From NCBI RefSeq assembly GCF_000730165.1, contig NZ_CP022110.1, forward strand, positions 248,001 through 312,000: 64,000 bases of DNA, written 5' to 3'. The translations under genes were made by a program, and so were the position numbers. The notes beneath the pieces are model-generated. The model saw nothing but the letters and a program-made list of their open reading frames with translations, was not told the origin of the DNA and did no database searches. Below, in pieces: positions 1-64,000 of this stretch; the stretch's first letter is position 1; the number at the start of each line of letters is the position of its first letter. Source of the stretch: Nitrospirillum viridazoti CBAmc (GTDB lineage Bacteria; Pseudomonadota; Alphaproteobacteria; Azospirillales; Azospirillaceae).

Positions 1-2162
1 CGCAGACGGGTGGCCAGGGCGCGTTGGATTTCGGGGTGGTCGTCGCGCAGGGCCTGCTGCGCCCGGCGGGCGTCGGCCGACAGTCCCGTCAGGCCCACGT
101 TGGCGGCCACGCCATAGAGGGTGTGGGCGGCCTGGCCCGCGCCCGGCAGGTCGCCACCCGACACCTTCTCCAGGAAGCGTTCCGCCGTCTCCACTAGAGT
201 GCGGGCGGTGATGGCGATGAATTCCGGCATGTCATGAGGTCCGATGGCCTGGGCGACGGTGTCCATCTGGCGCATGTCCAGCTGGGCCACGCCTTCCGTC
301 GCCGTCTCCTCCGGCCATACCCGCGCGCCGCGCGCCATCCACGCCTGGTGCATGGCCTGGACCAGCGCCTCCGGCCGCAGGGGCTTGGTGACGAAGCCGT
401 CCATGCCCGCCGCCAGGCAGCGGCCGCCGTCGGCGGCGTCGGTGTTGGCGGTGGTGGCCACCACCGGCACCTGGGCGCGCGTGGCGTCGGGCAGGGCGCG
501 GATGCGGCGCGCGGCCTCCAGCCCGTCGATGCCCGGCAGTTGCATGTCCATCAGCACCAGATCGAAACGGCCGCGGGCCACCAGCCGGACGGCGGCGGCG
601 CCGTCGGCGGCCACGGTGACCTTATGTCCCCGCGCCCGCAGCAGGGCGTCCAGCACCACCTGATTGGCGGTCACATCCTCCACCACCAGCACCGCCAGCG
701 GCGGCAGGGCGATGGCGGCGGCCTGGGGGGCCATCGCGCCGGCGGCGGTGCGTGCCTCCGGTTCCGCCGTGGGGATGGTGAACCAAAAATGGCTGCCGTC
801 CCCCGGCCGGCTGTGGAAGCCGATCTCCCCGCCCATGGCCTGGATCAGCTGTTTGGCGATGGCCAGGCCCAGGCCGCTGCCGCCGTAGCGGCGGGTGACC
901 TCGGCGCTGGCCTGGCTGAAGGTCTCGAACAGGCGGCCCTGCGCCGCCTCCGGCACGCCGACGCCGGTGTCGGACACGATGATGCCGAACTGAAGCCGGC
1001 CATCGGCCAGGCGGTCGGCCGACGCGCTGATGCGCACCCAGCCCCGCTCGGTGAACTTGATGGCGTTGCCCACCAGGTTCAGCAGCACCTGACGCAGGCG
1101 CAAGGGGTCGCCCATCAGGCGTTCAGGGAAACCGGGACCCTTGCGGATTTGCAGGTCCAGGCCCTTTTCCGCGGCGCGGCCGGCCATCAGGTTGCGCACG
1201 CCGTCCAGCAGCGGGCCGGTGTCGAAGGCCGTCCGCTCGATCTCCAGCTTGCCGGCCTCCACCTTCGACAGGTCCAGCACGTCGTTCAAGATGGCCAGCA
1301 GGGATTCGCCGGATTCGTGCACCGTGCGGACATAGTCGCGCTGGCGCATCGACAGGCCCGTTTCCAGCAGCAGCTGGGTCAGGCCCAGGATGCCGGTCAT
1401 GGGGGTGCGGATTTCATGGCTCAGCGTCGCCAGGAAGCCGGACTTGGCGCCGTTGGCTTGGTCGGCGGCGCGCTTGGCCGCCGTCAGGTCCAGCTGCAGT
1501 TCCAGCATGTGGCGCATGCGCAGGCAGGTCTGCCGCCCCATGCGGTAGAGGAACACGGGATAGAGCAGGCTGCTCAGAACCAGGGCCAGGCCCGGCGCGT
1601 CCGCATGGCCGCCGGCGTCGGGAGCTGCCAGGGCGGTGCCCGTCAGGACCAGCAGCGCCAGGGCGGGCGGCACCAGTTGCAGCCGCAGCACCAGCGGATG
1701 GGGGGCGGTGCCGCTGGTGCGCAGGGCCATGGCCGCCCCCAGCACCAGGATGAGGAAAAAGCGGCCGGCCATATGGTCGCCCGGCCAGGCGAACAGGGGC
1801 AGCAGGCTCCACACCACCGAGGGCAGCAGGCGGGCGGTGGTCAGCAGCCGCAGCCAGGGGCGGGAAACGGTCAGGCGGTCGGCCTGGGCCAGGAAACGAT
1901 GAAGGGCCAGCTGCGACACGCCCACCGTTGCGACCGACAGCAGGGCCCAGGCGGCGACGGCGGGCCAGGGCGCCCAGGTGGCGGCACCGCCGGCCACCAC
2001 CGCCGTCAGCACCGGCACCAGCCACGCGTCCTCGCGATGGTTCAGGGCCATCAGGATCAGCTGGCCCAGTTCGATCAGCTGCTCACGTGGCACGGATTCG
2101 GCGTGGCGGCCCAGGGCCTCCAGGGGGGCGGCACGGCGGCCGCCAGAGGGGGGATGCCCCAT
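1..2162 (-). CDS. hybrid sensor histidine kinase, C-terminus cut by window edge
   Basis: Membrane-bound hybrid histidine kinase that should autophosphorylate on His and relay to an Asp and then to an Hpt His. Read on the minus strand, the first ~200 residues hold several hydrophobic segments (MASE-like sensor, no recognised ligand). The HisKA motif LSHEIRTPM lies near residue 250, HATPase (LLNLVGNAIKFTERG, then GSGLGLAI) at about 355-480, a receiver domain with LVLMDMQLPG near 535, and an Hpt-type motif (AHTLYGVAANVG) near 680. The gene continues past base 1. ATG at 2162 was chosen because the frame is closed by a stop at 2214; a GTG at 2207 is an alternative, and neither has a strong ribosome site. 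No response-regulator gene is visible beside it, so its pathway is unknown. Confidence 0.88.
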   Translation of the reverse strand, partial: MGHPPSGGRRAAPLEALGRHAESVPREQLIELGQLILMALNHREDAWLVPVLTAVVAGGAATWAPWPAVAAWALLSVATVGVSQLALHRFLAQADRLTVSRPWLRLLTTARLLPSVVWSLLPLFAWPGDHMAGRFFLILVLGAAMALRTSGTAPHPLVLRLQLVPPALALLVLTGTALAAPDAGGHADAPGLALVLSSLLYPVFLYRMGRQTCLRMRHMLELQLDLTAAKRAADQANGAKSGFLATLSHEIRTPMTGILGLTQLLLETGLSMRQRDYVRTVHESGESLLAILNDVLDLSKVEAGKLEIERTAFDTGPLLDGVRNLMAGRAAEKGLDLQIRKGPGFPERLMGDPLRLRQVLLNLVGNAIKFTERGWVRISASADRLADGRLQFGIIVSDTGVGVPEAAQGRLFETFSQASAEVTRRYGGSGLGLAIAKQLIQAMGGEIGFHSRPGDGSHFWFTIPTAEPEARTAAGAMAPQAAAIALPPLAVLVVEDVTANQVVLDALLRARGHKVTVAADGAAAVRLVARGRFDLVLMDMQLPGIDGLEAARRIRALPDATRAQVPVVATTANTDAADGGRCLAAGMDGFVTKPLRPEALVQAMHQAWMARGARVWPEETATEGVAQLDMRQMDTVAQAIGPHDMPEFIAITARTLVETAERFLEKVSGGDLPGAGQAAHTLYGVAANVGLTGLSADARRAQQALRDDHPEIQRALATRL

Positions 2163-2768
2163 CAGCGGGCGGTCCCATCGCCGCAATCCCCGTTTCAAGC
2201 GCCGCACGTCCGGTTACCCCGTAGTCCGATCCGGATCGATCCGCCGGCTTTGGCGCCGGCGATTCCATTGCCAATCGGCCCACTGCCAATTGGTCCACTG
2301 CCACGTGGGGTGCGGGTGTCGACTTGATCCTTGATCCGGTGGCGGCCAGAACCCATCCCCGCGCGGGACTGTACGACGATGGTGGGAATCGGCCAATCAT
2401 ATTTGCGAATGGGACGCGCAATTATCGGCCAGATAAAATCCCTAAAATTTTAAAATTCAATCCGGTACCACTCTGCCCGCGACCCGAGGGATAAGTGGAA
2501 TCCGGGTGTCGGATGGATCAATCCACGATTGCTGTCCCCCACTTGTCACGCCGGCGCGGAGAAATGGGATGAAGCTCGGCAGAAGACGCCTTTTTTCTTG
2601 CATTACAGGGCTCAAGAGCCCGAAGAATTCGCAGGGGATGGAAAATTGAATCGGCCTGACAGGCCGTGGTAACCATTAGTCCGTCGAGAACTTACGGCCG
2701 GTGCAAACCGTTTGCCGTGCCGGGACCCGCGGGGTCATAATCCGGTCTCTTGCAGGGGGCAGGGTGGC
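2163..2768. other. divergent intergenic region between histidine kinase and unknown operon
   Basis: About 600 bases without a convincing gene. It holds three imperfect 15-bp tandem units at 2266-2310 and a notably AT-rich stretch around 2430-2465, unusual in this GC-rich sequence. It probably contains the promoters of both flanking genes. No operator can be assigned. Confidence 0.6.
2266..2310. repeat. three imperfect 15-bp tandem repeats
   Basis: Units CATTGCCAATCGGCC, CACTGCCAATTGGTC and CACTGCCACGTGGGG follow each other without gaps. The core CAYTGCCA is invariant. The array lies about 100 bp upstream of the histidine kinase start, so it could be a protein-binding array or simple slippage. 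Confidence 0.6.
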
Positions 2769-4046
2769 ATGTTTCGGAAGGTGATGGGCTGGATCGCCGG
2801 CAAGGGGGATGATGCGTCCGCCTCGCCGGATGCTCTCCTTCCCACCAACGGGCCCGACGGCAACGGGCCCCAGGGGGAAACGTCCGGACGGGACGCGTCG
2901 CATGGACCCGGGGCGCCCGGCCAAGCGGGCACCCGGGCGGAGCCTGCGCGCATGGACATTGCTCGACCCGATGGGGGCCGATCCGACGGGGGCCGCAGCC
3001 CCGTCTTCTCCTCCCGCGCCGTGCGCGATGCCGCTGTCGTCACCTCCACCATTGAGACCATCCGCCGCTATGTCGCGGGCGAGGAACAGGCCGAGGGCCT
3101 GACCCGCAAGCTCCAGTCGCTGTCGACCGAGCAATTCGGCTTCCTGCAGATCAGCATCGACCCCGCCCTCACCGCCAAGGCCCTCGACCGGGTGGGGGAA
3201 CCGCGCTCCGCCGCCGCCACGGTGCTGCGCCGCCTGCTGACCGATGTCAGCGATGGCGTCAGGGGGCCGAATGAAACCCCGGCCGCTTCCCCGGCGCCCG
3301 CATCGGTCCCCGTCGTCCGGACGGAGGCGGAAATGTCTCCGGCATCGGCGCCCATCGCCCCGCTGGCACCGCCCAGCGCCGCCGTGGGCACCGCCCCCCT
3401 GTCGGTCCCCGTCCAGCCGGCTCCGCCCCCCGCGGCTGCGGCTCAGCCCGCACCCGGGCCGCAGCCGTCACGCGCCGGGCCGCTGTTCACCAGCCTGGCC
3501 TCCAAGGGCCGCGACGCTTCGGCCGGCCAGGCGGAGATGCGGGCCGTGCCCACGCCCACCCCCCGCGTGCCGGGGGCCATGTCGCTCCGCGCCGCTCCAC
3601 CCACACCCGTACGCCCGTCGGCCGTCGCCGGCCCCCTACCGGCCCATCCCCTGTCCACGCCCAGCCAGCCGGTGCCGCCCCGCGTCGCTGCCGCTGTCGT
3701 CACCGTGCCCGGGGCGATCCGCATGGCCTCCGCCCCTGCCACCGCGGCCCGGGTGACGCTGCATTCATTCACGTCGACGCCGGCCCAGCCCGCGCGGGCG
3801 GCACCCGTCCCGCCCGCGCCCCCGTCCCCGCCTCCGGCGCCCCCGGTGGCGGAGACGGCCGAGGCGTCGTCGCTGGTGACGCCGGTGGTGGTGCAGACCC
3901 CGCCCCAGGCCTCCTCCGACGCGCCGGTGCCGCCGCCCCAGCCGCCGGTGTCGCGGCGCCCGGCTGCGGCCGTGCCGCGTCTACCACGCGAACAGGCGGA
4001 CAAGCGCCGCGCCCGTCTGCTAGAAGCCATTGCCGGCGATCTCTAG
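2769..4046 (+). CDS. hypothetical Pro/Ala-rich protein
   Basis: A protein of about 425 residues with no recognised family. ATG at 2769 follows GCAGGGTGGC, a plausible ribosome site; an upstream ATG at 2712 in the same frame has no such site. A short segment around residues 95-165 looks folded (TIETIRRYVAGEE... then STEQFGFLQISIDP), and the last ~25 residues are basic and helical (REQADKRRARLLEAI). Everything between is proline/alanine-rich and probably disordered. It lies 26 bp before the next gene and likely shares its transcript. There is no signal peptide, so a cytoplasmic scaffold-like role is possible but unproven. Confidence 0.6.
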   Translation: MFRKVMGWIAGKGDDASASPDALLPTNGPDGNGPQGETSGRDASHGPGAPGQAGTRAEPARMDIARPDGGRSDGGRSPVFSSRAVRDAAVVTSTIETIRRYVAGEEQAEGLTRKLQSLSTEQFGFLQISIDPALTAKALDRVGEPRSAAATVLRRLLTDVSDGVRGPNETPAASPAPASVPVVRTEAEMSPASAPIAPLAPPSAAVGTAPLSVPVQPAPPPAAAAQPAPGPQPSRAGPLFTSLASKGRDASAGQAEMRAVPTPTPRVPGAMSLRAAPPTPVRPSAVAGPLPAHPLSTPSQPVPPRVAAAVVTVPGAIRMASAPATAARVTLHSFTSTPAQPARAAPVPPAPPSPPPAPPVAETAEASSLVTPVVVQTPPQASSDAPVPPPQPPVSRRPAAAVPRLPREQADKRRARLLEAIAGDL

Positions 4047-4072
4047 ACGCCAGTCCCTTTTCCCCGATCCTC

Positions 4073-5482
4073 GTGAGCGATGCCATGACCGACGAGCACC
4101 GTGACGCCCCAGGCCCCGATGGCGACGCCGGTCCGGGCACCCATAGCCCGGCCGCCGATGCGCCCGCCGCCGATGCGCCGGCCGGTGATGCACCCATCGT
4201 GGACGCCGAGATCGTGACGCCGGCTGTGCAGGAAGGGCGCGCGCGGGAAGGGGAGATCGAAGAGGGCGTCGATCCCTTCGATTACGCCGAATCCATCGTC
4301 CGCGATCTGGCGCTGCACGTCGGCAGCCGGTTGCGCGATCTGCGTAACGATCTGACGGCCATGCATTCCGCCGTCGTTTCGCTGCCGGAAACGATGCGCA
4401 TCAATGCCCTGGGCCAGTCCATCCAGGAACTGCGTGAACGCGTGGCCCACCTGACGGGGGTGGTCAGCCATCATGCCGGCCGTCCGGCGGAAGAGGCGGA
4501 GCGCCTGTCCCGGGGCATGGGCGAGCTGAAGCACACCCTGGATGATGTGACCCAGCGCGTGGGCGTCCTGGAAAATTGGCTCAGCCACGCCAAAGCAGTG
4601 AACGGCGTGCGCCTGCCCGACCTTCCCCCGGGCCCTCTGCCGGAACAGCTCAGTGGCCTGGTCGACCATCTGCATGAATCGCTGCTGCGCGTGGTCAACG
4701 CCGTGCGCACCACCCAGCTGGACGTGCGGGACCTGCGCGACCAGGTGAGGGGCGGCCTCCCCGCCCTGCCGCCGCCCACCGGTGGCGAGGCCAAGACCCC
4801 GGACACCGCCAGGGTGGCCGGCGACGCCGGCGCCGTCCAGGCCCTGGCCGGCCGGCTGGATGCGGTGGAGGAAAAGCTGCGCCGGGCGCCCGCATCAGCC
4901 CCGGCGGACCGGGCCGACGGCGGTACCGCCGGCCTCGCCTCCCTGGTGTTCGGCGCCTGGCCCAGCCTGATGCGCCCCACGGGGTCGGAGGCGCTGGCCC
5001 AGGCCGTGGCCTCGGTCCTGGATAGCGTGAAGCACATCCTGGGCGGCAGCGTGCAACTGCCGCGGACGCCGCAGGACGGCGGGCTGGTGGCCGTGGCCAC
5101 GGGCCGGCACCGGGGCATGCCATTGGCCATCCTGGTGGGGGTTGAGGACCTGGTGGGCCGCCACTGGGTGCTGGGGGAGGAGGGCGACACCCTCAGCGAC
5201 AGCGGCTTCCCCCGCGTCTCCACCCTGCGCGGCCTGATGAACGCGGCGGCCCTGGTGGAAAAGAGCCGGCCGGGCACTCTGGCCGTGTCCATCCTCATCT
5301 ACGGCAACGGCGTCATCAGCCAGGCGCCGACCCGCGAGGCCCTGGCCAGCCTGGCCCAGGCCGCCGGCATCTCCGGGGCCGCCGGCCGCACCCTGCTGGT
5401 GGCGGCGGGCGACCTGACGGCGGCCGGCCTGCTACCCGTGTCGGACGTGGGCGGGGCCGTCAGCGACCTGCAGTTCGATTGA
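4073..5482 (+). CDS. hypothetical protein with acidic N-terminus, helical middle and unknown C-terminal domain
   Basis: A protein of up to 469 residues that I do not recognise. The first ~65 residues are Ala/Asp/Pro-rich. Residues ~65-250 are charged and helical, typical of coiled coil (RDLRNDLTAMHSAV, IQELRERVAHLTG). A linker leads to a hydrophobic globular C-terminal region (about 285-469, with GLVAVATGRHRGMP and VSILIYGNGVISQAP). Start is GTG 4073 or ATG 4085. It is the second gene of an operon with the Pro/Ala-rich protein, closed by the terminator at 5513-5544. No transmembrane segment is evident. Function unknown. Confidence 0.65.
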   Translation: MSDAMTDEHRDAPGPDGDAGPGTHSPAADAPAADAPAGDAPIVDAEIVTPAVQEGRAREGEIEEGVDPFDYAESIVRDLALHVGSRLRDLRNDLTAMHSAVVSLPETMRINALGQSIQELRERVAHLTGVVSHHAGRPAEEAERLSRGMGELKHTLDDVTQRVGVLENWLSHAKAVNGVRLPDLPPGPLPEQLSGLVDHLHESLLRVVNAVRTTQLDVRDLRDQVRGGLPALPPPTGGEAKTPDTARVAGDAGAVQALAGRLDAVEEKLRRAPASAPADRADGGTAGLASLVFGAWPSLMRPTGSEALAQAVASVLDSVKHILGGSVQLPRTPQDGGLVAVATGRHRGMPLAILVGVEDLVGRHWVLGEEGDTLSDSGFPRVSTLRGLMNAAALVEKSRPGTLAVSILIYGNGVISQAPTREALASLAQAAGISGAAGRTLLVAAGDLTAAGLLPVSDVGGAVSDLQFD

Positions 5483-5512
5483 TCCATTTCCGTTCCTGAG
5501 GCCATGAAAAAA

Positions 5513-5544
5513 GGGGCGCCACCCGGCCGGGTGGCGCCCCTTTT
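5513..5544. terminator. bidirectional intrinsic terminator
   Basis: A 12-bp perfect stem (GGGGCGCCACCC / GGGTGGCGCCCC, loop GGCC) is flanked by an A-run on the left and a T-run on the right. It lies between two convergent genes and should stop both the unknown operon and acnA transcription. Confidence 0.92.
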
Positions 5545-5606
5545 CCTTTTGGCCCCGGCGTTCCGAAGAACCGCCGGGGCCGATATCACGCCTTACGCAG
5601 CGGGCC

Positions 5607-8315
<2,709 letters not shown>

Positions 8316-8654
8316 AGGAGTGGCCTCCTAGGGGAAGGGGATGGTACCGCGCCGCCGGCACCCTTCAGCGGGTGTCATGGCCAACGATGCGGACGGCCAT
8401 TCCGACACCCTTCGCGACGCCCCCTTATGAAACCCTTATGAAATAAGAATACCGGGCTGGGGACGTGCGTAATCGAAGGTTTGCGCGGAAAGGCGCGCGC
8501 GCGAGGTTTACCGCTTTTTGCGCCTGCGATCAAATGCCCGGACGGTTGCGGCGGGGGCGACATCGCATGCCTCCCCTGCCGAGATTCCCCGGCCATGTTG
8601 ACGGAACAACCTGGAAGCCCGCTACCGCCGCCGGGCGGCCCCTGCTGCCGGGCG
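8316..8654. other. intergenic region upstream of acnA
   Basis: About 340 bases between the end of the terC-like gene and the start of acnA, both on the minus strand. It contains the acnA promoter region with a tandem 11-bp repeat (listed separately). No gene is seen. Confidence 0.6.
8422..8443 (-). promoter_or_regulatory. tandem 11-bp repeat upstream of acnA
   Basis: On the minus strand TTTCATAAGGG occurs twice, perfectly and without a gap. The spacing equals about one helical turn, as expected for two regulator monomers or dimers on one DNA face. It lies about 107-128 bp before the acnA start codon. No known regulator is identified. Confidence 0.5.
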
Positions 8655-9293
8655 TCAAATGCGGCGGATCAGGTCGATCAGGGGCTGGGCGAAGGGCGCC
8701 ACCTCGGTGCCGCCGTCCCAGATCATGTGGCAGGCGACATAGGCGATGATGGCCAGGCCGATGTAGGAGATCCAGAAATAGCGGGCCAGCAGGCGGGCGA
8801 TCAGGGTGGCGGCCGCACCCATCAGGGCAACGGACAGCACCAGGCCCAGCACCATGACCCAGGTGTGGTCCTCGGCGGCGCCCGCCACGGCCAGCACGTT
8901 GTCCAGCGACATGGAGACGTCGGCCAGCGCGATTTGCCGGATGGCCGTGCCCACGCTCTTGCCCGCCAACGACGGGATGTGGGGTTCCCCTTCGGCCGCT
9001 TCCGCCTGTTCCTTGCCGTGCTGGCGCAGTTCGCGCCACAGTTTCCAGCACACCCACAGCAGCAGGATGCCACCGGCCAGGGTCAGGCCGATGATGTCCA
9101 GCAGACGGGTGGCCAGCAGGGCGAAGCCGATGCGCATCAGCACGGCCACGCTTATCCCCCAGAAGATGACCTTGCGGCGCTTCTCCACCGGTACGCCGCT
9201 GGCCGCCATGCCCACCACCAGGGCGTTGTCGCCCGCCAGGACGAGGTCGATCAGCAATACCTGGATCAGGGCGGTCAATTCAGCGAGCAGCAT
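8655..9293 (-). CDS. TerC/YjbE family integral membrane protein
   Basis: A membrane protein of about 212 residues in the TerC family, some members of which export Mn2+ or other metals. It shows the typical acidic transmembrane motifs LIDLVLAGDNALVVG near the start and IALADVSMSLDNVLAVAG in the middle. There are about seven hydrophobic segments with a cytoplasmic charged loop (RELRQHGKEQAEAAEGE) between them. Start ATG 9293 (MLLAELTAL) fits the family; ATG 9332 would add 13 residues. A longer GTG-initiated frame to 9557 runs through stem-loop DNA and was not accepted. The gene appears monocistronic with a structured leader. Confidence 0.85.
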   Translation of the reverse strand: MLLAELTALIQVLLIDLVLAGDNALVVGMAASGVPVEKRRKVIFWGISVAVLMRIGFALLATRLLDIIGLTLAGGILLLWVCWKLWRELRQHGKEQAEAAEGEPHIPSLAGKSVGTAIRQIALADVSMSLDNVLAVAGAAEDHTWVMVLGLVLSVALMGAAATLIARLLARYFWISYIGLAIIAYVACHMIWDGGTEVAPFAQPLIDLIRRI

Positions 9294-9398
9294 GGGGAAG
9301 GCAGCCGTTCCGGTCGTGGATCGACCCTTCATAACACGGCTGCGGCATAAGCGCGCGCCGGATTGCACGCCGTCCTCGCCGGATCGGGGGCGCAACGG

Positions 9399-9436
9399 CC
9401 GCAAGTCGCCACGCGCTTTACCTGGCGTGGTTGCGG
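9399..9436 (-). promoter_or_regulatory. stem-loop in the 5' leader of the terC-like gene
   Basis: On the minus strand CCGCAA pairs with TTGCGG, enclosing an inner stem CCACGC / GCGTGG with a loop containing AGGTAAAG. It lies about 105-145 nt upstream of the accepted start. Together with hairpins at 9486-9516 and 9534-9555 it suggests a structured leader. The conserved loops of the yybP-ykoY manganese riboswitch are not seen. Confidence 0.4.
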
Positions 9437-9485
9437 TGCCGGTCAGAAACGACCGGGGGTGGTGAAGTGTATTTTGGATAAAATA

Positions 9486-9516
9486 CGGCCCGCACACTTC
9501 AAGAAGTGGCGGGCCG
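9486..9516 (-). terminator. hairpin followed by TATTTTAT in the terC leader, possible attenuator
   Basis: CGGCCCGC-CACTTC pairs with GAAGTG-(T)-GCGGGCCG. On the minus strand the stem is followed by TATTTTAT, so it resembles an intrinsic terminator inside the leader. A smaller hairpin (GTCCTG / CAGGAC, 9534-9555) precedes it. Alternative pairing with other leader parts was not worked out. Confidence 0.45.
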
Positions 9517-9559
9517 AGAGTTTTGGCAGTTGGGTCCTGCTCTGTGATACAGGACACAT

Positions 9560-10060
9560 TACCTAAAGCTCATGGCGTAAAAGATGTCAAGCAATGAACC
9601 GGTAGCAAAAGGATATGTATTCTTTTACGCGACGCCGCGTTTTCAAATCCTTTCCTAAGATCGTAGCTCGTTACCCAAATGATGAATGGATTAATTCATA
9701 TAATCCGAACCTGTGGTTGGGGTTGATTTGGCAACTTTGACAGGCTTCAGCGTCGCGAAATTAGGCTAAACGCCTCTCAGGAAAAGAAAAAGAAGATGCG
9801 GGCAAGATGCGTGGGCACACGCCTCCCGGGAACCTCAAACTAGGCTATGGGGGTAGTCTCGTTGCGGCTGGCCGACCACGCCCCGGGCTGCCGTGGGGCG
9901 TTGGCGGACGAAGGGCACATGCCAGCTGGCGCCAGCCCGCGCAGGACGGCTGTGCAAAAACGCCGGGCCGCCAGACTCGGGAAAAGCGAGCGGCGGCCCG
10001 GGAAGCCATCAACCGGGAACCGGAACCGCCTGGTCCCGGCCGGTACAAACGGTCAGTTGA
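9560..10060. other. intergenic region, AT-richer than surroundings
   Basis: About 500 bases with no supported gene. Bases 9560-9800 are clearly AT-richer than the flanks and probably hold the promoter of the terC transcript. A GC-rich hairpin at 9964-10000 (CGGGCCGCC / GGCGGCCCG) lies 60-100 bp beyond the phoU stop and could end that transcript, though no T-run follows it. Confidence 0.5.
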
Positions 10061-10759
10061 TCAGTGCGCCTCACCGCCGCGCGGGCGAACGGGGTCCACC
10101 AGGGTGCCGGTGGCGTCGAACTGCACCATCTCGGCGATGTTGGTGGCCAGATCTCCCACACGCTCCAGGTTCTTGGCGATGAACTGCAGGCTGGTGCAGG
10201 CCTCGATCAGGCTGGCGTCCTTGGCGACGAAGGCGAAAATCTCCTGCGTCACGCCGGCGTGCATGTCGTCCAACTCCGCATCACGGCGCCAGACCTCGGC
10301 GGCCAAGGCGGTGTCGCGGCGGGTGAAGGCCTCGATGGCGCCGGCCAGTTGCTTGCGCGCCAGATCCGACAGACGGCCGACCGAGGCGGTGGCGCTGATG
10401 GTGGGGACGCTGTTCAGCACCAGGGCGCGCTTGGCCATGTTCTTGGCATAGTCGCCGACGCGTTCCAGCGCGTTGGCCGCCTTCAGGGCGGCCAGGGTGT
10501 GCCGCAGGTCGATGGCCATGGGATGCCGCAGGGCCAACAGGCGGATGATCAGGCTTTCGACCTCATGCTCCAGCGCGTCCAGCACCTGGTCCTGCGCCAC
10601 GGTCTCGCGCGCCAGCGCGTCGTCGCGGTCCAGCACGGCGCGGGTCGCCTGCTGCAATTGTTGCTCGGCCCGGCCGCCCATTTCCGCCAGCAGCGCGTCC
10701 AGGCGCTGCAGCTCGTTTTCGTAGGAGGTGACGATGTGACGGGGCAACTGCTCGGACAT
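10061..10759 (-). CDS. phoU: phosphate signalling protein PhoU
   Basis: A negative modulator of the PhoR/PhoB phosphate response acting with the Pst transporter; cytoplasmic, 232 residues, the usual PhoU length. It shows the duplicated three-helix PhoU repeats: LRHTLAALKAANALERVGDYAKNMAKR in the first half and SLQFIAKNLERVGDLATNIAEM in the second, each holding the E/D-xxx-D metal-binding pattern. Start ATG 10759 (MSEQLPRHIV) was chosen over a longer in-frame extension to 10936, which looks non-coding. No pst or phoB genes adjoin it in this window. Confidence 0.95.
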   Translation of the reverse strand: MSEQLPRHIVTSYENELQRLDALLAEMGGRAEQQLQQATRAVLDRDDALARETVAQDQVLDALEHEVESLIIRLLALRHPMAIDLRHTLAALKAANALERVGDYAKNMAKRALVLNSVPTISATASVGRLSDLARKQLAGAIEAFTRRDTALAAEVWRRDAELDDMHAGVTQEIFAFVAKDASLIEACTSLQFIAKNLERVGDLATNIAEMVQFDATGTLVDPVRPRGGEAH

Positions 10760-10909
10760 GGGCGGTGCATCCAGCGATGGGTGGAAACCAGGGTGGCGCC
10801 ACCATACCGTCATCATATTGCAATCGTGCGACCGTGCGTCGCAGGGAATGGCAATTCCGCGCCCAGCTGGACGTTCGTCAGACCGATGATGCGGGGATGA
10901 TGGGAAGGA

Positions 10910-10984
10910 TGGTGCCCCAAGTCGGATTTGAACCAACGGCCTACCGCTTACGAAGCGGTTGCTCTACCACTGAGCTATTGGGGC
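10910..10984 (-). tRNA. tRNA-Thr (anticodon CGU)
   Basis: Reading the minus strand, the acceptor GCCCCAA pairs with TTGGGGC, followed by ACCA, so the CCA tail is encoded. The D-arm is GCTC..GAGC, the anticodon stem ACCGC/GCGGT with loop TTCGTAA gives anticodon CGU (threonine, codon ACG), and the T-arm contains GGTTCAAATCC. Cloverleaf complete, 75 nt. Confidence 0.97.
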
Positions 10985-11063
10985 GCCCCTTGGAATGGAG
11001 GGGGGTATTAGCAGACCGAAACGCGGATGGCAACAGCGTGGTGAGGTTTTGAGTCTATTTAGT

Positions 11064-11175
11064 TTGCCTCAGGCGCCGGCGGGGCATCCGCCCCTTGGCT
11101 GTCCTCGATTTCCAGTCCGCTACGCTCCCCGGAAATCTCCGGCGGACGCGGTCGCGTCCTTGTCGCTACGCTCCA
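11064..11175 (-). repeat. intergenic repeat copy 1a (inverted orientation)
   Basis: A full-length member of the window's dispersed repeat. Read on the minus strand it has a GGACGCGACCGCGTCC stem, TTTCCGG..GGAAA stem, GAGGACAGCCAAG, then the variable hairpin GGGGC-GGAT-GCCCC and GGCGCCTGAGG. It ends with a further GGAGCGTAGCGACAAG tail. It lies between tRNA-Thr and recQ. Confidence 0.85.
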
Positions 11176-11223
11176 GGTGCGCGCGTCTGGCCAGGTGCGC
11201 CCGCCTGATTGGGGCGCATGAGG

Positions 11224-11246
11224 CCCAGTTCCATGGGAACTGGGCT
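11224..11246. terminator. perfect hairpin between two repeat copies
   Basis: GCCCAGTTCC pairs with GGAACTGGGC around a 3-base loop. It sits between repeat copies 1a and 1b downstream of recQ. No T-run follows, so a terminator role is only possible. Confidence 0.4.
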
Positions 11247-11247
11247 A

Positions 11248-11336
11248 GGCCGCGACCGCGGCCGCCGCAGCGAGCACCGCAGGGCGCAGCGAGGAAGCCA
11301 AGCGGCCGGATGGCCGCGCCCGGCGTTTGAGGGAAC

Positions 11337-11337
<1 letters not shown>
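11248..11337 (+). repeat. intergenic repeat copy 1b (direct orientation)
   Basis: Contains GGCCGCGACCGCGGCC, a degenerate middle part, GAGGAAGCCAAG, the hairpin CGGCC-GGAT-GGCCG, and GGCGTTTGAGGGAACC. It abuts the recQ stop codon and is convergent to copy 1a about 70 bp away. Confidence 0.85.
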
Positions 11338-13364
<2,027 letters not shown>

Positions 13365-13847
13365 GACGGCTCTGGGGCATGGCCCGCCGTAAGGCGCAGG
13401 CAAGGGCCAGGGATAGCGGTGCGAGGCTAGGATACGCCCATATCTAGGGGGCCTGCGGGGGCGCTGTCCACTGCTTCCTGTGGCTTTCCCCATCATGGAC
13501 GGAACATCGCGGGAACGCCGGCGGTTTAAGGAGGGACCACCCGGCACAAGACCCACCGTCCTTCTTTTTGAGGAGAGGCCCGGATCACGAGATGGCTTGA
13601 GAAATCGGTCTTCGATTGCGAAAATGTGACCGGTATCGTTCGCCCCCTTCATTAAGGGCCTTTTCATCCTTACCTACGTAGGATAAGGGACGAGGCGTAG
13701 TTGAATGGCCGCCTACCCCCTCGGATATAGGTCCGAGGCCGGCAGTTAGGGTAAGCGGTGCGCCTGGGGCCGCCATCGCGGCAAGCCTTCGTGTCCCCGA
13801 GACGCCGCCCAACCCATCGTAAGGGATGTCCGGCGCCGCCACGTCCA
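13365..13847. other. divergent intergenic region recQ / phaZ
   Basis: About 480 bases between divergent genes. It contains a short palindrome CCTACGTAGG at 13673-13682, flanked by CCTTA and ATAAGG so the whole 13668-13689 can form an imperfect hairpin. This could be an operator. No gene is supported. Confidence 0.5.
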
Positions 13848-15122
13848 ATGACGAGGATGATCCGCGTGCTGTACCAGCTGTTTGACATGCACCATGCCGC
13901 CCTGACCCCGCTCCGCCTGATGGCAGAGGCGACGCAGGCGACTTTCCGCAATCCCCTGGTTCCGGCTTCCTACACCGGCATGGGCCGTGCCATGGCCGCC
14001 GCCGGCGAACTCATCGAGCGCACGACGCGCCGTTGGGGCAAACCGGAATTCGGCCTGAACATCACCCACATCGATGGCCGGGAGGTCGCGGTGACGGAGG
14101 AGGCGGCGCTGCGCAAGCCCTTCTGCGTCCTGCGTCATTTCCAGCGCGCCACGCCGCACAGCGACCCCAAGGTGCTGGTGGTGGCCCCCATGTCGGGCCA
14201 CTACGCCACCCTGCTGCGCGGCACGGTGGAGGCGCTGCTGCCCTCCCACGACGTCTACATCACCGACTGGGTGGATGCGAAGCTGGTGCCCCTGTCTCGC
14301 GGCCGTTTCGACTTCGACGATTACGTCGAATATGTCATGGATTTCATCCGCTTCCTGGGTCCGGACACCCATGTCATCGCCGTCTGCCAGCCGGCCGTGC
14401 CGGTGCTGGTGGCCGCGGCCGTCATGGCGCAGATGGAAGATACCTGCCAGCCACGCAGCATGACCCTGATGGGCGGCCCCATCGACACCCGCGTGTCGCC
14501 CACCCAGGTGACCCAGCTGGCCGAGACCCGTGACATCGGCTGGTTCGAACGCACGGTGACCACCTCGGTCCCGGTCTACTATCCGGGCGCCATGCGCCAC
14601 GTCTACCCGGGCTTCATCCAGCTGACCGGCTTCATGTCCATGAATCTGGACCGCCACGTCGGCGCCCATGTCGACCTGTTCAAGCACCTGGTGCGCGGCG
14701 ACGGCGAGAGTGCGGAGTCGCACCGCCGCTTCTACGACGAATACCTGTCGGTCATGGACCTGACGGCGGAGTTCTACCTGCAGACCGTCAAGATCGTGTT
14801 CCAGGAGCACAACCTGCCCAAGGGCACCCTGGAATACCGCGGCATGCGCGTCGATCCGTCGGCCATCAAGAAGACGGCGCTGTTCACCGTCGAGGGTGAA
14901 CTGGACGACATCTCCGCCCCCGGCCAGACGGTGGCGGCCCACGCCCTGTGCAGCGGCCTGGACGACGGCATGAAGCGGCACCACCTGCAGTCCGGTGTCG
15001 GCCACTACGGCATCTTCAACGGCCGCCGCTGGCGCGAGCACATCATGCCGCGCGTGCGCGACTTCATCCGCAGCCACGAGCGCGCGGCTGTGGCCAAGCC
15101 GCGCCGGGGGACCGCTGTGTGA
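13848..15122 (+). CDS. phaZ: intracellular polyhydroxyalkanoate depolymerase
   Basis: Degrades intracellular poly(3-hydroxybutyrate) granules to mobilise stored carbon; about 424 residues, typical for the iPhaZ family. The N-terminus MIRVLYQLFDMHHAAL is characteristic, and the VCQPAVPVLVAA segment corresponds to the place where this family has its nucleophilic cysteine rather than a serine lipase box. The C-terminal GVGHYGIFNGRRW carries the likely catalytic histidine. The start is ATG 13848, with ATG 13857 possible. It stands alone and is followed by a good terminator. A role alongside scoAB at 37-38.6 kb in using PHB-derived acetoacetate is inferred. Confidence 0.93.
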   Translation: MTRMIRVLYQLFDMHHAALTPLRLMAEATQATFRNPLVPASYTGMGRAMAAAGELIERTTRRWGKPEFGLNITHIDGREVAVTEEAALRKPFCVLRHFQRATPHSDPKVLVVAPMSGHYATLLRGTVEALLPSHDVYITDWVDAKLVPLSRGRFDFDDYVEYVMDFIRFLGPDTHVIAVCQPAVPVLVAAAVMAQMEDTCQPRSMTLMGGPIDTRVSPTQVTQLAETRDIGWFERTVTTSVPVYYPGAMRHVYPGFIQLTGFMSMNLDRHVGAHVDLFKHLVRGDGESAESHRRFYDEYLSVMDLTAEFYLQTVKIVFQEHNLPKGTLEYRGMRVDPSAIKKTALFTVEGELDDISAPGQTVAAHALCSGLDDGMKRHHLQSGVGHYGIFNGRRWREHIMPRVRDFIRSHERAAVAKPRRGTAV

Positions 15123-15149
15123 TCCAGCGGGCTGGAAGCTGATTGGAAT

Positions 15150-15180
15150 GGGCGGTCCCGCAAGGGGCCGCCCGTTTTAT
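15150..15180 (+). terminator. intrinsic terminator after phaZ
   Basis: GGGCGGTCCC and GGGGCCGCCC form a stem with loop CGCAAG-like bases, followed by GTTTTATTT. It begins about 27 bp after the phaZ stop codon. Confidence 0.85.
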
Positions 15181-15185
15181 TTGGA

Positions 15186-15659
15186 TCAAAGGCGTATCAC
15201 GTAGCGCACGAAGCCATCCGCGCCGTCGGTGACGCTGTCGTACAGGCGGCGGGCGGTGGCGTTGGTTTCCTGCGTGTGCCAATAGACGCGGCCCCAGCCC
15301 TGCTCCCGCCCCAGGACCACCAGCCGCTCGATCAGCGCCCGGCCGACGCCCTGGCCGCGCGACGCCGGGTCGGTGAACAAATCTTCCAGGTAACAGATCA
15401 GGCTGGTGCCCCAGGTGTTGGGGTGCAGGACGTAGTGGCAGAAGCCCATGATGCGGCCGGCCGCATCGCGCGCGACCAGCGCCTTCACGGCCGAATTTGG
15501 GTCCTGCAGGCGCGCCCATAACGTGGTTGTCACGGCCGAATCCACGCTGACCTGGTAAAAAGCGCAGTATTGATCCCATAAGGGGCGCCATGCGGCCTCG
15601 TCATCCGGGCCAATGGGCTCTATCTTAATTTCCAGGCGGGGTGACTCGGGCATGGCCAT
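15186..15659 (-). CDS. GNAT family N-acetyltransferase
   Basis: An acetyl-CoA-dependent N-acetyltransferase of 157 residues; the substrate is not predictable. The acetyl-CoA binding motif RGQGVGRALIERLV (R-x-x-G-x-G/A) follows the strand EDLFTDPASR, and the C-terminal WHTQETNATARRLYDSV is the usual motif B. It converges with phaZ and is divergent from fzlA, 70 bp away. Start ATG 15659. Confidence 0.9.
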   Translation of the reverse strand: MAMPESPRLEIKIEPIGPDDEAAWRPLWDQYCAFYQVSVDSAVTTTLWARLQDPNSAVKALVARDAAGRIMGFCHYVLHPNTWGTSLICYLEDLFTDPASRGQGVGRALIERLVVLGREQGWGRVYWHTQETNATARRLYDSVTDGADGFVRYVIRL

Positions 15660-15729
15660 AGGGTGATCTCCGCTTAAGGCCTTTAGGCTCTATTGAAATC
15701 CACGCGCTTACGTTAGATTGCCGGCCCAC

Positions 15730-16401
15730 ATGCGTACACTTGTCCACCATCCCTTGTCCCCCTTCGCGCGCAAGGTCCGCGTCGTGCTGGCGGAAAAGCG
15801 CCTCGAGGTCGAACTCGAGGTCGAAAAGCCCTGGGAACGCCGTGAGGAGTTCCTGGCGCTGAATCCGGCTGGCGAATTGCCGGTGCTGGTCGAGGATGAC
15901 GGGGCGACGGTGGTGGAACACGCCGCCATCTGCAATTACCTGGAAGAGGCCTACCCCCACGCCCCCACGCTGCTGGGCCGCGAGGTTCTGCTGCGGGCGG
16001 AGGTGCGGCGCCTGGCCGCCTGGTTTGACGTCAAGTTCAACCAGGAGGTGACGGAGAATCTGGTGGGGGAGAAGCTGATCAAGCGCTTCTCCGGTTCCGG
16101 CACGCCGCATGCCCAGGCCATCCGCGCCGGCCTAGCCAACATCCACTATCACCTGGACTACATCGCCTATCTGGCGGACCGGCGGAAATGGCTGGCCGGG
16201 GACGACTTCTCGCTGGCCGACATCGCGGCGGCGGCGCATCTGTCCACCATCGACTATCTGGGCGACGTGCCGTGGGACCAGCATCCCGAGGCCAAGGACT
16301 GGTACATGCGCATCAAGTGCCGGCCCAGCTTCCGCCCCCTGCTGGGCGACCACCTGCCGGGCGCCCCGCCGCCCAAGCATTACGCGGATTTGGATTTTTA
16401 G
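15730..16401 (+). CDS. fzlA: FtsZ-binding GST-fold protein FzlA
   Basis: A glutathione S-transferase-like protein of 223 residues. From memory it closely follows Caulobacter FzlA, which binds FtsZ filaments and is needed for constriction. Seen features are the N-terminal thioredoxin-fold motif HHPLSPFARKVRVVLAEK, WERREEFLALNPAGE, the helical segment IRAGLANIHYHLDYIAYL, and the C-terminal tail PKHYADLDF, which is a hallmark of FzlA and important for FtsZ binding. ATG 15730 was chosen over an upstream TTG at 15718. The alternative is a plain GST, but the tail argues against it. A repeat copy follows directly. Confidence 0.88.
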   Translation: MRTLVHHPLSPFARKVRVVLAEKRLEVELEVEKPWERREEFLALNPAGELPVLVEDDGATVVEHAAICNYLEEAYPHAPTLLGREVLLRAEVRRLAAWFDVKFNQEVTENLVGEKLIKRFSGSGTPHAQAIRAGLANIHYHLDYIAYLADRRKWLAGDDFSLADIAAAAHLSTIDYLGDVPWDQHPEAKDWYMRIKCRPSFRPLLGDHLPGAPPPKHYADLDF

Positions 16402-16412
16402 TGGTTTTAGTT

Positions 16413-16512
16413 TGCCCTCAGACGGAGGGCGCGGGCATCCGCCCGCTTGCCTTGTCCTCGCTTTCCAGTCCGCTACGCTCCCCGGAAAGCTCCGGCGGCC
16501 CCGGTCGGGGCC
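16413..16512 (-). repeat. intergenic repeat copy 2 (inverted orientation)
   Basis: Starts 12 bp after the fzlA stop. On the minus strand it has GGCCCCGACCGGGGCC, GCTTTCCGGGGAGCGTAGCG, GAGGACAAGGCAAG, the variable hairpin CGGGC-GGAT-GCCCG, then a divergent end with CTGAGGGC. The 5'-AGCCAAG core is altered here to AGGCAAG. Confidence 0.85.
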
Positions 16513-16655
16513 TACGGCGGCATGAGATGTCGCTGGGGAGGGGCGATAGGCGTCGGAGCATTTGTTCCCGCCATAAATCCGCCGCGACCCTTTGCCACAA
16601 GCAGGGGGACCGCCGGCGCATTCCGCGTCGGCCGAGGAACGATGGGTGGACCCCG

Positions 16656-17384
16656 ATGCGTAGCCTGATTGCCGCCTCCCTGATCGCGACCGCCAGCGTG
16701 GCGGCCCTGCCCCTGGCCGCTGCTCCCGCCACGGCGCAGGTCATGGCGGCCCAGCCGGTGCAGGATCAGGTGACCCTGACCCTGACGGCGGAGGATTGGG
16801 TGAAGACCGACACGGCGCGAGTGTCGCTGACGGTGGATGCCGGCGGCGGCAACGCCGGCTCCGCCCGCGCCGACGTGCTGAAGGCGGCGCAGGCCGTGTC
16901 GGACAAGGGTGAGTGGCGCGTCGTCTCTTTCGACCGGCAGCAGGACGCCGCCGGCCTGGACCATTGGCGGGCGGCGCTTGAGGCCCGCCTGCCGGAAGCG
17001 CAATTGGGCGGCCTGGCCGACCGTGCCCGCCAGGCCAGCCGCGCCGGCCTGCAGATCCGCGTGGAAGGCGTGGACTTCACCCCCACCCTGGCGGAGCAGG
17101 AGGCCGTGCGCACCCGTTTGCGCGAGACGCTGTACCGCCGCGTGACGGAGGAGATGAAGAGCCTGAACGCCGCCTTCCCCGGCCGCGACTTCCGCGTCGG
17201 CCGCGTGGACTTCAACGCCCCGGTGATGAGCGGCGGCATGCGGCGCGCGCCGGTGATGGCCATGGCCAAGATGGCCGATGCCGCCCCGGCTGAGGACGGC
17301 GGGCTGGACGTGGCGCAGAAGGCGACGCAGACGGCCCACGTCACCTTCTCGGCCTACGCGCCGGCGGCCCCTGCCGGGCGCTAA
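16656..17384 (+). CDS. secreted SIMPL-like (DUF541-like) periplasmic protein
   Basis: A protein of 242 residues with a clear signal peptide (MRSLIAASLIATASVA, ending APATAQ). The mature part begins with a beta-rich segment VTLTLTAEDWVKTDTARVSL, a helical middle, and a C-terminal strand TAHVTFSAYAP. This pattern (repeated strand-helix with V-x-V-x-A-E) recalls SIMPL/DUF541 proteins, but the match is by eye and not secure. ATG 16656 starts the signal peptide. Its stop codon overlaps that of the convergent NAD-dependent epimerase-like gene by 4 bp. Function unknown. Confidence 0.6.
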   Translation: MRSLIAASLIATASVAALPLAAAPATAQVMAAQPVQDQVTLTLTAEDWVKTDTARVSLTVDAGGGNAGSARADVLKAAQAVSDKGEWRVVSFDRQQDAAGLDHWRAALEARLPEAQLGGLADRARQASRAGLQIRVEGVDFTPTLAEQEAVRTRLRETLYRRVTEEMKSLNAAFPGRDFRVGRVDFNAPVMSGGMRRAPVMAMAKMADAAPAEDGGLDVAQKATQTAHVTFSAYAPAAPAGR

Positions 17385-18268
17385 ACCTGGCGCTCAGCCG
17401 CCAACTGGTCCGCCAGCCCTTCGCGATAGCTGGGATAGCGCAAGGTCACCCCCAGTTCCGCCTTGATGCGGGCGTTGGAGATGCGCTTGTTCTCGCCATA
17501 GAAGCTGGTGGCCATGGGCGACAGCTCGGCCTGCTCGAACGGCACCAGCGGCGGCGGCTCCAGCCCCAGCAGCTCGGCGGCGTAGGTCACCACGTCGGGC
17601 GAGGGACAGGGGTGGTCGTCGGCGACGTTGTAGATGGCGCCGGGGTTGGGCCGGTTCATGCTGGCCACCAGGGCGCTGCCCAGGTCGTGGATGTGGATGC
17701 GGCTGAACACCTGGCCCTTCTTGTCCACACGCCGGGCGGTTCCCGCCCGCATCTGGTCCAGGGCGCTGCGTCCGGGGCCGTAGATGCCGGGCAGGCGGAA
17801 GCGATGGACGGGCAGGCCGTGGGCGTCGTGCAGAGCCATCCATTGCGCCTCCGCCACGGCGCGGGCCTTGCCCCGCTCCGTCGCTGGCTGAACGGGCGCC
17901 GACTCGTCCACCCAGCCGCCGTCCTTGTTGCCATAGACGCCGGTGGTGGAGAGATAGCCCACCCAGCGCAGGTTAGGCAGGGCCACGATGTCGGGCGTCA
18001 GGGCCGCCAGCACCCTGTCGCCCTCCGCCGTGGGCGGCACCGAGTCCAGCAGATGGGTGGTGCCGGCCAGGGTGCCCCGCTCCAGCGGCTGGTCGGGGTT
18101 GAACACGTGCGCCTCGATGCCCTGGGCGCGCAGGGCCGCCGCCTTCTCCGCCGTGCGGCAGGTGCCGGCCACCTGCCAGCCGGGGTCCAGCAGGCGGCGG
18201 GCCAGGGCCGTGGCGCTGAAGCCCAGGCCGAAGCAGAACAAGCGGCCGGGAGTGGGGGATTGCGGCAT
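17381..18268 (-). CDS. NAD(P)-dependent epimerase/dehydratase-like SDR (YeeZ type)
   Basis: An extended-SDR protein of 295 residues. The nucleotide-binding glycine motif is at the very start (LFCFGLGFSATALARRLL) and the active-site segment is YLSTTGVYGNKDGGWVDE, where Y-G-N replaces the more usual Y-x-x-x-K order, as in YeeZ-like proteins. It continues with FRLPGIYGPGRSALDQM, typical of epimerases. Substrate unknown. ATG 18268 starts directly at the Rossmann strand; the frame extends to 18322 but the extra residues look non-coding. Confidence 0.85.
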   Translation of the reverse strand: MPQSPTPGRLFCFGLGFSATALARRLLDPGWQVAGTCRTAEKAAALRAQGIEAHVFNPDQPLERGTLAGTTHLLDSVPPTAEGDRVLAALTPDIVALPNLRWVGYLSTTGVYGNKDGGWVDESAPVQPATERGKARAVAEAQWMALHDAHGLPVHRFRLPGIYGPGRSALDQMRAGTARRVDKKGQVFSRIHIHDLGSALVASMNRPNPGAIYNVADDHPCPSPDVVTYAAELLGLEPPPLVPFEQAELSPMATSFYGENKRISNARIKAELGVTLRYPSYREGLADQLAAERQV

Positions 18269-18456
18269 GCGAACCAGGCTCCATTTAACCAGCGGGGCGC
18301 AGATGCGCGACCCCCGCACCATCAGGATGGCAGGGACCCGCGCCTGCCGGGGCGGGGCCCGCCCGTGCTATCCTGTGACCCGAGGTCGCGCCCGCATAGG
18401 GGTGGCCCGGGATGAAAGCACTTGCGATCCATCCGCCGTTCGGGACTCTAGGCGCC

Positions 18457-19329
18457 ATGATGATTACCCTCAAGCTTCCCCACCTTTCCAGCCGCGTTCT
18501 GGCCCCCGCCACAATCCTGGGCGTCACAATTCTCGGCGTCGTCATCCTGTGCGGCATGGCCACCGGTGCCGGCGCCGTGCCCGTGGCGCTGAACCGCGAC
18601 ACCTGCCTGCAGCGGGCCAAGGAATTGCCCGACTTCGCCTATGCCGAGGCCCAGCTGTGGGAAAAGAAGGGCGGCGGCAACGACGCCCGCCTGTGCCAGG
18701 CCATGGCCCAGCTGTTCCGGGGGGAATACAAGGAATCGGCGGTGGCGCTGGAGGCGGTGATCCCCGTCCTGGGCCTGCCGCCCAAGGTGACGGCCGGCTT
18801 GTGGGGCAAGGCCGGCTGGGCCTGGTTCAACGCCAAGGAACACGCCAAGGCCGACACCGACTACACCAAGGCCATCGGCCTGCAGCCCGAGGACCCCGAC
18901 CTGCTGATCGATCGCGCCACGGAACGGGCGGGGGCGGAGCGCTGGTGGGATGTGTTGCGCGACCTCGACCGGGCGCTCAGCCTGGATGGCGGCCGTGTCG
19001 ATGCCATGGTCATGCGGGCGGAGACCAAGCACCGCCTGGGCCGCGACGTGGAGGCCGGGCGCGATCTGCGCATGGCCCTGTCGCTGGATCCGGATAACGC
19101 CCAGGGCCTGCTGCTCAGCGGCAACATCAAGGCCGACCGGGGGGACAAGCCGGGTGCCAAGGCTGACTGGACCCACGCCGTGCAGGTCGCGGGCGACAGC
19201 GCCGCCGGCGCCGCGGCCCAGGACAACCTGGCCCGGTTGGACGGCAAGGATCCGATGAAGGATGACGCGCCGGCCAAGGCGGCCCCGAAGGCGGATGCCA
19301 AGACCGAGGACAAGCCCAGGGGCCAGTGA
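18457..19329 (+). CDS. secreted or membrane-anchored TPR protein
   Basis: A protein of about 290 residues with an N-terminal hydrophobic segment (signal peptide or anchor; VLAPATILGVTILGVVILCG) followed by tetratricopeptide-like helices from about residue 75 to 250 (GKAGWAWFNAKEHAKADTDYTKAI, then RAETKHRLGRDVEAGRDLRM). The C-terminal ~30 residues are Lys/Ala/Asp-rich and disordered. It is probably a periplasmic interaction scaffold. ATG 18457 was chosen because it places the hydrophobic run at a normal signal distance; ATG 18412 would add 15 residues. No partner is evident. Confidence 0.75.
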   Translation: MMITLKLPHLSSRVLAPATILGVTILGVVILCGMATGAGAVPVALNRDTCLQRAKELPDFAYAEAQLWEKKGGGNDARLCQAMAQLFRGEYKESAVALEAVIPVLGLPPKVTAGLWGKAGWAWFNAKEHAKADTDYTKAIGLQPEDPDLLIDRATERAGAERWWDVLRDLDRALSLDGGRVDAMVMRAETKHRLGRDVEAGRDLRMALSLDPDNAQGLLLSGNIKADRGDKPGAKADWTHAVQVAGDSAAGAAAQDNLARLDGKDPMKDDAPAKAAPKADAKTEDKPRGQ

Positions 19330-19349
19330 CCGGCCTTATCTGAAGGGGC

Positions 19350-20123
19350 TTAACCCGGGACGCGGCGAACCGCCACTTCGGTGGCTTGACCCAGCCGCCG
19401 CCGTTCGACATAGCCCACGGTCGTGCCCCGGTCGGTCCGGGCGCGCACCTTGACCCAGCCCCCCGGGACGCCGCCGGCCGGCACGTTTTCCTCCAGCACC
19501 TCCAGCTCCGTAGTGGGCGGCAGCAGGGCCACGGCCGCCTGCTGGTTGGTGGGGGCCGGATAGAGGAAGGCGCTGCGCCCCGCCACGACGGCATGCGCCT
19601 TGGCCGGGGTGAACAGCAGGGCGGCACGCGACAGCAGGGCCTGGCCCGTGTCCGTGCCCGTGGCACCGGCGGGCGGTATATAGGCGCGCGCCGCCACAGT
19701 TGCGGCCACACCCACCAGGGCCGCCAAGACATAGCCGCGCCAGCGGCCGCGTGGTTTTATCTTGGCCGACCGGGCCGCCACCAACTTGCTGACCAGTTGG
19801 CCCGCCTGGTCCTCCGCCTCATCGGCGCGGGCTTGGGCCACGCGCAGGGCGTGCAAGGCTTCCTCCCGCTGGCGCTCCAAGGCCAGGATGCGGTCCTCTA
19901 ACGACCGGGTATCGGGCTGCGCCGGGGGCGGGGCCGTGCGATAGACCACCTTGGCCGGAGACTGGATCCACTGGCCCACGTCGTTGAAGCCCAGGCCCCG
20001 CTTGGGCAGCAGGCGGCGCAGCTTGGCCAGCGCCGTCACCGCCTCGCCCTCGAAATCCGAACCCAGCAGGCGGATCAGCTTCGCCACCTGCTCACGATTG
20101 GCTTGTTCGTTGTCGGTCGTCAT
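19350..20123 (-). CDS. membrane protein with coiled coil and C-terminal SH3-like domain
   Basis: A protein of 257 residues. The N-terminal ~60 residues (REQVAKLIRLLGSDFEGEAV, TALAKLRRLLPKRGLGFNDV) are helical, followed by a coiled coil (residues ~70-115). A single transmembrane helix lies near 127-147 (GYVLAALVGVAATVAARAY). The end is a bacterial SH3-like segment (ELEVLEENVPAGG.. GWVKVRART..). A membrane-anchored, cell-wall-sensing role fits but is inferred. Convergent with the TPR gene, with a 20-bp gap. Confidence 0.7.
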   Translation of the reverse strand: MTTDNEQANREQVAKLIRLLGSDFEGEAVTALAKLRRLLPKRGLGFNDVGQWIQSPAKVVYRTAPPPAQPDTRSLEDRILALERQREEALHALRVAQARADEAEDQAGQLVSKLVAARSAKIKPRGRWRGYVLAALVGVAATVAARAYIPPAGATGTDTGQALLSRAALLFTPAKAHAVVAGRSAFLYPAPTNQQAAVALLPPTTELEVLEENVPAGGVPGGWVKVRARTDRGTTVGYVERRRLGQATEVAVRRVPG

Positions 20124-20449
20124 GCCGGCGCCTCAAGAGATGATGCGCTGGGTTAACGGCGGCGGTTTTGGCGGGTTCCGTGGAAAATGGGCGGCGGCCG
20201 GAAGGCTTAAGCGGACCTCCGCCGTCCGGCGAAGGGGCCGTTTTCCCGTCCGTCGGGACGCGTGCACGGCTGCGCCAGGCTGGGGGAAGGGCGGAGGAAA
20301 GTCTTAACCTTCCGGCAAGAAGTTCGGCGGAAAGGCCGCGATCATATCTCGCCTTCGCCACAATCCGGTCTAACGGCGGCCCCCTTCCATTGGGACTATG
20401 ACCCTGCGCCCCGATGGTGGGACGCCCGATCAAATTAAGGATCACGACC
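20124..20449. other. divergent intergenic region
   Basis: About 325 bases between the SH3-like gene and the Ala/Lys-rich secreted protein. No repeat, hairpin or gene stands out. It must contain promoters for both flanking genes, but none is clear. Confidence 0.5.
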
Positions 20450-20866
20450 ATGAGCATGTTCGCCCACCGCCGTCCCCTGCTGGCCCTCGCTACCGCCGCG
20501 GCCGTGATGGTGCCAGTGGCGTTCTCCGCCGGGGCGTTCGCGGCCGATACCCCCGCCGCCCCGGCGCCTGCCGCCCAAGCCGCCGCGACCACGGCCGCCA
20601 CGACCCAGGCAGCCCAGGTGCAGAAGGCTCCCGAGGCCGCCGCCACGGCCGCCAAGGCCGATGTCGCCAAGACCACGGAAGCCGCCAAGCCGGCGGTGGA
20701 GGCCAAGGGCGCGGCGGTGAAGACCGAGGCCAAGACCGCCGAGGCCAAGACCGAAGCCAAGGCTGAGGGCGCGAAGACCGAGACCAAGGCGGTCGCCCAC
20801 CATCATGTGAAGAAGGCCAAGGCCGAGGTGGCCAAGACCACCGAGGCGGCCGCGCCCAAGAAGTAA
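20450..20866 (+). CDS. small secreted Ala/Lys-rich (histone H1-like) protein
   Basis: A protein of 138 residues: a signal peptide (PLLALATAAAVMVPVAFSAG, ending AFAA) followed by a low-complexity Ala/Lys/Thr/Glu chain with repeated KTEAK and VAKTTEAA units. ATG 20450 is preceded by AAGGA at 8-9 bp. A terminator follows. Composition is histone H1-like, but the signal peptide places it in the periplasm. Function unknown. Confidence 0.75.
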   Translation: MSMFAHRRPLLALATAAAVMVPVAFSAGAFAADTPAAPAPAAQAAATTAATTQAAQVQKAPEAAATAAKADVAKTTEAAKPAVEAKGAAVKTEAKTAEAKTEAKAEGAKTETKAVAHHHVKKAKAEVAKTTEAAAPKK

Positions 20867-20900
20867 GCGCGCCCGACCTTCCTCACCCGTCTTACCAGGA

Positions 20901-20938
20901 CGGCCCCGGCCCCCAGCGGTCGGGGCCGTTCCTGTTTC
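20901..20938 (+). terminator. intrinsic terminator after Ala/Lys-rich gene
   Basis: CGGCCCCG and CGGGGCCG form an 8-bp stem, followed by TTCCTGTTT. It lies 35 bp past the stop codon and abuts the convergent methyltransferase stop. Confidence 0.75.
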
Positions 20939-21542
20939 AGGCCAGCGGCAGCGGACGCGGCTCCGGATCGCCGTCCAGGTCGGGCGCCGCCAGGGGCCGC
21001 ACGGCCGCCAGGCGTTGCACCACGGCGGCGCGGGGCAGGGCGATCTCCCCCTGCTCGAACGCCACGACCTGCAGGCCGGTGTCCCGCGCCAGGGCCAGCA
21101 GCTCGCCCGCGCGCAGCAGATAGGCCGGGCTGGACGGGCGGCCGTGGCGCTGGTTGCCCTGGGCGAAGGTCTCGTACAGCAGCACCCCGCCAGGGGCCAG
21201 CAGACCGGGCAGGCGGGGCAGCAGCGGCCGGTGCAGATAGTTGGTGACGACGATGCCGGCGTAGGGGCCGCCCAGCTCCACTCCGCCCGGATCTAGCGAC
21301 ACGTCCCCCTCCAGGTCCGCCTGCAGGATGGTGACGCCGGGCCGGCCTTGCAGATCCGCTACGCCGCGCGGGTCGATGTCCACCGCCGTCACTGGATGAC
21401 CCGCCGCATGGAACAGCCGGGCATGGCGTCCCCCGCCGCAGGCAAGGTCCAGCACGGCGCCACCCCGGGCCACCAGCGGCGCGAAACGGGCCACCCACGC
21501 GCTGGCTTGGCCCCGGGGGTCGTGATGGGACGTGGGGATCAT
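20937..21542 (-). CDS. class I SAM-dependent methyltransferase
   Basis: A methyltransferase of 201 residues with a Rossmann fold: motif I VLDLACGGGRHARLF, acidic residue in AVDIDPRG, and post-I QADLEGD. The segment VVTNYLHRPLLPRLPGLLAPGGVLLYETFAQGNQ is typical of TehB/UbiG-like small-molecule methyltransferases. The acceptor is unknown. ATG 21542 was chosen; the frame extends upstream but loses coding character. It lies divergent to the DUF1178 gene. Confidence 0.88.
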   Translation of the reverse strand: MIPTSHHDPRGQASAWVARFAPLVARGGAVLDLACGGGRHARLFHAAGHPVTAVDIDPRGVADLQGRPGVTILQADLEGDVSLDPGGVELGGPYAGIVVTNYLHRPLLPRLPGLLAPGGVLLYETFAQGNQRHGRPSSPAYLLRAGELLALARDTGLQVVAFEQGEIALPRAAVVQRLAAVRPLAAPDLDGDPEPRPLPLA

Positions 21543-21698
21543 GGCGTAGGCCTTATGGTTCCCAAAAGTGGGTGTGCGGATGCGGGCATGCGGGGCATGC
21601 TCATTGCCGGGGTGGCTTTCCCCACTCACATCCAGACTGTATATGACATTTTCCTGGCCGAACTGGACGGGCCATTATCGATCGTCGCCGTATCCCCC

Positions 21699-22187
21699 AT
21701 GATCCTCTATGAAATGAAATGTGGCCAGGGCCACACCTTCGACGTCTGGTTCCGCAACGCGGACGCCTGCGACCAGCAGGTCGCGGCCGGCGAGGTCGCC
21801 TGCGCGGTTTGCGGTGATCACACGGTGGGCAAGGCCCCCATGGCGCCCCGCATCGCCAAGGGCCGGGGGGCGCGCGTGGAAGAGTCGCCGGCGCCCGTCC
21901 CGGTCCCGCCGCAGCCGGCACAAGAGGTGACGCCCGCAGCGGTGGCGGAGGCCGCGGCCCAGGGTCCGGCGGCGATGATGTCCCTGCTGCGCGAGATGCG
22001 CCGCCAGGTGGAGGCCAACGCCACCCATGTGGGTGACCGCTTCGCCGAGGAGGCGCGCAAGATTCACTATGGCGAGGCCGAGGCCAAGGCCATCTACGGC
22101 GAGACCACCGACGAGGAAGCGGCGGAGCTGGAGGATGAGGGCGTGACCTTTGCCCGCATTCCCTGGGTACCCAAGCATGATGGCTGA
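21699..22187 (+). CDS. DUF1178 family protein
   Basis: A protein of 162 residues. The N-terminal zinc-ribbon-like part has MKCGQGHTFDVWFRNADA followed by ACAVCG, the usual DUF1178 start (C-x-x-x-H and C-x-x-C). A Pro/Ala linker leads to the conserved C-terminal helix VGDRFAEEARKIHYGE and a final IPWVPKHDG. ATG 21699 begins MILYEMKC. The family is widespread in alphaproteobacteria without an assigned role. It is followed 85 bp later by the NUDIX gene on the same strand. Confidence 0.9.
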   Translation: MILYEMKCGQGHTFDVWFRNADACDQQVAAGEVACAVCGDHTVGKAPMAPRIAKGRGARVEESPAPVPVPPQPAQEVTPAAVAEAAAQGPAAMMSLLREMRRQVEANATHVGDRFAEEARKIHYGEAEAKAIYGETTDEEAAELEDEGVTFARIPWVPKHDG

Positions 22188-22272
22188 GGGACGTTCGCGA
22201 CCTTGAAGCGCCCGCAAGCCAAGGGACGTTGGGCCGGCTATAGTGGCGGAAAGCAGCGAGGGAGAGCGCCCC

Positions 22273-22818
22273 ATGTCCGATCCCGTGCCGACGTTCGGCC
22301 CCCGCGTGGTGACGGTGCCACCAGGGGAGGATAGGGAGCGGCTGGTCTGCCCCGATTGCGGCTACATCGCCTACGACAACCCCAAGATCGTGGTGGGCTC
22401 GGTCGCCCTGTGGCAGGACCGCATTCTGCTGTGCCGCCGCGCCATCCAGCCGCGAATCGGCTACTGGACCCTGCCCGCGGGCTATATGGAATTGGGGGAA
22501 ACCTCCCAGGATGGCGCCGCCCGCGAGGCGTGGGAGGAGGCGGGGGCGCGACTGGCCGTCGGCCCCCTGCTGGCCGTCTACAACATTCCCCGCATCAGCC
22601 AGGTGCAGCTGATCTATCTGGCGCGGTTGACCAGCCCGGACATTGCCGCCGGTCCGGAAAGCCAGGAGGTGGCGCTGTTCGCCTGGGACGACATCCCCTG
22701 GACCGACCTGGCCTTTCCCAGCGTGGACTGGGCGCTGCGCGAGTACGAGGTCCGGCGGGACCTCATCCATGCCGGCCAGCCCTTCGCCCCGGCGACCAAC
22801 CCGGTGGATGGGCTGTAA
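22273..22818 (+). CDS. NUDIX hydrolase with N-terminal zinc ribbon
   Basis: A protein of 181 residues that should hydrolyse a nucleoside-diphosphate-linked substrate, possibly an ADP-ribose or NADH type. A short zinc-ribbon half ([14 protein letters not shown]) precedes the NUDIX fold, and the Nudix box [23 protein letters not shown] matches G-x5-E-x7-REUXEE-x-GU. ATG 22273 has GAGGGAGAG upstream. It likely shares a transcript with the DUF1178 gene. Confidence 0.9.
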
Positions 22819-22865
22819 GTCGTACCCTCTCCTGCAGGATGCAGCCGGCCGGCGCCCCGGGGAGC

Positions 22866-23321
22866 TCAGAAATATACCTGGTGACTGACCATGTCGCGCA
22901 AGCGGTCGCTCTTGGGGTCGGTGTATTCCTCCGGCAGGCCGTCCTGGACGTGCAGCCAGGACAGCCGGCTTTCCACCCCGCAGTGCACCTCCGGCACCAC
23001 CGCTTCAGGGTCATCCAGGCTGCCGATGGTGACGCTCATCCAGTCGCTGTCGGGGTAGGCGAAGGTCAACGGCGTGCCGCACTGGGCGCAGAAGCCCCGC
23101 TCCGCCACCGAGGAGGAGGCGTAGAAGGTGGGCCGGCCCGTCCCGCTCCAGGTCACCGTATCCTTGCGCACCCCCGCCAGGGCGGCGAAGACGTTGCCCA
23201 CGGCACGCTGGCACATGCGGCAATGGCAGAAGTGCACGCCTTCCGGCGCCATGGTGCTGTGATAGCGCACGGCGCCGCATTGGCAGCCGCCCGTGACGCC
23301 GTCCACTTTGCTGTCACTCAT
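22866..23321 (-). CDS. GFA/CENP-V family zinc protein
   Basis: A protein of 151 residues with the family's cysteine pattern: GGCQCGAVRY, CHCRMCQRAVGNVFAALAGV and FCAQCGTPLTFAY. The family fold binds zinc and resembles glutathione-dependent formaldehyde-activating enzyme, but most members have no proven reaction. Its ATG overlaps the stop of the upstream MerR gene (ATGA), so translation is likely coupled. Confidence 0.9.
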   Translation of the reverse strand: MSDSKVDGVTGGCQCGAVRYHSTMAPEGVHFCHCRMCQRAVGNVFAALAGVRKDTVTWSGTGRPTFYASSSVAERGFCAQCGTPLTFAYPDSDWMSVTIGSLDDPEAVVPEVHCGVESRLSWLHVQDGLPEEYTDPKSDRLRDMVSHQVYF

Positions 23322-23770
23322 TCCGCTGCCTCCTTGGCCGCTGTTTCCTTGATGTCGGTCAGCTTGATCTCCGCCAGGACCCGGCGGGTGTTGGCGGCGC
23401 AACCCAGGTCTTGGGGGCCGTTCTCCAGGCTGTCGATGATGGCCAGCAGGCGGGTCCTGCTGGTTTCCAGCCGCTGTTGCAGCGCCTCGATCTCCCCCAC
23501 CTTGCGGCGCAGGGCCTCGGCGATCTGGGGGGCGTGGCCGGCCTCGCCCGCCGGGCCGCCGCAGCCGGGCAGCAGGCTGCGGATTTCATCCAGCGTGAAG
23601 CCGGCCCTTTGCGCGCCGGTGATCAGTTCCAGCCGCATCAGCGTTTCCGCCGGGAAGGCGCGGTAGCCGTTGGCCCCCCGGGCGGCCGGGCCGATCAGGC
23701 CGGCGGACTCATAGAATCGCAGGCGGGAGGCCGATAGGCCGCTGCGCTCCGCCAACTCGCCAATGCGCAT
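23318..23770 (-). CDS. MerR family transcriptional regulator
   Basis: A MerR-type activator of 150 residues: N-terminal winged helix (MRIGELAERSGLSASRLRFY), the second wing YESAGLIGPAARGANGYR, then a dimerisation coiled coil (~80-120). The ligand region contains CGG near residue 70 and one further cysteine (LGCAANTRR), so it could sense a redox or electrophile signal, but this is speculative. It sits divergent to the OYE gene with a palindrome between them that fits a MerR-type promoter, and it is translationally coupled to the GFA gene. Confidence 0.92.
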   Translation of the reverse strand: MRIGELAERSGLSASRLRFYESAGLIGPAARGANGYRAFPAETLMRLELITGAQRAGFTLDEIRSLLPGCGGPAGEAGHAPQIAEALRRKVGEIEALQQRLETSRTRLLAIIDSLENGPQDLGCAANTRRVLAEIKLTDIKETAAKEAAE

Positions 23771-23790
23771 GATGGCCTCAAAACAGGCTA

Positions 23791-23821
23791 TTGACCTTAA
23801 AGTTCACTTTAAGCTTAGGGT
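23791..23821 (+). promoter_or_regulatory. MerR-type promoter/operator for the OYE gene
   Basis: A -35 element TTGACC (23791-23796) and a weak -10 TAGGGT (23816-23821) are separated by 19 bp, the over-long spacing typical of MerR-activated promoters. The spacer carries the perfect palindrome CTTAAAGT-TC-ACTTTAAG (23796-23813). The adjacent divergent MerR gene is the obvious regulator. Confidence 0.8.
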
Positions 23822-23839
23822 CGGGGGACCGTCAACCGA

Positions 23840-25108
23840 ATGACCGTCGCAGCCATGCCCGTCCCCACTCTTTTCCAGCCCCTGGTCCTGCCCAACCGCG
23901 CCATCATCCCCAACCGCCTGGCCAAGGCGGCGATGGAGGAGAATATGGCGACCGTGGACCATCGCCCGTCGCCCACCCTCATCCGTCTCTACCGCACCTG
24001 GGCGGAGGGCGGGGCCGGCCTGCTGATTACCGGCAACGTCATGATCGACCGCCGCGCCATGACCGGCCCCGCCGGCGTGGTGCTGGAGCAGGGGGCCGAC
24101 CTGGGCCCCTTCCGGCAGTGGGCGGAGGCCGGCCGGGCCGGCGGCGGGCAGTTGTGGATGCAGATCAACCATCCCGGCCGGCAGATGCGCGCCAGCCTAG
24201 GCCAGGAAACGGTGGCGCCATCTGCCGTGGCCCTGGACCTCGGTTCCTATTCCAAGCTGTTCGCGGTACCCCGCGCCATGACCGAGGCCGACATCGCCGA
24301 CGTCACCCGCCGCTTCGCCCAGACCGCAGCACTGGCGGAACAGGCGGGCTTCACCGGCGTGCAGATCCATGCCGCCCACGGCTATCTGCTGAGCCAGTTC
24401 CTGTCGCCCTTGACCAACCGGCGTGACGATCGCTGGGGCGGGCCGTTGGAGAACCGGGCGCGGCTGCTGCTGGACATCGTGCGGGCGGTGCGCGCCGCCG
24501 TCAGCCCCGGCTTCTGCGTGGCGGTGAAGCTGAACTCCGCCGATTTCCAGCGTGGCGGCTTTGCGCCGGAGGAAGCGCGCCAGGTGGTCGCCTGGCTGAA
24601 CGACCTGGCTGTCGACCTGGTGGAACTGTCGGGCGGTTCCTACGAGGCACCCGCCATGCAGGGACCAGGGACATCGGAAAAGACCCGCGACGGCCGGACG
24701 CTGGCGCGCGAGGCCTATTTCCTGGAATTTGCCGCCGACATCAATCAGGTGGCGCGGATGCCGCTCATGGTGACGGGCGGCATCCGCCGGGTGGAGGTGG
24801 CGGCCCGGGTGGTGGACAGCGGCGTGGCCATGGCCGGCATGGCCACCGCCCTGGCGTTGGCCCCGGGCCTGCCCCGTGCCTGGCAGCGCGGGCAGGGGGT
24901 GGAGGCGGCGCTGCCGCCCATCCGCTGGGAACGCAAGACCCTGGCGGCCATGGGCACCATGGCGGTGGTAAAGGCGCAGTTGCGCCGCCTGGGCCGTGGG
25001 CAACCGGCCAAGCCGGACGTCTCCCCCGCCCTCGCCTTGCTGGCCGACCAGCTGCGCATCGGCTGGCGCAGCTACCGTTATCGCAGCCGAATGATGCCGG
25101 TGGCATGA
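23840..25108 (+). CDS. NADH:flavin oxidoreductase, old yellow enzyme family
   Basis: An FMN-dependent ene-reductase-like TIM-barrel protein of 422 residues. Seen motifs are LVLPNRAIIPNRLAKAAM at the N-terminus, the active-site pair H-x-x-H in IHAAHGYLLSQFLSP preceded by QINHPGRQ, and the phosphate-binding LMVTGGIRR. The normal OYE length is 350-420. It is controlled by the divergent MerR regulator, which suggests induction by an electrophile or quinone-like compound; the substrate cannot be told from sequence. Confidence 0.92.
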   Translation: MTVAAMPVPTLFQPLVLPNRAIIPNRLAKAAMEENMATVDHRPSPTLIRLYRTWAEGGAGLLITGNVMIDRRAMTGPAGVVLEQGADLGPFRQWAEAGRAGGGQLWMQINHPGRQMRASLGQETVAPSAVALDLGSYSKLFAVPRAMTEADIADVTRRFAQTAALAEQAGFTGVQIHAAHGYLLSQFLSPLTNRRDDRWGGPLENRARLLLDIVRAVRAAVSPGFCVAVKLNSADFQRGGFAPEEARQVVAWLNDLAVDLVELSGGSYEAPAMQGPGTSEKTRDGRTLAREAYFLEFAADINQVARMPLMVTGGIRRVEVAARVVDSGVAMAGMATALALAPGLPRAWQRGQGVEAALPPIRWERKTLAAMGTMAVVKAQLRRLGRGQPAKPDVSPALALLADQLRIGWRSYRYRSRMMPVA

Positions 25109-25121
25109 CCATGCCGCTGTA

Positions 25122-25221
25122 GGATGCGACCGCATCTGCCGGAGCTTTCCGGGGAGCATAGCGGACTGGCAAGCGAGGAAGCCAAGCGGGCGGATGCCCG
25201 CGCCCGGCGGCTGAGGGAACC
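25122..25221 (+). repeat. intergenic repeat copy 3 (direct orientation)
   Basis: A complete copy: GGATGCGACCGCATC stem, GCTTTCCGGGGAGCATAGCG, GAGGAAGCCAAG, the variable hairpin CGGGC-GGAT-GCCCG, then CGGCTGAGGGAACC. The IS110 target core AGCCAAGC is intact and unoccupied. Lies between the OYE gene and leuC. Confidence 0.9.
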
Positions 25222-25290
25222 TTTACGTAAGCGAACGGCGCGGAACCCTGGGGCTCCGCGCCGTCGCTCACATTACGCCGATGCGTCCGC

Positions 25291-26700
25291 TCAGTTCAGC
25301 GTGCGCACGTCCGTCAGCTTGCCGGTCAATGCTGCGGCGGCGGCCATCTCGGGGCTCACCAGATGGGTGCGGCCGCCGGGGCCCTGGCGGCCCTCGAAGT
25401 TGCGGTTGGAGGTGCTGGCGCAGCGCTCACCCGGCTTCAGCTTGTCGTCGTTCATGGCCAGGCACATGGAGCAGCCGGGCTCCCGCCAGTCGAAGCCGGC
25501 GGCGACGAACACCTTGTCCAGGCCCTCGGACTCGGCCTGTTCCTTCACCAGGCCGGAGCCCGGGACCACCATGGCGTAGATGCCGTCCTTCACATGGCGG
25601 CCTTCCACCACCTTGGCGGCGGCGCGCAGGTCCTCGATACGGCTGTTGGTGCAGCTGCCGATGAAGACCTTGTCCACGGGGATGGCGTCCAGCGGGGTGC
25701 CGGCCTCCAGCCCCATGTACTTCAGCGCGCGTTCCATGGCGGCGCGGCGGTGCTCATCCGCCTCGTCGGCGGGGTTGGGCACGGTGGCGGTGATGGGTAG
25801 CACGTCCTGCGGGCTGGTGCCCCAGGTGACCATGGGGGCGATGTCCTCGGCCTTCAGCACGACCTCGCGGTCGTACACCGCACCCTCGTCCGAGGGCAGG
25901 CTCTTCCACCAGTTGACGGCCTGTTCCCAAGTCGCGGCCTTGGGCGCCTGCGGGCGGCCCTTCAGATACTCGAACGTGGTCTCGTCCGGGGCGATCAGGC
26001 CGGCGCGCGCACCCGCCTCGATGGCCATGTTGCAGACCGTCATGCGGCCTTCCATGCTGAGGCCGCGGATGACGGAGCCGGCGAACTCGATGACATGGCC
26101 GGTGCCGCCGGCGGTGCCGATCTTGCCGATGATGGCCAGCACCACGTCCTTGGCGGTCACGCCCACGGGCAGCTCGCCATCCACGCTGATGCGCATGTTC
26201 TTGGACGGCTTCAGCAGCAGGGTCTGCGTGGCCAGCACGTGTTCCACGTCCGACGTGCCGATGCCGAAGGCCAGGGCGCCGAACGCACCGTGGGTGGCGG
26301 TGTGGCTGTCGCCGCAGACGATGGTCATGCCCGGCTGGGTCAGTCCCTGCTCCGGCCCCACCACGTGGACGATGCCCTGGCGGATGTCGGACATGTCGTA
26401 GTAGTCGACGCCGAATTCCTTGGTGTTGATGGCCAGCTGCTCCACCTGGATGCGGCTTTCCTCGTTCTTGATGCCGGCCAGGCGGTCATGGCTGGTGGGA
26501 ACGTTGTGGTCGGCGACGGCCAGGGTGGCGGACGGGCGGCGCACCTTGCGGCCGGCCATGCGCAGACCTTCGAAGGCCTGCGGGCTGGTCACCTCATGCA
26601 CGAGGTGGAGATCGATGTAGAGCACGCAGGTGCCGTCTTCCTGGCGGTGGACGACGTGGCTGTCCCAGATCTTGTCATAGAGGGTGCGCGGCTTGCCCAT
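25291..26700 (-). CDS. leuC: 3-isopropylmalate dehydratase large subunit
   Basis: Isomerises 2-isopropylmalate to 3-isopropylmalate in leucine synthesis together with LeuD, which is not in this window. The 469-residue length is standard. Fe-S cysteines are seen in [16 protein letters not shown] and GCSMCLAMN. The start is [17 protein letters not shown] at 26700. The upstream stretch to 26771 is open but shows no leucine-rich leader peptide. A repeat lies downstream. Confidence 0.97.
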
Positions 26701-26886
26701 GGATCTTCACTCTGATGCGGACCGACGTTTCTGAAACGCCAAAACCCATGCGACGGGTCTTTTTGTTTCACGGAGGCGCAGAATAACGACCGGTCCTGTC
26801 GCGGACAAGGGGCGGCTCGCGCTGTGGCCGCATAGGGCCTATGTCCCGTCCCTTCCAGGGCCCCCCATTTTCAGAGCGAAGCGACT

Positions 26887-26952
26887 AGGACGCGACTGCG
26901 TCCTCCGGAGTTTTGCGGGTAGCGTAGCGGACCGGAAATTGAGGAAGCCAAG
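26887..26952 (+). repeat. intergenic repeat copy 4, left part, interrupted by IS110
   Basis: AGGACGCGACTGCGTCCT, a degenerate middle stem (GTTTTGCGGGTAGCGTAGCG) and GAGGAAGCCAAG end directly at the IS110 element. The right part resumes at 28089. Confidence 0.88.
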
Positions 26953-26961
26953 CAACAGTCT

Positions 26962-27897
26962 TTAAGGTGCGTATGCCCTCTGGTCTCGAATGAGTGCGTT
27001 GGCGAGGATAATGAGCTTACGCATGACAGCGACGAGGGCGGCTTTGGGCTTTTTGCCGGCGTTGATCAGCCTCCGATAGAAGTCTTTGAGGGTGTGGTTG
27101 TGCTTGCTGGCGACGAGGGCGGCCATATAGAGGACGGATCGGACCTCTGATCTTCCGCCGTAAATGCTCCTGGGCCTGTCGCGTTTGCCGCTCTGGTTAT
27201 CCATGGGAGCGACGCCGACCAATGCGGCGGCCTGGTGTCGTGTGATGGCGCCCAGTTCGGGCATGTAGGCCAACAGGACGGTTGAGCAGGCCGGACCGAC
27301 GCCGGGGATGGACTGGAGCCTGGCGTTGTTGGTCCTGAAGGTTTCATGCTGGGCGATGAGGTCAGCGATACGCTTTTCGATGCGGGCGATCTGAAGGGCC
27401 AGGATGTTCAGGTGGCGTTTGCTCAGACGGGCCAACTCCAGGTCCTCCAGAAGCTGAGCCTGGTTGCGGACCATGGTCTGCATGTTGGTGAGCTGACGCC
27501 GTCGCGTGGCCAGTTCCGCCAGTTTCTCCCGATGTGGGTCCGCCTGGTATGGCTCGCCTTCAATTGCCTGCGCGAAGGCGGTGATCATTCGGGCATCGAG
27601 GCGGTCATTCTTGGCCCAGCGCCCACTGGCTCGTGCGAAATGCCGAACCCGGCGGGGATCGACGATACGGACGGGAATATTGGCCTTCCATAAAGCCTTC
27701 ATGACAAGTCGCTCGTAGCCGCCGCTGGCCTCCACAACGACCTGTACAGCCCGCTTCCGGCACCGTTGCAGGAGGGTGGCATATCCGGCTTTGGTGTTAT
27801 CGATTTGAAAGGTCTCTCCCGTCGCGGCATCGAAGCCGTCCAGGCGGGCCTTGCTGACATCCAGGGCGATGATAGAGTCGTTCTGCGCCATCTTCAT
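26962..27897 (-). CDS. IS110-family transposase
   Basis: A DEDD recombinase of 311 residues, the usual size for the family. The N-terminal RuvC-like part has IALDVSKARLDGFD (first Asp), VVEASGGYE (Glu) and KNDRLDARMITAFAQ (Asp pair). The C-terminal Tnp_20 part has IPGVGPACSTVLLAYMPELG, then PMDNQSGKRDRPRSIYGG, where the family's reactive serine is expected, and VRSVLYMAALVASKHN. ATG 27897 (MKMAQNDS) has AAGGA about 8 bp upstream. The protein is identical to that of copy 2; the two nucleotide differences are synonymous. A guide RNA is expected to direct it. Confidence 0.95.
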   Translation of the reverse strand: MKMAQNDSIIALDVSKARLDGFDAATGETFQIDNTKAGYATLLQRCRKRAVQVVVEASGGYERLVMKALWKANIPVRIVDPRRVRHFARASGRWAKNDRLDARMITAFAQAIEGEPYQADPHREKLAELATRRRQLTNMQTMVRNQAQLLEDLELARLSKRHLNILALQIARIEKRIADLIAQHETFRTNNARLQSIPGVGPACSTVLLAYMPELGAITRHQAAALVGVAPMDNQSGKRDRPRSIYGGRSEVRSVLYMAALVASKHNHTLKDFYRRLINAGKKPKAALVAVMRKLIILANALIRDQRAYAP

Positions 27898-27904
27898 GCT
27901 CCCA

Positions 27905-28067
27905 TCCTTGCACGTACGGGGCGGCAACCCCAGGCAACTGTTCGGGTCAATGAAGGGGCCGTTCGGAGAGCCTTGCTTGGCTACGGAGCGCGAACTACCG
28001 AAAAGCGGAGCGGTCTTCCGGACGGGTCACGAGCTGGGGCATGCCCCAGCTCGTGACAGCGCATTTT
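27905..28067 (-). ncRNA. putative IS110 bridge RNA, copy 1
   Basis: The non-coding region upstream of the transposase, where IS110-group elements encode their bridge RNA. Minus-strand order: CATAAT (-10-like, 28079-28074); a 32-nt perfect palindrome as a 5' stem-loop (28057-28026); a second stem-loop closed by CCGTCCGGAAGA / TCTCCGAACGG (28025-28014 with 27969-27959); then a third possible stem-loop (27960-27915). The second loop holds AGCCAAGC (27982-27975), the same as the target's conserved core. RNA ends are estimated from the -10-like sequence. By eye only; no folding was run. Confidence 0.55.
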
Positions 28068-28088
28068 ACGCAGATTATGGAAGACACA

Positions 28089-28124
28089 AGCCCGCGGACG
28101 CGGGCGCCCGGCATTTGAGGGAGC
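28089..28124 (+). repeat. intergenic repeat copy 4, right part
   Basis: Begins with the AG core, then the variable hairpin CCCGC-GGAC-GCGGG and GGCATTTGAGGGAGC. Joining it to 26952 restores a normal repeat. Its GAGGGAGC lies 6-13 bp before the next start codon and may act as that gene's ribosome site. Confidence 0.88.
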
Positions 28125-28129
28125 AAAAC

Positions 28130-29848
28130 ATGATCGAGCCGGATGAGGTTCCCCCCACCGCCCGGGGCACCAACCTGTACATCGCCGACATCAACCTGCA
28201 GCGCCTGCTGGAACGGCGCGCGCCGGAGGAATTGCGGCGGCATGAGGATCGGTTGGCCGATTTCGGCGCCTGGGCCGGGGGGCCGCTGGATGAGCAGGCG
28301 GAATACACCGACCGCCACGCCAATCCACAGTACGTGCCCCAACCTTATGGCCCCAATGGTCCTCAACCCGGCCACATCGTCTTCAACCCCCGCTATGTGG
28401 AATGCCACGCCGAGGCCTATGCCCGGGGTGCTGTCGGCCTGCCCTATCAGAAGGGTGCATCGGGCCGGCACCTGGCCTGCTTCACCATGGGCTATCTGCT
28501 GAGCCAGGCGGACGTGTCCATCCATTGCCCTGTCACCATGACGGGGGCGGTGGCCCACGTGCTGCACACCGTGGCGCCCAAGGAAGTACGCGAGCGCTTC
28601 CTGCCCCAGCTGACGCGCATGGACGGCCAGGCCCTGTCTGGCGGCACCTGGGCGACGGAGCTGCACGGCGGGTCTGACGTGGGCACCACCACCACGCGGG
28701 CGGTGAAGACAGATCAGGCCTGGGCCCTGCACGGCCTGAAATGGTTCACCAGCAACGCGGGATCCGGCCTGGCCCTGGCCACCGCCCGGCCGGACGGTGC
28801 GCCTACGGGCGGCAAGGGGCTGGGCTGCTACCTGGTGCCCAGCCATCTGGAAGGTGGCGAGCCCAACGCGTACAGCGTCCGCCGCCTAAAGGAGAAGGTG
28901 GGCACGCGCGGCCTGGCCACGGCGGAACTGGACCTCAATGGCGCCACCGCTTTCGAGGTGGCGGGACCGGGCGAGGGGCTGAAGGTCATGATGGCCGCCC
29001 TGGAGTACAGCCGCATCCACAACGCCGTCGCCTCCGCCGGCCTGCTGCGCCGCGCCTTCGTCGAATCGCTGGGATGGTCGGCGCACCGCGCCGCCTTCGG
29101 CCAGACCGTGATCCATTACCCCATGGTGCAGGACCAGCTGCTGGACATGCAGATGGAATTGGAGGCGGCGGTGGCGCTGTCCTTCGAGTCGGTGTTCGCC
29201 TTCGACGCCCTGGCGACGGGGGCCCTGGCGACGGGGGACAGCGATCCGGAGCAGGGAGGCGATTGGCTGCGCCTGGTGACAGCGCTGGCCAAGTACCGCA
29301 CCGCCGACCAGGCGGTGAAGGCCTGCCGCACGGCTGTCGAGATGGTGGGCGGCAACGGCTACACCGAGGAATTCCCCACTGCCCGGCTGTACCGCGATTG
29401 CCTGGTGACCGCCGTGTGGGAGGGGCCGGCCAACATCCAGGCGCTGGAGCTGCTGCGCCTGGTGGCGGGCAAGCGGCCCGGCGACCAGATCTTCCTCGGC
29501 CGCGTGGGGGCCGCCCTGTCCGATCTGCCCCCACAGGCGGGCGATACCGCCGACCTGCTGGAAGGCGCCCTGGAGGAATGCCGGGCCGCCCTGTCCCACC
29601 TGCGCCGCAACCCGGACCAGGCGCCCCGCCACGGCCGGCGCCTGCTGGACCTGTTGTCCGACACCCTGGCGACGGCCCTGCTGTGCGAGGAGGCGGTGGC
29701 CGACCTGAAGCTGGGTGACAGCCGCAAGATGCTGGTGGCCAACCGCTTCGCCGCCCGCGTTCTGGCCCACCACAACCCCATCGCCACGGAGATGGAGCCG
29801 GCCCTGGCGGCGTTCGAGGACGTAATCCTGTATCAGCCGGTGGGGTGA
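28130..29848 (+). CDS. AidB-like acyl-CoA dehydrogenase
   Basis: A flavoprotein of about 572 residues. It is longer than ordinary acyl-CoA dehydrogenases (~380) and is organised like AidB: an N-terminal extension, SIHCPVTMTGAVAHVL, the substrate segment WATELHGGSDVGTTTT, LHGLKWFTSNAGS, the linker RRLKEKVGTRGLATAEL, and the C-terminal VEMVGGNGYTEEFPTARLYRD followed by VWEGPANIQALELLRL. E. coli AidB is linked to alkylation response, but many homologues are simply acyl-CoA dehydrogenases. ATG 28130 was chosen (MIEPDEVPPTARG). IS110 sits 41 bp upstream, so its native promoter may be separated from the gene. Confidence 0.88.
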   Translation: MIEPDEVPPTARGTNLYIADINLQRLLERRAPEELRRHEDRLADFGAWAGGPLDEQAEYTDRHANPQYVPQPYGPNGPQPGHIVFNPRYVECHAEAYARGAVGLPYQKGASGRHLACFTMGYLLSQADVSIHCPVTMTGAVAHVLHTVAPKEVRERFLPQLTRMDGQALSGGTWATELHGGSDVGTTTTRAVKTDQAWALHGLKWFTSNAGSGLALATARPDGAPTGGKGLGCYLVPSHLEGGEPNAYSVRRLKEKVGTRGLATAELDLNGATAFEVAGPGEGLKVMMAALEYSRIHNAVASAGLLRRAFVESLGWSAHRAAFGQTVIHYPMVQDQLLDMQMELEAAVALSFESVFAFDALATGALATGDSDPEQGGDWLRLVTALAKYRTADQAVKACRTAVEMVGGNGYTEEFPTARLYRDCLVTAVWEGPANIQALELLRLVAGKRPGDQIFLGRVGAALSDLPPQAGDTADLLEGALEECRAALSHLRRNPDQAPRHGRRLLDLLSDTLATALLCEEAVADLKLGDSRKMLVANRFAARVLAHHNPIATEMEPALAAFEDVILYQPVG

Positions 29849-29857
29849 TAAGCGCCC

Positions 29858-29894
29858 GCCAAGGCGCGGATGCACCGCCGGCGCCTGAGGAACC
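29858..29894 (+). repeat. intergenic repeat copy 5 (partial)
   Basis: Only the right half is present: GCCAAGGCGCGGATGCACCG and GGCGCCTGAGGAACC. Its variable stem GCGC-GGAT-GC(A)C is slightly degraded. Lies between the acyl-CoA dehydrogenase and the PBP1A gene. Confidence 0.7.
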
Positions 29895-29900
29895 CCAAAA

Positions 29901-32189
29901 CTACTGCTCTTTCTTCAGCTTATTCAGCAGATCGCCGATGGGGTCGGGCTTGTTGGACGGGGCCTGGTCGGGGACGTCCTTGTCGTCGTCCTGGTCCTCT
30001 TCCTTCTGCACCGCCTCAGGCTTGATCTGGCCGGTGGTGTCGACCGTTGGGACACCGGGGGCTGGCGTGGCGGCGGCGGTGGGGGCCCCGTCCAGGGGCA
30101 CGGTTTCCACCGTGGGCAGGGGCGGCACGGCCGGGCCGTCGGGCGCCTGGTCCTGCACGGCGGCCGGCTGCAGCGGAATCAGGTCGCGCACGGGCAGGCC
30201 TTGCTCAAGGTCGGTCATGATGGCCTTCCACAGCTTGGCCGGCAGCGTGCCGCCGGTGATGCGCTTCATCTCATCGCCATCGTCGTTGCCCAGCCACACG
30301 CCGGTGACATAGTCGGCGGTGAAGCCCATGAACCAGGCATCGCGATAGTCCTGGGTGGTACCCGTCTTGCCGGCGATGGGGCGGTCGGCCAGTTGAGCCG
30401 ATTTGCCGGTGCCCACCTGCACCACACCCATCATCATGCGCACCAGGTTGGCATCCTCCGCCGCGGCGATGGCATAGCCGGCACCGCTGCCCTTGCGCTG
30501 GTACAGCACGCTGTCGTCGGCGTCGCGGATCTCGGTGATGCCGTAGGGGAAGACGGCGCGGCCGCCATTGGCGATGGCGGTGTAGGCGCCCGTCAGCTCC
30601 AGGGGCGTCACCTCGCTGGTGCCCAGGGCCAGCGACAGGTCACGGCGCAGGGGGGCGGTGATGCCCAGGCGGCGGGCGACGGCGATGGCGCGGTCTATGC
30701 CCACGCTTTCCAGCAGGCGGATGGTGGCCGTGTTGACCGAGTGGGCCAGCGCCGTGCGCAACGGAATCTCGCCCATGTAACCGGGCTCGTAGTTCTTCGG
30801 CTCCCACTTGCCGCGCTTGTAGGGGGCGTCCAGGATCAAATCGTCCGGCGTGCGTCCCGCCTCCAGCGCCGCCAGATAGACGAAGGGCTTGAAGGAGGAA
30901 CCGGGCTGACGCAGGGCCTGGGTGGCGCGGTTGAACTGGCTTTCGTCGTAATCGCGCCCGCCCACCATGGCCTTCACCGCCCCGTCCGGCGCCATGATGA
31001 CCACGGCCGCCTGGTGGACGTTGGCGGCGGCGCCGGGGCCGTTCAGGATTTCAGCCACATGGGCCGTCGCCGCCCGCTGCATCTTGGCATCGTAGGTGGT
31101 GTGCACCACCAGGTCGCCATGGTTGGGGCCGATGAAGGCGTTGACTTGGTCCGCCACCCAGGCGGCGAAGTAGCGGCCGTCGCCTTCCACCGAGGGGTTG
31201 GCGCGCGGCTGAGCGGGCTGGTTCACCACCGCCTTGGCCTGCTCCACCGTGATGTAGCCGGCGTCCACCATGGTGGCCAGCACCACGGCCATGCGCTGCT
31301 CGGCCCGTTCGTTGTTGGCGCTGGGCGAATATTTGGAAGGCGCCTTCAACAGGCCAGCGATGATCGCCGCCTCCCGCAGGTTCACCTCGGTCGCCGGCTT
31401 GTCGAAATAGGTGCGCGCCGCCGCGTCCACACCGTAGGTGCCGGAGCCCAGGTACACCCGGTTCAGGTAGGCACCCAGGATCTGGTCCTTGGTGTAGCGG
31501 TGCTCCAGCATCAGGGCCAGCATGGCCTCCTGCACCTTGCGGCGCATGGTCTTGGCCGGCGACAGGAACAGGTTGCGCGCCAGCTGCTGGGTGATGGTGG
31601 AGGCGCCCTGGCGCATGTGGCCGGTGCGGTAATCGGTCCAGGCGGCGCGGGCGATGCCGATCGGATCGACACCGAAATGACTGTAGAAGCGCCGGTCCTC
31701 CACCGCCAGGACGGCGTGGACCAGGTCCGGCGAGATCTCCGACACCTCCAGCGTCTCGCCGCGCATGTCGCCAAAGCGGGCCAGCTTGCTGCCGTCGGCC
31801 GCCAGCACGGTGACGGCCGGGCGGCGCTGGAACTGCGCCACCTGGCTGATTTCCGGCAGGTCGTAGGCGAAATAGGCCACGACGCCGGCGAAGACCATGA
31901 CGCCCCAGATGCCCAGCACCACCAGCGTCTTCACCCACCACGGCATGCGCGGCCCGCCAGAACGGCGTTTGGGCGCCGGGCGCCGGACGGGCGGTGGGCG
32001 GCGGCGCGGCGGCTGTCCGCCACCGCTGTTTCCACCACCGGCACCGTCGTCCCCCTCATCCGGGCGCGGACGTGGCGCCACACGGGGCGTGGCGGCCTTG
32101 GCCGGGGCGGCCGGCTTGCGGCGCGGCGCCGGCTGGCTGCCCACGGGGCGGAAGGCACGCAGCGAGGTGTCGGTGTCGTCAGGGCTCAA
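29901..32189 (-). CDS. mrcA: penicillin-binding protein 1A (bifunctional transglycosylase/transpeptidase)
   Basis: Polymerises and crosslinks peptidoglycan in the periplasm; 762 residues. A Pro/Arg-rich cytoplasmic N-terminus (1-80) precedes one membrane anchor (~85-110). The GT51 domain has AVEDRRFYSHFGVDP, GASTITQQLARNLFLSP and KILGAYLNRVY-like motifs. The transpeptidase has SxxK in RQPGSSFKPFVY, SVN in ALAHSVNTATI, and KTGTTQDYRDAWF. The C-terminal tail is acidic and low-complexity. The symbol follows the usual class A naming. Confidence 0.95.
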   Translation of the reverse strand: MSPDDTDTSLRAFRPVGSQPAPRRKPAAPAKAATPRVAPRPRPDEGDDGAGGGNSGGGQPPRRRPPPVRRPAPKRRSGGPRMPWWVKTLVVLGIWGVMVFAGVVAYFAYDLPEISQVAQFQRRPAVTVLAADGSKLARFGDMRGETLEVSEISPDLVHAVLAVEDRRFYSHFGVDPIGIARAAWTDYRTGHMRQGASTITQQLARNLFLSPAKTMRRKVQEAMLALMLEHRYTKDQILGAYLNRVYLGSGTYGVDAAARTYFDKPATEVNLREAAIIAGLLKAPSKYSPSANNERAEQRMAVVLATMVDAGYITVEQAKAVVNQPAQPRANPSVEGDGRYFAAWVADQVNAFIGPNHGDLVVHTTYDAKMQRAATAHVAEILNGPGAAANVHQAAVVIMAPDGAVKAMVGGRDYDESQFNRATQALRQPGSSFKPFVYLAALEAGRTPDDLILDAPYKRGKWEPKNYEPGYMGEIPLRTALAHSVNTATIRLLESVGIDRAIAVARRLGITAPLRRDLSLALGTSEVTPLELTGAYTAIANGGRAVFPYGITEIRDADDSVLYQRKGSGAGYAIAAAEDANLVRMMMGVVQVGTGKSAQLADRPIAGKTGTTQDYRDAWFMGFTADYVTGVWLGNDDGDEMKRITGGTLPAKLWKAIMTDLEQGLPVRDLIPLQPAAVQDQAPDGPAVPPLPTVETVPLDGAPTAAATPAPGVPTVDTTGQIKPEAVQKEEDQDDDKDVPDQAPSNKPDPIGDLLNKLKKEQ

Positions 32190-32558
32190 GGCGGTGACTC
32201 AACTAAGGCGTCCCTTTGGGAGCGCCGGTCATCGGGGAAAGGCAGGCGGTGACAGGCCCTATCTAGGGGATGGGTGACCCTGCGGAAAGCGCCGGCTGGT
32301 CAACCCTGACCTCTTATCCCTTCGCCGTCCCCAGGTGCTGCGTCCGTCCGGCGGTGCGGGCGGCCCCATCGGCCCTGATCCAGCGGTAGAGGGCAAAAAG
32401 GGCGTTTTCAGGGCGGCGTTTGGTCGCATGTTTTAGGTGCTCCCTCAAACGCCGGGCGGCCGCATCCGCGGCCTTGGCTATCCTCAGTTTCCAGTCCCTT
32501 CGCTCCCCGAAAACTTCCGGCGGACGCCGTCGCGTCCTAAATCAAAAGAAATTCCAGA
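32190..32558. other. intergenic region between PBP1A and pspF, holding repeat copy 6
   Basis: About 370 bases. The right part is repeat copy 6. The left part (32190-32440) shows no gene and probably holds the PBP1A promoter. Confidence 0.55.
32442..32538 (-). repeat. intergenic repeat copy 6 (inverted orientation)
   Basis: Read on the minus strand: GGACGCGACGGCGTCC stem, GTTTTCGGGGAGCGAAGGG, GAGGATAGCCAAG, the variable hairpin GGCCGC-GGAT-GCGGCC, and GGCGTTTGAGGGA. Core AGCCAAG intact. Confidence 0.88.
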
Positions 32559-33653
32559 TCACTCGGCAGCGCTGCGGCGGTCCAACAGCTCATACTTGCG
32601 CAGGTAGCCGCGGAACTGGTGGTAATTCAGGCCCAGGTCGGCGGCGGCGCGTTTCTGGTGGAACTGGTTGCGCTCCAGCGCCGCGCGCAGCAGCGCCTTT
32701 TCAAAGTCCGCCACCTGTTCCAGGAAATTGCAGGGACCACTCGGCGCCGCCGTGGCCGGGCCGGGCGCGGTGGGGCCCAGCGTGGTGGAGGAGGCGGGTG
32801 CCGCCTCGGCCTCCGCTTCTTCCGCCGGCGCCGGGCCGGCGCGCCGGTCCCCGGGCATGGCCACGGGGCGGAAGGGGGAGTCGAAGGGGTCGAAGATGAC
32901 CTCGTCGATGGGCCGCTCCGCCCCCTGGGCGCGGTAGACCGCCCGCTCCACCACGTTCTTCAGTTCGCGGATGTTGCCGGGCCAGGGATAGGCCAGCAGT
33001 TGGCTCATGGCCTTGGGCGCGAAGCCGGGGAAGAAGGGCCGCCCCAGTTCGCGCGCCATGGCGATGCCGAAATGGTCGACCAGCATGGGGATGTCGTCGG
33101 CCCGTGCCCGCAAGGGGGGGATGGTCACCACGTCGAAGGACAGGCGGTCCAGCAGGTCGGCGCGGAACTTGCCCGCAGACGCCATCCGAGGCAGGTCGGC
33201 GTTGGTGGCGCCCACCACGCGCACGTCCACCGACACCGTCTGGGTGCCGCCCACGCGCTCGAACTCCCCATACTCGATAACGCGCAGGATTTTCTCCTGC
33301 ACCGAGGCCGAGCTGGTGGCGATCTCATCCAGGAACAAGGTGCCGCCGTCGGCCAGTTCGAATCGGCCGACATGGCGCTTGGCCGCGCCGGTGAAGGCGC
33401 CCTGTTCATGCCCGAACAGCTCCGTCTCCAGCAGCGTCTCGGACAAGGCCGCGCAGTTCAGCTTGATGAAGGGCTTGTCCCAGCGGGACGACAGATAGTG
33501 CAGGCGAGCGGCCACCAGTTCCTTGCCCGTGCCGCGCTCACCGATCACCAGCGTGGGACGGTTCAGCGGCGCCGCCCGCGACACATGCTCCATCAGTTGC
33601 AGGAAGGACGCGGCCTGGCCGACCAGGGACGGCGGGGTAGCGGAGGAGGCCAT
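32559..33653 (-). CDS. pspF: sigma-54-dependent activator PspF
   Basis: An AAA+ activator of the phage-shock operon, 364 residues. It lacks a receiver domain, as PspF does. Walker A GERGTGKE, sigma-54 contact loop GAFTGA, Walker B GGTLFLDEI, and arginine-finger region FRADLLDRLSF are all present. The C-terminal Fis-type helix-turn-helix is KRAAADLGLNYHQFRGYL. A Pro/Ala linker of ~60 residues lies before the DNA-binding part. It is divergent from pspABC, the classical arrangement, and PspA is expected to hold it inactive. Confidence 0.95.
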   Translation of the reverse strand: MASSATPPSLVGQAASFLQLMEHVSRAAPLNRPTLVIGERGTGKELVAARLHYLSSRWDKPFIKLNCAALSETLLETELFGHEQGAFTGAAKRHVGRFELADGGTLFLDEIATSSASVQEKILRVIEYGEFERVGGTQTVSVDVRVVGATNADLPRMASAGKFRADLLDRLSFDVVTIPPLRARADDIPMLVDHFGIAMARELGRPFFPGFAPKAMSQLLAYPWPGNIRELKNVVERAVYRAQGAERPIDEVIFDPFDSPFRPVAMPGDRRAGPAPAEEAEAEAAPASSTTLGPTAPGPATAAPSGPCNFLEQVADFEKALLRAALERNQFHQKRAAADLGLNYHQFRGYLRKYELLDRRSAAE

Positions 33654-33801
33654 GGGTGATTCGCTCGCGGGGCGGAAACTACCGCTTAAGGGGGGCGTTC
33701 TGGCCGATCATGGCAGCAGTTGGTGAAATTCGCCACATAATCGTGGATTTGGATAAGTCGCCCGACTTCGCCTAGAGGGCCGTCTGGTGTGTTTTGTTTG
33801 T

Positions 33802-33847
33802 TTTCAATATCTTACGCTCGGCAGATACAATTGGCACGCCCCTTGCT
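33802..33847 (+). promoter_or_regulatory. sigma-54 promoter with IHF-like site for the psp operon
   Basis: TTGGCACG-N4-TTGCT at 33831-33847 matches the -24/-12 consensus. At 33802-33814 TTTCAATATCTTA fits the IHF consensus with one mismatch, a usual place to bend DNA between PspF sites and the promoter. It is followed about 54 bp later by the first psp reading frame. Confidence 0.9.
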
Positions 33848-33900
33848 GATGTAGGGACACACGATCGAATGCAAGGAACTCATCGAAGGGGAATGCAGCG

Positions 33901-34071
33901 ATGACCGACCACACGATCCACGACAAGGCCGGCGATGCCGGCTTCTTCGCCAGCCGGGCCCAGAGCCAACTGGCCATGTTGGCGGACGATTTCCGCGCCG
34001 TGCCGGCTGAAGCTTGGATCATCCTTGCGGTCGCCACCGTGTTGAGCAACCTTTTCATCGCCCTTGCCTGA
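33901..34071 (+). CDS. small 56-residue membrane protein, first gene of the psp operon
   Basis: A short frame: hydrophilic N-terminus (MTDHTIHDKAGDAG), helical middle, and a C-terminal hydrophobic helix (AWIILAVATVLSNLFIALA). AAGGGGAA lies about 8 bp before ATG 33901, and the gene sits between the sigma-54 promoter and pspA with a 14-bp gap to pspA. The operon position and good ribosome site make it very likely real. Not a recognised Psp protein; it could be a small membrane partner of PspA. Confidence 0.75.
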   Translation: MTDHTIHDKAGDAGFFASRAQSQLAMLADDFRAVPAEAWIILAVATVLSNLFIALA

Positions 34072-34085
34072 AGGAGACCTGACTC

Positions 34086-34757
34086 ATGGGCATCTTTTCG
34101 CGCCTCAGCGACATCATCAATTCCAACCTGAACGCCATCCTGGATCGCGCCGAGGAGCCGGAGAAGATCATCCGTCTGGTCATCCAGGAAATGGAAGACA
34201 CGCTGGTCGAGGTTCGTTCCTCCGCGGTGAAGACCGTGGCGGAGAAGAAGGAGATCGAGCGCCGCCTGGTCGAACTCCGCCGTGAGGCCGACGAATGGCA
34301 GCGCAAGGCCGAGCTGGCCCTGTCCAAGGACCGCGAGGACCTGGCCAAGGGCGCCCTGATGGCCCGCGCCAAGATCGCCGAAGCCGCCGACAGCCTGACG
34401 ACCGACCTGGGCCGCCTGGACGAGGCCCTGGCGAAGACCAACGATGACATTGGCCAGTTGCAGGCCAAGCTGCAGGACGCCAAGACGCGGGAACGCACCA
34501 TCATCGCCCGCCAGAAGACCGCCACGGCGCGTCTGAAGGTCAAGACCCAGCTTCACGACGACCGCATCACCGATGCCTTCTCGCGTTTCGACCAGATCGA
34601 GCGCAACCTGGATGTCCTGGAAGGCAAGGCGGAAGTCCTGGATATGGGACGCAAGCGCAGCCTGGCGGACGAGATCGCCGAGCTGGAGAACAACGACAAG
34701 GTCGAATCCGAGCTGCAGGCCCTGAAGGCCAAGCTGGCGACCAAGAACCAGGGGTAA
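34086..34757 (+). CDS. pspA: phage shock protein A
   Basis: A peripheral inner-membrane protein of the ESCRT-III/Vipp1 family that binds PspF in rest and coats damaged membrane under stress; 223 residues. Coiled coil throughout, with the typical start GIFSRLSDIINSNLNAILDRAEEPEK forming the amphipathic helix and MEDTLVEVRSSAVKTVAEKK following. AGGAG lies upstream of ATG 34086. Confidence 0.97.
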   Translation: MGIFSRLSDIINSNLNAILDRAEEPEKIIRLVIQEMEDTLVEVRSSAVKTVAEKKEIERRLVELRREADEWQRKAELALSKDREDLAKGALMARAKIAEAADSLTTDLGRLDEALAKTNDDIGQLQAKLQDAKTRERTIIARQKTATARLKVKTQLHDDRITDAFSRFDQIERNLDVLEGKAEVLDMGRKRSLADEIAELENNDKVESELQALKAKLATKNQG

Positions 34758-34764
34758 TCTGTCC

Positions 34765-34995
34765 ATGGACCTGGACGCACTTGTCGCCGTACCCATCATC
34801 TTCATGGTCATCGTGGCGCCGGTGTGGATCATCGCCCACTATGTGACCAAGTGGCGGGTCGCCAAGACACTGTCGGTCGATGACGAGCGCATGCTGTCGG
34901 ACCTGTGGCACAGCGCCACTGAAATGGACAGCCGCATCCAGCAGCTGGAGAAGATCCTGGATGCGGAGGCCCCGGGCTGGAGGGCACGGCAATGA
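34765..34995 (+). CDS. pspB: phage shock protein B
   Basis: A small inner-membrane sensor protein of 76 residues, the usual length. One transmembrane helix (LVAVPIIFMVIVAPVWIIAH) is followed by a cytoplasmic coiled tail ending LEKILDAEAPGWRARQ, the PspB hallmark. It works with PspC to release PspF from PspA. Its stop overlaps the pspC start (ATGA). Confidence 0.95.
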   Translation: MDLDALVAVPIIFMVIVAPVWIIAHYVTKWRVAKTLSVDDERMLSDLWHSATEMDSRIQQLEKILDAEAPGWRARQ

Positions 34996-35528
34996 CTGGT
35001 AGAGGCTCTAACCCGCCGCCCTTCCCCGGGCGGCGGCCCCCCGGCGGACCCTCCGGTGGCGGTTCGGGCGGGTATGGCGGCGGCAGCCGCTGGACCAACC
35101 CCGCCGCCGGTGCCCAGGGCGGTACCCATGGGGGCGGCGGTACCTTCCGCAGCCCCAATCCCCACCGCCTGTATCGCAACCCCCGCGCCGGCAAGGTGGC
35201 CGGTGTCTGCGCCGGTGTCGCCGACTACTTCAGCGTCGATGCCTGGCTGGTGCGGTTGGGCATGGTCCTGGGCCTGGTGTTCTTCTTCCCGGCCACGATC
35301 ATCGCCTACATCGTGCTGGCCGTCGTGCTGAAGCCGCAGCCCCAGGGGCTGTACGAAAGCAACGAGGAAGAGGTGTTCTGGCGGTCGGTCACCACCCGCC
35401 CCGACCAGACTCTGGCCGGCCTGCGCGCCAAGTTCCGCGACCTGGATCGCGAGATCGGCGCCATGGAAAGCGCCGTCGCCTCCCGCGAGTTCGACCTGCG
35501 GCGGCAGTTCAAAGACCTGGAGAAATAG
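34992..35528 (+). CDS. pspC: phage shock protein C
   Basis: An inner-membrane Psp sensor of 178 residues. A ~50-residue Gly/Pro-rich N-terminal extension precedes the PspC domain (LYRNPRAGKVAGVCAGVADYF, then VLGLVFFFPATIIAYIVLAVV), followed by a cytoplasmic coiled tail (REIGAMESAVASREFDLRRQF). The Gly-rich extension is unusual compared with E. coli PspC. Translationally coupled to pspB. Confidence 0.94.
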   Translation: MTGRGSNPPPFPGRRPPGGPSGGGSGGYGGGSRWTNPAAGAQGGTHGGGGTFRSPNPHRLYRNPRAGKVAGVCAGVADYFSVDAWLVRLGMVLGLVFFFPATIIAYIVLAVVLKPQPQGLYESNEEEVFWRSVTTRPDQTLAGLRAKFRDLDREIGAMESAVASREFDLRRQFKDLEK

Positions 35529-35748
35529 GTCTCCAGGCGTGCACGGGGAATGCGGGGAAAGACCTTTCGGCCCCCTCCCCCGGCGGCGGCCACCCCGGCC
35601 GTTTATTGCGGCAGCCCATCCCAATGGTTGCCAGGGCCTGTCACCAGGCACAAAATAATTTAAGATTGCGTGGCCTGACGGGATCGGCACGGTCCCGTCG
35701 ACGCCCCAGGTTTACCCGTCACACGACCCTTAGCAGGTGGCCTTCCCC

Positions 35749-35985
35749 ATGTCGCCGATACTCGTCCCCCTCTTGGCGCTGTGCATTCCCATCGTGGCCA
35801 TCGTCTTGCGGGCGATGCAGAAGCTGCAGGATATCGAGGCCATGGCCCAGGCGCGCCGCGGCCAGCAGGACCAGCGCTTCCGCTGCTATGATGATCTGGA
35901 GCGCCGCGTGACCCAGATGGAGCGGCACGTCACCAGCCCCGAATTCGACCTCAACCGCAAGCTGAGCCAGCTGGCCCAGCGCTGA
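35749..35985 (+). CDS. small Psp-like membrane protein (PspC-tail type)
   Basis: A 78-residue protein. An N-terminal helix MSPILVPLLALCIPIVAIV spans the membrane, and the tail YDDLERRVTQMERHVTSPEFDL closely resembles the C-terminal tail of the neighbouring PspC (E-F-D-L-x-R). ATG 35749 with AGGTGG upstream was preferred over GTG 35737. It follows pspC after a 220-bp gap, so it may have its own promoter. It is paralogous in its first half to the next gene. Confidence 0.8.
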   Translation: MSPILVPLLALCIPIVAIVLRAMQKLQDIEAMAQARRGQQDQRFRCYDDLERRVTQMERHVTSPEFDLNRKLSQLAQR

Positions 35986-35999
35986 TAGGACGAAGCCCC

Positions 36000-36215
36000 A
36001 TGTCCCCCCTGCTGATCCCCCTCGCCGCCCTGATGATCCCCATCGTGGCCCTGGTGACCCGTTATATGATCCGCGCGCGCGAGCTGCAGGCCCAGGGCCT
36101 GTCGGATCACGCCGCCGGCGACCTGCTGGCCCGCGCCGACCGGCTGGAGCAGCGGGTGCAGCAGCTGGAACGTCTGCTGGATGCCGAATCCCCCGGCTGG
36201 CGCGCCCGCGCCTGA
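36000..36215 (+). CDS. second PspB-like protein
   Basis: A 71-residue protein: transmembrane helix MSPLLIPLAALMIPIVALV, then a coiled coil ending LERLLDAESPGWRARA, nearly the same C-terminus as PspB (LDAEAPGWRAR). The membrane part resembles the preceding small gene rather than PspB itself. Fourteen bp separate the two, so they are probably co-transcribed. Confidence 0.85.
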   Translation: MSPLLIPLAALMIPIVALVTRYMIRARELQAQGLSDHAAGDLLARADRLEQRVQQLERLLDAESPGWRARA

Positions 36216-36323
36216 CCCCATTCCCCTATCCCTTCGCCCCGCCACGGCGCACTTGAACGGCACCGCGACGGGGCCTTAGATGGGAAGATCGTCATCTTCC
36301 CCGCGATAGGACACCCAGCCCCC

Positions 36324-37130
36324 GTGCCGCGACCCACCCTTGCCGGGGCTGCTTTCCTGATGTCGGCCCTGGCGGCCGTCTCGACAGCGTTGTTTTCCGA
36401 TGGCGCCGGTGCCCAGTCCCCCGCCGCCCAATCCCCCACCTTGGTCTTCGGCATCCTGGAGACGGAACAGCCGCCGCTGGTGGACCTGCGGAACGGCGAG
36501 GTGGCCGGCGGCCTGATCAAGGCCATTGGCGACGAGATCGCCCGGCGCACGGGCTTGAGGCCCCTCTACCGCCTGGTCCCCCGCAACCGTCTGGAGGCCG
36601 ACCTGGCCGACGGCCTGATCGACCTGGCCTGCGGTTACAGCCCCGATTGGCTGCCCAAGGTGGCCATCACCCGCTTCTCAACCCCCATCCTGGTCAGCCA
36701 CAGCGTGCTGGTCGTCCGCCGGGCCGACAGCGAGCGCTTGCGCACCCTGGGCGACCTGGCCGGGCGGCCCATCGGCGCCATCCTGGGTTTCCGCTACCCG
36801 CGCGAGGTGGAGGCGGCCTTCATCGACGGCACCTGGCAGCGGGAAGACGCGCCGTCCGCGGAAAGCAATTTCCTGAAGCTGCGCAACCGGCGGGTGGACG
36901 CCATCCTGACCACCGACCTGGAGGCCGACTACCGCCAGACGGCGGACAAGACCTGGGCCCAGGCACTGACCGTCCTGCCCCAGACGGTGGGCGATCATGA
37001 GGAACGCTGCGCCAACGCCCCCCGGTCGCCCTTGCCGATGGAAACGCTGGACGCCGCCATCGAGGCCATGCGGGCCGACGGCACGCTGACCCGCCTGCGC
37101 CTGGCCGCCACGGGGCGGGCGGCGAGCTGA
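36324..37130 (+). CDS. periplasmic solute-binding protein (SBP_bac_3 like)
   Basis: A protein of 268 residues with a signal peptide (AGAAFLMSALAAVSTALF, ending GAGAQ). The mature part has the type 3 solute-binding layout: LVFGILETEQPPLVDLRNGEVAGG, DEIARRTGLRPLYRLVPRNR, and the closing lobe TLGDLAGRPIGAILGF. Such proteins usually serve amino-acid ABC importers or act as orphan receptors; no transporter gene adjoins it, so it may be an orphan. GTG 36324 was chosen because it gives a complete signal peptide. Confidence 0.82.
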   Translation: MPRPTLAGAAFLMSALAAVSTALFSDGAGAQSPAAQSPTLVFGILETEQPPLVDLRNGEVAGGLIKAIGDEIARRTGLRPLYRLVPRNRLEADLADGLIDLACGYSPDWLPKVAITRFSTPILVSHSVLVVRRADSERLRTLGDLAGRPIGAILGFRYPREVEAAFIDGTWQREDAPSAESNFLKLRNRRVDAILTTDLEADYRQTADKTWAQALTVLPQTVGDHEERCANAPRSPLPMETLDAAIEAMRADGTLTRLRLAATGRAAS

Positions 37131-37140
37131 ATCTTTCCAG

Positions 37141-37175
37141 CCCTCAAACGCCGGACGCCGGCGTCCGCCGGCTGG
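37141..37175 (-). repeat. intergenic repeat copy 7 (partial, inverted)
   Basis: Only the right part is present: on the minus strand CCCAGCCGGCGGACGCCGGC and GGCGTTTGAGGG, with variable stem GCCGGC-GGAC-GCCGGC. Confidence 0.75.
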
Positions 37176-37183
37176 GCCCATAG

Positions 37184-37217
37184 AATAACAAACGGGCCGC
37201 CCCAGGGGGACGGCCCG
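37184..37217 (-). terminator. intrinsic terminator after scoB
   Basis: On the minus strand CGGGCCG and CGGCCCG form a stem with inner CCCC/GGGG pairs, followed by TTTGTTATT. It lies about 30 bp after the scoB stop codon. Confidence 0.8.
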
Positions 37218-37245
37218 CCGATACATCAGGTGAGGTTCTCCGGAC

Positions 37246-37911
37246 TCAGAGGCCGGGCCCCGTTTTAAACTCCGCCTCGGTCTTCTGGCGGATCTCGTCC
37301 ACCGTCACGCCGGGGGCGACCTCGGCCAGGATCAGGCCGCTGCCGCCTTCCTTGTCGACCTGGAAGACGCCCAGGTCGGTGATGATCATGTCCACCACCT
37401 TGGTGCCGGTCAGCGGCAGGGTGCAGGCCTTCAGGATCTTGGGCTCCAGCGCGCCGGTCTTCTTGTCGACGGCGCAGTGTTCCATGACCACGACCACCTT
37501 CTTGACGCCGGCCACCAGGTCCATGGCGCCACCCATGCCCTTGACCATCTTGCCCGGGATCATCCAGTTGGCGAGATCGCCGTTGGCCGCCACCTGCATG
37601 GCGCCCAGCACCGACAGGTCGATATGGCCGCCGCGGATCATGGCGAAGCTGTCGGCGGAGCTGAAGAAGCTGCTGTACGGCAGTTCGGTGATGGTCTGCT
37701 TGCCGGCGTTGATCAGGTCCGGATCCTCCTCCCCCTCATAGGGGAAGGGGCCCATGCCCAGCATGCCGTTCTCGCTCTGCAGGGTAACCTGCACGCCGTC
37801 GGGGATGTAGTTGGCCACCAGCGTCGGAATGCCGATGCCCAGGTTGACGTAGAAACCGTCGCGCAGCTCTTTCGCGGCGCGTGCGGCGATGTCCTCACGG
37901 GTCCATGCCAT
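37246..37911 (-). CDS. scoB: 3-oxoacid CoA-transferase subunit B
   Basis: Beta subunit of succinyl-CoA:3-ketoacid CoA-transferase, which activates acetoacetate with succinyl-CoA; 221 residues. The catalytic glutamate lies in the segment [16 protein letters not shown], and the glycine-rich loop is [18 protein letters not shown]. It follows scoA after 12 bp. An equally possible name is atoA; acetoacetate use fits with phaZ-derived 3-hydroxybutyrate. Confidence 0.93.
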
Positions 37912-37923
37912 AGGTCAGCTCCT

Positions 37924-38628
37924 TCACGCGCGCGGACGGGTGGTGCGCTGCTCGATGCGCTTTTCGAACTTGGCGCCCTTGATGATGCGCTGGACGAAGA
38001 TGCCGGGGGTGTGGATGTGGTCGGGGTCGAAGCTGCCCGGTTCCACCAGCTCCTCGACCTCGACCACCGTCACCTTGCCGGCCGTGGCCATCATCGGGTT
38101 GAAGTTCCGCGCTGTCTTGCGATAGACGAGGTTGCCCTCGGTATCGCCCTTCCAGGCCTTGACGATGGACAGGTCGGCGACGATGCCGCGCTCCATCACA
38201 TAGGTCTCGCCGTCGAACTCGCGCAGCTCCTTGCCCTCGGCCACCAGCGTGCCCACGCCCGTCTTGGTGAAGAAGGCGGGGATGCCGGCGCCGCCGGCGC
38301 GGATGCGCTCGGCCAGAGTGCCCTGGGGGTTGAATTCCAGCTCAAGCTCACCGGACAGGTACTGCTGGGCGAACAGCTTGTTCTCACCCACGTAGCTGCT
38401 GATCATCTTCTTGATCTGCTTGGTTTCCAACAGCACGCCCAGGCCGAAGCCATCGACACCGGCGTTGTTGGAGACGACCGTGAGCCCGGTCACGCCCGAA
38501 AGGCGAATGGCCTCGATCAGGTTTTCCGGGATGCCGCACAGGCCGAAGCCGCCGGCCATGACGGTGATGTCGTTGCGCAACAGCCCGGCCAGGGCGGTTG
38601 CGGCGTCGGGGTAGACCTTCTTGCTCAT
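37924..38628 (-). CDS. scoA: 3-oxoacid CoA-transferase subunit A
   Basis: Alpha subunit of the same CoA-transferase, 234 residues. CoA-transferase family motif [16 protein letters not shown] is near residue 25, and [16 protein letters not shown] in the middle. Start [13 protein letters not shown] at 38628 has a purine-rich GGAGACACG upstream. First gene of scoAB; a palindrome (38733-38754) upstream could be its operator. Confidence 0.93.
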
Positions 38629-38732
38629 CGTGTCTCCGGACGGCCCCCTAAGATGTTTGGATTCCGGCGCCGGCCCCTCTCCCAGGCACTATGCACCGCA
38701 GCATTGCTTACGGCCCCGACGGGGGTTAAGTC

Positions 38733-38754
38733 AACTTGAACGACCCTTCAAGTT
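38733..38754. promoter_or_regulatory. palindrome upstream of scoAB
   Basis: AACTTGAA-CGACCC-TTCAAGTT is a perfect 8+8 inverted repeat 105-126 bp before the scoA start and about 140 bp before the marC-like start. It looks like a dimeric regulator site. No regulator gene is adjacent. Confidence 0.5.
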
Positions 38755-38891
38755 CGGCAGCCCTGACCCCTGCCAGCCGCCGCTTGCAGCAGGCGCCCCA
38801 ACGCGCTAGACCCAGGAGGGTCTGCCGGGACGCCCGCGACCTATGGTCCTGCCTCCCACGGCCTACCCCCTTTCCTCAGGCCCGTTCCCCC

Positions 38892-39527
38892 GTGCTGGAC
38901 CTCATCCTCACCACCGCCGTCGCCCTGTTCGTCACCATTGATCCCGTCGGGCTGGGCCCCATGTTCGTGGGCCTGACGGCCGGCATGGATCAGCGCTATC
39001 GCCGGCGCATGGCCATCAAGGGCACGGTCATCGCGGCCCTGATCCTGTTCTTCTTCGCCTTCGCCGGCGACCTGTTGTTGCGGGCGCTGGGTATCGGCTT
39101 CGCCGCCTTCCGCATCGCCGGCGGCGTGCTGCTGATGCTGGTGGCCATCGACATGGTATTCGCCCGCGAAAGCGGCGTGCGCACCGCCACGGCGGACGAG
39201 CGGGAAGAGGCGCGCCACCGCGCCGACATCTCCGTCTTCCCCCTGGCCATCCCGCTGATCAGCGGCCCCGGCACCATGACCACCATCGTGCTGTTCATGG
39301 GCCGCGCGCACGGCGATCTGGCCAAGCAGGCCGTGGTGCTGGGCGTCCTGGCCGGCATCCTGGCCCTGACCCTGTTCGTGCTGATCTTCGCCACCAAGGT
39401 CAGCCGCATCCTGGGCCGCACCGGCATCACCGTGCTGAACCGCGTGCTGGGCATCCTGCTGTCCGCCCTGGCCTGCCAGTTCGTGATCGACGGGATCTTG
39501 GCCAGCGGATTGATTCATCCGAGTTAG
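38892..39527 (+). CDS. MarC family integral membrane protein
   Basis: A membrane protein of about 211 residues with six hydrophobic segments. The family motif is visible at the start (FVTIDPVGLGPMFVGLTAG) and in the middle (FPLAIPLISGPGTMTTIVLFMG). MarC proteins are of uncertain function; the old link to antibiotic resistance was not confirmed. GTG 38892 places the first helix correctly; the frame is open further upstream but that part is Arg/Pro-rich and non-membrane. Confidence 0.88.
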   Translation: MLDLILTTAVALFVTIDPVGLGPMFVGLTAGMDQRYRRRMAIKGTVIAALILFFFAFAGDLLLRALGIGFAAFRIAGGVLLMLVAIDMVFARESGVRTATADEREEARHRADISVFPLAIPLISGPGTMTTIVLFMGRAHGDLAKQAVVLGVLAGILALTLFVLIFATKVSRILGRTGITVLNRVLGILLSALACQFVIDGILASGLIHPS

Positions 39528-39528
39528 C

Positions 39529-39636
39529 TTCAGGCGCCAGCGCCGCCGTCCGGCGGCTCGGCTTCCTCGCATTTCGGTCCGCTGCGCTCCCCAAAATGCT
39601 GCGGCGGCCGCGGTCGCGGCCTTGTCGCTGCGCTCC
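39529..39636 (-). repeat. intergenic repeat copy 8 (inverted orientation)
   Basis: On the minus strand: GGAGCGCAGCGACAAGG, GGCCGCGACCGCGGCC, CATTTTGGGGAGCGCAGCGG, GAGGAAGCCGAG, variable hairpin GCCGCC-GGAC-GGCGGC, GGCGCCTGA. The core reads AGCCGAG instead of AGCCAAG. Confidence 0.88.
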
Positions 39637-39681
39637 GTGGCGCTCCAAGGATATGTTTGGGCGGAGATGGTGCCGCCTGCT

Positions 39682-40122
39682 TCAGCCGCAGCCCCCACCC
39701 GAGCCGCAGCTGGGGCCGTGGCGATGGGGGGCGGTGTCCCGGTTGAGGCCCTGGGCCTCCAGCTCGGACAGATAGCGGGCCCAGCGCTCGTCGTACTCGA
39801 TGCCCAGCTCGTACAGGTATTTCCAGGAGAAGATGCCGGTGTCGTGGCCGTCGTCGAAGATCAGGCGGACGGCGTAATTGCCGATGGGCTCCAGCTCCGC
39901 CACCGCGACGGTGCGCTTGCCCGGCACCGTCTGCTTCTGATCGGGGCTGTGGCCCTGCACCTCGGCCGACGGGCTTTCCACCCGCAGGTACTCGGCCGGC
40001 AGGGTGGCGCGGGCACCGTTGTCGAAGGTGATGACCAGTTCACGCTCCGCCCGCTTGTAGCGGATCTCGGTCGGCCAGTGCTGGGTGCCGTGGGCGTCGG
40101 TGGCGAAGTTTTCCTGGGTCAT
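39682..40122 (-). CDS. DUF971 family protein
   Basis: A protein of 146 residues. It matches the small domain also found at the N-terminus of gamma-butyrobetaine hydroxylase: HWPTEIRYKRAERELVITFDNG, LPAEYLRVESPSAEVQGH, and YAVRLIFDDGHDTGIFSWKYLYELG. The C-terminus ends in a Cys/Gly cluster (CGSGGGCG) that could bind metal. Free-standing DUF971 proteins have been linked to Fe-S biology, but no reaction is assigned. Eleven bp upstream lies the Trm112 gene. Confidence 0.9.
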   Translation of the reverse strand: MTQENFATDAHGTQHWPTEIRYKRAERELVITFDNGARATLPAEYLRVESPSAEVQGHSPDQKQTVPGKRTVAVAELEPIGNYAVRLIFDDGHDTGIFSWKYLYELGIEYDERWARYLSELEAQGLNRDTAPHRHGPSCGSGGGCG

Positions 40123-40133
40123 GACTGTCAGCC

Positions 40134-40319
40134 TCAGTCGTCGAGAGACCGGGCCTCGTCCACCAGCATGATGGGGATGCCGTCGCGGATGGGATAGGCC
40201 AGGCGCGCCTGCTGGCTCACCAGTTCCTGGCGCTGGGCGTCATAGCTGAGCGGCCCCTTGGTCAGGGGGCAGACCAGGATCTCCAGCAGCTTGGGATCGA
40301 CCTTGGCGGTATCGGACAT
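40134..40319 (-). CDS. Trm112 family protein
   Basis: A 61-residue zinc-ribbon-type protein: [17 protein letters not shown] and [18 protein letters not shown]. The bacterial family members (YcaR type) usually keep one or two cysteines, here one. Eukaryotic Trm112 activates methyltransferases; the bacterial role is unclear. Same strand and close to DUF971, LON-domain and thioredoxin genes. Confidence 0.9.
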
Positions 40320-40386
40320 GGCGGCAAAACCTTGCGAAAAAAGGAAGTCATAGCAGCGGTATGAGATTTTGCCTCATCCCGCTATC

Positions 40387-40474
40387 GGATGCGACCGCAT
40401 CCGCCGTAGCGAGCACCCTCTTTTATACAGAAAAGGGGGCGCGGAGCGAGGAAGCCAAGCCGGCGCTTGAGGGG
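40387..40474 (+). repeat. intergenic repeat copy 9 (variant without variable hairpin)
   Basis: GGATGCGACCGCATCC and GAGGAAGCCAAG are present, but the middle stem is replaced by ACCCTCTTTTATACAGAAAA and the variable hairpin is missing: GCCAAGC is followed directly by CGGCGCTTGAGGG. Confidence 0.8.
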
Positions 40475-40508
40475 GCATTTGAGCGGTTACGATCAAATCC
40501 CCGTAGTA

Positions 40509-41177
40509 TCAATGCCGCGCGGCGTCGCCGTCCGCCGATTCATGCACCGCCATTTGCACCAACGCCAGCAGCATCGACGCGCGACCGATGAAATCCGGCG
40601 CCTCCAGCAGGGCCTGCTTCTCGGCCGGTGGGAAAGGGCACAGCATGGCGATGGTGGCGACCAGTTGCTCGTCCGACGCCGTCTCCAGCGCCTGCCAGTT
40701 CACCGTCAGCGACCGCCGGGTGAAATAGGGCTTCAGCGCCGCCATCAGGCCGGCACGGTCGAAACCGCCATCGGCCGGGGCAACGAAGTCGCCGGGGAAG
40801 GGCGACCAGTCGGCCATGACGCGGCGATAGCCCCGCATGGTCGACACCTCTTCCCGGATGCGGAAACGGCAAAGGCCGGACAGGGTGATGAGATAGCGGC
40901 CGTCGTCCGTTTCGGCGAAGGCCGTCAGCCGGCCGCAACAGCCCACGCCGGCCAGTGGCGGATCGATGCTGCTGTCCGTTTCCGTTCCCGGTTCCACCGG
41001 CTGGATCATACCGATCAGCCGGTCACCGGCCAGGCTGTCCTGCACCATGGCCAGGTAGCGCGGCTCGAACACATTGAGCGGCAGGCGGGCCCGGGGCAGC
41101 ACCAGCACCCCCGTCAGGGGAAAGACGGGGATGCTGGCCGGCAGCTGCTCGAAGGTGGGGGCGAAGGGGCTCATCAC
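40509..41177 (-). CDS. LON N-terminal-domain protein (peptidase S16 substrate-binding like)
   Basis: A free-standing LON substrate-binding domain of 222 residues, without the AAA or protease parts: IPVFPLTGVLVLPRARLPLNVFE and YLAMVQDSLAGDRLIGMIQP at the N-terminus, then GCCGRLTAFAETDDGRYLITL. The role is unknown; it is often encoded beside a YbbN-type thioredoxin, as here (22 bp after it). Confidence 0.93.
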   Translation of the reverse strand: MMSPFAPTFEQLPASIPVFPLTGVLVLPRARLPLNVFEPRYLAMVQDSLAGDRLIGMIQPVEPGTETDSSIDPPLAGVGCCGRLTAFAETDDGRYLITLSGLCRFRIREEVSTMRGYRRVMADWSPFPGDFVAPADGGFDRAGLMAALKPYFTRRSLTVNWQALETASDEQLVATIAMLCPFPPAEKQALLEAPDFIGRASMLLALVQMAVHESADGDAARH

Positions 41178-41199
41178 TTCGTTACGACAGCGAAATCAC

Positions 41200-42132
41200 T
41201 TAGGCGAACAGGATGGACGAGAGCTTGCGCCGCCCCGCGATGGCCAGCGGGTGCTTGAAGCCCAAGGCTTCGAAGAACTTCACCAGCTGCTTGCGGGCCG
41301 CCTGCTCATTCCATTCGCGGTCGCGCTTCACGATGTCCAGCAGGTGGTCCACCGCCGCCTCCTGCTGGCCGCCGGCATAAAGGGCCAAGGCCAGGTCATA
41401 GCGGGCCTGGTGGTTGTCGGCATCGGCCGCCACCGCCCGTTCCAGGTCGCCCACGGGGCCCATGTCCGCCGCCTGGCGGGCCAGGTCCATCTGCGTGCGC
41501 AGGGCCACGATCTCCGGCGCCTTGGCCAGGGCCGCCGGCGCCTGGTCCAGCATCTCCTGCGCGGTGTCCGCCTGGTCGGCGGCCAGCAGGCAGCGGATCA
41601 GGCCGGCATAGGCCGCGGCGTTCTCCGGTTCCTCGCCCAGCACCTCGTTATAGAGAGCCGCGGCCGTCTGGGCGTCGCCCGACTCCAGCAGTTGGCCCGC
41701 CTCTTCCAGCACGGCGGCGATGTCGGCAGCGCCGGGCACGCCGCCCGCCGCCTGCACCAGGCGGTCGATGAACTGCTTCACCTGGCTTTCCGGCAGGGCG
41801 CCGGTGAAGCCGTCCACCGGCCGGCCCTGGAAGAAGGCATAGACGGCGGGGATGGACTGGATGCGCAGCTGGCCGGCGATGGCCGGGTTCTGGTCGGTGT
41901 CGATCTTGACCAACTTCACGGCGCCCTTGGCGGCCAGCACGGCCTTTTCGATGATGGGGCCCAGGGTCTTGCAGGGGCCGCACCACGGCGCCCAGAAGTC
42001 CACGATCACCGGCACCTCGCGTGAGGCTTCGATGACGTCGGCCATGAAGGTGCGGTCGCTGCCGTCCTTGATCAGGTCGGACTTGTCCACCGGGGCGTTG
42101 CCACCGGGGGCGGCGTTGGTCGGAAACTGCAT
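41200..42132 (-). CDS. thioredoxin-TPR chaperone (YbbN/CnoX-like)
   Basis: A protein of 310 residues. Thioredoxin domain with active site WAPWCGPCK near residue 54, followed by TPR-like helices (residues ~140-300; GAADIAAVLEEAGQLLESGD, YAGLIRCLLAADQADTAQ). This architecture matches CnoX/YbbN, a holdase that hands substrates to GroEL or DnaK. Unlike E. coli CnoX, which has SxxC, the CxxC is intact, so it may be redox-active. ATG 42132 begins MQFPTNAAPGG. Confidence 0.9.
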   Translation of the reverse strand: MQFPTNAAPGGNAPVDKSDLIKDGSDRTFMADVIEASREVPVIVDFWAPWCGPCKTLGPIIEKAVLAAKGAVKLVKIDTDQNPAIAGQLRIQSIPAVYAFFQGRPVDGFTGALPESQVKQFIDRLVQAAGGVPGAADIAAVLEEAGQLLESGDAQTAAALYNEVLGEEPENAAAYAGLIRCLLAADQADTAQEMLDQAPAALAKAPEIVALRTQMDLARQAADMGPVGDLERAVAADADNHQARYDLALALYAGGQQEAAVDHLLDIVKRDREWNEQAARKQLVKFFEALGFKHPLAIAGRRKLSSILFA

Positions 42133-42440
42133 GGCCTCGTATCCCTTCTCAGCCGCAGGAGCCGCCGCCCACGAACTGCCGCCCACCTGGGCACGGCATG
42201 GGGGCCCCTGCGCATAGGTCCCTGAAATGAGTCCGCCGGGCCGCCGCCGCAAGGGGCACGCGTGCCCCACGCGCCGTCGGGGCGGGTGACCGGTCCCTTA
42301 TAGCTGCCCCTGCGCGGGGAAAAAAGGCGCCCGATTTTTCCTGAAAAAAGCGCTTGCATTCGATCGGCACCTGCATATTATCCGCGCTCACCGCCGGGGG
42401 GCACTGATCGCAAGGTCGGTGCCGAACGTCGGGATGGAGT
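42133..42440. other. intergenic region holding the tRNA-Gly promoter
   Basis: About 300 bases between the thioredoxin gene (minus) and tRNA-Gly (plus). It contains the promoter at 42354-42381. Nothing else is seen. Confidence 0.6.
42354..42381 (+). promoter_or_regulatory. sigma-70-type promoter for the tRNA-Gly pair
   Basis: TTGCAT (-35) and TATTAT (-10) with 16-bp spacing, about 60 bp upstream of the first tRNA. Confidence 0.75.
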
Positions 42441-42515
42441 GCGGGCGTAGCTCAGGGGTAGAGCACAACCTTGCCAAGGTTGGGGTCGAGGGTTCGAATC
42501 CCTTCGCCCGCTCCA
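42441..42515 (+). tRNA. tRNA-Gly (anticodon GCC), copy 1
   Basis: Acceptor GCGGGCG pairs with CGCCCGC, then TCCA encoded. The D-arm is GCTC..GAGC, anticodon stem CAACC/GGTTG with loop TTGCCAA gives GCC, and the T-arm contains GGTTCGAATCC. 75 nt, complete. Confidence 0.97.
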
Positions 42516-42542
42516 GTCTTCCTCAGGGAAGAGCAAGCGAGA

Positions 42543-42578
42543 AAAGGCCGGGCCGGCTGGTTCGGCCTTTCGCTTTTA
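42543..42578 (+). terminator. hairpin between the two tRNA-Gly genes
   Basis: AAAGGCCG and CGGCCTTT form an 8-bp stem followed by CGCTTTT. It may act as a terminator or processing site between the tRNAs. Confidence 0.6.
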
Positions 42579-42614
42579 GGTGAGCCTTCCCTGTGAAGGC
42601 GGAGAGTTGGGTAT

Positions 42615-42689
42615 GCGGGCGTAGCTCAGGGGTAGAGCACAACCTTGCCAAGGTTGGGGTCGAGGGTTCGAATCCCTTCGCCCGCTCCA
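42615..42689 (+). tRNA. tRNA-Gly (anticodon GCC), copy 2
   Basis: Identical in sequence to copy 1, including the encoded CCA and the first few bases after it. Spacing of 99 bp between genes; a tandem duplication. Confidence 0.97.
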
Positions 42690-42725
42690 GTCTCTCCAGA
42701 ACACGGCAGAGAACGCAAAAGCATC

Positions 42726-42756
42726 AAAGGCGCCCACCCGGGCGCCTTTTGCGTTT
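42726..42756 (+). terminator. intrinsic terminator after tRNA-Gly copy 2
   Basis: AAAGGCGCC(C) and (G)GGCGCCTTTT form a strong stem followed by GCGTTT. It closes the tRNA transcript. Confidence 0.85.
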
Positions 42757-42799
42757 CCGGCCTCGACTCCCCCCTGCATTCCAGCGAGACGGGGGCACC

Positions 42800-44188
42800 A
42801 TGCTAAGCCCTAGACATCCGCCATCTGACGTGCCGGCGCCGGTGAAAGCCGCTGGCAGGCGGCGCCCTCTCCTGCTTTCCTGTTGCCTGGGTGTTCGCGG
42901 GGGCTTGGGGGCAATGGTGGCGTGGGGGCGGTCACGGGTGGGATGGGCAATGGGCGGCAGGTCGCTGGGCCCGCAGTTCAATTGGCTGTGGACGGCCTAC
43001 GCCGTCAGCGTCGCGGGCACATGGCTGGCCTGGGGCGGGTTTCCCCTGATCGCGGTCACGGTGTTGCACTGCGGCCCCACCGCCGTGTCCCTGATGATGG
43101 CGGGGGGCCTGGCGGCGGGGGCGGCCGCCGCCATTCCCATGGGCCCCTGGGCCGAGTTCCGGGCCAAGCGGGGCGTGTTGATTACCATGGACCTGGTCCG
43201 CTTCGCCGCCATCATCACCGTTCCCATCGCCTATCCGCTAGGCTGGCTGAGTTATGCCCAGTTGCTGGTCGTCTCCATCATCGTTGCCACCGCCAATATC
43301 ACCTTCACGGCGGCCAGCGGCGCCTACATCAAGGCGCTGGTTCCCCGGGAGGACCTGATCACCGCCAACGCCGTGCTGGAATCCACCAGCTGGGTGGCGA
43401 CCATCGCCGGGCCGCCCCTGGGCGGGATGGCCATCGGGCTGATGGGTCCCGTGGCGACCGTCCTGGTCGACGCCGTCAGCTATCTGCTCTCGGCCCTGGG
43501 CATCGGCATGATCAAGGGACGGGAGCGGCCGCCGACGCGGCCCGCCGGCCCCAGCCGGCGGCTGGCCGAATTGCTGGACGGCTGGCGTTTCATCCTGGCG
43601 CACCCGACGCTGCGGCGGCTGTTCCTCAACACCGTGCTGGTGAACGCCATGATCATGGTCAGCGCACCGCTGATGGCCTTTCTGATGCTAGGGCCGCTGG
43701 CCTACACGCCCTGGCAGTACGGCCTGGCCTTCGGCCTGCCCTGCGTCGGCGGCCTGATCGGGTCGCGCCTGGCGCGCCCGCTGGCGGCGCGCCTGGGCCA
43801 GCGCACCACCATCCTGGTGACGGGAACCCTGCGGGCCGGTTGGTCGCTGGGCCTGGCCTTCATCGGCCCCGGCACCCCCGGCCTGGTCCTGGTCATCGCC
43901 GTGCAGTTCGGGCTGGTGCTGTGCTGCGGCGCCTTCAACCCGGTCATGGCCTCGTTCCGCCTGGAACAGCTGGCCGCCGACCGCGTCGCCCGCACCCTGT
44001 CCGCCTGGTCGGTCACCAACAGCCTGACCACGGCGGCGCTGATCGCCTTGTGGGGCCTGCTGGCCGACATGACCAGCCCCCGCATCGCCATCGCCATCGC
44101 CGGCATCCTCATGCTGGCGACGCCCGTCCTGCTGCCCTGGCGCCAGATGCGGCCGGCCGCCAGCCTGGCCCCGGGCCTGCCATCCTGA
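42800..44188 (+). CDS. MFS transporter (MFS_3/EntS-like)
   Basis: A major facilitator of about 462 residues with 10-12 hydrophobic segments. The N-terminal membrane part begins with LGPQFNWLWTAYAVSVAGTW, the family's usual first helix. FRAKRGVLITMDLVRF fits the cytoplasmic loop 2-3 motif, and NITFTAASGAYIKALVPREDL is typical of MFS_3 exporters. ATG 42800 has GAGACGGGGGC upstream, but the first 50 residues look non-membrane; ATG 42950 would start just before helix 1. Substrate unknown. Convergent with the LysR gene 19 bp away. Confidence 0.85.
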   Translation: MLSPRHPPSDVPAPVKAAGRRRPLLLSCCLGVRGGLGAMVAWGRSRVGWAMGGRSLGPQFNWLWTAYAVSVAGTWLAWGGFPLIAVTVLHCGPTAVSLMMAGGLAAGAAAAIPMGPWAEFRAKRGVLITMDLVRFAAIITVPIAYPLGWLSYAQLLVVSIIVATANITFTAASGAYIKALVPREDLITANAVLESTSWVATIAGPPLGGMAIGLMGPVATVLVDAVSYLLSALGIGMIKGRERPPTRPAGPSRRLAELLDGWRFILAHPTLRRLFLNTVLVNAMIMVSAPLMAFLMLGPLAYTPWQYGLAFGLPCVGGLIGSRLARPLAARLGQRTTILVTGTLRAGWSLGLAFIGPGTPGLVLVIAVQFGLVLCCGAFNPVMASFRLEQLAADRVARTLSAWSVTNSLTTAALIALWGLLADMTSPRIAIAIAGILMLATPVLLPWRQMRPAASLAPGLPS

Positions 44189-44207
44189 CCCGTGGCGGGG
44201 ACGGCGG

Positions 44208-45107
44208 TCAGCCTTCCGCCGGCAGCCCCAGTTCATCCCGGATGGTGTCCAGCAGGATGCCGGCCAGACGGGCGGCGGCGGGGGACGGATCCGCCTCCGC
44301 CCGGTGGAGGGCCAGGGGAACGCGCGGCAGGGGCGGCAAGCCGGTGGCGGCGGGGTCCAGCACGGACAAGGTGCGGGGCATGGTGACGGTGGTACGCACC
44401 GTCAGGCCCAGCCCCCCCTCCGCCGCCGCCCACAGCCCGGACAGGCTGGGGCTGGTGAAGGCCAGGCGCCAAGGCAGGCCGGCACCATCCAGCGCCGCCA
44501 CCGCGGCGGAGCGGAAAGCGCAAGGAGCCGGCAGCACGGCCAGCGGCAGGGGCTCCCCCTCCAAGGCAACCATGCCGGGCCAATCAGGCCGCCCGATCCA
44601 GGCAATGGGCAGTTCGGCCACCTGCCGGGCATAGGGCGTGCCCCGGCCGTCACCCCAGATGAGGGCCAGGTCCAGTTCGCCCTTCACCGTTTTTTCCGTC
44701 AGGGGCGTGCTGCGGTCCACCTGCACCTCCACCCGCACCTTGGGATGGGCCCGGTTGAAACGGTTCAGCACGCCGGGCAGCCAGGTTTCGGCGAAGTCCT
44801 GGGGAAGGCCCAGGCGCACCCAGCCCGCGACCTCCGCCCCCCGGATGCCGTCCACCGCCTCGTCGTTCAAGTCCAGAAGGCGCTTGGCGTAGCTCAGCAG
44901 ACTTTCGCCGGCGGGGGTCAGGGCCAGGCCGCGCCCGGATTTCTGAACCAGGGGCCGGCCGATCTGATCCTCCAGCCTGCGCAACTGGGTGCTGATCGCG
45001 GACTGCGACCGGCCCAGCCGTTCCGCCGCGCGGGCGAAGCTGCCCAGCTCGAAGCCAGTCACGAAAGTCCGCAGGACATCCATGTCGAGGTTGACGCGCG
45101 CCACCAA
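44208..45107 (-). CDS. LysR family transcriptional regulator
   Basis: A LysR protein of 299 residues. N-terminal winged helix DMDVLRTFVTGFELGSFARAAERLGRSQSAIS, then the linker helix and a periplasmic-binding-like effector domain (VRLGLPQDFAETWLPGVLNR). It is divergent from the tautomerase gene, with 149 bp between, an AT-rich stretch of which likely holds its binding site. It is inferred to regulate that gene. Confidence 0.93.
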   Translation of the reverse strand: MVARVNLDMDVLRTFVTGFELGSFARAAERLGRSQSAISTQLRRLEDQIGRPLVQKSGRGLALTPAGESLLSYAKRLLDLNDEAVDGIRGAEVAGWVRLGLPQDFAETWLPGVLNRFNRAHPKVRVEVQVDRSTPLTEKTVKGELDLALIWGDGRGTPYARQVAELPIAWIGRPDWPGMVALEGEPLPLAVLPAPCAFRSAAVAALDGAGLPWRLAFTSPSLSGLWAAAEGGLGLTVRTTVTMPRTLSVLDPAATGLPPLPRVPLALHRAEADPSPAAARLAGILLDTIRDELGLPAEG

Positions 45108-45256
45108 AGCCGGGCTCCGATAGTTCGATTTTATGAATGCATTGTTTAGTAAGTTTCAAATTTTCGGAATTATTGTGCCCCCCTACCTTCAAGGTCGTCA
45201 AGCGGGTCCGCCCGCCCCTTTCGAAGCCCACCCCCTTCGAAGAACGGAGCGCCATC

Positions 45257-45646
45257 ATGCCCCTCGTCCGCATGTCCCTGATCAAGGGCAAGCCGGCCGC
45301 CCACATCCGCGCCATCGCCGACGGCGTCCACCAGGCCTTGGCCGATACCTTCGGCGTGCCGGCCGACGACCGCTTCCAGCTAATCGACCAGCATGAGCGG
45401 GACACCTTCCTCTTTGATGCCGATTACCTGGGTGTGCACCGCACCGACGACCTGGTGATGGTCACCATCCTGGCCAGCAACTGGCGCGACACCGCGCAGA
45501 AGCAGGCCCTGTACCGCGCCATCGCCGAAAATCTGACCCGCGCCCCCGGCCTGCGACCGGAGGATGTGATGGTGGTGCTGGCGCCCAACCAGCGGGACGA
45601 CTGGTCCTTCGGCAACGGCCTCGCCTCTTACGTCAACCCCGCCTAA
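45257..45646 (+). CDS. tautomerase family protein
   Basis: A protein of 129 residues. After removal of the start Met the N-terminal residue is Pro (MPLVRMSLIKGK), the general base of 4-oxalocrotonate tautomerase/MSAD-type enzymes. The middle has QLIDQHERDTFLFDADY, resembling the fused beta-alpha-beta unit of tautomerase homologues of malonate semialdehyde decarboxylase type. Substrate unknown. It shares an operon with the next gene, 15 bp away, and faces the LysR regulator. Confidence 0.9.
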   Translation: MPLVRMSLIKGKPAAHIRAIADGVHQALADTFGVPADDRFQLIDQHERDTFLFDADYLGVHRTDDLVMVTILASNWRDTAQKQALYRAIAENLTRAPGLRPEDVMVVLAPNQRDDWSFGNGLASYVNPA

Positions 45647-45661
45647 CATAGGAGAAGCGCC

Positions 45662-46063
45662 ATGGATTCCCTCGTCCACGATACCTTGGCCCGCGAGGCC
45701 TATGCCCGCAGCCCCCTGGCCAATTCCCCCTTCACCCGCCTGGGGCCGCTGTTCCCGACCCTGTCGTCCACCACCGGCGGCCTAGCCCTGATGGCCTTGC
45801 GCCACGATCCGCACGGGGCGGGCGGGGTGGAAATGGCCGCCTACGCCATCGCGGCCCTGGCCGGCTTGGCTGCCACCCGCCAGCGGCTAAGGGGCGGCGG
45901 CCTGCTGCTGGCTGCCCTGGCCCTGTTGGCGGCGGCGGCCGCAGCACTGGTGGGCATGGCGCTGGACGGCGCCGCCTTCCTGCCAGCGGGCGGCAGCGCC
46001 CTGGCCGCGCTGGCGCTGGGGTCGCTGGCGGCAGGGGCCGGGATGGAGGCTGTTCAGCGCTGA
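45662..46063 (+). CDS. small integral membrane protein, unknown
   Basis: A protein of 133 residues with about three hydrophobic helices in its second half (AAYAIAALAGLAAT, GLLLAALALLAAAAAALVGM, SALAALALGSLAAGAG). It was not recognised. AGGAG precedes ATG 45662. Its last 10 bp overlap the 3' end of the convergent SDR gene. Probably co-transcribed with the tautomerase. Confidence 0.7.
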   Translation: MDSLVHDTLAREAYARSPLANSPFTRLGPLFPTLSSTTGGLALMALRHDPHGAGGVEMAAYAIAALAGLAATRQRLRGGGLLLAALALLAAAAAALVGMALDGAAFLPAGGSALAALALGSLAAGAGMEAVQR

Positions 46064-46872
46064 CCGTGAGCTGCGGCCGAGACCTCCGCCCATTCCTCCC
46101 ACACGGACAGGCGGCGGGCATAGACCTGGCGGATCAGGGGCAACGGCCCCGTGCCCAGCAGCAGGCGCAGGGGCGGGGTCTCGGCATCCACCACCTTCAG
46201 GATGGCATCCGCAGTGGCCTGGGGATTTCCCGACATCTCCGGCTTGAAATTGGCCATGACGGCTGCGCGCACGCCGTCATAGTCGGCCATCGCCGGCGCG
46301 AAGGCGATGGAGGCGCGGAAATCGGTGGCGAAGCTGCCGGGCTCGATGATGGTCACCTTGATGCCAAAGCCCGCGACCTCTCCGGCCAGGGCCTCGCTCA
46401 ATGCCTCCACCGCATGCTTGGTGGCGGTGTAGACGCCGGCGGTGGGGAAGCTGACCACGCCGCCAATGCTGGACACCATCAGGATATGACCATGCCCCTG
46501 GGCCCGCAGCAACGGCACGGCCGCCTGGATGACAGACAGCGTGCCGAAGACGTTGGTGTCGAAATTGGCGCGCGCCGCCTCCGCCGTCATCTCCTCCACA
46601 GCCCCCATGCAGCCATAGCCGGCGTTGCTGAGCACCACGTCCAGCCCGCCGAAATGCGCGTGCGCCCGTGCCACCGCCCGGAACACGCCGTCGCGATCGG
46701 TGACGTCCAAGGCCAGGGGCGCCAGCCGGTCGCCATGCTCGGCGGCCAGGTCGGCCAAGGCGCCGATGTCGCGGGCGGTGGCGGCGACCAGGTCGCCCCG
46801 CCGCAGCGCCGCCTCCGCCCAGATACGGCCGAAGCCGCGGTTGGCGCCGGTGATGAACCATGTCTTCGCCAT
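46054..46872 (-). CDS. short-chain dehydrogenase/reductase
   Basis: A classical SDR of 272 residues. Cofactor motif TGANRGFG near residue 8, NAG in VVLSNAGYG, catalytic serine in VSSIGG and YTATK (Y-x-x-x-K), and PGSFATDF after it. Substrate unknown. It is divergent from the TetR gene, and two palindromes lie between, so it is likely repressed by that regulator. Confidence 0.93.
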   Translation of the reverse strand: MAKTWFITGANRGFGRIWAEAALRRGDLVAATARDIGALADLAAEHGDRLAPLALDVTDRDGVFRAVARAHAHFGGLDVVLSNAGYGCMGAVEEMTAEAARANFDTNVFGTLSVIQAAVPLLRAQGHGHILMVSSIGGVVSFPTAGVYTATKHAVEALSEALAGEVAGFGIKVTIIEPGSFATDFRASIAFAPAMADYDGVRAAVMANFKPEMSGNPQATADAILKVVDAETPPLRLLLGTGPLPLIRQVYARRLSVWEEWAEVSAAAHGQR

Positions 46873-46907
46873 TGTGCCTCTCCAACAAATTTACACCATG
46901 CGCGAAT

Positions 46908-46949
46908 TCGCACTGAGTGCGATATCAAATATCGCACCGGGTGCGATAT
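46908..46949. promoter_or_regulatory. two tandem TetR-type operators
   Basis: O1 is TCGCAC-TGA-GTGCGA (46908-46922); O2 is ATATCGCAC-CGG-GTGCGATAT (46929-46949). They share the half-site TCGCAC, with centres 24 bp apart. Both are perfect palindromes between divergent SDR and TetR genes. Confidence 0.88.
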
Positions 46950-46984
46950 TTCAAGAGCGGGCCATTCATGCGATAAGGGCGCCC

Positions 46985-47638
46985 ATGGACACCGCCCCCC
47001 CATCACCCGCCCCCCCATCACCCACGACGCCGGGCAAGACCGAAGGCCTGCGCGACCGCAAGCGCCGGGAGACGATGCAGCGCATCGCCGACACCGGCCT
47101 GAAGCTGTTCATGGAAAATGGGTTCGAGGCGACGACCCTCGACGCCATCGCCGCCGCCGCCGGCATCGCCCGACGCACCTTCTTCTATTATTTCAAGTCC
47201 AAGGAGGACGTGCTGCTGGCCTGGCAAGGCAGCGGCTTCGTGGAGGCCATCGGCCCGGCCCTGCTGCAGGAACCGGCGGACCAGCCCCCCCTGGCCGCCG
47301 CACGGCACTGCCTGCTGACGCTGGCCGCCCGCTTCGAAACCAAGACGTCCATTGCCGCCGACGCCCTGCTGCGCTCCACCGAGACGCTGCGCGCCCGCAA
47401 GCTGGCCAAGATGGTGGATATGGAACGTGACCTGGCCCAGGTGATGGCGGAACGGTGGCCCGACCGCGCGACGGAGGAACTGCGGGTGGCGGCCATGCTG
47501 GCGATCGGCGCCCTGCGCCTGGCCCAGGAGGAGTGGCGCCACGACCATGCGGCCCATCCAGACACCGCCCGCCCCCTGGCTGAGCATCTGAAGGCCACGT
47601 TCGCCCTGCTGGACCGGCAGGTGCCGTCGGCGACCTAG
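46985..47638 (+). CDS. TetR family transcriptional regulator
   Basis: A TetR repressor of about 217 residues. After a Pro-rich start the helix-turn-helix reads TLDAIAAAAGIARRTFFYYFKSKEDVLLAWQ, near residues 50-80. The ligand part is helical and not assignable. It should bind the two palindromes just upstream and control itself and the divergent SDR. ATG 46985 was chosen. Confidence 0.93.
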   Translation: MDTAPPSPAPPSPTTPGKTEGLRDRKRRETMQRIADTGLKLFMENGFEATTLDAIAAAAGIARRTFFYYFKSKEDVLLAWQGSGFVEAIGPALLQEPADQPPLAAARHCLLTLAARFETKTSIAADALLRSTETLRARKLAKMVDMERDLAQVMAERWPDRATEELRVAAMLAIGALRLAQEEWRHDHAAHPDTARPLAEHLKATFALLDRQVPSAT

Positions 47639-47644
47639 GACCGC

Positions 47645-48643
47645 CTAGAACAGCCGGCGCCAGTGCAGCACCACCAGGGACACCAGGATGGTGAAGACCA
47701 TGACGCCGCAGACCCAAATGAAGCCGGCGTCGTGGCCGCTCCACGGCAGGCCGCCCACGTTCATGCCGAAGATGCCGGTGATCAGGTTCACTGGCAGCAG
47801 GATGGTGGTGACGATGGACAGGACATAAAGGTTGCGGTTCGTCGCCTCGCTGAAGCGGTTGGACAGTTCGTCCTGCAGCAGGCGGGCGCGCTCCTGTACC
47901 AGGTCCAGATCCTGGCCGACGCCGTCCAGCCGGTCGATGCCCTGCCGCAGGCGGGCCTGGTCCTCCCCCCCGCACCAGCCGGGCAGACGGCCCAGCGCCA
48001 CGTTCAGCGCCGTCCGCTGCGGGCCGATGTGGCGGCGCAGGCGGGCGGAGGTGCGGCGGATGCGCCCCAGCTTCTCCCCCTCATCCTCCAGCCGGTCGGC
48101 CAGCAAGGCGTCCTCCACATCGTCGACATCGTTGGCCAGCTCACTGACTTCCGCCGCCACCGTGTCGGTCAGGTGGAACATGAGGTGGGCGATCAGGTCG
48201 ACGGCGCTGGTGGGCGCCAGGCCTTGGCTGATGGCGCGGCGCAGCTGGTCCACCGCCATCAGCGGCTGGCGCCGGGCGGTGATGACCAGGTGGGAATCCA
48301 TGTACAGGCGCAACTGGCCCAGGCCGCCGGCGGGATCATCGAAGCGGTGATGCAGGTCGGCCAGCACGCCGGTGAGGCCGTCGCCCACCGGTTCCAGGCG
48401 GAAATGGCTGTCCTGGCCCAGCAGCGCCTGGCGGGCACCACGCGGCAGGGTGGGCATGGCCTCGATCCACTGCCGCGCCCGCACGTCCACCAGGTTGAAA
48501 TGCAGCCAGACCAGGCCGCCGGGCTCCGCCATGGCGTCGTTGATCCCGGGCCAGGGAACCGGCGCCACTGTTCCGTTGCGGATCAGGAATCCGCAGATCA
48601 GTCCGTGTTCCTCGCTGATGTCCGATGCCGCGCGCGTGCCCAT
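47645..48643 (-). CDS. CorA-like zinc/magnesium transporter (ZntB type)
   Basis: An inner-membrane channel protein of 332 residues. A long cytoplasmic N-terminal part with GLVWLHFNLVD and LARRLLQDELSN-type helices precedes two C-terminal transmembrane helices. The signature loop is GIFGMNVGGLPW, with GMNVGG as in ZntB/CorA-like proteins rather than the CorA GMNFE. ATG 48643 (MGTRAASD) was chosen; a longer frame runs to 48718. It probably moves Zn2+ or another divalent ion. Confidence 0.9.
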   Translation of the reverse strand: MGTRAASDISEEHGLICGFLIRNGTVAPVPWPGINDAMAEPGGLVWLHFNLVDVRARQWIEAMPTLPRGARQALLGQDSHFRLEPVGDGLTGVLADLHHRFDDPAGGLGQLRLYMDSHLVITARRQPLMAVDQLRRAISQGLAPTSAVDLIAHLMFHLTDTVAAEVSELANDVDDVEDALLADRLEDEGEKLGRIRRTSARLRRHIGPQRTALNVALGRLPGWCGGEDQARLRQGIDRLDGVGQDLDLVQERARLLQDELSNRFSEATNRNLYVLSIVTTILLPVNLITGIFGMNVGGLPWSGHDAGFIWVCGVMVFTILVSLVVLHWRRLF

Positions 48644-48808
48644 GGCCCCTCCGCCTATCGGGACGGCCCGACACCGCCGCCCTTCCCTGTGATGCCGGGC
48701 GGAAACGGCCAACGTCAATGCCTTGGAATCTTACGGCTTTGTGACAGGACCGCCCCCGGCCCTGCGACGCGATGGCATGCGTCGCTTTGCCGCAAGAAAG
48801 CGCGCTGA

Positions 48809-49228
48809 TCAGAAGGGCTTGCCGATCACCAGGACCAGGATGCCCACCACTGCCAGCACGATCAGGGCGGGCATGAAACGGCCCAGGGCGGTGCGGCGGC
48901 GCCCTTCCCCGGCCGCCAAGCGACGCAGGGCGCCGGCCTGGGCGCCGTGCAGGCCCGACAGCGCCGTGACCAGCGCCAGCTTGGCCCACAGCCAGCCGGC
49001 GGAGGGCAGCCAGCCGCCCTTGACCGCCAGGGTCAGGCCCAGGCCCCAGACCAGCAGGATGGCCGGCCCCGTCACCCAGCGATGCCAGGCCCGCGCCGCG
49101 CGCCAGAAGGCGGGCGACAGGGCATCGGCGCTGGGCACGAAGGCCAGCAGCAGGGCCGCCGCCAGCAGGCCCGCCACAAAGGTGACGGCCGCGGCGGCGT
49201 GCAGCGATTCCAGCCAGAGGTAGGGCAT
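48809..49228 (-). CDS. HemJ-like/CopD family membrane protein
   Basis: A membrane protein of 139 residues with about four helices. The layout (LWLESLHAAAAVTFVAGLLA, a central WAKLALVTALSGLHGAQAG, and C-terminal VVGILVLVIGKPF) matches HemJ-like proteins, which include protoporphyrinogen IX oxidases. Seen as a lone gene away from heme genes, it could be a divergent paralogue rather than the heme enzyme. CopD family is the safe name. Confidence 0.7.
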   Translation of the reverse strand: MPYLWLESLHAAAAVTFVAGLLAAALLLAFVPSADALSPAFWRAARAWHRWVTGPAILLVWGLGLTLAVKGGWLPSAGWLWAKLALVTALSGLHGAQAGALRRLAAGEGRRRTALGRFMPALIVLAVVGILVLVIGKPF

Positions 49229-49391
49229 GGGTCCGGGTCCCCGATCTTAAGTCTGCCCCCTTGATACACCAGCCGCCACCCCACCGGGTGGGGCCAATTT
49301 GACCAAGCGGAACGGCCCCGGATCGCTCCGGGGCCGCACCGCACTTCTCGGGATTTAGGACGGCGACTGCCGGCCCGGGCCGGTCAGGCCC

Positions 49392-49433
49392 GTAAGCCAA
49401 GCCACCGGATGGTGGCGCCCGGCGCCTGAGGGA
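49392..49433 (+). repeat. intergenic repeat copy 10 (partial)
   Basis: Right half only: GTAAGCCAAG, variable hairpin CCACC-GGAT-GGTGG, GGCGCCTGAGGG. The target core AGCCAAGC is intact and unoccupied. Confidence 0.8.
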
Positions 49434-49469
49434 GGGTATTTGATCGATCAAGATCAAATGCCCTGCGCA

Positions 49470-50225
49470 TCAGACTTGCGCCAAGCCGCCGTCGGCGAAC
49501 AGTTCGGCGCCGGCGACGAAGCTGCTGTCGCTCGAGGCCAGGAACAGGGCGGCCTTGGCGATCTCCTCCACCTCGCCCACGCGGCCCAGGGGCACTTGGC
49601 TGGCCATGTAGTCCAGCAGGCCCTGCTGCTGGGCGGCGTCCGGACCGGCCAGTTCCACCAGGCCCGGCGTGCGGATGGGGCCGGGGCTGAGGACGTTCAC
49701 GCGGATGCCGCGTTCCTTCAGGTCCAGGGTCCAGCTGCGGGCGAAGTTGCGCACCGCCGCCTTGCTGGCGCTGTAGACGCTGAAGGTCGCCGTGCCGGTG
49801 CTGCCGGCGGTGGAGCCGGTCAGGATGACCGAGGCGCCGTCCACCAGCAGGGGCAGTGCCTTTTGCACCGTGAACAGCACGGCCTTCACGTTGCGGCCGA
49901 AGATGTCATCGTAGTGCTCTTCGGTGATCTGGCCCAGGGGCAACATGGTGCCGCCACCGGCATTGGCGAACAGGACGTCGATACGGCCGGCCTGGGCCTT
50001 CACCTGCTCATAGAGGCGGTTCAGGTCTTCCGCCTTGGCGCTGTCGGCCTGGATGCCGGTGGCATTGGGGCCGATGGCCGCCACCGCCGCCTGCAGTTCC
50101 GGGGCACGGCGGCCGGTGATGAACACCCGGGCGCCCTCGGCGGCGAAAGCCTTGGCGGTGGCGAGGCCGATGCCGCTGGTGCCACCGGTGACGACCGCGA
50201 TCTTGCCTTCGAGTTTGCGAGCCAT
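49470..50225 (-). CDS. short-chain dehydrogenase/reductase
   Basis: A classical SDR of 251 residues: [15 protein letters not shown] near residue 13, NAGGG, catalytic serine in [24 protein letters not shown] (Y-x-x-x-K), and PGPIRTPG. Many such enzymes are annotated as glucose 1-dehydrogenase-like, but the substrate is open. It is divergent from a LysR gene, 135 bp apart, which is its likely regulator. Confidence 0.93.
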
Positions 50226-50360
50226 TTTTCTTTCCTTTCAGTACCTTGGTTTGCGCCGTCCGTCTCTGTCCGTTGTGGGCGGCGGCCGATGGGCAAAAGA
50301 TGTCGCCAAACCCGTCTTTTCAAAATAGAAAGGGCTGAAAACTATTGTTGCAGGTTTGGT

Positions 50361-51278
50361 GTGACCAAGGTTCCAGACTTCGAAGGCTTGGCCATGTTCG
50401 CCAAGGTGGCGGAGGAGCGGTCGTACGCCGCCGCCGCCCGGGCCATGGGCGTGTCGGTCGCCACCGTGTCGCGCGGCGTCAGCCGGTTGGAGGACAGGCT
50501 GGGCGCCCGCCTGTTCAACCGCACCTCGCGCCGCCTGGCCCTGACCGACGTGGGCGCCGCCCTGGCCGCCCGGGCGTCGCAGCTGTATGCCGAGGCCGAG
50601 GCGGTGGAGGATGCGGCGCGGGAACTGTCCAGCCGGCCGCGCGGCACCATCCGCCTGGCGGTGCCCATGTCCTTCGGCGTGCACTGGGTGGCGCCGCTGT
50701 TGCCGGCCTTCCTGCGGGCATATCCCGAGATCACCATCGATTTGCATCTGAGCGACGCCACGGTGGACCTGATAGGCGAGGGGTTCGACGCAGCCCTGCG
50801 CATCGCCGTGCTGACCGACAGCTCGCTGGTGGCGCGCCAGCTGTGCCCCATCGCCCGGCACATCGTGGCCGCCCCGGCCTACATCGCCCGCTATGGCCGC
50901 CCCCGGCATCCGGGCGAACTGGCGGCCCATCACTGCCTGGGCTACGCCTACCGCGCTCGCCAGGACGTCTGGCGCTTGATCAACACCAATGGGCAGGAGG
51001 TGGCCGTGGCGCCCACCGGCCCCCTGCGCGTCACCAATGGGGAAGCGCTGCTGCCCACCGTGCTGGACGGCCTGGCCATCGCCGAGTTGCCGGAGTTCCT
51101 GGCGGCTGAATACCTGGCCGACGGCCGGCTGGTGGAGCTGTTGGACGGCTGGTCGATGCCCCTGGGCGGGCTGTACCTGGTGACCCCCACTACCCGCGCC
51201 CGCCCCGCCAAGGTGGAGGCGCTGGCGGATTTTTTCATCAAGCACATGGCCCGCCCCGCGTGGCGCCAGCCGCGATAG
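50361..51278 (+). CDS. LysR family transcriptional regulator
   Basis: A LysR protein of 305 residues: DFEGLAMFAKVAEERSYAAAARAMGVSVATVS is the helix-turn-helix, and RPRGTIRLAVPMSFGVHWVAP starts the effector domain, typical of the CrgA/PecT-like group. GTG 50361 was chosen. It is divergent to the SDR at 49.5-50.2 kb. The 3' end of the gene lies within a 29-bp tandem duplication. Confidence 0.92.
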   Translation: MTKVPDFEGLAMFAKVAEERSYAAAARAMGVSVATVSRGVSRLEDRLGARLFNRTSRRLALTDVGAALAARASQLYAEAEAVEDAARELSSRPRGTIRLAVPMSFGVHWVAPLLPAFLRAYPEITIDLHLSDATVDLIGEGFDAALRIAVLTDSSLVARQLCPIARHIVAAPAYIARYGRPRHPGELAAHHCLGYAYRARQDVWRLINTNGQEVAVAPTGPLRVTNGEALLPTVLDGLAIAELPEFLAAEYLADGRLVELLDGWSMPLGGLYLVTPTTRARPAKVEALADFFIKHMARPAWRQPR

Positions 51279-51313
51279 GAACCCCCGCGTGGCGCCAGCC
51301 ACGAAAGGAACCC
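51256..51313 (+). repeat. 29-bp tandem duplication across the LysR stop codon
   Basis: CCGCGTGGCGCCAGCC.. at 51256-51284 is repeated at 51285-51313 with three or fewer changes. The first unit encodes the last residues and stop of the LysR protein; the second is non-coding. Confidence 0.85.
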
Positions 51314-51371
51314 AGGCCACCGCCCGGGGTTCACATCCGGGGTTTACAACGGCAACCGCGGGAGGCGAGAC

Positions 51372-51926
51372 ATGACCGAGAAAGCGGAGTTTCCAGTGTC
51401 CAAGGTGCGCCGCTATCTGGAACCGGGACCCATCGTGCTGCTGTCCAGCGCCCATCGGGGGCAGCGGGACATCATGGCGCTGGGCTGGCATACGATGATG
51501 GAGTTCACGCCGGCGCTGGTGGGCTGCGTCATCGCCGCCGACAACCACAGCTTCGAGTTGGTGCGGAGCAGCGGCGAATGCGTGCTGAACCTGCCCACCG
51601 CCGCCATGATCGACACCGTGGTGGGCATCGGCAACACCAGCGGGACGGAGGTCGACAAGTTCGAGCATTTCGGCCTGACGGCAGGCGGGGGGGTGGATGT
51701 GGACGCCCCGCTGATTCGCGACTGTCCCGTCAACCTGGAGTGCCGGCTGGCCGACACCAGCCTGGTGGAGCGCTACAACTTCTTCATCTTCCAGGTGATG
51801 AGGGCCCACGCGGTGCCACAGCCGGAACACCATGAGACCCTGCACTATACCGGCGACGGCGTGTTCATGGTGGCAGGCGAGATCGTCAATCGGCGGGAGC
51901 AGTTCCGGCCCGAACTTCTGGACTAA
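51372..51926 (+). CDS. flavin reductase family protein
   Basis: An FMN-binding split-barrel protein of 184 residues. PIVLLSSAHRGQRDIMALGWHT and MEFTPALVGCVIAADNHSFELV are the N-terminal barrel signatures of flavin reductase-like proteins. Partner monooxygenase not seen. GGGAGGCGAG lies upstream of ATG 51372. Confidence 0.88.
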   Translation: MTEKAEFPVSKVRRYLEPGPIVLLSSAHRGQRDIMALGWHTMMEFTPALVGCVIAADNHSFELVRSSGECVLNLPTAAMIDTVVGIGNTSGTEVDKFEHFGLTAGGGVDVDAPLIRDCPVNLECRLADTSLVERYNFFIFQVMRAHAVPQPEHHETLHYTGDGVFMVAGEIVNRREQFRPELLD

Positions 51927-52026
51927 CTGTTGGCGGGCCGATACCTGCCGTCGCAAAGTCGCTCTACAGCCGGGGCGCGTCCGGCATTAGGGTCGCCATC
52001 CCAAGGATGATGACCCGGCACGTTCC

Positions 52027-52923
52027 ATGTCGCCCCGCCTGTACCTGACCTTTCCCTTGCTGGCCGTGCTGATCTGGACCGGCAACAATCTGGTGACCAA
52101 GGCCTCGGCCGGCGCCATCCCGCCCAGCGTCATCGCCTTTGATCGCTGGTTCGTCGCCTTCGTGCTGCTGACGCCCTTCTGCCTGCGCGGCGCTTGGGCG
52201 CGGCGATCCGTCATCCGCCAGCACCTGCCCCAGATCATCGTCCTCGGCCTGCTGGGCATGGCGCTGTACCAGGGGCTGGCCTATTACGCGGCGGCCAGCA
52301 CCAGCGCCACCAACATCGGCATCTTCGTGGCCCTGGTGCCGCTGCTGACCCTGGCGATCAGCGCCGTGTGGCTGCGGCAGAAGCACGGGCCCCTGGCCCT
52401 GGTGGGCGGGCTGGTGTCGCTGGCCGGCATCCTGTTCGTGCTGGGCCAGGGCGATTACGGTCGCCTGCTGTCGCACGGTGTGGGCCGGGGTGACGCCTTC
52501 ATGCTGGGCGCCTGCGTCGCCTATGCCGCCTATGGCGTCTGCCTGAAGCGCTGGCCCCTGCCCTTGCCGGTATGGACCTCGCTTTACGCCCAGGTGGCGG
52601 CGGGCCTGGTCTTCCTGCTGCCGGGCTATCTGCTGGCGCCCCCGGCCCCGGCCACGCCAGCCACCATCGCCATGATCGCCTATGCCGGCATCCCGACATC
52701 CATCCTGGCGCCGGTGCTGTGGATGCAGGGAGTGAAGCACCTGGGGCCGGGCCGCACCGCCATCTTCATGAACCTGCTGCCCATCACCACCGCCGTGCTG
52801 GCGGCCCTGCTGCTGGGCGAGGTGCTGCACCCCTATCATTTGGTGGGCGGCGGCCTGGTGGTGCTGGGCATCGTGCTGGCGCAACGCCCTGCCCGGCCCC
52901 GACCGGCCACCGCCCAATCCTGA
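52027..52923 (+). CDS. DMT superfamily (EamA) transporter
   Basis: A protein of 298 residues with ten hydrophobic helices in two EamA halves (LTFPLLAVLIWTGNNLVTKAS; GVGRGDAFMLGACVAYAAYG). Likely an inner-membrane metabolite exporter; substrate not predictable. Convergent with the 3-hydroxyisobutyrate-dehydrogenase-like gene. Confidence 0.92.
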   Translation: MSPRLYLTFPLLAVLIWTGNNLVTKASAGAIPPSVIAFDRWFVAFVLLTPFCLRGAWARRSVIRQHLPQIIVLGLLGMALYQGLAYYAAASTSATNIGIFVALVPLLTLAISAVWLRQKHGPLALVGGLVSLAGILFVLGQGDYGRLLSHGVGRGDAFMLGACVAYAAYGVCLKRWPLPLPVWTSLYAQVAAGLVFLLPGYLLAPPAPATPATIAMIAYAGIPTSILAPVLWMQGVKHLGPGRTAIFMNLLPITTAVLAALLLGEVLHPYHLVGGGLVVLGIVLAQRPARPRPATAQS

Positions 52924-52956
52924 TTGGCCAGCCCCAATCGGCCAGCCCGGAGCCCC

Positions 52957-53826
52957 TCAGCCGCCGGTGTAGAGGCGGATGAGGGCGGAGACGTTCTCGG
53001 CGCCATGGCCGGCCTCCCGCGCGCGCTCCAGGACCGACAGGGTCGCGTCCGCCACGGGGGTGTCGGATTTCAGCGCATCCGCCGCCTGCGTGGCGTAGCG
53101 GAAGTCCTTGGCCATCAGGTCCACCGGGAAGCGCACGGCGAAGTCGCCCGCCTGCATCAGGCGGGCATAGCCGGCCGCTGCCGGGCTGGCCACAGGCAGG
53201 GTGGTCAGGACATCCAGGGCGGTGGCGCCGTCGAAGCCGGCCCTGCCCAGGAACCCCATCATCTCCGCCCAGGCGGCCAGCTGGATGCCCAGCAGGCCGT
53301 TCACCGCCAGCTTCATCGCCGCCCCCCGGCCCACCGGACCGACATGGCGGACGGCCGCCGCCAGGGGCGCCAGCACCGGCTGCGCCCGGTCGAAGGCGTC
53401 GCGCTCGCCCCCGGCCAGGACAATCAGCTTGCCGTCCTGCGCCTGGGGCAGGCTGCCCACCACCGGCGCCTCCAGGAAGCCCGCCCCGGTGGCGGTCACC
53501 GCCGCCGCCAGCTGGGTGGCCCAGGCGGGGGAGACGGTGCTGCACTCGATGGCGACGGCGTCCTTGCCCAGGCCCCCCAGGGCGCCCGTCCTGTCATCCA
53601 GCCACACGGCCCGGGACGCCGCGTCATCGGCCACCATGGTGATGACGAAGTCCGCCCCCGCCGCAGCCGCGCGCGGGCTGGCGGCGGCGGTGGCGCCGAG
53701 CGCTGTCAGGTCCGCCGTCGCGGCGGGCGAGCGGTTCCACACCGTGACGGCGTGGCCCGCCCTGACCAGGTTCGCGGCCATGCGGGCACCCATGGCGCCC
53801 AGGCCCAGGAATGCGACCTTGCTCAT
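52957..53826 (-). CDS. NAD(P)-dependent oxidoreductase, 3-hydroxyisobutyrate dehydrogenase family
   Basis: A beta-hydroxyacid dehydrogenase of 289 residues. Rossmann motif FLGLGAMGARMAANLVRAGH, substrate-binding EAPVVGSLPQAQDGKLIVLAGG, and catalytic lysine in GRGAAMKLAVNGLLG. The substrate cannot be assigned. It is 26 bp downstream of an SDR gene on the same strand; the two probably form one operon. Confidence 0.92.
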   Translation of the reverse strand: MSKVAFLGLGAMGARMAANLVRAGHAVTVWNRSPAATADLTALGATAAASPRAAAAGADFVITMVADDAASRAVWLDDRTGALGGLGKDAVAIECSTVSPAWATQLAAAVTATGAGFLEAPVVGSLPQAQDGKLIVLAGGERDAFDRAQPVLAPLAAAVRHVGPVGRGAAMKLAVNGLLGIQLAAWAEMMGFLGRAGFDGATALDVLTTLPVASPAAAGYARLMQAGDFAVRFPVDLMAKDFRYATQAADALKSDTPVADATLSVLERAREAGHGAENVSALIRLYTGG

Positions 53827-53852
53827 GTTTTCAATGCTCCTTGAAGGGCGGC

Positions 53853-54551
53853 TCACCAGGGAACGGTGGCGCCTTTGTAATCCAGATACTGCAGGCCGGG
53901 CTTCCCAGCCTGGGCGGTCACCACGTCGACCACGCGGGGAATGCTTTCAGACACATCCAGGCTGGCGGCCGGCCCGCCCATATCGGTGCGCACCCAGCCG
54001 GGGGCGATGACCAGCAGGGTACGGCCGTGCGCCGGTTGCCGGGCGGCGTAGGAGCGCATGAGGGTGTTCAGCGCCGCCTTGCTGGCGCGATACACCTCCC
54101 ACCCGCCGCTGAGGTTGTTGGCCACGCTGCCCAGGCCGGAGGACATGACGGCGATGGTGCCCTTGGGCGTCACCAGCGGACCCAGCACCTCGACACAGCG
54201 CATGGGCGCCAGGGCGTTGGTCACCTGGATGCGGACGAATTCCTCGGTCGACACCTCGCCGATGGTCTCTTCCGGATTGTTGGTGACGCCAGCGTTGACG
54301 AACAGCACGTCGACCCGGCTGCCCTCCAGGCGCCGGCGCAGGGCCGCGATCTGGTCGGCATGGACGATGTCCACCGTCTCCACCGTCAGGCGGCCCTGGG
54401 CCTCGCCCGCCAGCTCATGCAGGGGCCCGGGCTCGGCACCGGGACGGACGGTGGCGATAACCTGCCAGCCACGGGTCAGATACTCCTGCGCCAAGGCCAG
54501 GCCCAGGCCACGGGAGGCGCCAACGATGAAGGCGGTGGGGGACGCGGACAT
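53853..54551 (-). CDS. short-chain dehydrogenase/reductase
   Basis: An SDR of 232 residues: VGASRGLGLALAQEYLTRGW, FVNAGVTNNPEET, and YRASKAALNTLMRSY (Y-x-x-x-K). The catalytic serine is in VMSSGLGS. ATG 54551 was chosen; the frame extends to 54758 but no start with a ribosome site is clear. First gene of a likely operon with the oxidoreductase downstream. The divergent region upstream carries two ACCCGGGT sites. Confidence 0.9.
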   Translation of the reverse strand: MSASPTAFIVGASRGLGLALAQEYLTRGWQVIATVRPGAEPGPLHELAGEAQGRLTVETVDIVHADQIAALRRRLEGSRVDVLFVNAGVTNNPEETIGEVSTEEFVRIQVTNALAPMRCVEVLGPLVTPKGTIAVMSSGLGSVANNLSGGWEVYRASKAALNTLMRSYAARQPAHGRTLLVIAPGWVRTDMGGPAASLDVSESIPRVVDVVTAQAGKPGLQYLDYKGATVPW

Positions 54552-54776
54552 AGGGGGACCCTTTCTGCTAGGGGCGCCGGCCGCCCCGGTGCGCGCCGGG
54601 ATCGGGCCATGAGGGAAGGGAGATGCCTGATATGGGGTGGCCCCTGTGAAAGTCAGGGGCGAAAGTCTAGGGAGGCCTGGGAATGAGCATGCCCCAGCGC
54701 CTCCCATCCGCGCGATTGACGATGAGTCATCAGGCGGCTGACCGGCCGTCATAGCCACCGGGCTTGACCTTATTTT

Positions 54777-54815
54777 ACCCGGGTATTATACCTCCAGCCA
54801 GGATATCACCCGGGT
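54777..54815. promoter_or_regulatory. paired ACCCGGGT operator-like sites
   Basis: Two perfect 8-bp palindromes ACCCGGGT at 54777-54784 and 54808-54815, 31 bp apart (about three helical turns). A possible promoter TTGACC (54764) with TATACC (54787) overlaps the first site. They lie directly upstream of the GIY-YIG gene, so repression is plausible. Confidence 0.6.
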
Positions 54816-54831
54816 GAAACAGGATCGCACC

Positions 54832-55170
54832 ATGCAGAGCCAGGACAGGAAGGCGGCCATCGCCGACTACAAAAAGCGGGAGGATGAGCCCGGCATCTAT
54901 GCCCTGCGCTGCGCCGCCCTGCCAGACACCGTGTGGGTGGGACCCACGCCGACCCTGGACACCATCCGGAACCGGCTGTGGTTCAGCCTGCGTCACGGCG
55001 GCCACACCCACCGGGGCCTGCAAGCCGCCTGGAACACCCACGGGGCCGACGCCTTCACCTTCGAGGTGCTGGAACGGCTGGAGCCGGAGGAAAGCCCCTA
55101 TCTCGCCCGTGCCCAACTGAAGGATCGCGCCGCCCACTGGCGGACGGCGCTGAAAGCGGAAGGGATTTAA
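54832..55170 (+). CDS. GIY-YIG nuclease family protein
   Basis: A small protein of 112 residues. GIYALRC near residue 22 is the GIY part, WVGPTPTL stands at the YIG position, and an Arg/helix segment (NRLWFSLRHGG) follows. The canonical YIG tyrosine is replaced, so catalytic activity is doubtful. ATG 54832 was chosen over GTG 54814, which lies inside the second ACCCGGGT site. Convergent with a GST gene. Confidence 0.72.
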   Translation: MQSQDRKAAIADYKKREDEPGIYALRCAALPDTVWVGPTPTLDTIRNRLWFSLRHGGHTHRGLQAAWNTHGADAFTFEVLERLEPEESPYLARAQLKDRAAHWRTALKAEGI

Positions 55171-55171
55171 G

Positions 55172-55879
55172 TCACCCCGGCCGCTTCGGGATATCCAGTC
55201 CGCGCTGCACCGCCGGACGCGCCAAGCCGCGTTCCAGCCAAGCCGGAACGTTCTTGAGGCTGTCGTAGTCGACCAGCTCACCCGCGCCGTAGAAGCCCAC
55301 CAGGTTGCGCACCCAGCCCAGGCAGGCGATGTCGGCGATGGTGTACTCCTCGCCCATGATCCAGGGGCGGTCGGCCAAGCGGCCCTCCAGCACGCCCAGC
55401 AGGCGCTTGGATTCGTCGGCGTAGCGCTTCAGGGGACGCTTGTCCTCATAGTCCTTGCCGGCGAATTTGTGGAAGAAGCCCACCTGGCCGAACATGGGAC
55501 CGATGGCCGCCATCTGGAAGAACACCCATTGCAGGGTCTCGTAGCGGGCGGTCGCCCCGGCGGGCAGGAACTTGCCCGTCTTTTCGGCCAGATAGACCAG
55601 GATGGCGCCAGACTCGAACAGGGCGATGGGCGTGCCCTCCGGCCCGTTGGGGTCGATGATGGCCGGGATCTTGCCGTTGGGGTTCAGCGACAGGAATTCC
55701 GGCGTCCAGCTCTCGTTCTGCATGATGTTGACGAGATGCGGCTCATAGGGCAGCCCCGTCTCCTCCAGCATGATGGAAACCTTCACGCCATTGGGCGTGG
55801 GCAGCCCATAGAGCTGGATGCGGTCGGGATGCTGGGCCGGCCAGCGGCGGGTGATGGGAAAGGCGGACAGGTCGGTCAT
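55172..55879 (-). CDS. glutathione S-transferase (YghU/YfcG-like)
   Basis: A protein of 235 residues. The N-terminal thioredoxin fold has IQLYGLPTPNGVKVSIMLEE, LNPNGKIPAIID and FESGAILVYLAEKTG; the C-terminal helices include EEYTIADIACLGWVR. The TPNG at the start is typical of disulfide-bond-oxidoreductase-like GSTs (YfcG/YghU). ATG 55879 is the start. Confidence 0.9.
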   Translation of the reverse strand: MTDLSAFPITRRWPAQHPDRIQLYGLPTPNGVKVSIMLEETGLPYEPHLVNIMQNESWTPEFLSLNPNGKIPAIIDPNGPEGTPIALFESGAILVYLAEKTGKFLPAGATARYETLQWVFFQMAAIGPMFGQVGFFHKFAGKDYEDKRPLKRYADESKRLLGVLEGRLADRPWIMGEEYTIADIACLGWVRNLVGFYGAGELVDYDSLKNVPAWLERGLARPAVQRGLDIPKRPG

Positions 55880-56040
55880 CGGGGCTTCTCATCAGTCGGC
55901 TCGGGGTGCGGCATTGAACCGCCAATCCGCCCCCGCTTCAACGAGCGCGGTCACAACGCGAAAGAAAAGGGCGGCCACCCGCGACCGCCCTTTCCCATGA
56001 CCTTATACCAGCGGCATGAAATGGTGACTCGTGCCGCTGT

Positions 56041-56104
56041 AGCCCGACTGCGGGCGCCGGACCTTTCCGGGGAGCGGAGCGGACTGGAAAGGGAGGAAGC
56101 CAAG
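56041..56104 (+). repeat. intergenic repeat copy 11, left part, interrupted by IS110
   Basis: Contains CCCGACTGCGGG, CCTTTCCGGGGAGCGGAGCG, and GAGGAAGCCAAG ending at the IS110 element. The right part resumes at 57241. Confidence 0.88.
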
Positions 56105-56113
56105 CAACAGTCT

Positions 56114-57049
56114 TTAAGGTGCGTATGCCCTCTGGTCTCGAATGAGTGCGTTGGCGAGGATAATGAGCTTACGCATGACAGCGACGAGGGCGGCTTTGGG
56201 CTTTTTGCCGGCGTTGATCAGCCTCCGATAGAAGTCTTTGAGGGTGTGGTTGTGCTTGCTGGCGACGAGGGCGGCCATATAGAGGACGGATCGGACCTCT
56301 GATCTTCCGCCGTAAATGCTCCTGGGCCTGTCGCGTTTGCCGCTCTGGTTATCCATGGGAGCGACGCCGACCAATGCGGCGGCCTGGTGTCGTGTGATGG
56401 CGCCCAGTTCGGGCATGTAGGCCAACAGGACGGTTGAGCAGGCCGGACCGACGCCGGGGATGGACTGGAGCCTGGCGTTGTTGGTCCTGAAGGTTTCATG
56501 CTGGGCGATGAGGTCAGCGATACGCTTTTCGATGCGGGCGATCTGAAGGGCCAGGATGTTCAGGTGGCGTTTGCTCAGACGGGCCAACTCCAGGTCCTCC
56601 AGAAGCTGAGCCTGGTTGCGGACCATGGTCTGCATGTTGGTGAGCTGACGCCGTCGCGTGGCCAGTTCCGCCAGTTTCTCCCGATGTGGGTCTGCCTGGT
56701 ATGGCTCCCCTTCAATTGCCTGCGCGAAGGCGGTGATCATTCGGGCATCGAGGCGGTCATTCTTGGCCCAGCGCCCACTGGCTCGTGCGAAATGCCGAAC
56801 CCGGCGGGGATCGACGATACGGACGGGAATATTGGCCTTCCATAAAGCCTTCATGACAAGTCGCTCGTAGCCGCCGCTGGCCTCCACAACGACCTGTACA
56901 GCCCGCTTCCGGCACCGTTGCAGGAGGGTGGCATATCCGGCTTTGGTGTTATCGATTTGAAAGGTCTCTCCCGTCGCGGCATCGAAGCCGTCCAGGCGGG
57001 CCTTGCTGACATCCAGGGCGATGATAGAGTCGTTCTGCGCCATCTTCAT
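56114..57049 (-). CDS. IS110-family transposase, copy 2
   Basis: Protein sequence identical to the transposase at 26962-27897 (311 residues), so it should be functional. Same DEDD and Tnp_20 motifs and the same AAGGA before ATG 57049. The two copies together suggest recent movement or gene conversion. Confidence 0.95.
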   Translation of the reverse strand: MKMAQNDSIIALDVSKARLDGFDAATGETFQIDNTKAGYATLLQRCRKRAVQVVVEASGGYERLVMKALWKANIPVRIVDPRRVRHFARASGRWAKNDRLDARMITAFAQAIEGEPYQADPHREKLAELATRRRQLTNMQTMVRNQAQLLEDLELARLSKRHLNILALQIARIEKRIADLIAQHETFRTNNARLQSIPGVGPACSTVLLAYMPELGAITRHQAAALVGVAPMDNQSGKRDRPRSIYGGRSEVRSVLYMAALVASKHNHTLKDFYRRLINAGKKPKAALVAVMRKLIILANALIRDQRAYAP

Positions 57050-57056
57050 GCTCCCA

Positions 57057-57219
57057 TCCTTGCACGTACGGGGCGGCAACCCCCGGCAACTGTTCGGGTC
57101 AATGAAGGGGCCGTTCGGAGAGCCTTGCTTGGCTACGGAGCGCGAACTACCGAAAAGCGGAGCGGTCTTCCGGACGGGTCACGAGCTGGGGCATGCCCCA
57201 GCTCGTGACAGCGCATTTT
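57057..57219 (-). ncRNA. putative IS110 bridge RNA, copy 2
   Basis: Same layout as copy 1, with candidate target guide AGCCAAGC at 57127-57134. It differs from copy 1 by one base (57084), which falls in the third possible stem-loop, the expected donor-binding part. RNA ends are estimated. Confidence 0.55.
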
Positions 57220-57240
57220 ACGCAGATTATGGAAGACACA

Positions 57241-57272
57241 AGGCGCGGATGCGCCGCCGGCGCCTGAGGCAA
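57241..57272 (+). repeat. intergenic repeat copy 11, right part
   Basis: AG core, variable hairpin GCGC-GGAT-GCGC, and GGCGCCTGAGGC. Confidence 0.88.
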
Positions 57273-57278
57273 CAAAAA

Positions 57279-57305
57279 AGCCCCGCTGTCAGGCGGGGCT
57301 TTTTA
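57279..57305. terminator. intrinsic terminator after the DUF4167 gene
   Basis: AGCCCCGC and GCGGGGCT form an 8-bp stem with A-runs on the left and T-runs on the right; bidirectional. It begins directly after the repeat and ends a few bases before the DUF4167 stop. Confidence 0.9.
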
Positions 57306-57308
57306 AGA

Positions 57309-57764
57309 TCACGCGCTCAGCGGCTCGCGCTCATCTTCGGCCTGGGCATCGCCCTCGCCGTCGTCGGCCGCATCGCCGCCCTCGGCGTCGTCGTAGCCCG
57401 GCTGGGGCTGGTAGCCCCGGGGCTCGCCGCTGCGCTGGCGCTGTTCGGACTCGTTGATCTGCGTGATGATGCGGAAATAGTGCTCCGCATGCTGCAGATA
57501 GTTTTCCGCCGCCACCCGGTCGCCGGACGACTGGGCGTCGCGGGCCAGGGCCAGGTACTTCTCATGCACCTGGAAGGCGTTGCCGCGGATGCGCACATCC
57601 GGGCCGTTGCTGTCAAAGGTCTGGTGGCGCAGGGGCACGTTCTGGCGGCGGTTATTGCCGCCACCGTTGTTGCCACCGCCATTGCCGCCGCTGTTGCCGC
57701 CGGCATTGCCACCGTTGTTACCGCCGCGTCCACGCGAACGCCTGGAGTTCGGTCCCTGTCTCAT
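57309..57764 (-). CDS. DUF4167 domain-containing protein
   Basis: A protein of 151 residues. A Gly/Asn/Arg-rich N-terminus (~45 residues of GGNN repeats) precedes the conserved domain (FDSNGPDVRIRGNAFQVHEK, YLALARDAQSSGDRVAAENY, LQHAEHYFRI). The C-terminus is acidic. The family is common in alphaproteobacteria beside prmC/prfA and is thought to bind RNA or ribosomes, but this is unproven. Here prmC lies 347 bp upstream on the same strand. Confidence 0.9.
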   Translation of the reverse strand: MRQGPNSRRSRGRGGNNGGNAGGNSGGNGGGNNGGGNNRRQNVPLRHQTFDSNGPDVRIRGNAFQVHEKYLALARDAQSSGDRVAAENYLQHAEHYFRIITQINESEQRQRSGEPRGYQPQPGYDDAEGGDAADDGEGDAQAEDEREPLSA

Positions 57765-58111
57765 CCGACTGCTGCTCTAGCCCCGTTGGAGTTCGATGCA
57801 TGCCGTGCCAAGGGGGCGGACATCATCATCCGCGCCACCGCATCCGATCCCGGAATCCACACCGTAACCCGGAAGGAACCGGATCGACCATGCTGGGCAA
57901 ACTGGCATGCCGTGGTGATCATCATTGGCCCATGAACGCTAGCCCGGCCCCTATAACGGTGTCCCCCGTTTCGAACCTGGCGCGTCGCCCCTTCGGCCTT
58001 CACCACGCAAAACGACCCTAAACGCTGAATCCCGCTAATCCAACATTTTTTTTGGCGATGCGGCCCTGCGCGGCTGGCGCAAGCGGTCAGGGGCCCTGGT
58101 CTTTTGGGGAA
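57765..58111. other. intergenic region between prmC and DUF4167
   Basis: About 350 bases, both neighbours on the minus strand. Nothing convincing is seen beyond a T-run near 58046. It may hold the promoter of the DUF4167 gene. Confidence 0.5.
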
Positions 58112-58974
58112 TCAGCTGCGCCGCCGGGCGGCGACCACCCGGTCGTGGCCGGCCAAATCGTCCACCCGTTCCAGCACCTCGAGGCCCGCGGCGGCGAACA
58201 AGGCTGCCACATCCGCCCCTTGGCCGGCGCCATGTTCCACCGCCAGCAGGCCGCCGGGCAGCAGCAGGCCACGGGCCACCGTGGCCAGGTGACGGTACGG
58301 GTCCAGTCCATCGGCACCGCCATCCAGCGCCCGCATCGGATCGAAGGTCCGCACCTCCGGCTCCAGGCCGGCGATGTCGGCGGCCGGGATGTAGGGCGGG
58401 TTGGAAACCATGGCGTCGAAGCGGCCCCCCGCACCCAGCGCGTCTGTCCAGCTGCCGACCAGGAAGGCGCTGCGGCTCGCGAATCCCAGGGCCTTCGCGT
58501 TGGCGGCGGCGGTCTGGGCGGCACCGGGGGCGATGTCCACGCCCAGGCCCCAGGCGCCCGGCAGCTCGGACAGCAGCGCCAGCAGGATGCAGCCGCTGCC
58601 CGTGCCCAGATCCAGCAGGCGCCGGGGACGCTGGCCGTCGGGCAGGTGGCGCAACGCGGCTTCCACCAGGGTCTCGGTATCGGGCCGGGGGTCCAGCGTG
58701 TCCGGCGCCAGGCGGAACTCCAGGCTCCAGAACTCCCGCCTGCCCAGAATGCGCGACACCGGTTCGCGTGCCGCCCGGCGATCGACCAGGGCGGCCAGGG
58801 CGGCCTGCGCCTCGGCTGGCACCGGCCGGTCGCCGTCCAGCAGCAGGGCGGTGCGTGACCAACCCAGCGCCTCCTCCGCCAGCAGGCGAACGTCCAGCCG
58901 GGGGCTGGCGCAGCCGGCGGCGGCCAGGCGGTCCTCGGCCGTTTTCAATACATCACGGAGGAGAAGGGGCCCGC

Positions 58975-58978
<4 letters not shown>
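58112..58978 (-). CDS. prmC: release factor glutamine methyltransferase PrmC
   Basis: Methylates the glutamine of the GGQ motif in release factors; 288 residues. Motif [17 protein letters not shown] and the catalytic NPPY ([15 protein letters not shown]) are clear, after an N-terminal helical domain ([17 protein letters not shown]). GTG 58978 overlaps the prfA stop (GTGA), so the two are translationally coupled, matching enzyme and substrate. Confidence 0.96.
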
Positions 58979-60063
<1,085 letters not shown>

Positions 60064-60100
60064 ATCTTATCCGTCATCCCGTATCCGGGCTGACTAAAGC

Positions 60101-60199
60101 CCTCAAGCGCCGGGCGGCGGCATCCGCCGCCTTGGCTTGTCCTCACTTTCCAGTCCGCTGACGCTCCCCGGAAAGTTCCGGCGGCCGCAGTCGCGGCCT
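60101..60199 (-). repeat. intergenic repeat copy 12 (inverted orientation)
   Basis: On the minus strand: GGCCGCGACTGCGGCC, ACTTTCCGGGGAGCGTCAGC, GAGGACAAGCCAAG, variable hairpin GGCGGC-GGAT-GCCGCC, and GGCGCTTGAGGG. The core AGCCAAG is intact. Confidence 0.88.
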
Positions 60200-60237
60200 G
60201 ACGGCTTGAGTCCGGAACTCAAGCCGCGGGCCTCGTA

Positions 60238-61374
60238 TCATTCGGCGGCAGCGGCGGCCTCCTCGGCGGCCTGGGCGGCCTTGATCTCCTCGGCCTTCTT
60301 CTCCACCAGCGACACCAGGTGGTCGACGATGCTCTCGTCCTTCAGGCGGTGGGCCGGCTGGCCCGCCAGGAACACCTGGTGCACGCCCTTGCCGCCACCG
60401 GTGAAGCCGATGTCGGTCATGGTGGCTTCACCCGGGCCGTTCACCACGCAGCCGATGACCGAGACGGTCATGGGGGTGGTGATGTGGGCCAGACGTTCCT
60501 CCAGCACCTCGACCGTCTTGATGACGTCGAACTGCTGGCGGGCGCAGGACGGGCAGGAGATGACGGTGACGCCGCGGCGGCGCAGGCCCAGCGACTTCAG
60601 CATCTCGAAGCCGACCTTGACCTCCTCCTCCGGGGGGGCGGATAGCGACACGCGGATGGTGTCGCCGATGCCCGACCACAGCAGCATGCCCAGGCCGATG
60701 GAAGATTTCACGGTGCCGGCGCGCAGGCCGCCGGCCTCGGTGATGCCGATGTGCAGGGGATAGTCGCAGGCCTCGGCCAGGCCCTGGTAGGCGGCCACGG
60801 CCAGGAACACGTCCGAGGCCTTCACCGAAATCTTGAACTCCCGGAAGTCATGGTCTTCCAGGATCTTGGCGTGGGTCAGGGCGCTTTCCACCAGGGCTTC
60901 GGGGCAAGGCTCGCCATAACGCTCCAGCAACTCGCGCTCCAGCGAGCCGGCGTTGACGCCGATGCGCATGGCGCAGCCGTGGTCCTTGGCGGCCTGCACC
61001 ACCTCGCGCACCCGGTCGGCGGAACCGATGTTGCCGGGGTTGATGCGCAGGCAGGCGGCACCCGCCTCGGCGGCCTCGATGGCGCGCTTATAGTGGAAGT
61101 GGATGTCGGCCACGATGGGCACGTGCACCGCCTTCACGATCTCCTTCAGCGCCGCCGTCGACTCCTCGTCGGGGCAGGAGACGCGGACCATGTCGGCGCC
61201 GGCCTCTTCTGCCCGCAACACCTGCTCGATCGTCGCCTTGGCGTCGGCGGTCAGGGTGTTGGTCATGGTCTGGACGGAGATCGGCGCGTCGCCACCGACC
61301 AGGACGTTGCCGACACGAATCTGACGGGAGGTCCGGCGCAGGATCTGGCGATACGCACGATGGGAGGTGGACAT
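60238..61374 (-). CDS. ispG: 4-hydroxy-3-methylbut-2-enyl diphosphate synthase (GcpE)
   Basis: The penultimate enzyme of the MEP isoprenoid pathway, with a [4Fe-4S] cluster; about 378 residues. N-terminal barrel [34 protein letters not shown], and cluster cysteines in [13 protein letters not shown] with [12 protein letters not shown] at the C-terminus. ATG 61374 ([10 protein letters not shown]) has GAGG upstream; ATG 61389 is in frame. The C-terminal tail is Ala/Glu-rich. Confidence 0.96.
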
Positions 61375-61514
61375 GGGAACTGGCCTCATGGGGGAATTTG
61401 ATCGGTAAAGTGCTGCCGGAAGGCCCCGGGATCAAGAGGCCATCGCACAAGGCTTCACCGCGCCGTGTGCGGGACGGCGCGGTGCATAATGGTTAAGCAG
61501 CCGACGCGGTTGGC

Positions 61515-63131
61515 TTATTTGCCGCCGGCGGCCTGATCCCCGGCGGCCTTGTCCAGCGTGACCAGCATGATGTCGTTGCTGTGCATGGGCAGGGTGGTGG
61601 CATAGCGGCCATCGGCGCCCACGGTCACGGTCTTGTCCGCCTCGGGCAGGTCGCGCGTCAGGTCGGTCAGCTTGGCCTGTTGCTCCGCCGACAGGTTCTT
61701 GGGCGCGCCCATGTCGATGTAGGCGGAATAGGCGTCGTTGGCGCGGAAGCCGGTGCGGTGCACGGCCAGGTGGTATGTGCCGGGCTTCAGGCCCCGGAAC
61801 GACACCTTGACCGACGGGGCGGCCTTGTTGGGGACGATCTTGCTGTAGAAGGACCGGTTGCTGACCGGCTGGTGCGGTTGCTGGAAATCCCACACCAGGG
61901 CGGCGGTCTTGCCTTCCGTCGCGGACGCCATCACCTGGCCGTCTGTCACCGGCACCGCCTGGCCTTGCAGGGCGTGCAGGTACTTGTACGCGAAATAGGC
62001 CGGCTTGCGGATGCCCTCGCGGTTCATCAGGCCGAAGCCGCCCTCGAACGGGGCGGTGGGTGGGCCGGGTTCCTCGAACAGGTCGCTGTAGGTCCAGTAG
62101 CTCATGCCCTGGACCATGCCCTGGCTGGCCTTCAGCTTGGTCAGGATATAAGGCGCGCTGACGTAGCTGTCGTGCACCAGGTCGCGCGGGGTGTAGCTGG
62201 TGCTCCACTCCGTGAAATAGAGCGGCAGGGTGGGGAAGCGGGAGGCGGCGATCTGCTGGCGCACCTTGCGCACGTCGCCCACGATGGCGTCGGGGGAGGG
62301 CGACAGCTTGGTGTCGGCCTTGCCCGCCTCATCCAGGAAACCGCCGTCCACGCCATAGGTGTGGGTGGTGACGAAGTCCACGGGCGCGCCGCTCTTGGCC
62401 ACATGGTCCAGGAATTCCGGCACCCAGGCGGCGCCGGCCGTGGCGGGGCCGCCTACGCGCAGTTCCGGGTCGATGGCCTTCATGGTGTTGGCCGTCAGGT
62501 CGTACAGCGCGAAATACGCCTGCTGGTCGCCGCCTTCCCAGAAGCCAGCCAGGTTGGGCTCGTTCCATACCTCGAAGAACCAGCTGCGCACCTCGGCCTG
62601 GCCATAGCGCGCCTCGATGTGCTGGACGAAGGCCGTGATCAGGTCGCGCCAGGCGTTGGGCCGGGGGTGGGAGGTGTTGCCCTCCCAATAGAAAATCTTG
62701 TTCTCCGACGTCGCCATGGCCTTGGGCGTGAAGCCCAGCTCGACGAAGGGCTTCAGCCCCCGCGCCTTCAGGTCGTCGTACAGCTGGTCTATCTTGCTCC
62801 AGTCATAGGTGACCGTGCCGTTCTCGACCTTCACCGTGCCCAGCACGTCGTGGAAGATGGCGTGGAAGCGGATGTAGCGGAAGCCCAGCTCGTCCTGGGT
62901 GGTCTTCAGTTGGGCCATGCTGTCCGGCCGCATCAGCGTGCCGGGATAATCGGAGCCGACGGACAGGTCGTAGAAGCGGTCCAGCGGCTGGGTCGCCTTG
63001 GCCACGTCCACCTCGACCTGGCGGATGCGGCCCTCGGCCCGGGCCGACTGGGTGGCCAGGCCCACGGCCAGGGTCGCGCAGGCGGAAAGACAAGCGGCGA
63101 CGGCCGCCTTGCTGCGAAACAGGGAAGCCAT
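61515..63131 (-). CDS. secreted glycoside hydrolase family 39 (beta-xylosidase-like)
   Basis: A protein of 538 residues with a signal peptide (AAVAACLSACATLAVGLATQ, ending SARAE). The TIM barrel has the acid/base glutamate in FFEVWNEPNLAGFW and the nucleophile in LYFTEWSTSY, as in GH39 beta-xylosidases or alpha-iduronidases. The C-terminal ~150 residues form a beta-sandwich (TYHLAVHRTGFRANDAYSAY). The ATG overlaps the rodZ stop by one base (TGATG), so translation is likely coupled. The substrate (xylan-like or another beta-linked sugar) is open. Confidence 0.93.
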   Translation of the reverse strand: MASLFRSKAAVAACLSACATLAVGLATQSARAEGRIRQVEVDVAKATQPLDRFYDLSVGSDYPGTLMRPDSMAQLKTTQDELGFRYIRFHAIFHDVLGTVKVENGTVTYDWSKIDQLYDDLKARGLKPFVELGFTPKAMATSENKIFYWEGNTSHPRPNAWRDLITAFVQHIEARYGQAEVRSWFFEVWNEPNLAGFWEGGDQQAYFALYDLTANTMKAIDPELRVGGPATAGAAWVPEFLDHVAKSGAPVDFVTTHTYGVDGGFLDEAGKADTKLSPSPDAIVGDVRKVRQQIAASRFPTLPLYFTEWSTSYTPRDLVHDSYVSAPYILTKLKASQGMVQGMSYWTYSDLFEEPGPPTAPFEGGFGLMNREGIRKPAYFAYKYLHALQGQAVPVTDGQVMASATEGKTAALVWDFQQPHQPVSNRSFYSKIVPNKAAPSVKVSFRGLKPGTYHLAVHRTGFRANDAYSAYIDMGAPKNLSAEQQAKLTDLTRDLPEADKTVTVGADGRYATTLPMHSNDIMLVTLDKAAGDQAAGGK

Positions 63132-64000
63132 CAGTGAGTCACCCGAGCCTGTAAATCATCCGGTTGCAGGGGATAGCTGCGCACCACCTGGCCCTTGGCG
63201 CCCAGGGCGGCCAGGTCCTTGCCGTCCAGGCTGACGACCACGCCGCCGGCGTTGCCGGTTTCCAGGGTCAGGCCAGGCACGTCGGGAGCGCGGAAGCTGT
63301 CGCCCGGGTGCAGCACGCGGGACGCCCACAGCGTGCCCTTGGCGTCGCGCACCTGGATCCAGCTTTCGTCCGTGGCGCGCACCACCACGCGGGCGGGGCC
63401 GGTCTGGCCGAAGACGCGGCCCTTGGCGGGGGCCGGCACCGCCCCCGGGGCGGTGGTGTCGGGGCGCATGCTGGCGTCGGCCGGGGCGGCGTCCGGATCG
63501 GCCGCGGCGGTCTTGGGCTGGCCCAGGTCGGGCATCTGCGGCGCCTCGTCATCCGGCGCCTCGGATGCGACCGGTGCCGAGGTCGTTTGCTGGGGCGCGG
63601 CCGACTGTGGCGCCGTCGCGGTCTTGCCCGGTGCGGCGGGCGGCGCGGCGGTCCCCTGGCCTGCGGGAGCGTTGGTCGCCGGCGCCTGCGGGGCAGCCGG
63701 GGCGTTGGCGGGGGCCGCGGGCACGGGGCCGGGCATGGCGTCGGGCAGCGGCGCGGTGGCGTCGGGGGCGGCCCCCACCTCCGGCGCCGTGGGCTGCGCC
63801 TGGTTCAGCAGGGCCTGCACGGCGGGGGCCGGCAGCACGTTGGCCGGCGGCGGGGAGGAGGCATCGCTGTTGCCCGTCAGGTGGGCCAGCCGCTCCGGCA
63901 GCTTGGGCACCAGGTCCAGGGCGCTGCGGTCGGCGGAGGAATAGAGGTACCATCCGCCATAAAGGGCCGCGGCCAGCACCACGGCGCCAACAATCAGCGC
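63131..64000 (-). CDS. rodZ: RodZ-like cell-shape protein (DUF4115), N-terminus beyond window
   Basis: Partial gene. A transmembrane helix is at the window edge (LIVGAVVLAAALYGGWYLY), then a long Pro/Ala-rich periplasmic linker (~150 residues) and a C-terminal DUF4115 domain (VVVRATDESWIQVRDAKGTL, LHPGDSFRAPDVPGLTLETG). RodZ links MreB to the wall machinery; its cytoplasmic HTH part would lie past 64000. The position before ispG is typical for alphaproteobacteria, apart from the intervening GH39 gene. Confidence 0.88.
   Translation of the reverse strand, partial: ALIVGAVVLAAALYGGWYLYSSADRSALDLVPKLPERLAHLTGNSDASSPPPANVLPAPAVQALLNQAQPTAPEVGAAPDATAPLPDAMPGPVPAAPANAPAAPQAPATNAPAGQGTAAPPAAPGKTATAPQSAAPQQTTSAPVASEAPDDEAPQMPDLGQPKTAAADPDAAPADASMRPDTTAPGAVPAPAKGRVFGQTGPARVVVRATDESWIQVRDAKGTLWASRVLHPGDSFRAPDVPGLTLETGNAGGVVVSLDGKDLAALGAKGQVVRSYPLQPDDLQARVTH

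What the first reader, a model, noticed from the sequence alone, without database searches (positions are those of the whole stretch)
26887..28124. Two IS110 elements inserted at the same base of a dispersed intergenic repeat
Seen directly: both elements (26953-28088 and 56105-57240) interrupt different copies of the same ~100-bp repeat, each directly after GAGGAAGCCAAG, in the same orientation, with the rest of the repeat resuming on the other side. Removing either element restores a repeat like the intact copies at 11.3 and 25.2 kb. Both ends carry AG on the plus strand (CT on the minus), compatible with a CT core dinucleotide. Known: some IS110/IS1111 members target REP-like sequences, and IS621 uses a bridge RNA with a CT core. 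Inferred: this element uses the host's intergenic repeat as a safe, renewable landing site.
Basis: partly seen in the sequence, partly recalled or inferred. Interest (0 to 1): 0.88.

Follow-up and report, generated by a model that had tools for sequence, protein, structure and literature searches.

The report
Repeat-targeting IS110 elements at inversion breakpoints
A small jumping gene of a known RNA-guided kind has landed at the same base of a scattered repeat in every copy we found here and in a sister species, and in this genome its three copies appear to sit where the chromosome was rearranged.

Summary
Two near-identical 1,138-bp IS110 elements interrupt copies of a host hairpin repeat after GCCAAG. 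The genome has a third copy, also at this base (3 of 3). Sister species G005 has a different element (66% aa) at the same base (4 of 4). The leader upstream of the transposase has bridge-RNA anatomy: its right target guide pairs with CTTGGCT at all seven sites, and across 20 related elements this guide covaries with the target (91 of 100 points; best of 100,000 permutations 72.5). Its left guide fits poorly.

One correction: in six of six sister genomes the genes flanking the three copies are paired differently, and one or two of these genomes keep an intact repeat at each ancestral junction. Halves now beside different IS copies meet exactly at CAAG. So each copy lies between halves of two ancestral repeats. 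Best explanation: three targeted insertions, then two inversions by recombination between copies; an assembly error at the copies is not excluded. REP-targeting IS110 elements and bridge RNAs are published: a new member of a known kind. 'Safe, renewable site' was not tested.

The parts
26953..28090 (-). IS110 element, copy 1 (1,138 bp with one CT core)
56105..57242 (-). IS110 element, copy 2 (1,138 bp with one CT core)
26962..27897 (-). transposase/recombinase, copy 1: 311 aa; Pfam DEDD_Tnp_IS110 and Transposase_20
56114..57049 (-). transposase/recombinase, copy 2
27898..28090 (-). non-coding leader upstream of the transposase, putative bridge RNA region
28026..28057 (-). perfect 32-nt palindrome, putative 5' stem-loop of the bridge RNA
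28001..28010 (-). position where relatives carry the left target guide; here a weak match to the sites
27976..27983 (-). putative right target guide UAGCCAAG, pairs with CTTGGCT of the repeat
27934..27942 (-). putative left donor guide AACAGUUGC, resembles the element's right end
27907..27916 (-). putative right donor guide UACGUGCAAG
   Evidence: assigned by analogy to IS621
26888..26952 (.). left half of repeat at copy 1 (leuC side); ancestral partner now at copy 2 right
28087..28124 (.). right half of repeat at copy 1 (acyl-CoA dehydrogenase side); ancestral partner now at copy 3
56041..56104 (.). left half of repeat at copy 2 (GST-like gene side); ancestral partner now at copy 3
57239..57268 (.). 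right half of repeat at copy 2 (DUF4167-like gene side); ancestral partner now at copy 1 left
11288..11338 (+). intact repeat core (uninterrupted site)
25172..25222 (+). intact repeat core (uninterrupted site)

Best explanation
This is an IS110-type insertion sequence. Its leader RNA acts as a bridge RNA and directs the recombinase to a CT core inside a hairpin repeat of the genus, mainly through a right target guide complementary to CTTGGCT (inferred from sequence and covariation, not from an experiment). Three copies inserted into three different repeats. Homologous recombination between inversely oriented copies then produced two inversions, which turned gene order A-B-C-D into A-C-(-B)-D and shuffled the repeat halves among the copies (breakpoints shown in the assembly; the recombination route is inferred).
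For: Family: both Pfam domains above cut-off; D13, E56, D98 and D101 invariant in five homologues and in three. Target: 3 of 3 copies here and 4 of 4 in G005 at the same base. Guide: 7 of 7 pairing at all seven sites; in 20 blind-anchored elements of 27 the right guide scores 91 of 100 against a permutation mean of 49.4 and maximum of 72.5 in 100,000, and the left guide region 99.5 of 120 against mean 84.8 and maximum 98.5 in 20,000. Empty sites: intact repeats at leuC|DUF4167 and MarC|ACAD in G002, at MarC|ACAD and glucosidase|GST in G004, and at the G003 counterpart of one G005 insertion. Rearrangement: each of the three ancestral gene pairs lies together, 130 to 1,159 bp apart, in 6 of 6 sister genomes. 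The four sister intergenic sequences with intact repeats each match flanks of two different IS copies, and the two best matches overlap by 4 bp at CAAG/CTTG. The orientations of the sites (worked out by hand) are those that two inversions between inverted copies would need.
Against: This element's left target guide is weak (3.5 of 6) and does not rank the occupied sites above intact ones. The fold of the target loop alone is no better than shuffles (z -0.51). Expression and transposition are not shown. An intact repeat is absent at many of the sister junctions: glucosidase|GST has it in 1 of 6, MarC|ACAD in 2 of 6 (a third, G005, has a repeat in the opposite orientation), leuC|DUF4167 in 1 of 6 (G001 and G005 show partial or degenerate ones) (by eye). 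S236 is invariant in three homologues but not listed as invariant in five. The inversions rest on one assembly whose breakpoints lie in near-identical 1.1-kb copies.
Confidence: 0.8

Rival explanations
1. The gene-order change is an assembly error: the strain has the ancestral order with an IS in each of the three repeats, and contigs were mis-joined at the near-identical copies.
For: All three breakpoints coincide with 1.1-kb copies that differ at only 5 positions.
Against: G000 is in 4 contigs for 7.38 Mb, which suggests a finished assembly, and 1.1 kb is short for long reads. Wider gene order also differs in G005 and G006 (positions), so the region does rearrange.
Confidence: 0.13
2. The host repeats recombined first and the IS inserted later into the already shuffled repeats.
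For: The repeats are numerous (58 by the wider pattern) and could recombine.
Against: The three insertions would have had to hit just the three rearranged repeats among about 60.
Confidence: 0.05
3. The GCCAAG and stem sequences are part of the IS ends rather than a target.
For: They flank every copy.
Against: 31 to 58 copies lack the IS, orthologous empty sites exist, and the left-side stem differs between copies.
Confidence: 0.01

Closest known systems
IS621 (IS110 family, E. coli)
   Same: DEDD recombinase with Transposase_20 domain, leader RNA upstream of the gene with target and donor guides, CT core, insertion in REP elements (PMC11208160, passages read).
   Different: Different host and repeat; a right target guide that pairs over 7 nt where the short IS621 form pairs over 4 (7 in its extended form); a weak left guide; a 32-nt perfect palindrome near the left end.
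ISEc21 and the IS1111 member ISPa11 (seekRNA systems)
   Same: NCR-derived guide RNA; ISEc21 has its NCR upstream of tnp as here; ISPa11 targets REP sequences (PMC11187229, passages read).
   Different: ISPa11 is IS1111-type with its NCR downstream; different targets.
ISPpu9, ISPpu10, ISRm19, ISRm22 and others with 'type 1' REP association
   Same: All copies at one position of a host REP; hybrid flanks through recombination between copies were already suggested for three ISRm22 copies (PMC1525189, abstract and Results read).
   Different: Other hosts and repeats. The relationship of these elements to the present one was not tested.

Membership tests
IS110 family (IS110 group) | transposase with N-terminal DEDD RuvC-like and C-terminal Transposase_20 domains | tested here: met
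   PF01548 66.7 bits (cut-off 29) and PF02371 68.4 bits (cut-off 21.3)
IS110 family (IS110 group) | conserved D-E-D-D and serine positions | tested here: met
   D13, E56, D98, D101 invariant in 5 of 5 proteins; S236 present and invariant in 3 of 3 but not listed as invariant in the 5. Their catalytic role is recalled
IS110 family (IS110 group) | long non-coding region upstream of tnp | tested here: met
   193 nt upstream against 9 nt downstream
bridge RNA / seekRNA system | guide segments complementary to target, covarying between elements | tested here: met
   right guide met for the clade and for this element; left guide met for the clade (20 of 27 elements anchored)
bridge RNA / seekRNA system | left target guide complementary to this element's own sites | tested here: inconclusive
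   3.5 of 6; does not rank occupied sites
bridge RNA / seekRNA system | donor guides matching the element ends | tested here: inconclusive
   left: ACAGUUGC matches copy 3 and the G005 right end, copies 1 and 2 carry one mismatch; right donor guide assigned by analogy only
bridge RNA / seekRNA system | RNA expressed, bound by the recombinase and required for transposition | not testable with these tools
   needs experiment
Rfam RNA family | match to a curated family | tested here: not met
   only mir-8521 at 18.9 bits, far below its cut-off of 80 (window 26700-28300)
REP sequences | short palindromic, intergenic, many copies | tested here: met
   palindromic stems with covarying arms, 58 matches by pattern; intergenic position checked only at the loci studied
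REP sequences | association with a REP-specific transposase (RAYT) | not tested
   no search made

The most novel reading that the evidence does not exclude
The bridge-RNA recombinase itself, not host homologous recombination, exchanged strands between occupied repeats and so moved and inverted chromosome segments of about 28 and 114 kb; a repeat-targeting IS110 would then be a natural rearranger of its host chromosome.
Probability: 0.06. Interest if true: 0.7.

Novelty: new member of a known kind. Interest (0 to 1): 0.42.

Why it matters
It gives a natural case in which guide, target repeat, empty sites and rearrangement breakpoints can all be read from sequence. It also shows that the flanks of a repeat-targeting IS should not be assumed to be one original site. 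The clade offers many natural guide/target pairs, several with hairpin-like targets.

Tried and rejected
Left guide as the cause of site choice: occupied sites fall in one stem class in each species (CGCGGA 3 of 3 against 6 of the 50 intact sites listed, of 58, in G000; CCGGA 4 of 4 against 20 of 60 in G005; chance 0.0036 and 0.017), but the classes were chosen after seeing the sites, and guide complementarity did not rank them. An apical-loop segment (UUCGCG here, UUCCGG in G005) resembles the preferred stems, but would need 1-3 unpaired target bases and can also be explained by a paired hairpin (inspection); left open.

Single-protein scans of genome contigs and viral contigs found no relative. 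Megablast of the element against plasmids found nothing. The first pattern search used a wrong spacing and found 0. Rfam gave nothing useful. Naming the organism failed; plasmid hits, 10 of 34 records from Azospirillum and the best from Indioceanicola, only suggest that family. A paper search for Nitrospirillum with insertion sequence, made on a guess, held 0 papers.

In one search minus-strand loci were aligned without being reversed, and the joined own site carried two extra bases; that alignment is not used. replace it.

Of 84 relatives fetched (4 plasmid loci, 80 contig loci) I inspected 46 for element ends; 38 were not inspected. Of the 46, 33 were carried on; the other 13 lacked a recognisable end or ran off the contig. 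In one search the right guide was placed by its match to the target, so its scores are not independent evidence. One search used 27 non-redundant elements including the two genus elements; 20 had a blind guide anchor. The 7 dropped had scores of 6 to 8 of 8; one kept element (L079) was mis-anchored and scored 1 of 5.

Full report
Observation. The two elements were read directly. Each interrupts a repeat after GAGGAAGCCAAG. CAAG (CTTG on the element strand) is present at both ends, so the exact cut cannot be placed from these copies alone. In the Sinorhizobium relative L073 the right flank is CTCATT and the left element end CTTGTG, leaving only CT shared; by that comparison the core is CT. The elements are 1,138 bp with one core. 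The transposase (311 aa) carries both IS110 Pfam domains.

All copies. The genome (7.38 Mb, 4 contigs; the window is C1:248001-312000) holds three near-full copies, all on C1. They differ at 5 positions. Sister species G005 holds a 66%-identical protein in four places, one of them frameshifted by one inserted base. All seven insertions split CTTGGC at the same base. Of 82 genomes of the family searched, only the own genome and G005 had a protein match at E 1e-75. In a looser search of 59 relatives one more, G026, had a 40%-identical protein, with a different right flank.

Target. The repeat is about 105-115 bp with several stems: CCCTCAGGCGCCGGGCGC, a variable stem around ATCC, CTTGGCTTCCTCG, and two more stems (30 copies read; length judged by eye). 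The strict pattern finds 31 copies here and 60 in G005; the wider pattern finds 58 and 139. Reversed controls find none.

Guide. Across relatives the leader reads, in order: the left element end, in some a long palindrome (stem of 12 bp or more in the first 100 nt of 10 of 26 leaders), a left target guide usually ending in CU, a hairpin ending in CCG or TCG, a right target guide ending in AG, and a donor guide such as AACAGUUGC. The right target guide of this element, UAGCCAAG, pairs with CTTGGCT in all seven sites, and with an eighth base in one (a wobble in another). The permutation test used 20 of 27 non-redundant elements, those in which the guide could be placed without looking at the target: 91 of 100 points observed; mean 49.4 and maximum 72.5 in 100,000 permutations. 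The left guide test gave 99.5 of 120 against mean 84.8 and maximum 98.5 in 20,000. Some elements are close relatives, so permutations overstate independence. This element's own left guide scores only 3.5 of 6 and does not explain which repeats are occupied. The whole leader folds better than shuffles (z -3.18), to which the long palindrome must contribute; the target loop alone does not (z -0.51).

Some other members of the clade also sit in repeats or palindromes. In Mesorhizobium sp. AR07, 9 of 9 loci fetched share the target GC(C/T)(G/A)CCC|CTCA(C/T)CTG. The Sinorhizobium insertion L073 has similar repeat sequence on both sides. These were seen by inspection only.

Rearrangement. In 6 of 6 sister genomes a glucosidase-like gene is next to a GST-like gene, a MarC-like gene next to an acyl-CoA dehydrogenase gene, and leuC next to a DUF4167-like gene, 130 to 1,159 bp apart (gene names other than leuC are by inspection and recall, and the longer gaps between MarC and the dehydrogenase may hold a small gene). 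In G000 none of these pairs is adjacent: the copies now lie between glucosidase and MarC (copy 3), leuC and acyl-CoA dehydrogenase (copy 1), and GST and DUF4167 (copy 2). Intact repeats stand at leuC|DUF4167 and MarC|dehydrogenase in G002, and at MarC|dehydrogenase and glucosidase|GST in G004; the remaining junctions lack the repeat or hold a partial one, and G005 has one in the opposite orientation at MarC|dehydrogenase (by eye). Blastn of the four intact sister sequences gives, as the two best matches of each, flanks of two different IS copies: 1-316 and 313-444 (G002 leuC|DUF4167, copy 1 left and copy 2 right); 1-200 and 197-308 (G002) and 1-237 and 234-346 (G004) (MarC|dehydrogenase, copy 3 right and copy 1 right); 2-151 and 148-437 (G004 glucosidase|GST, copy 3 left and copy 2 left). 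Each overlap is the 4 bp CAAG/CTTG. Shorter and weaker matches to the other copies, as expected of a repeat, were also listed. Positions place G002, G003 and G004 in the order A-B-C-D; G005 and G006 keep the pairs but differ in wider order, and G001 is too fragmented to tell. Writing the site orientation as arrows, A>B>C<D becomes A>C<(-B)<D through two inversions between oppositely oriented copies, which is the order and orientation in G000 (worked out by hand). Homologous recombination leaves one full IS at each junction, as seen. A recombinase-made exchange between the ends of different copies would be expected to leave an empty repeat and a tandem IS, which is not seen (inference).

Empty site in the sister species. 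For one of the four G005 insertions (L035) I looked for its flanks in the six other genomes. They are neighbours in G000, G002, G003 and G004, and not in G001 (about 11 kb apart) or G006 (different contigs). G003 has an intact repeat at the place of the IS; the stretches printed for G000, G002 and G004 show none. The other three G005 insertions were not tested in this way.

Known context. REP elements as exact targets of several insertion sequences were shown in 2006 (PMC1525189, abstract and Results read), including hybrid flanks in ISRm22 for which recombination between copies was suggested. Bridge and seek RNAs were shown in 2024 (PMC11208160 and PMC11187229, passages read); the first also reports rare genomic deletions and inversions between insertion sites. 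Searches for papers. I found no paper on this element or this repeat in those listings, which cover only an open-licence library; no search was made with its sequence or name.

Verdict. The finding is real and of a published kind. The added points are the guide match with covariation and the evidence that each copy in this genome lies between halves of two ancestral repeats.

Noticed in passing
copies 1 and 2, right element end (window 26957 and 56109): Copies 1 and 2 carry ACTGTTG (element strand) where copy 3, the G005 element and the donor guide have ACAGTTG, a one-base donor mismatch that might lower their mobility.
   Followed up: partly
window 28026-28057 and copy 2 equivalent: Perfect 32-nt palindrome near the left end; 10 of 26 leaders examined, this one included, have a stem of 12 bp or more there, mostly with different sequence.
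   Followed up: partly
occupied repeats in G000 and G005: Occupied repeats fall in one stem class per species (CGCGGA, CCGGA) and no guide explains it; the classes were defined after the fact.
   Followed up: partly
L038-L040 (G005 C3:1946 kb): Fourth G005 copy is frameshifted by one inserted base.
   Followed up: yes
window 42441-42689: Two identical tRNA-Gly (GCC) genes in tandem, starts 174 bp apart.
   Followed up: no
G002:C4:249665-250122: Several matches to the repeat lie close together, as if clustered.
   Followed up: no
L100, L108, L118, L123, L134: Related elements in Microvirga, Methylorubrum, Methylobacterium and Beijerinckia share a palindrome-like target, CGACGGA..GC|CTCCGTCG in the clearest cases (L108, L123).
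   Followed up: no
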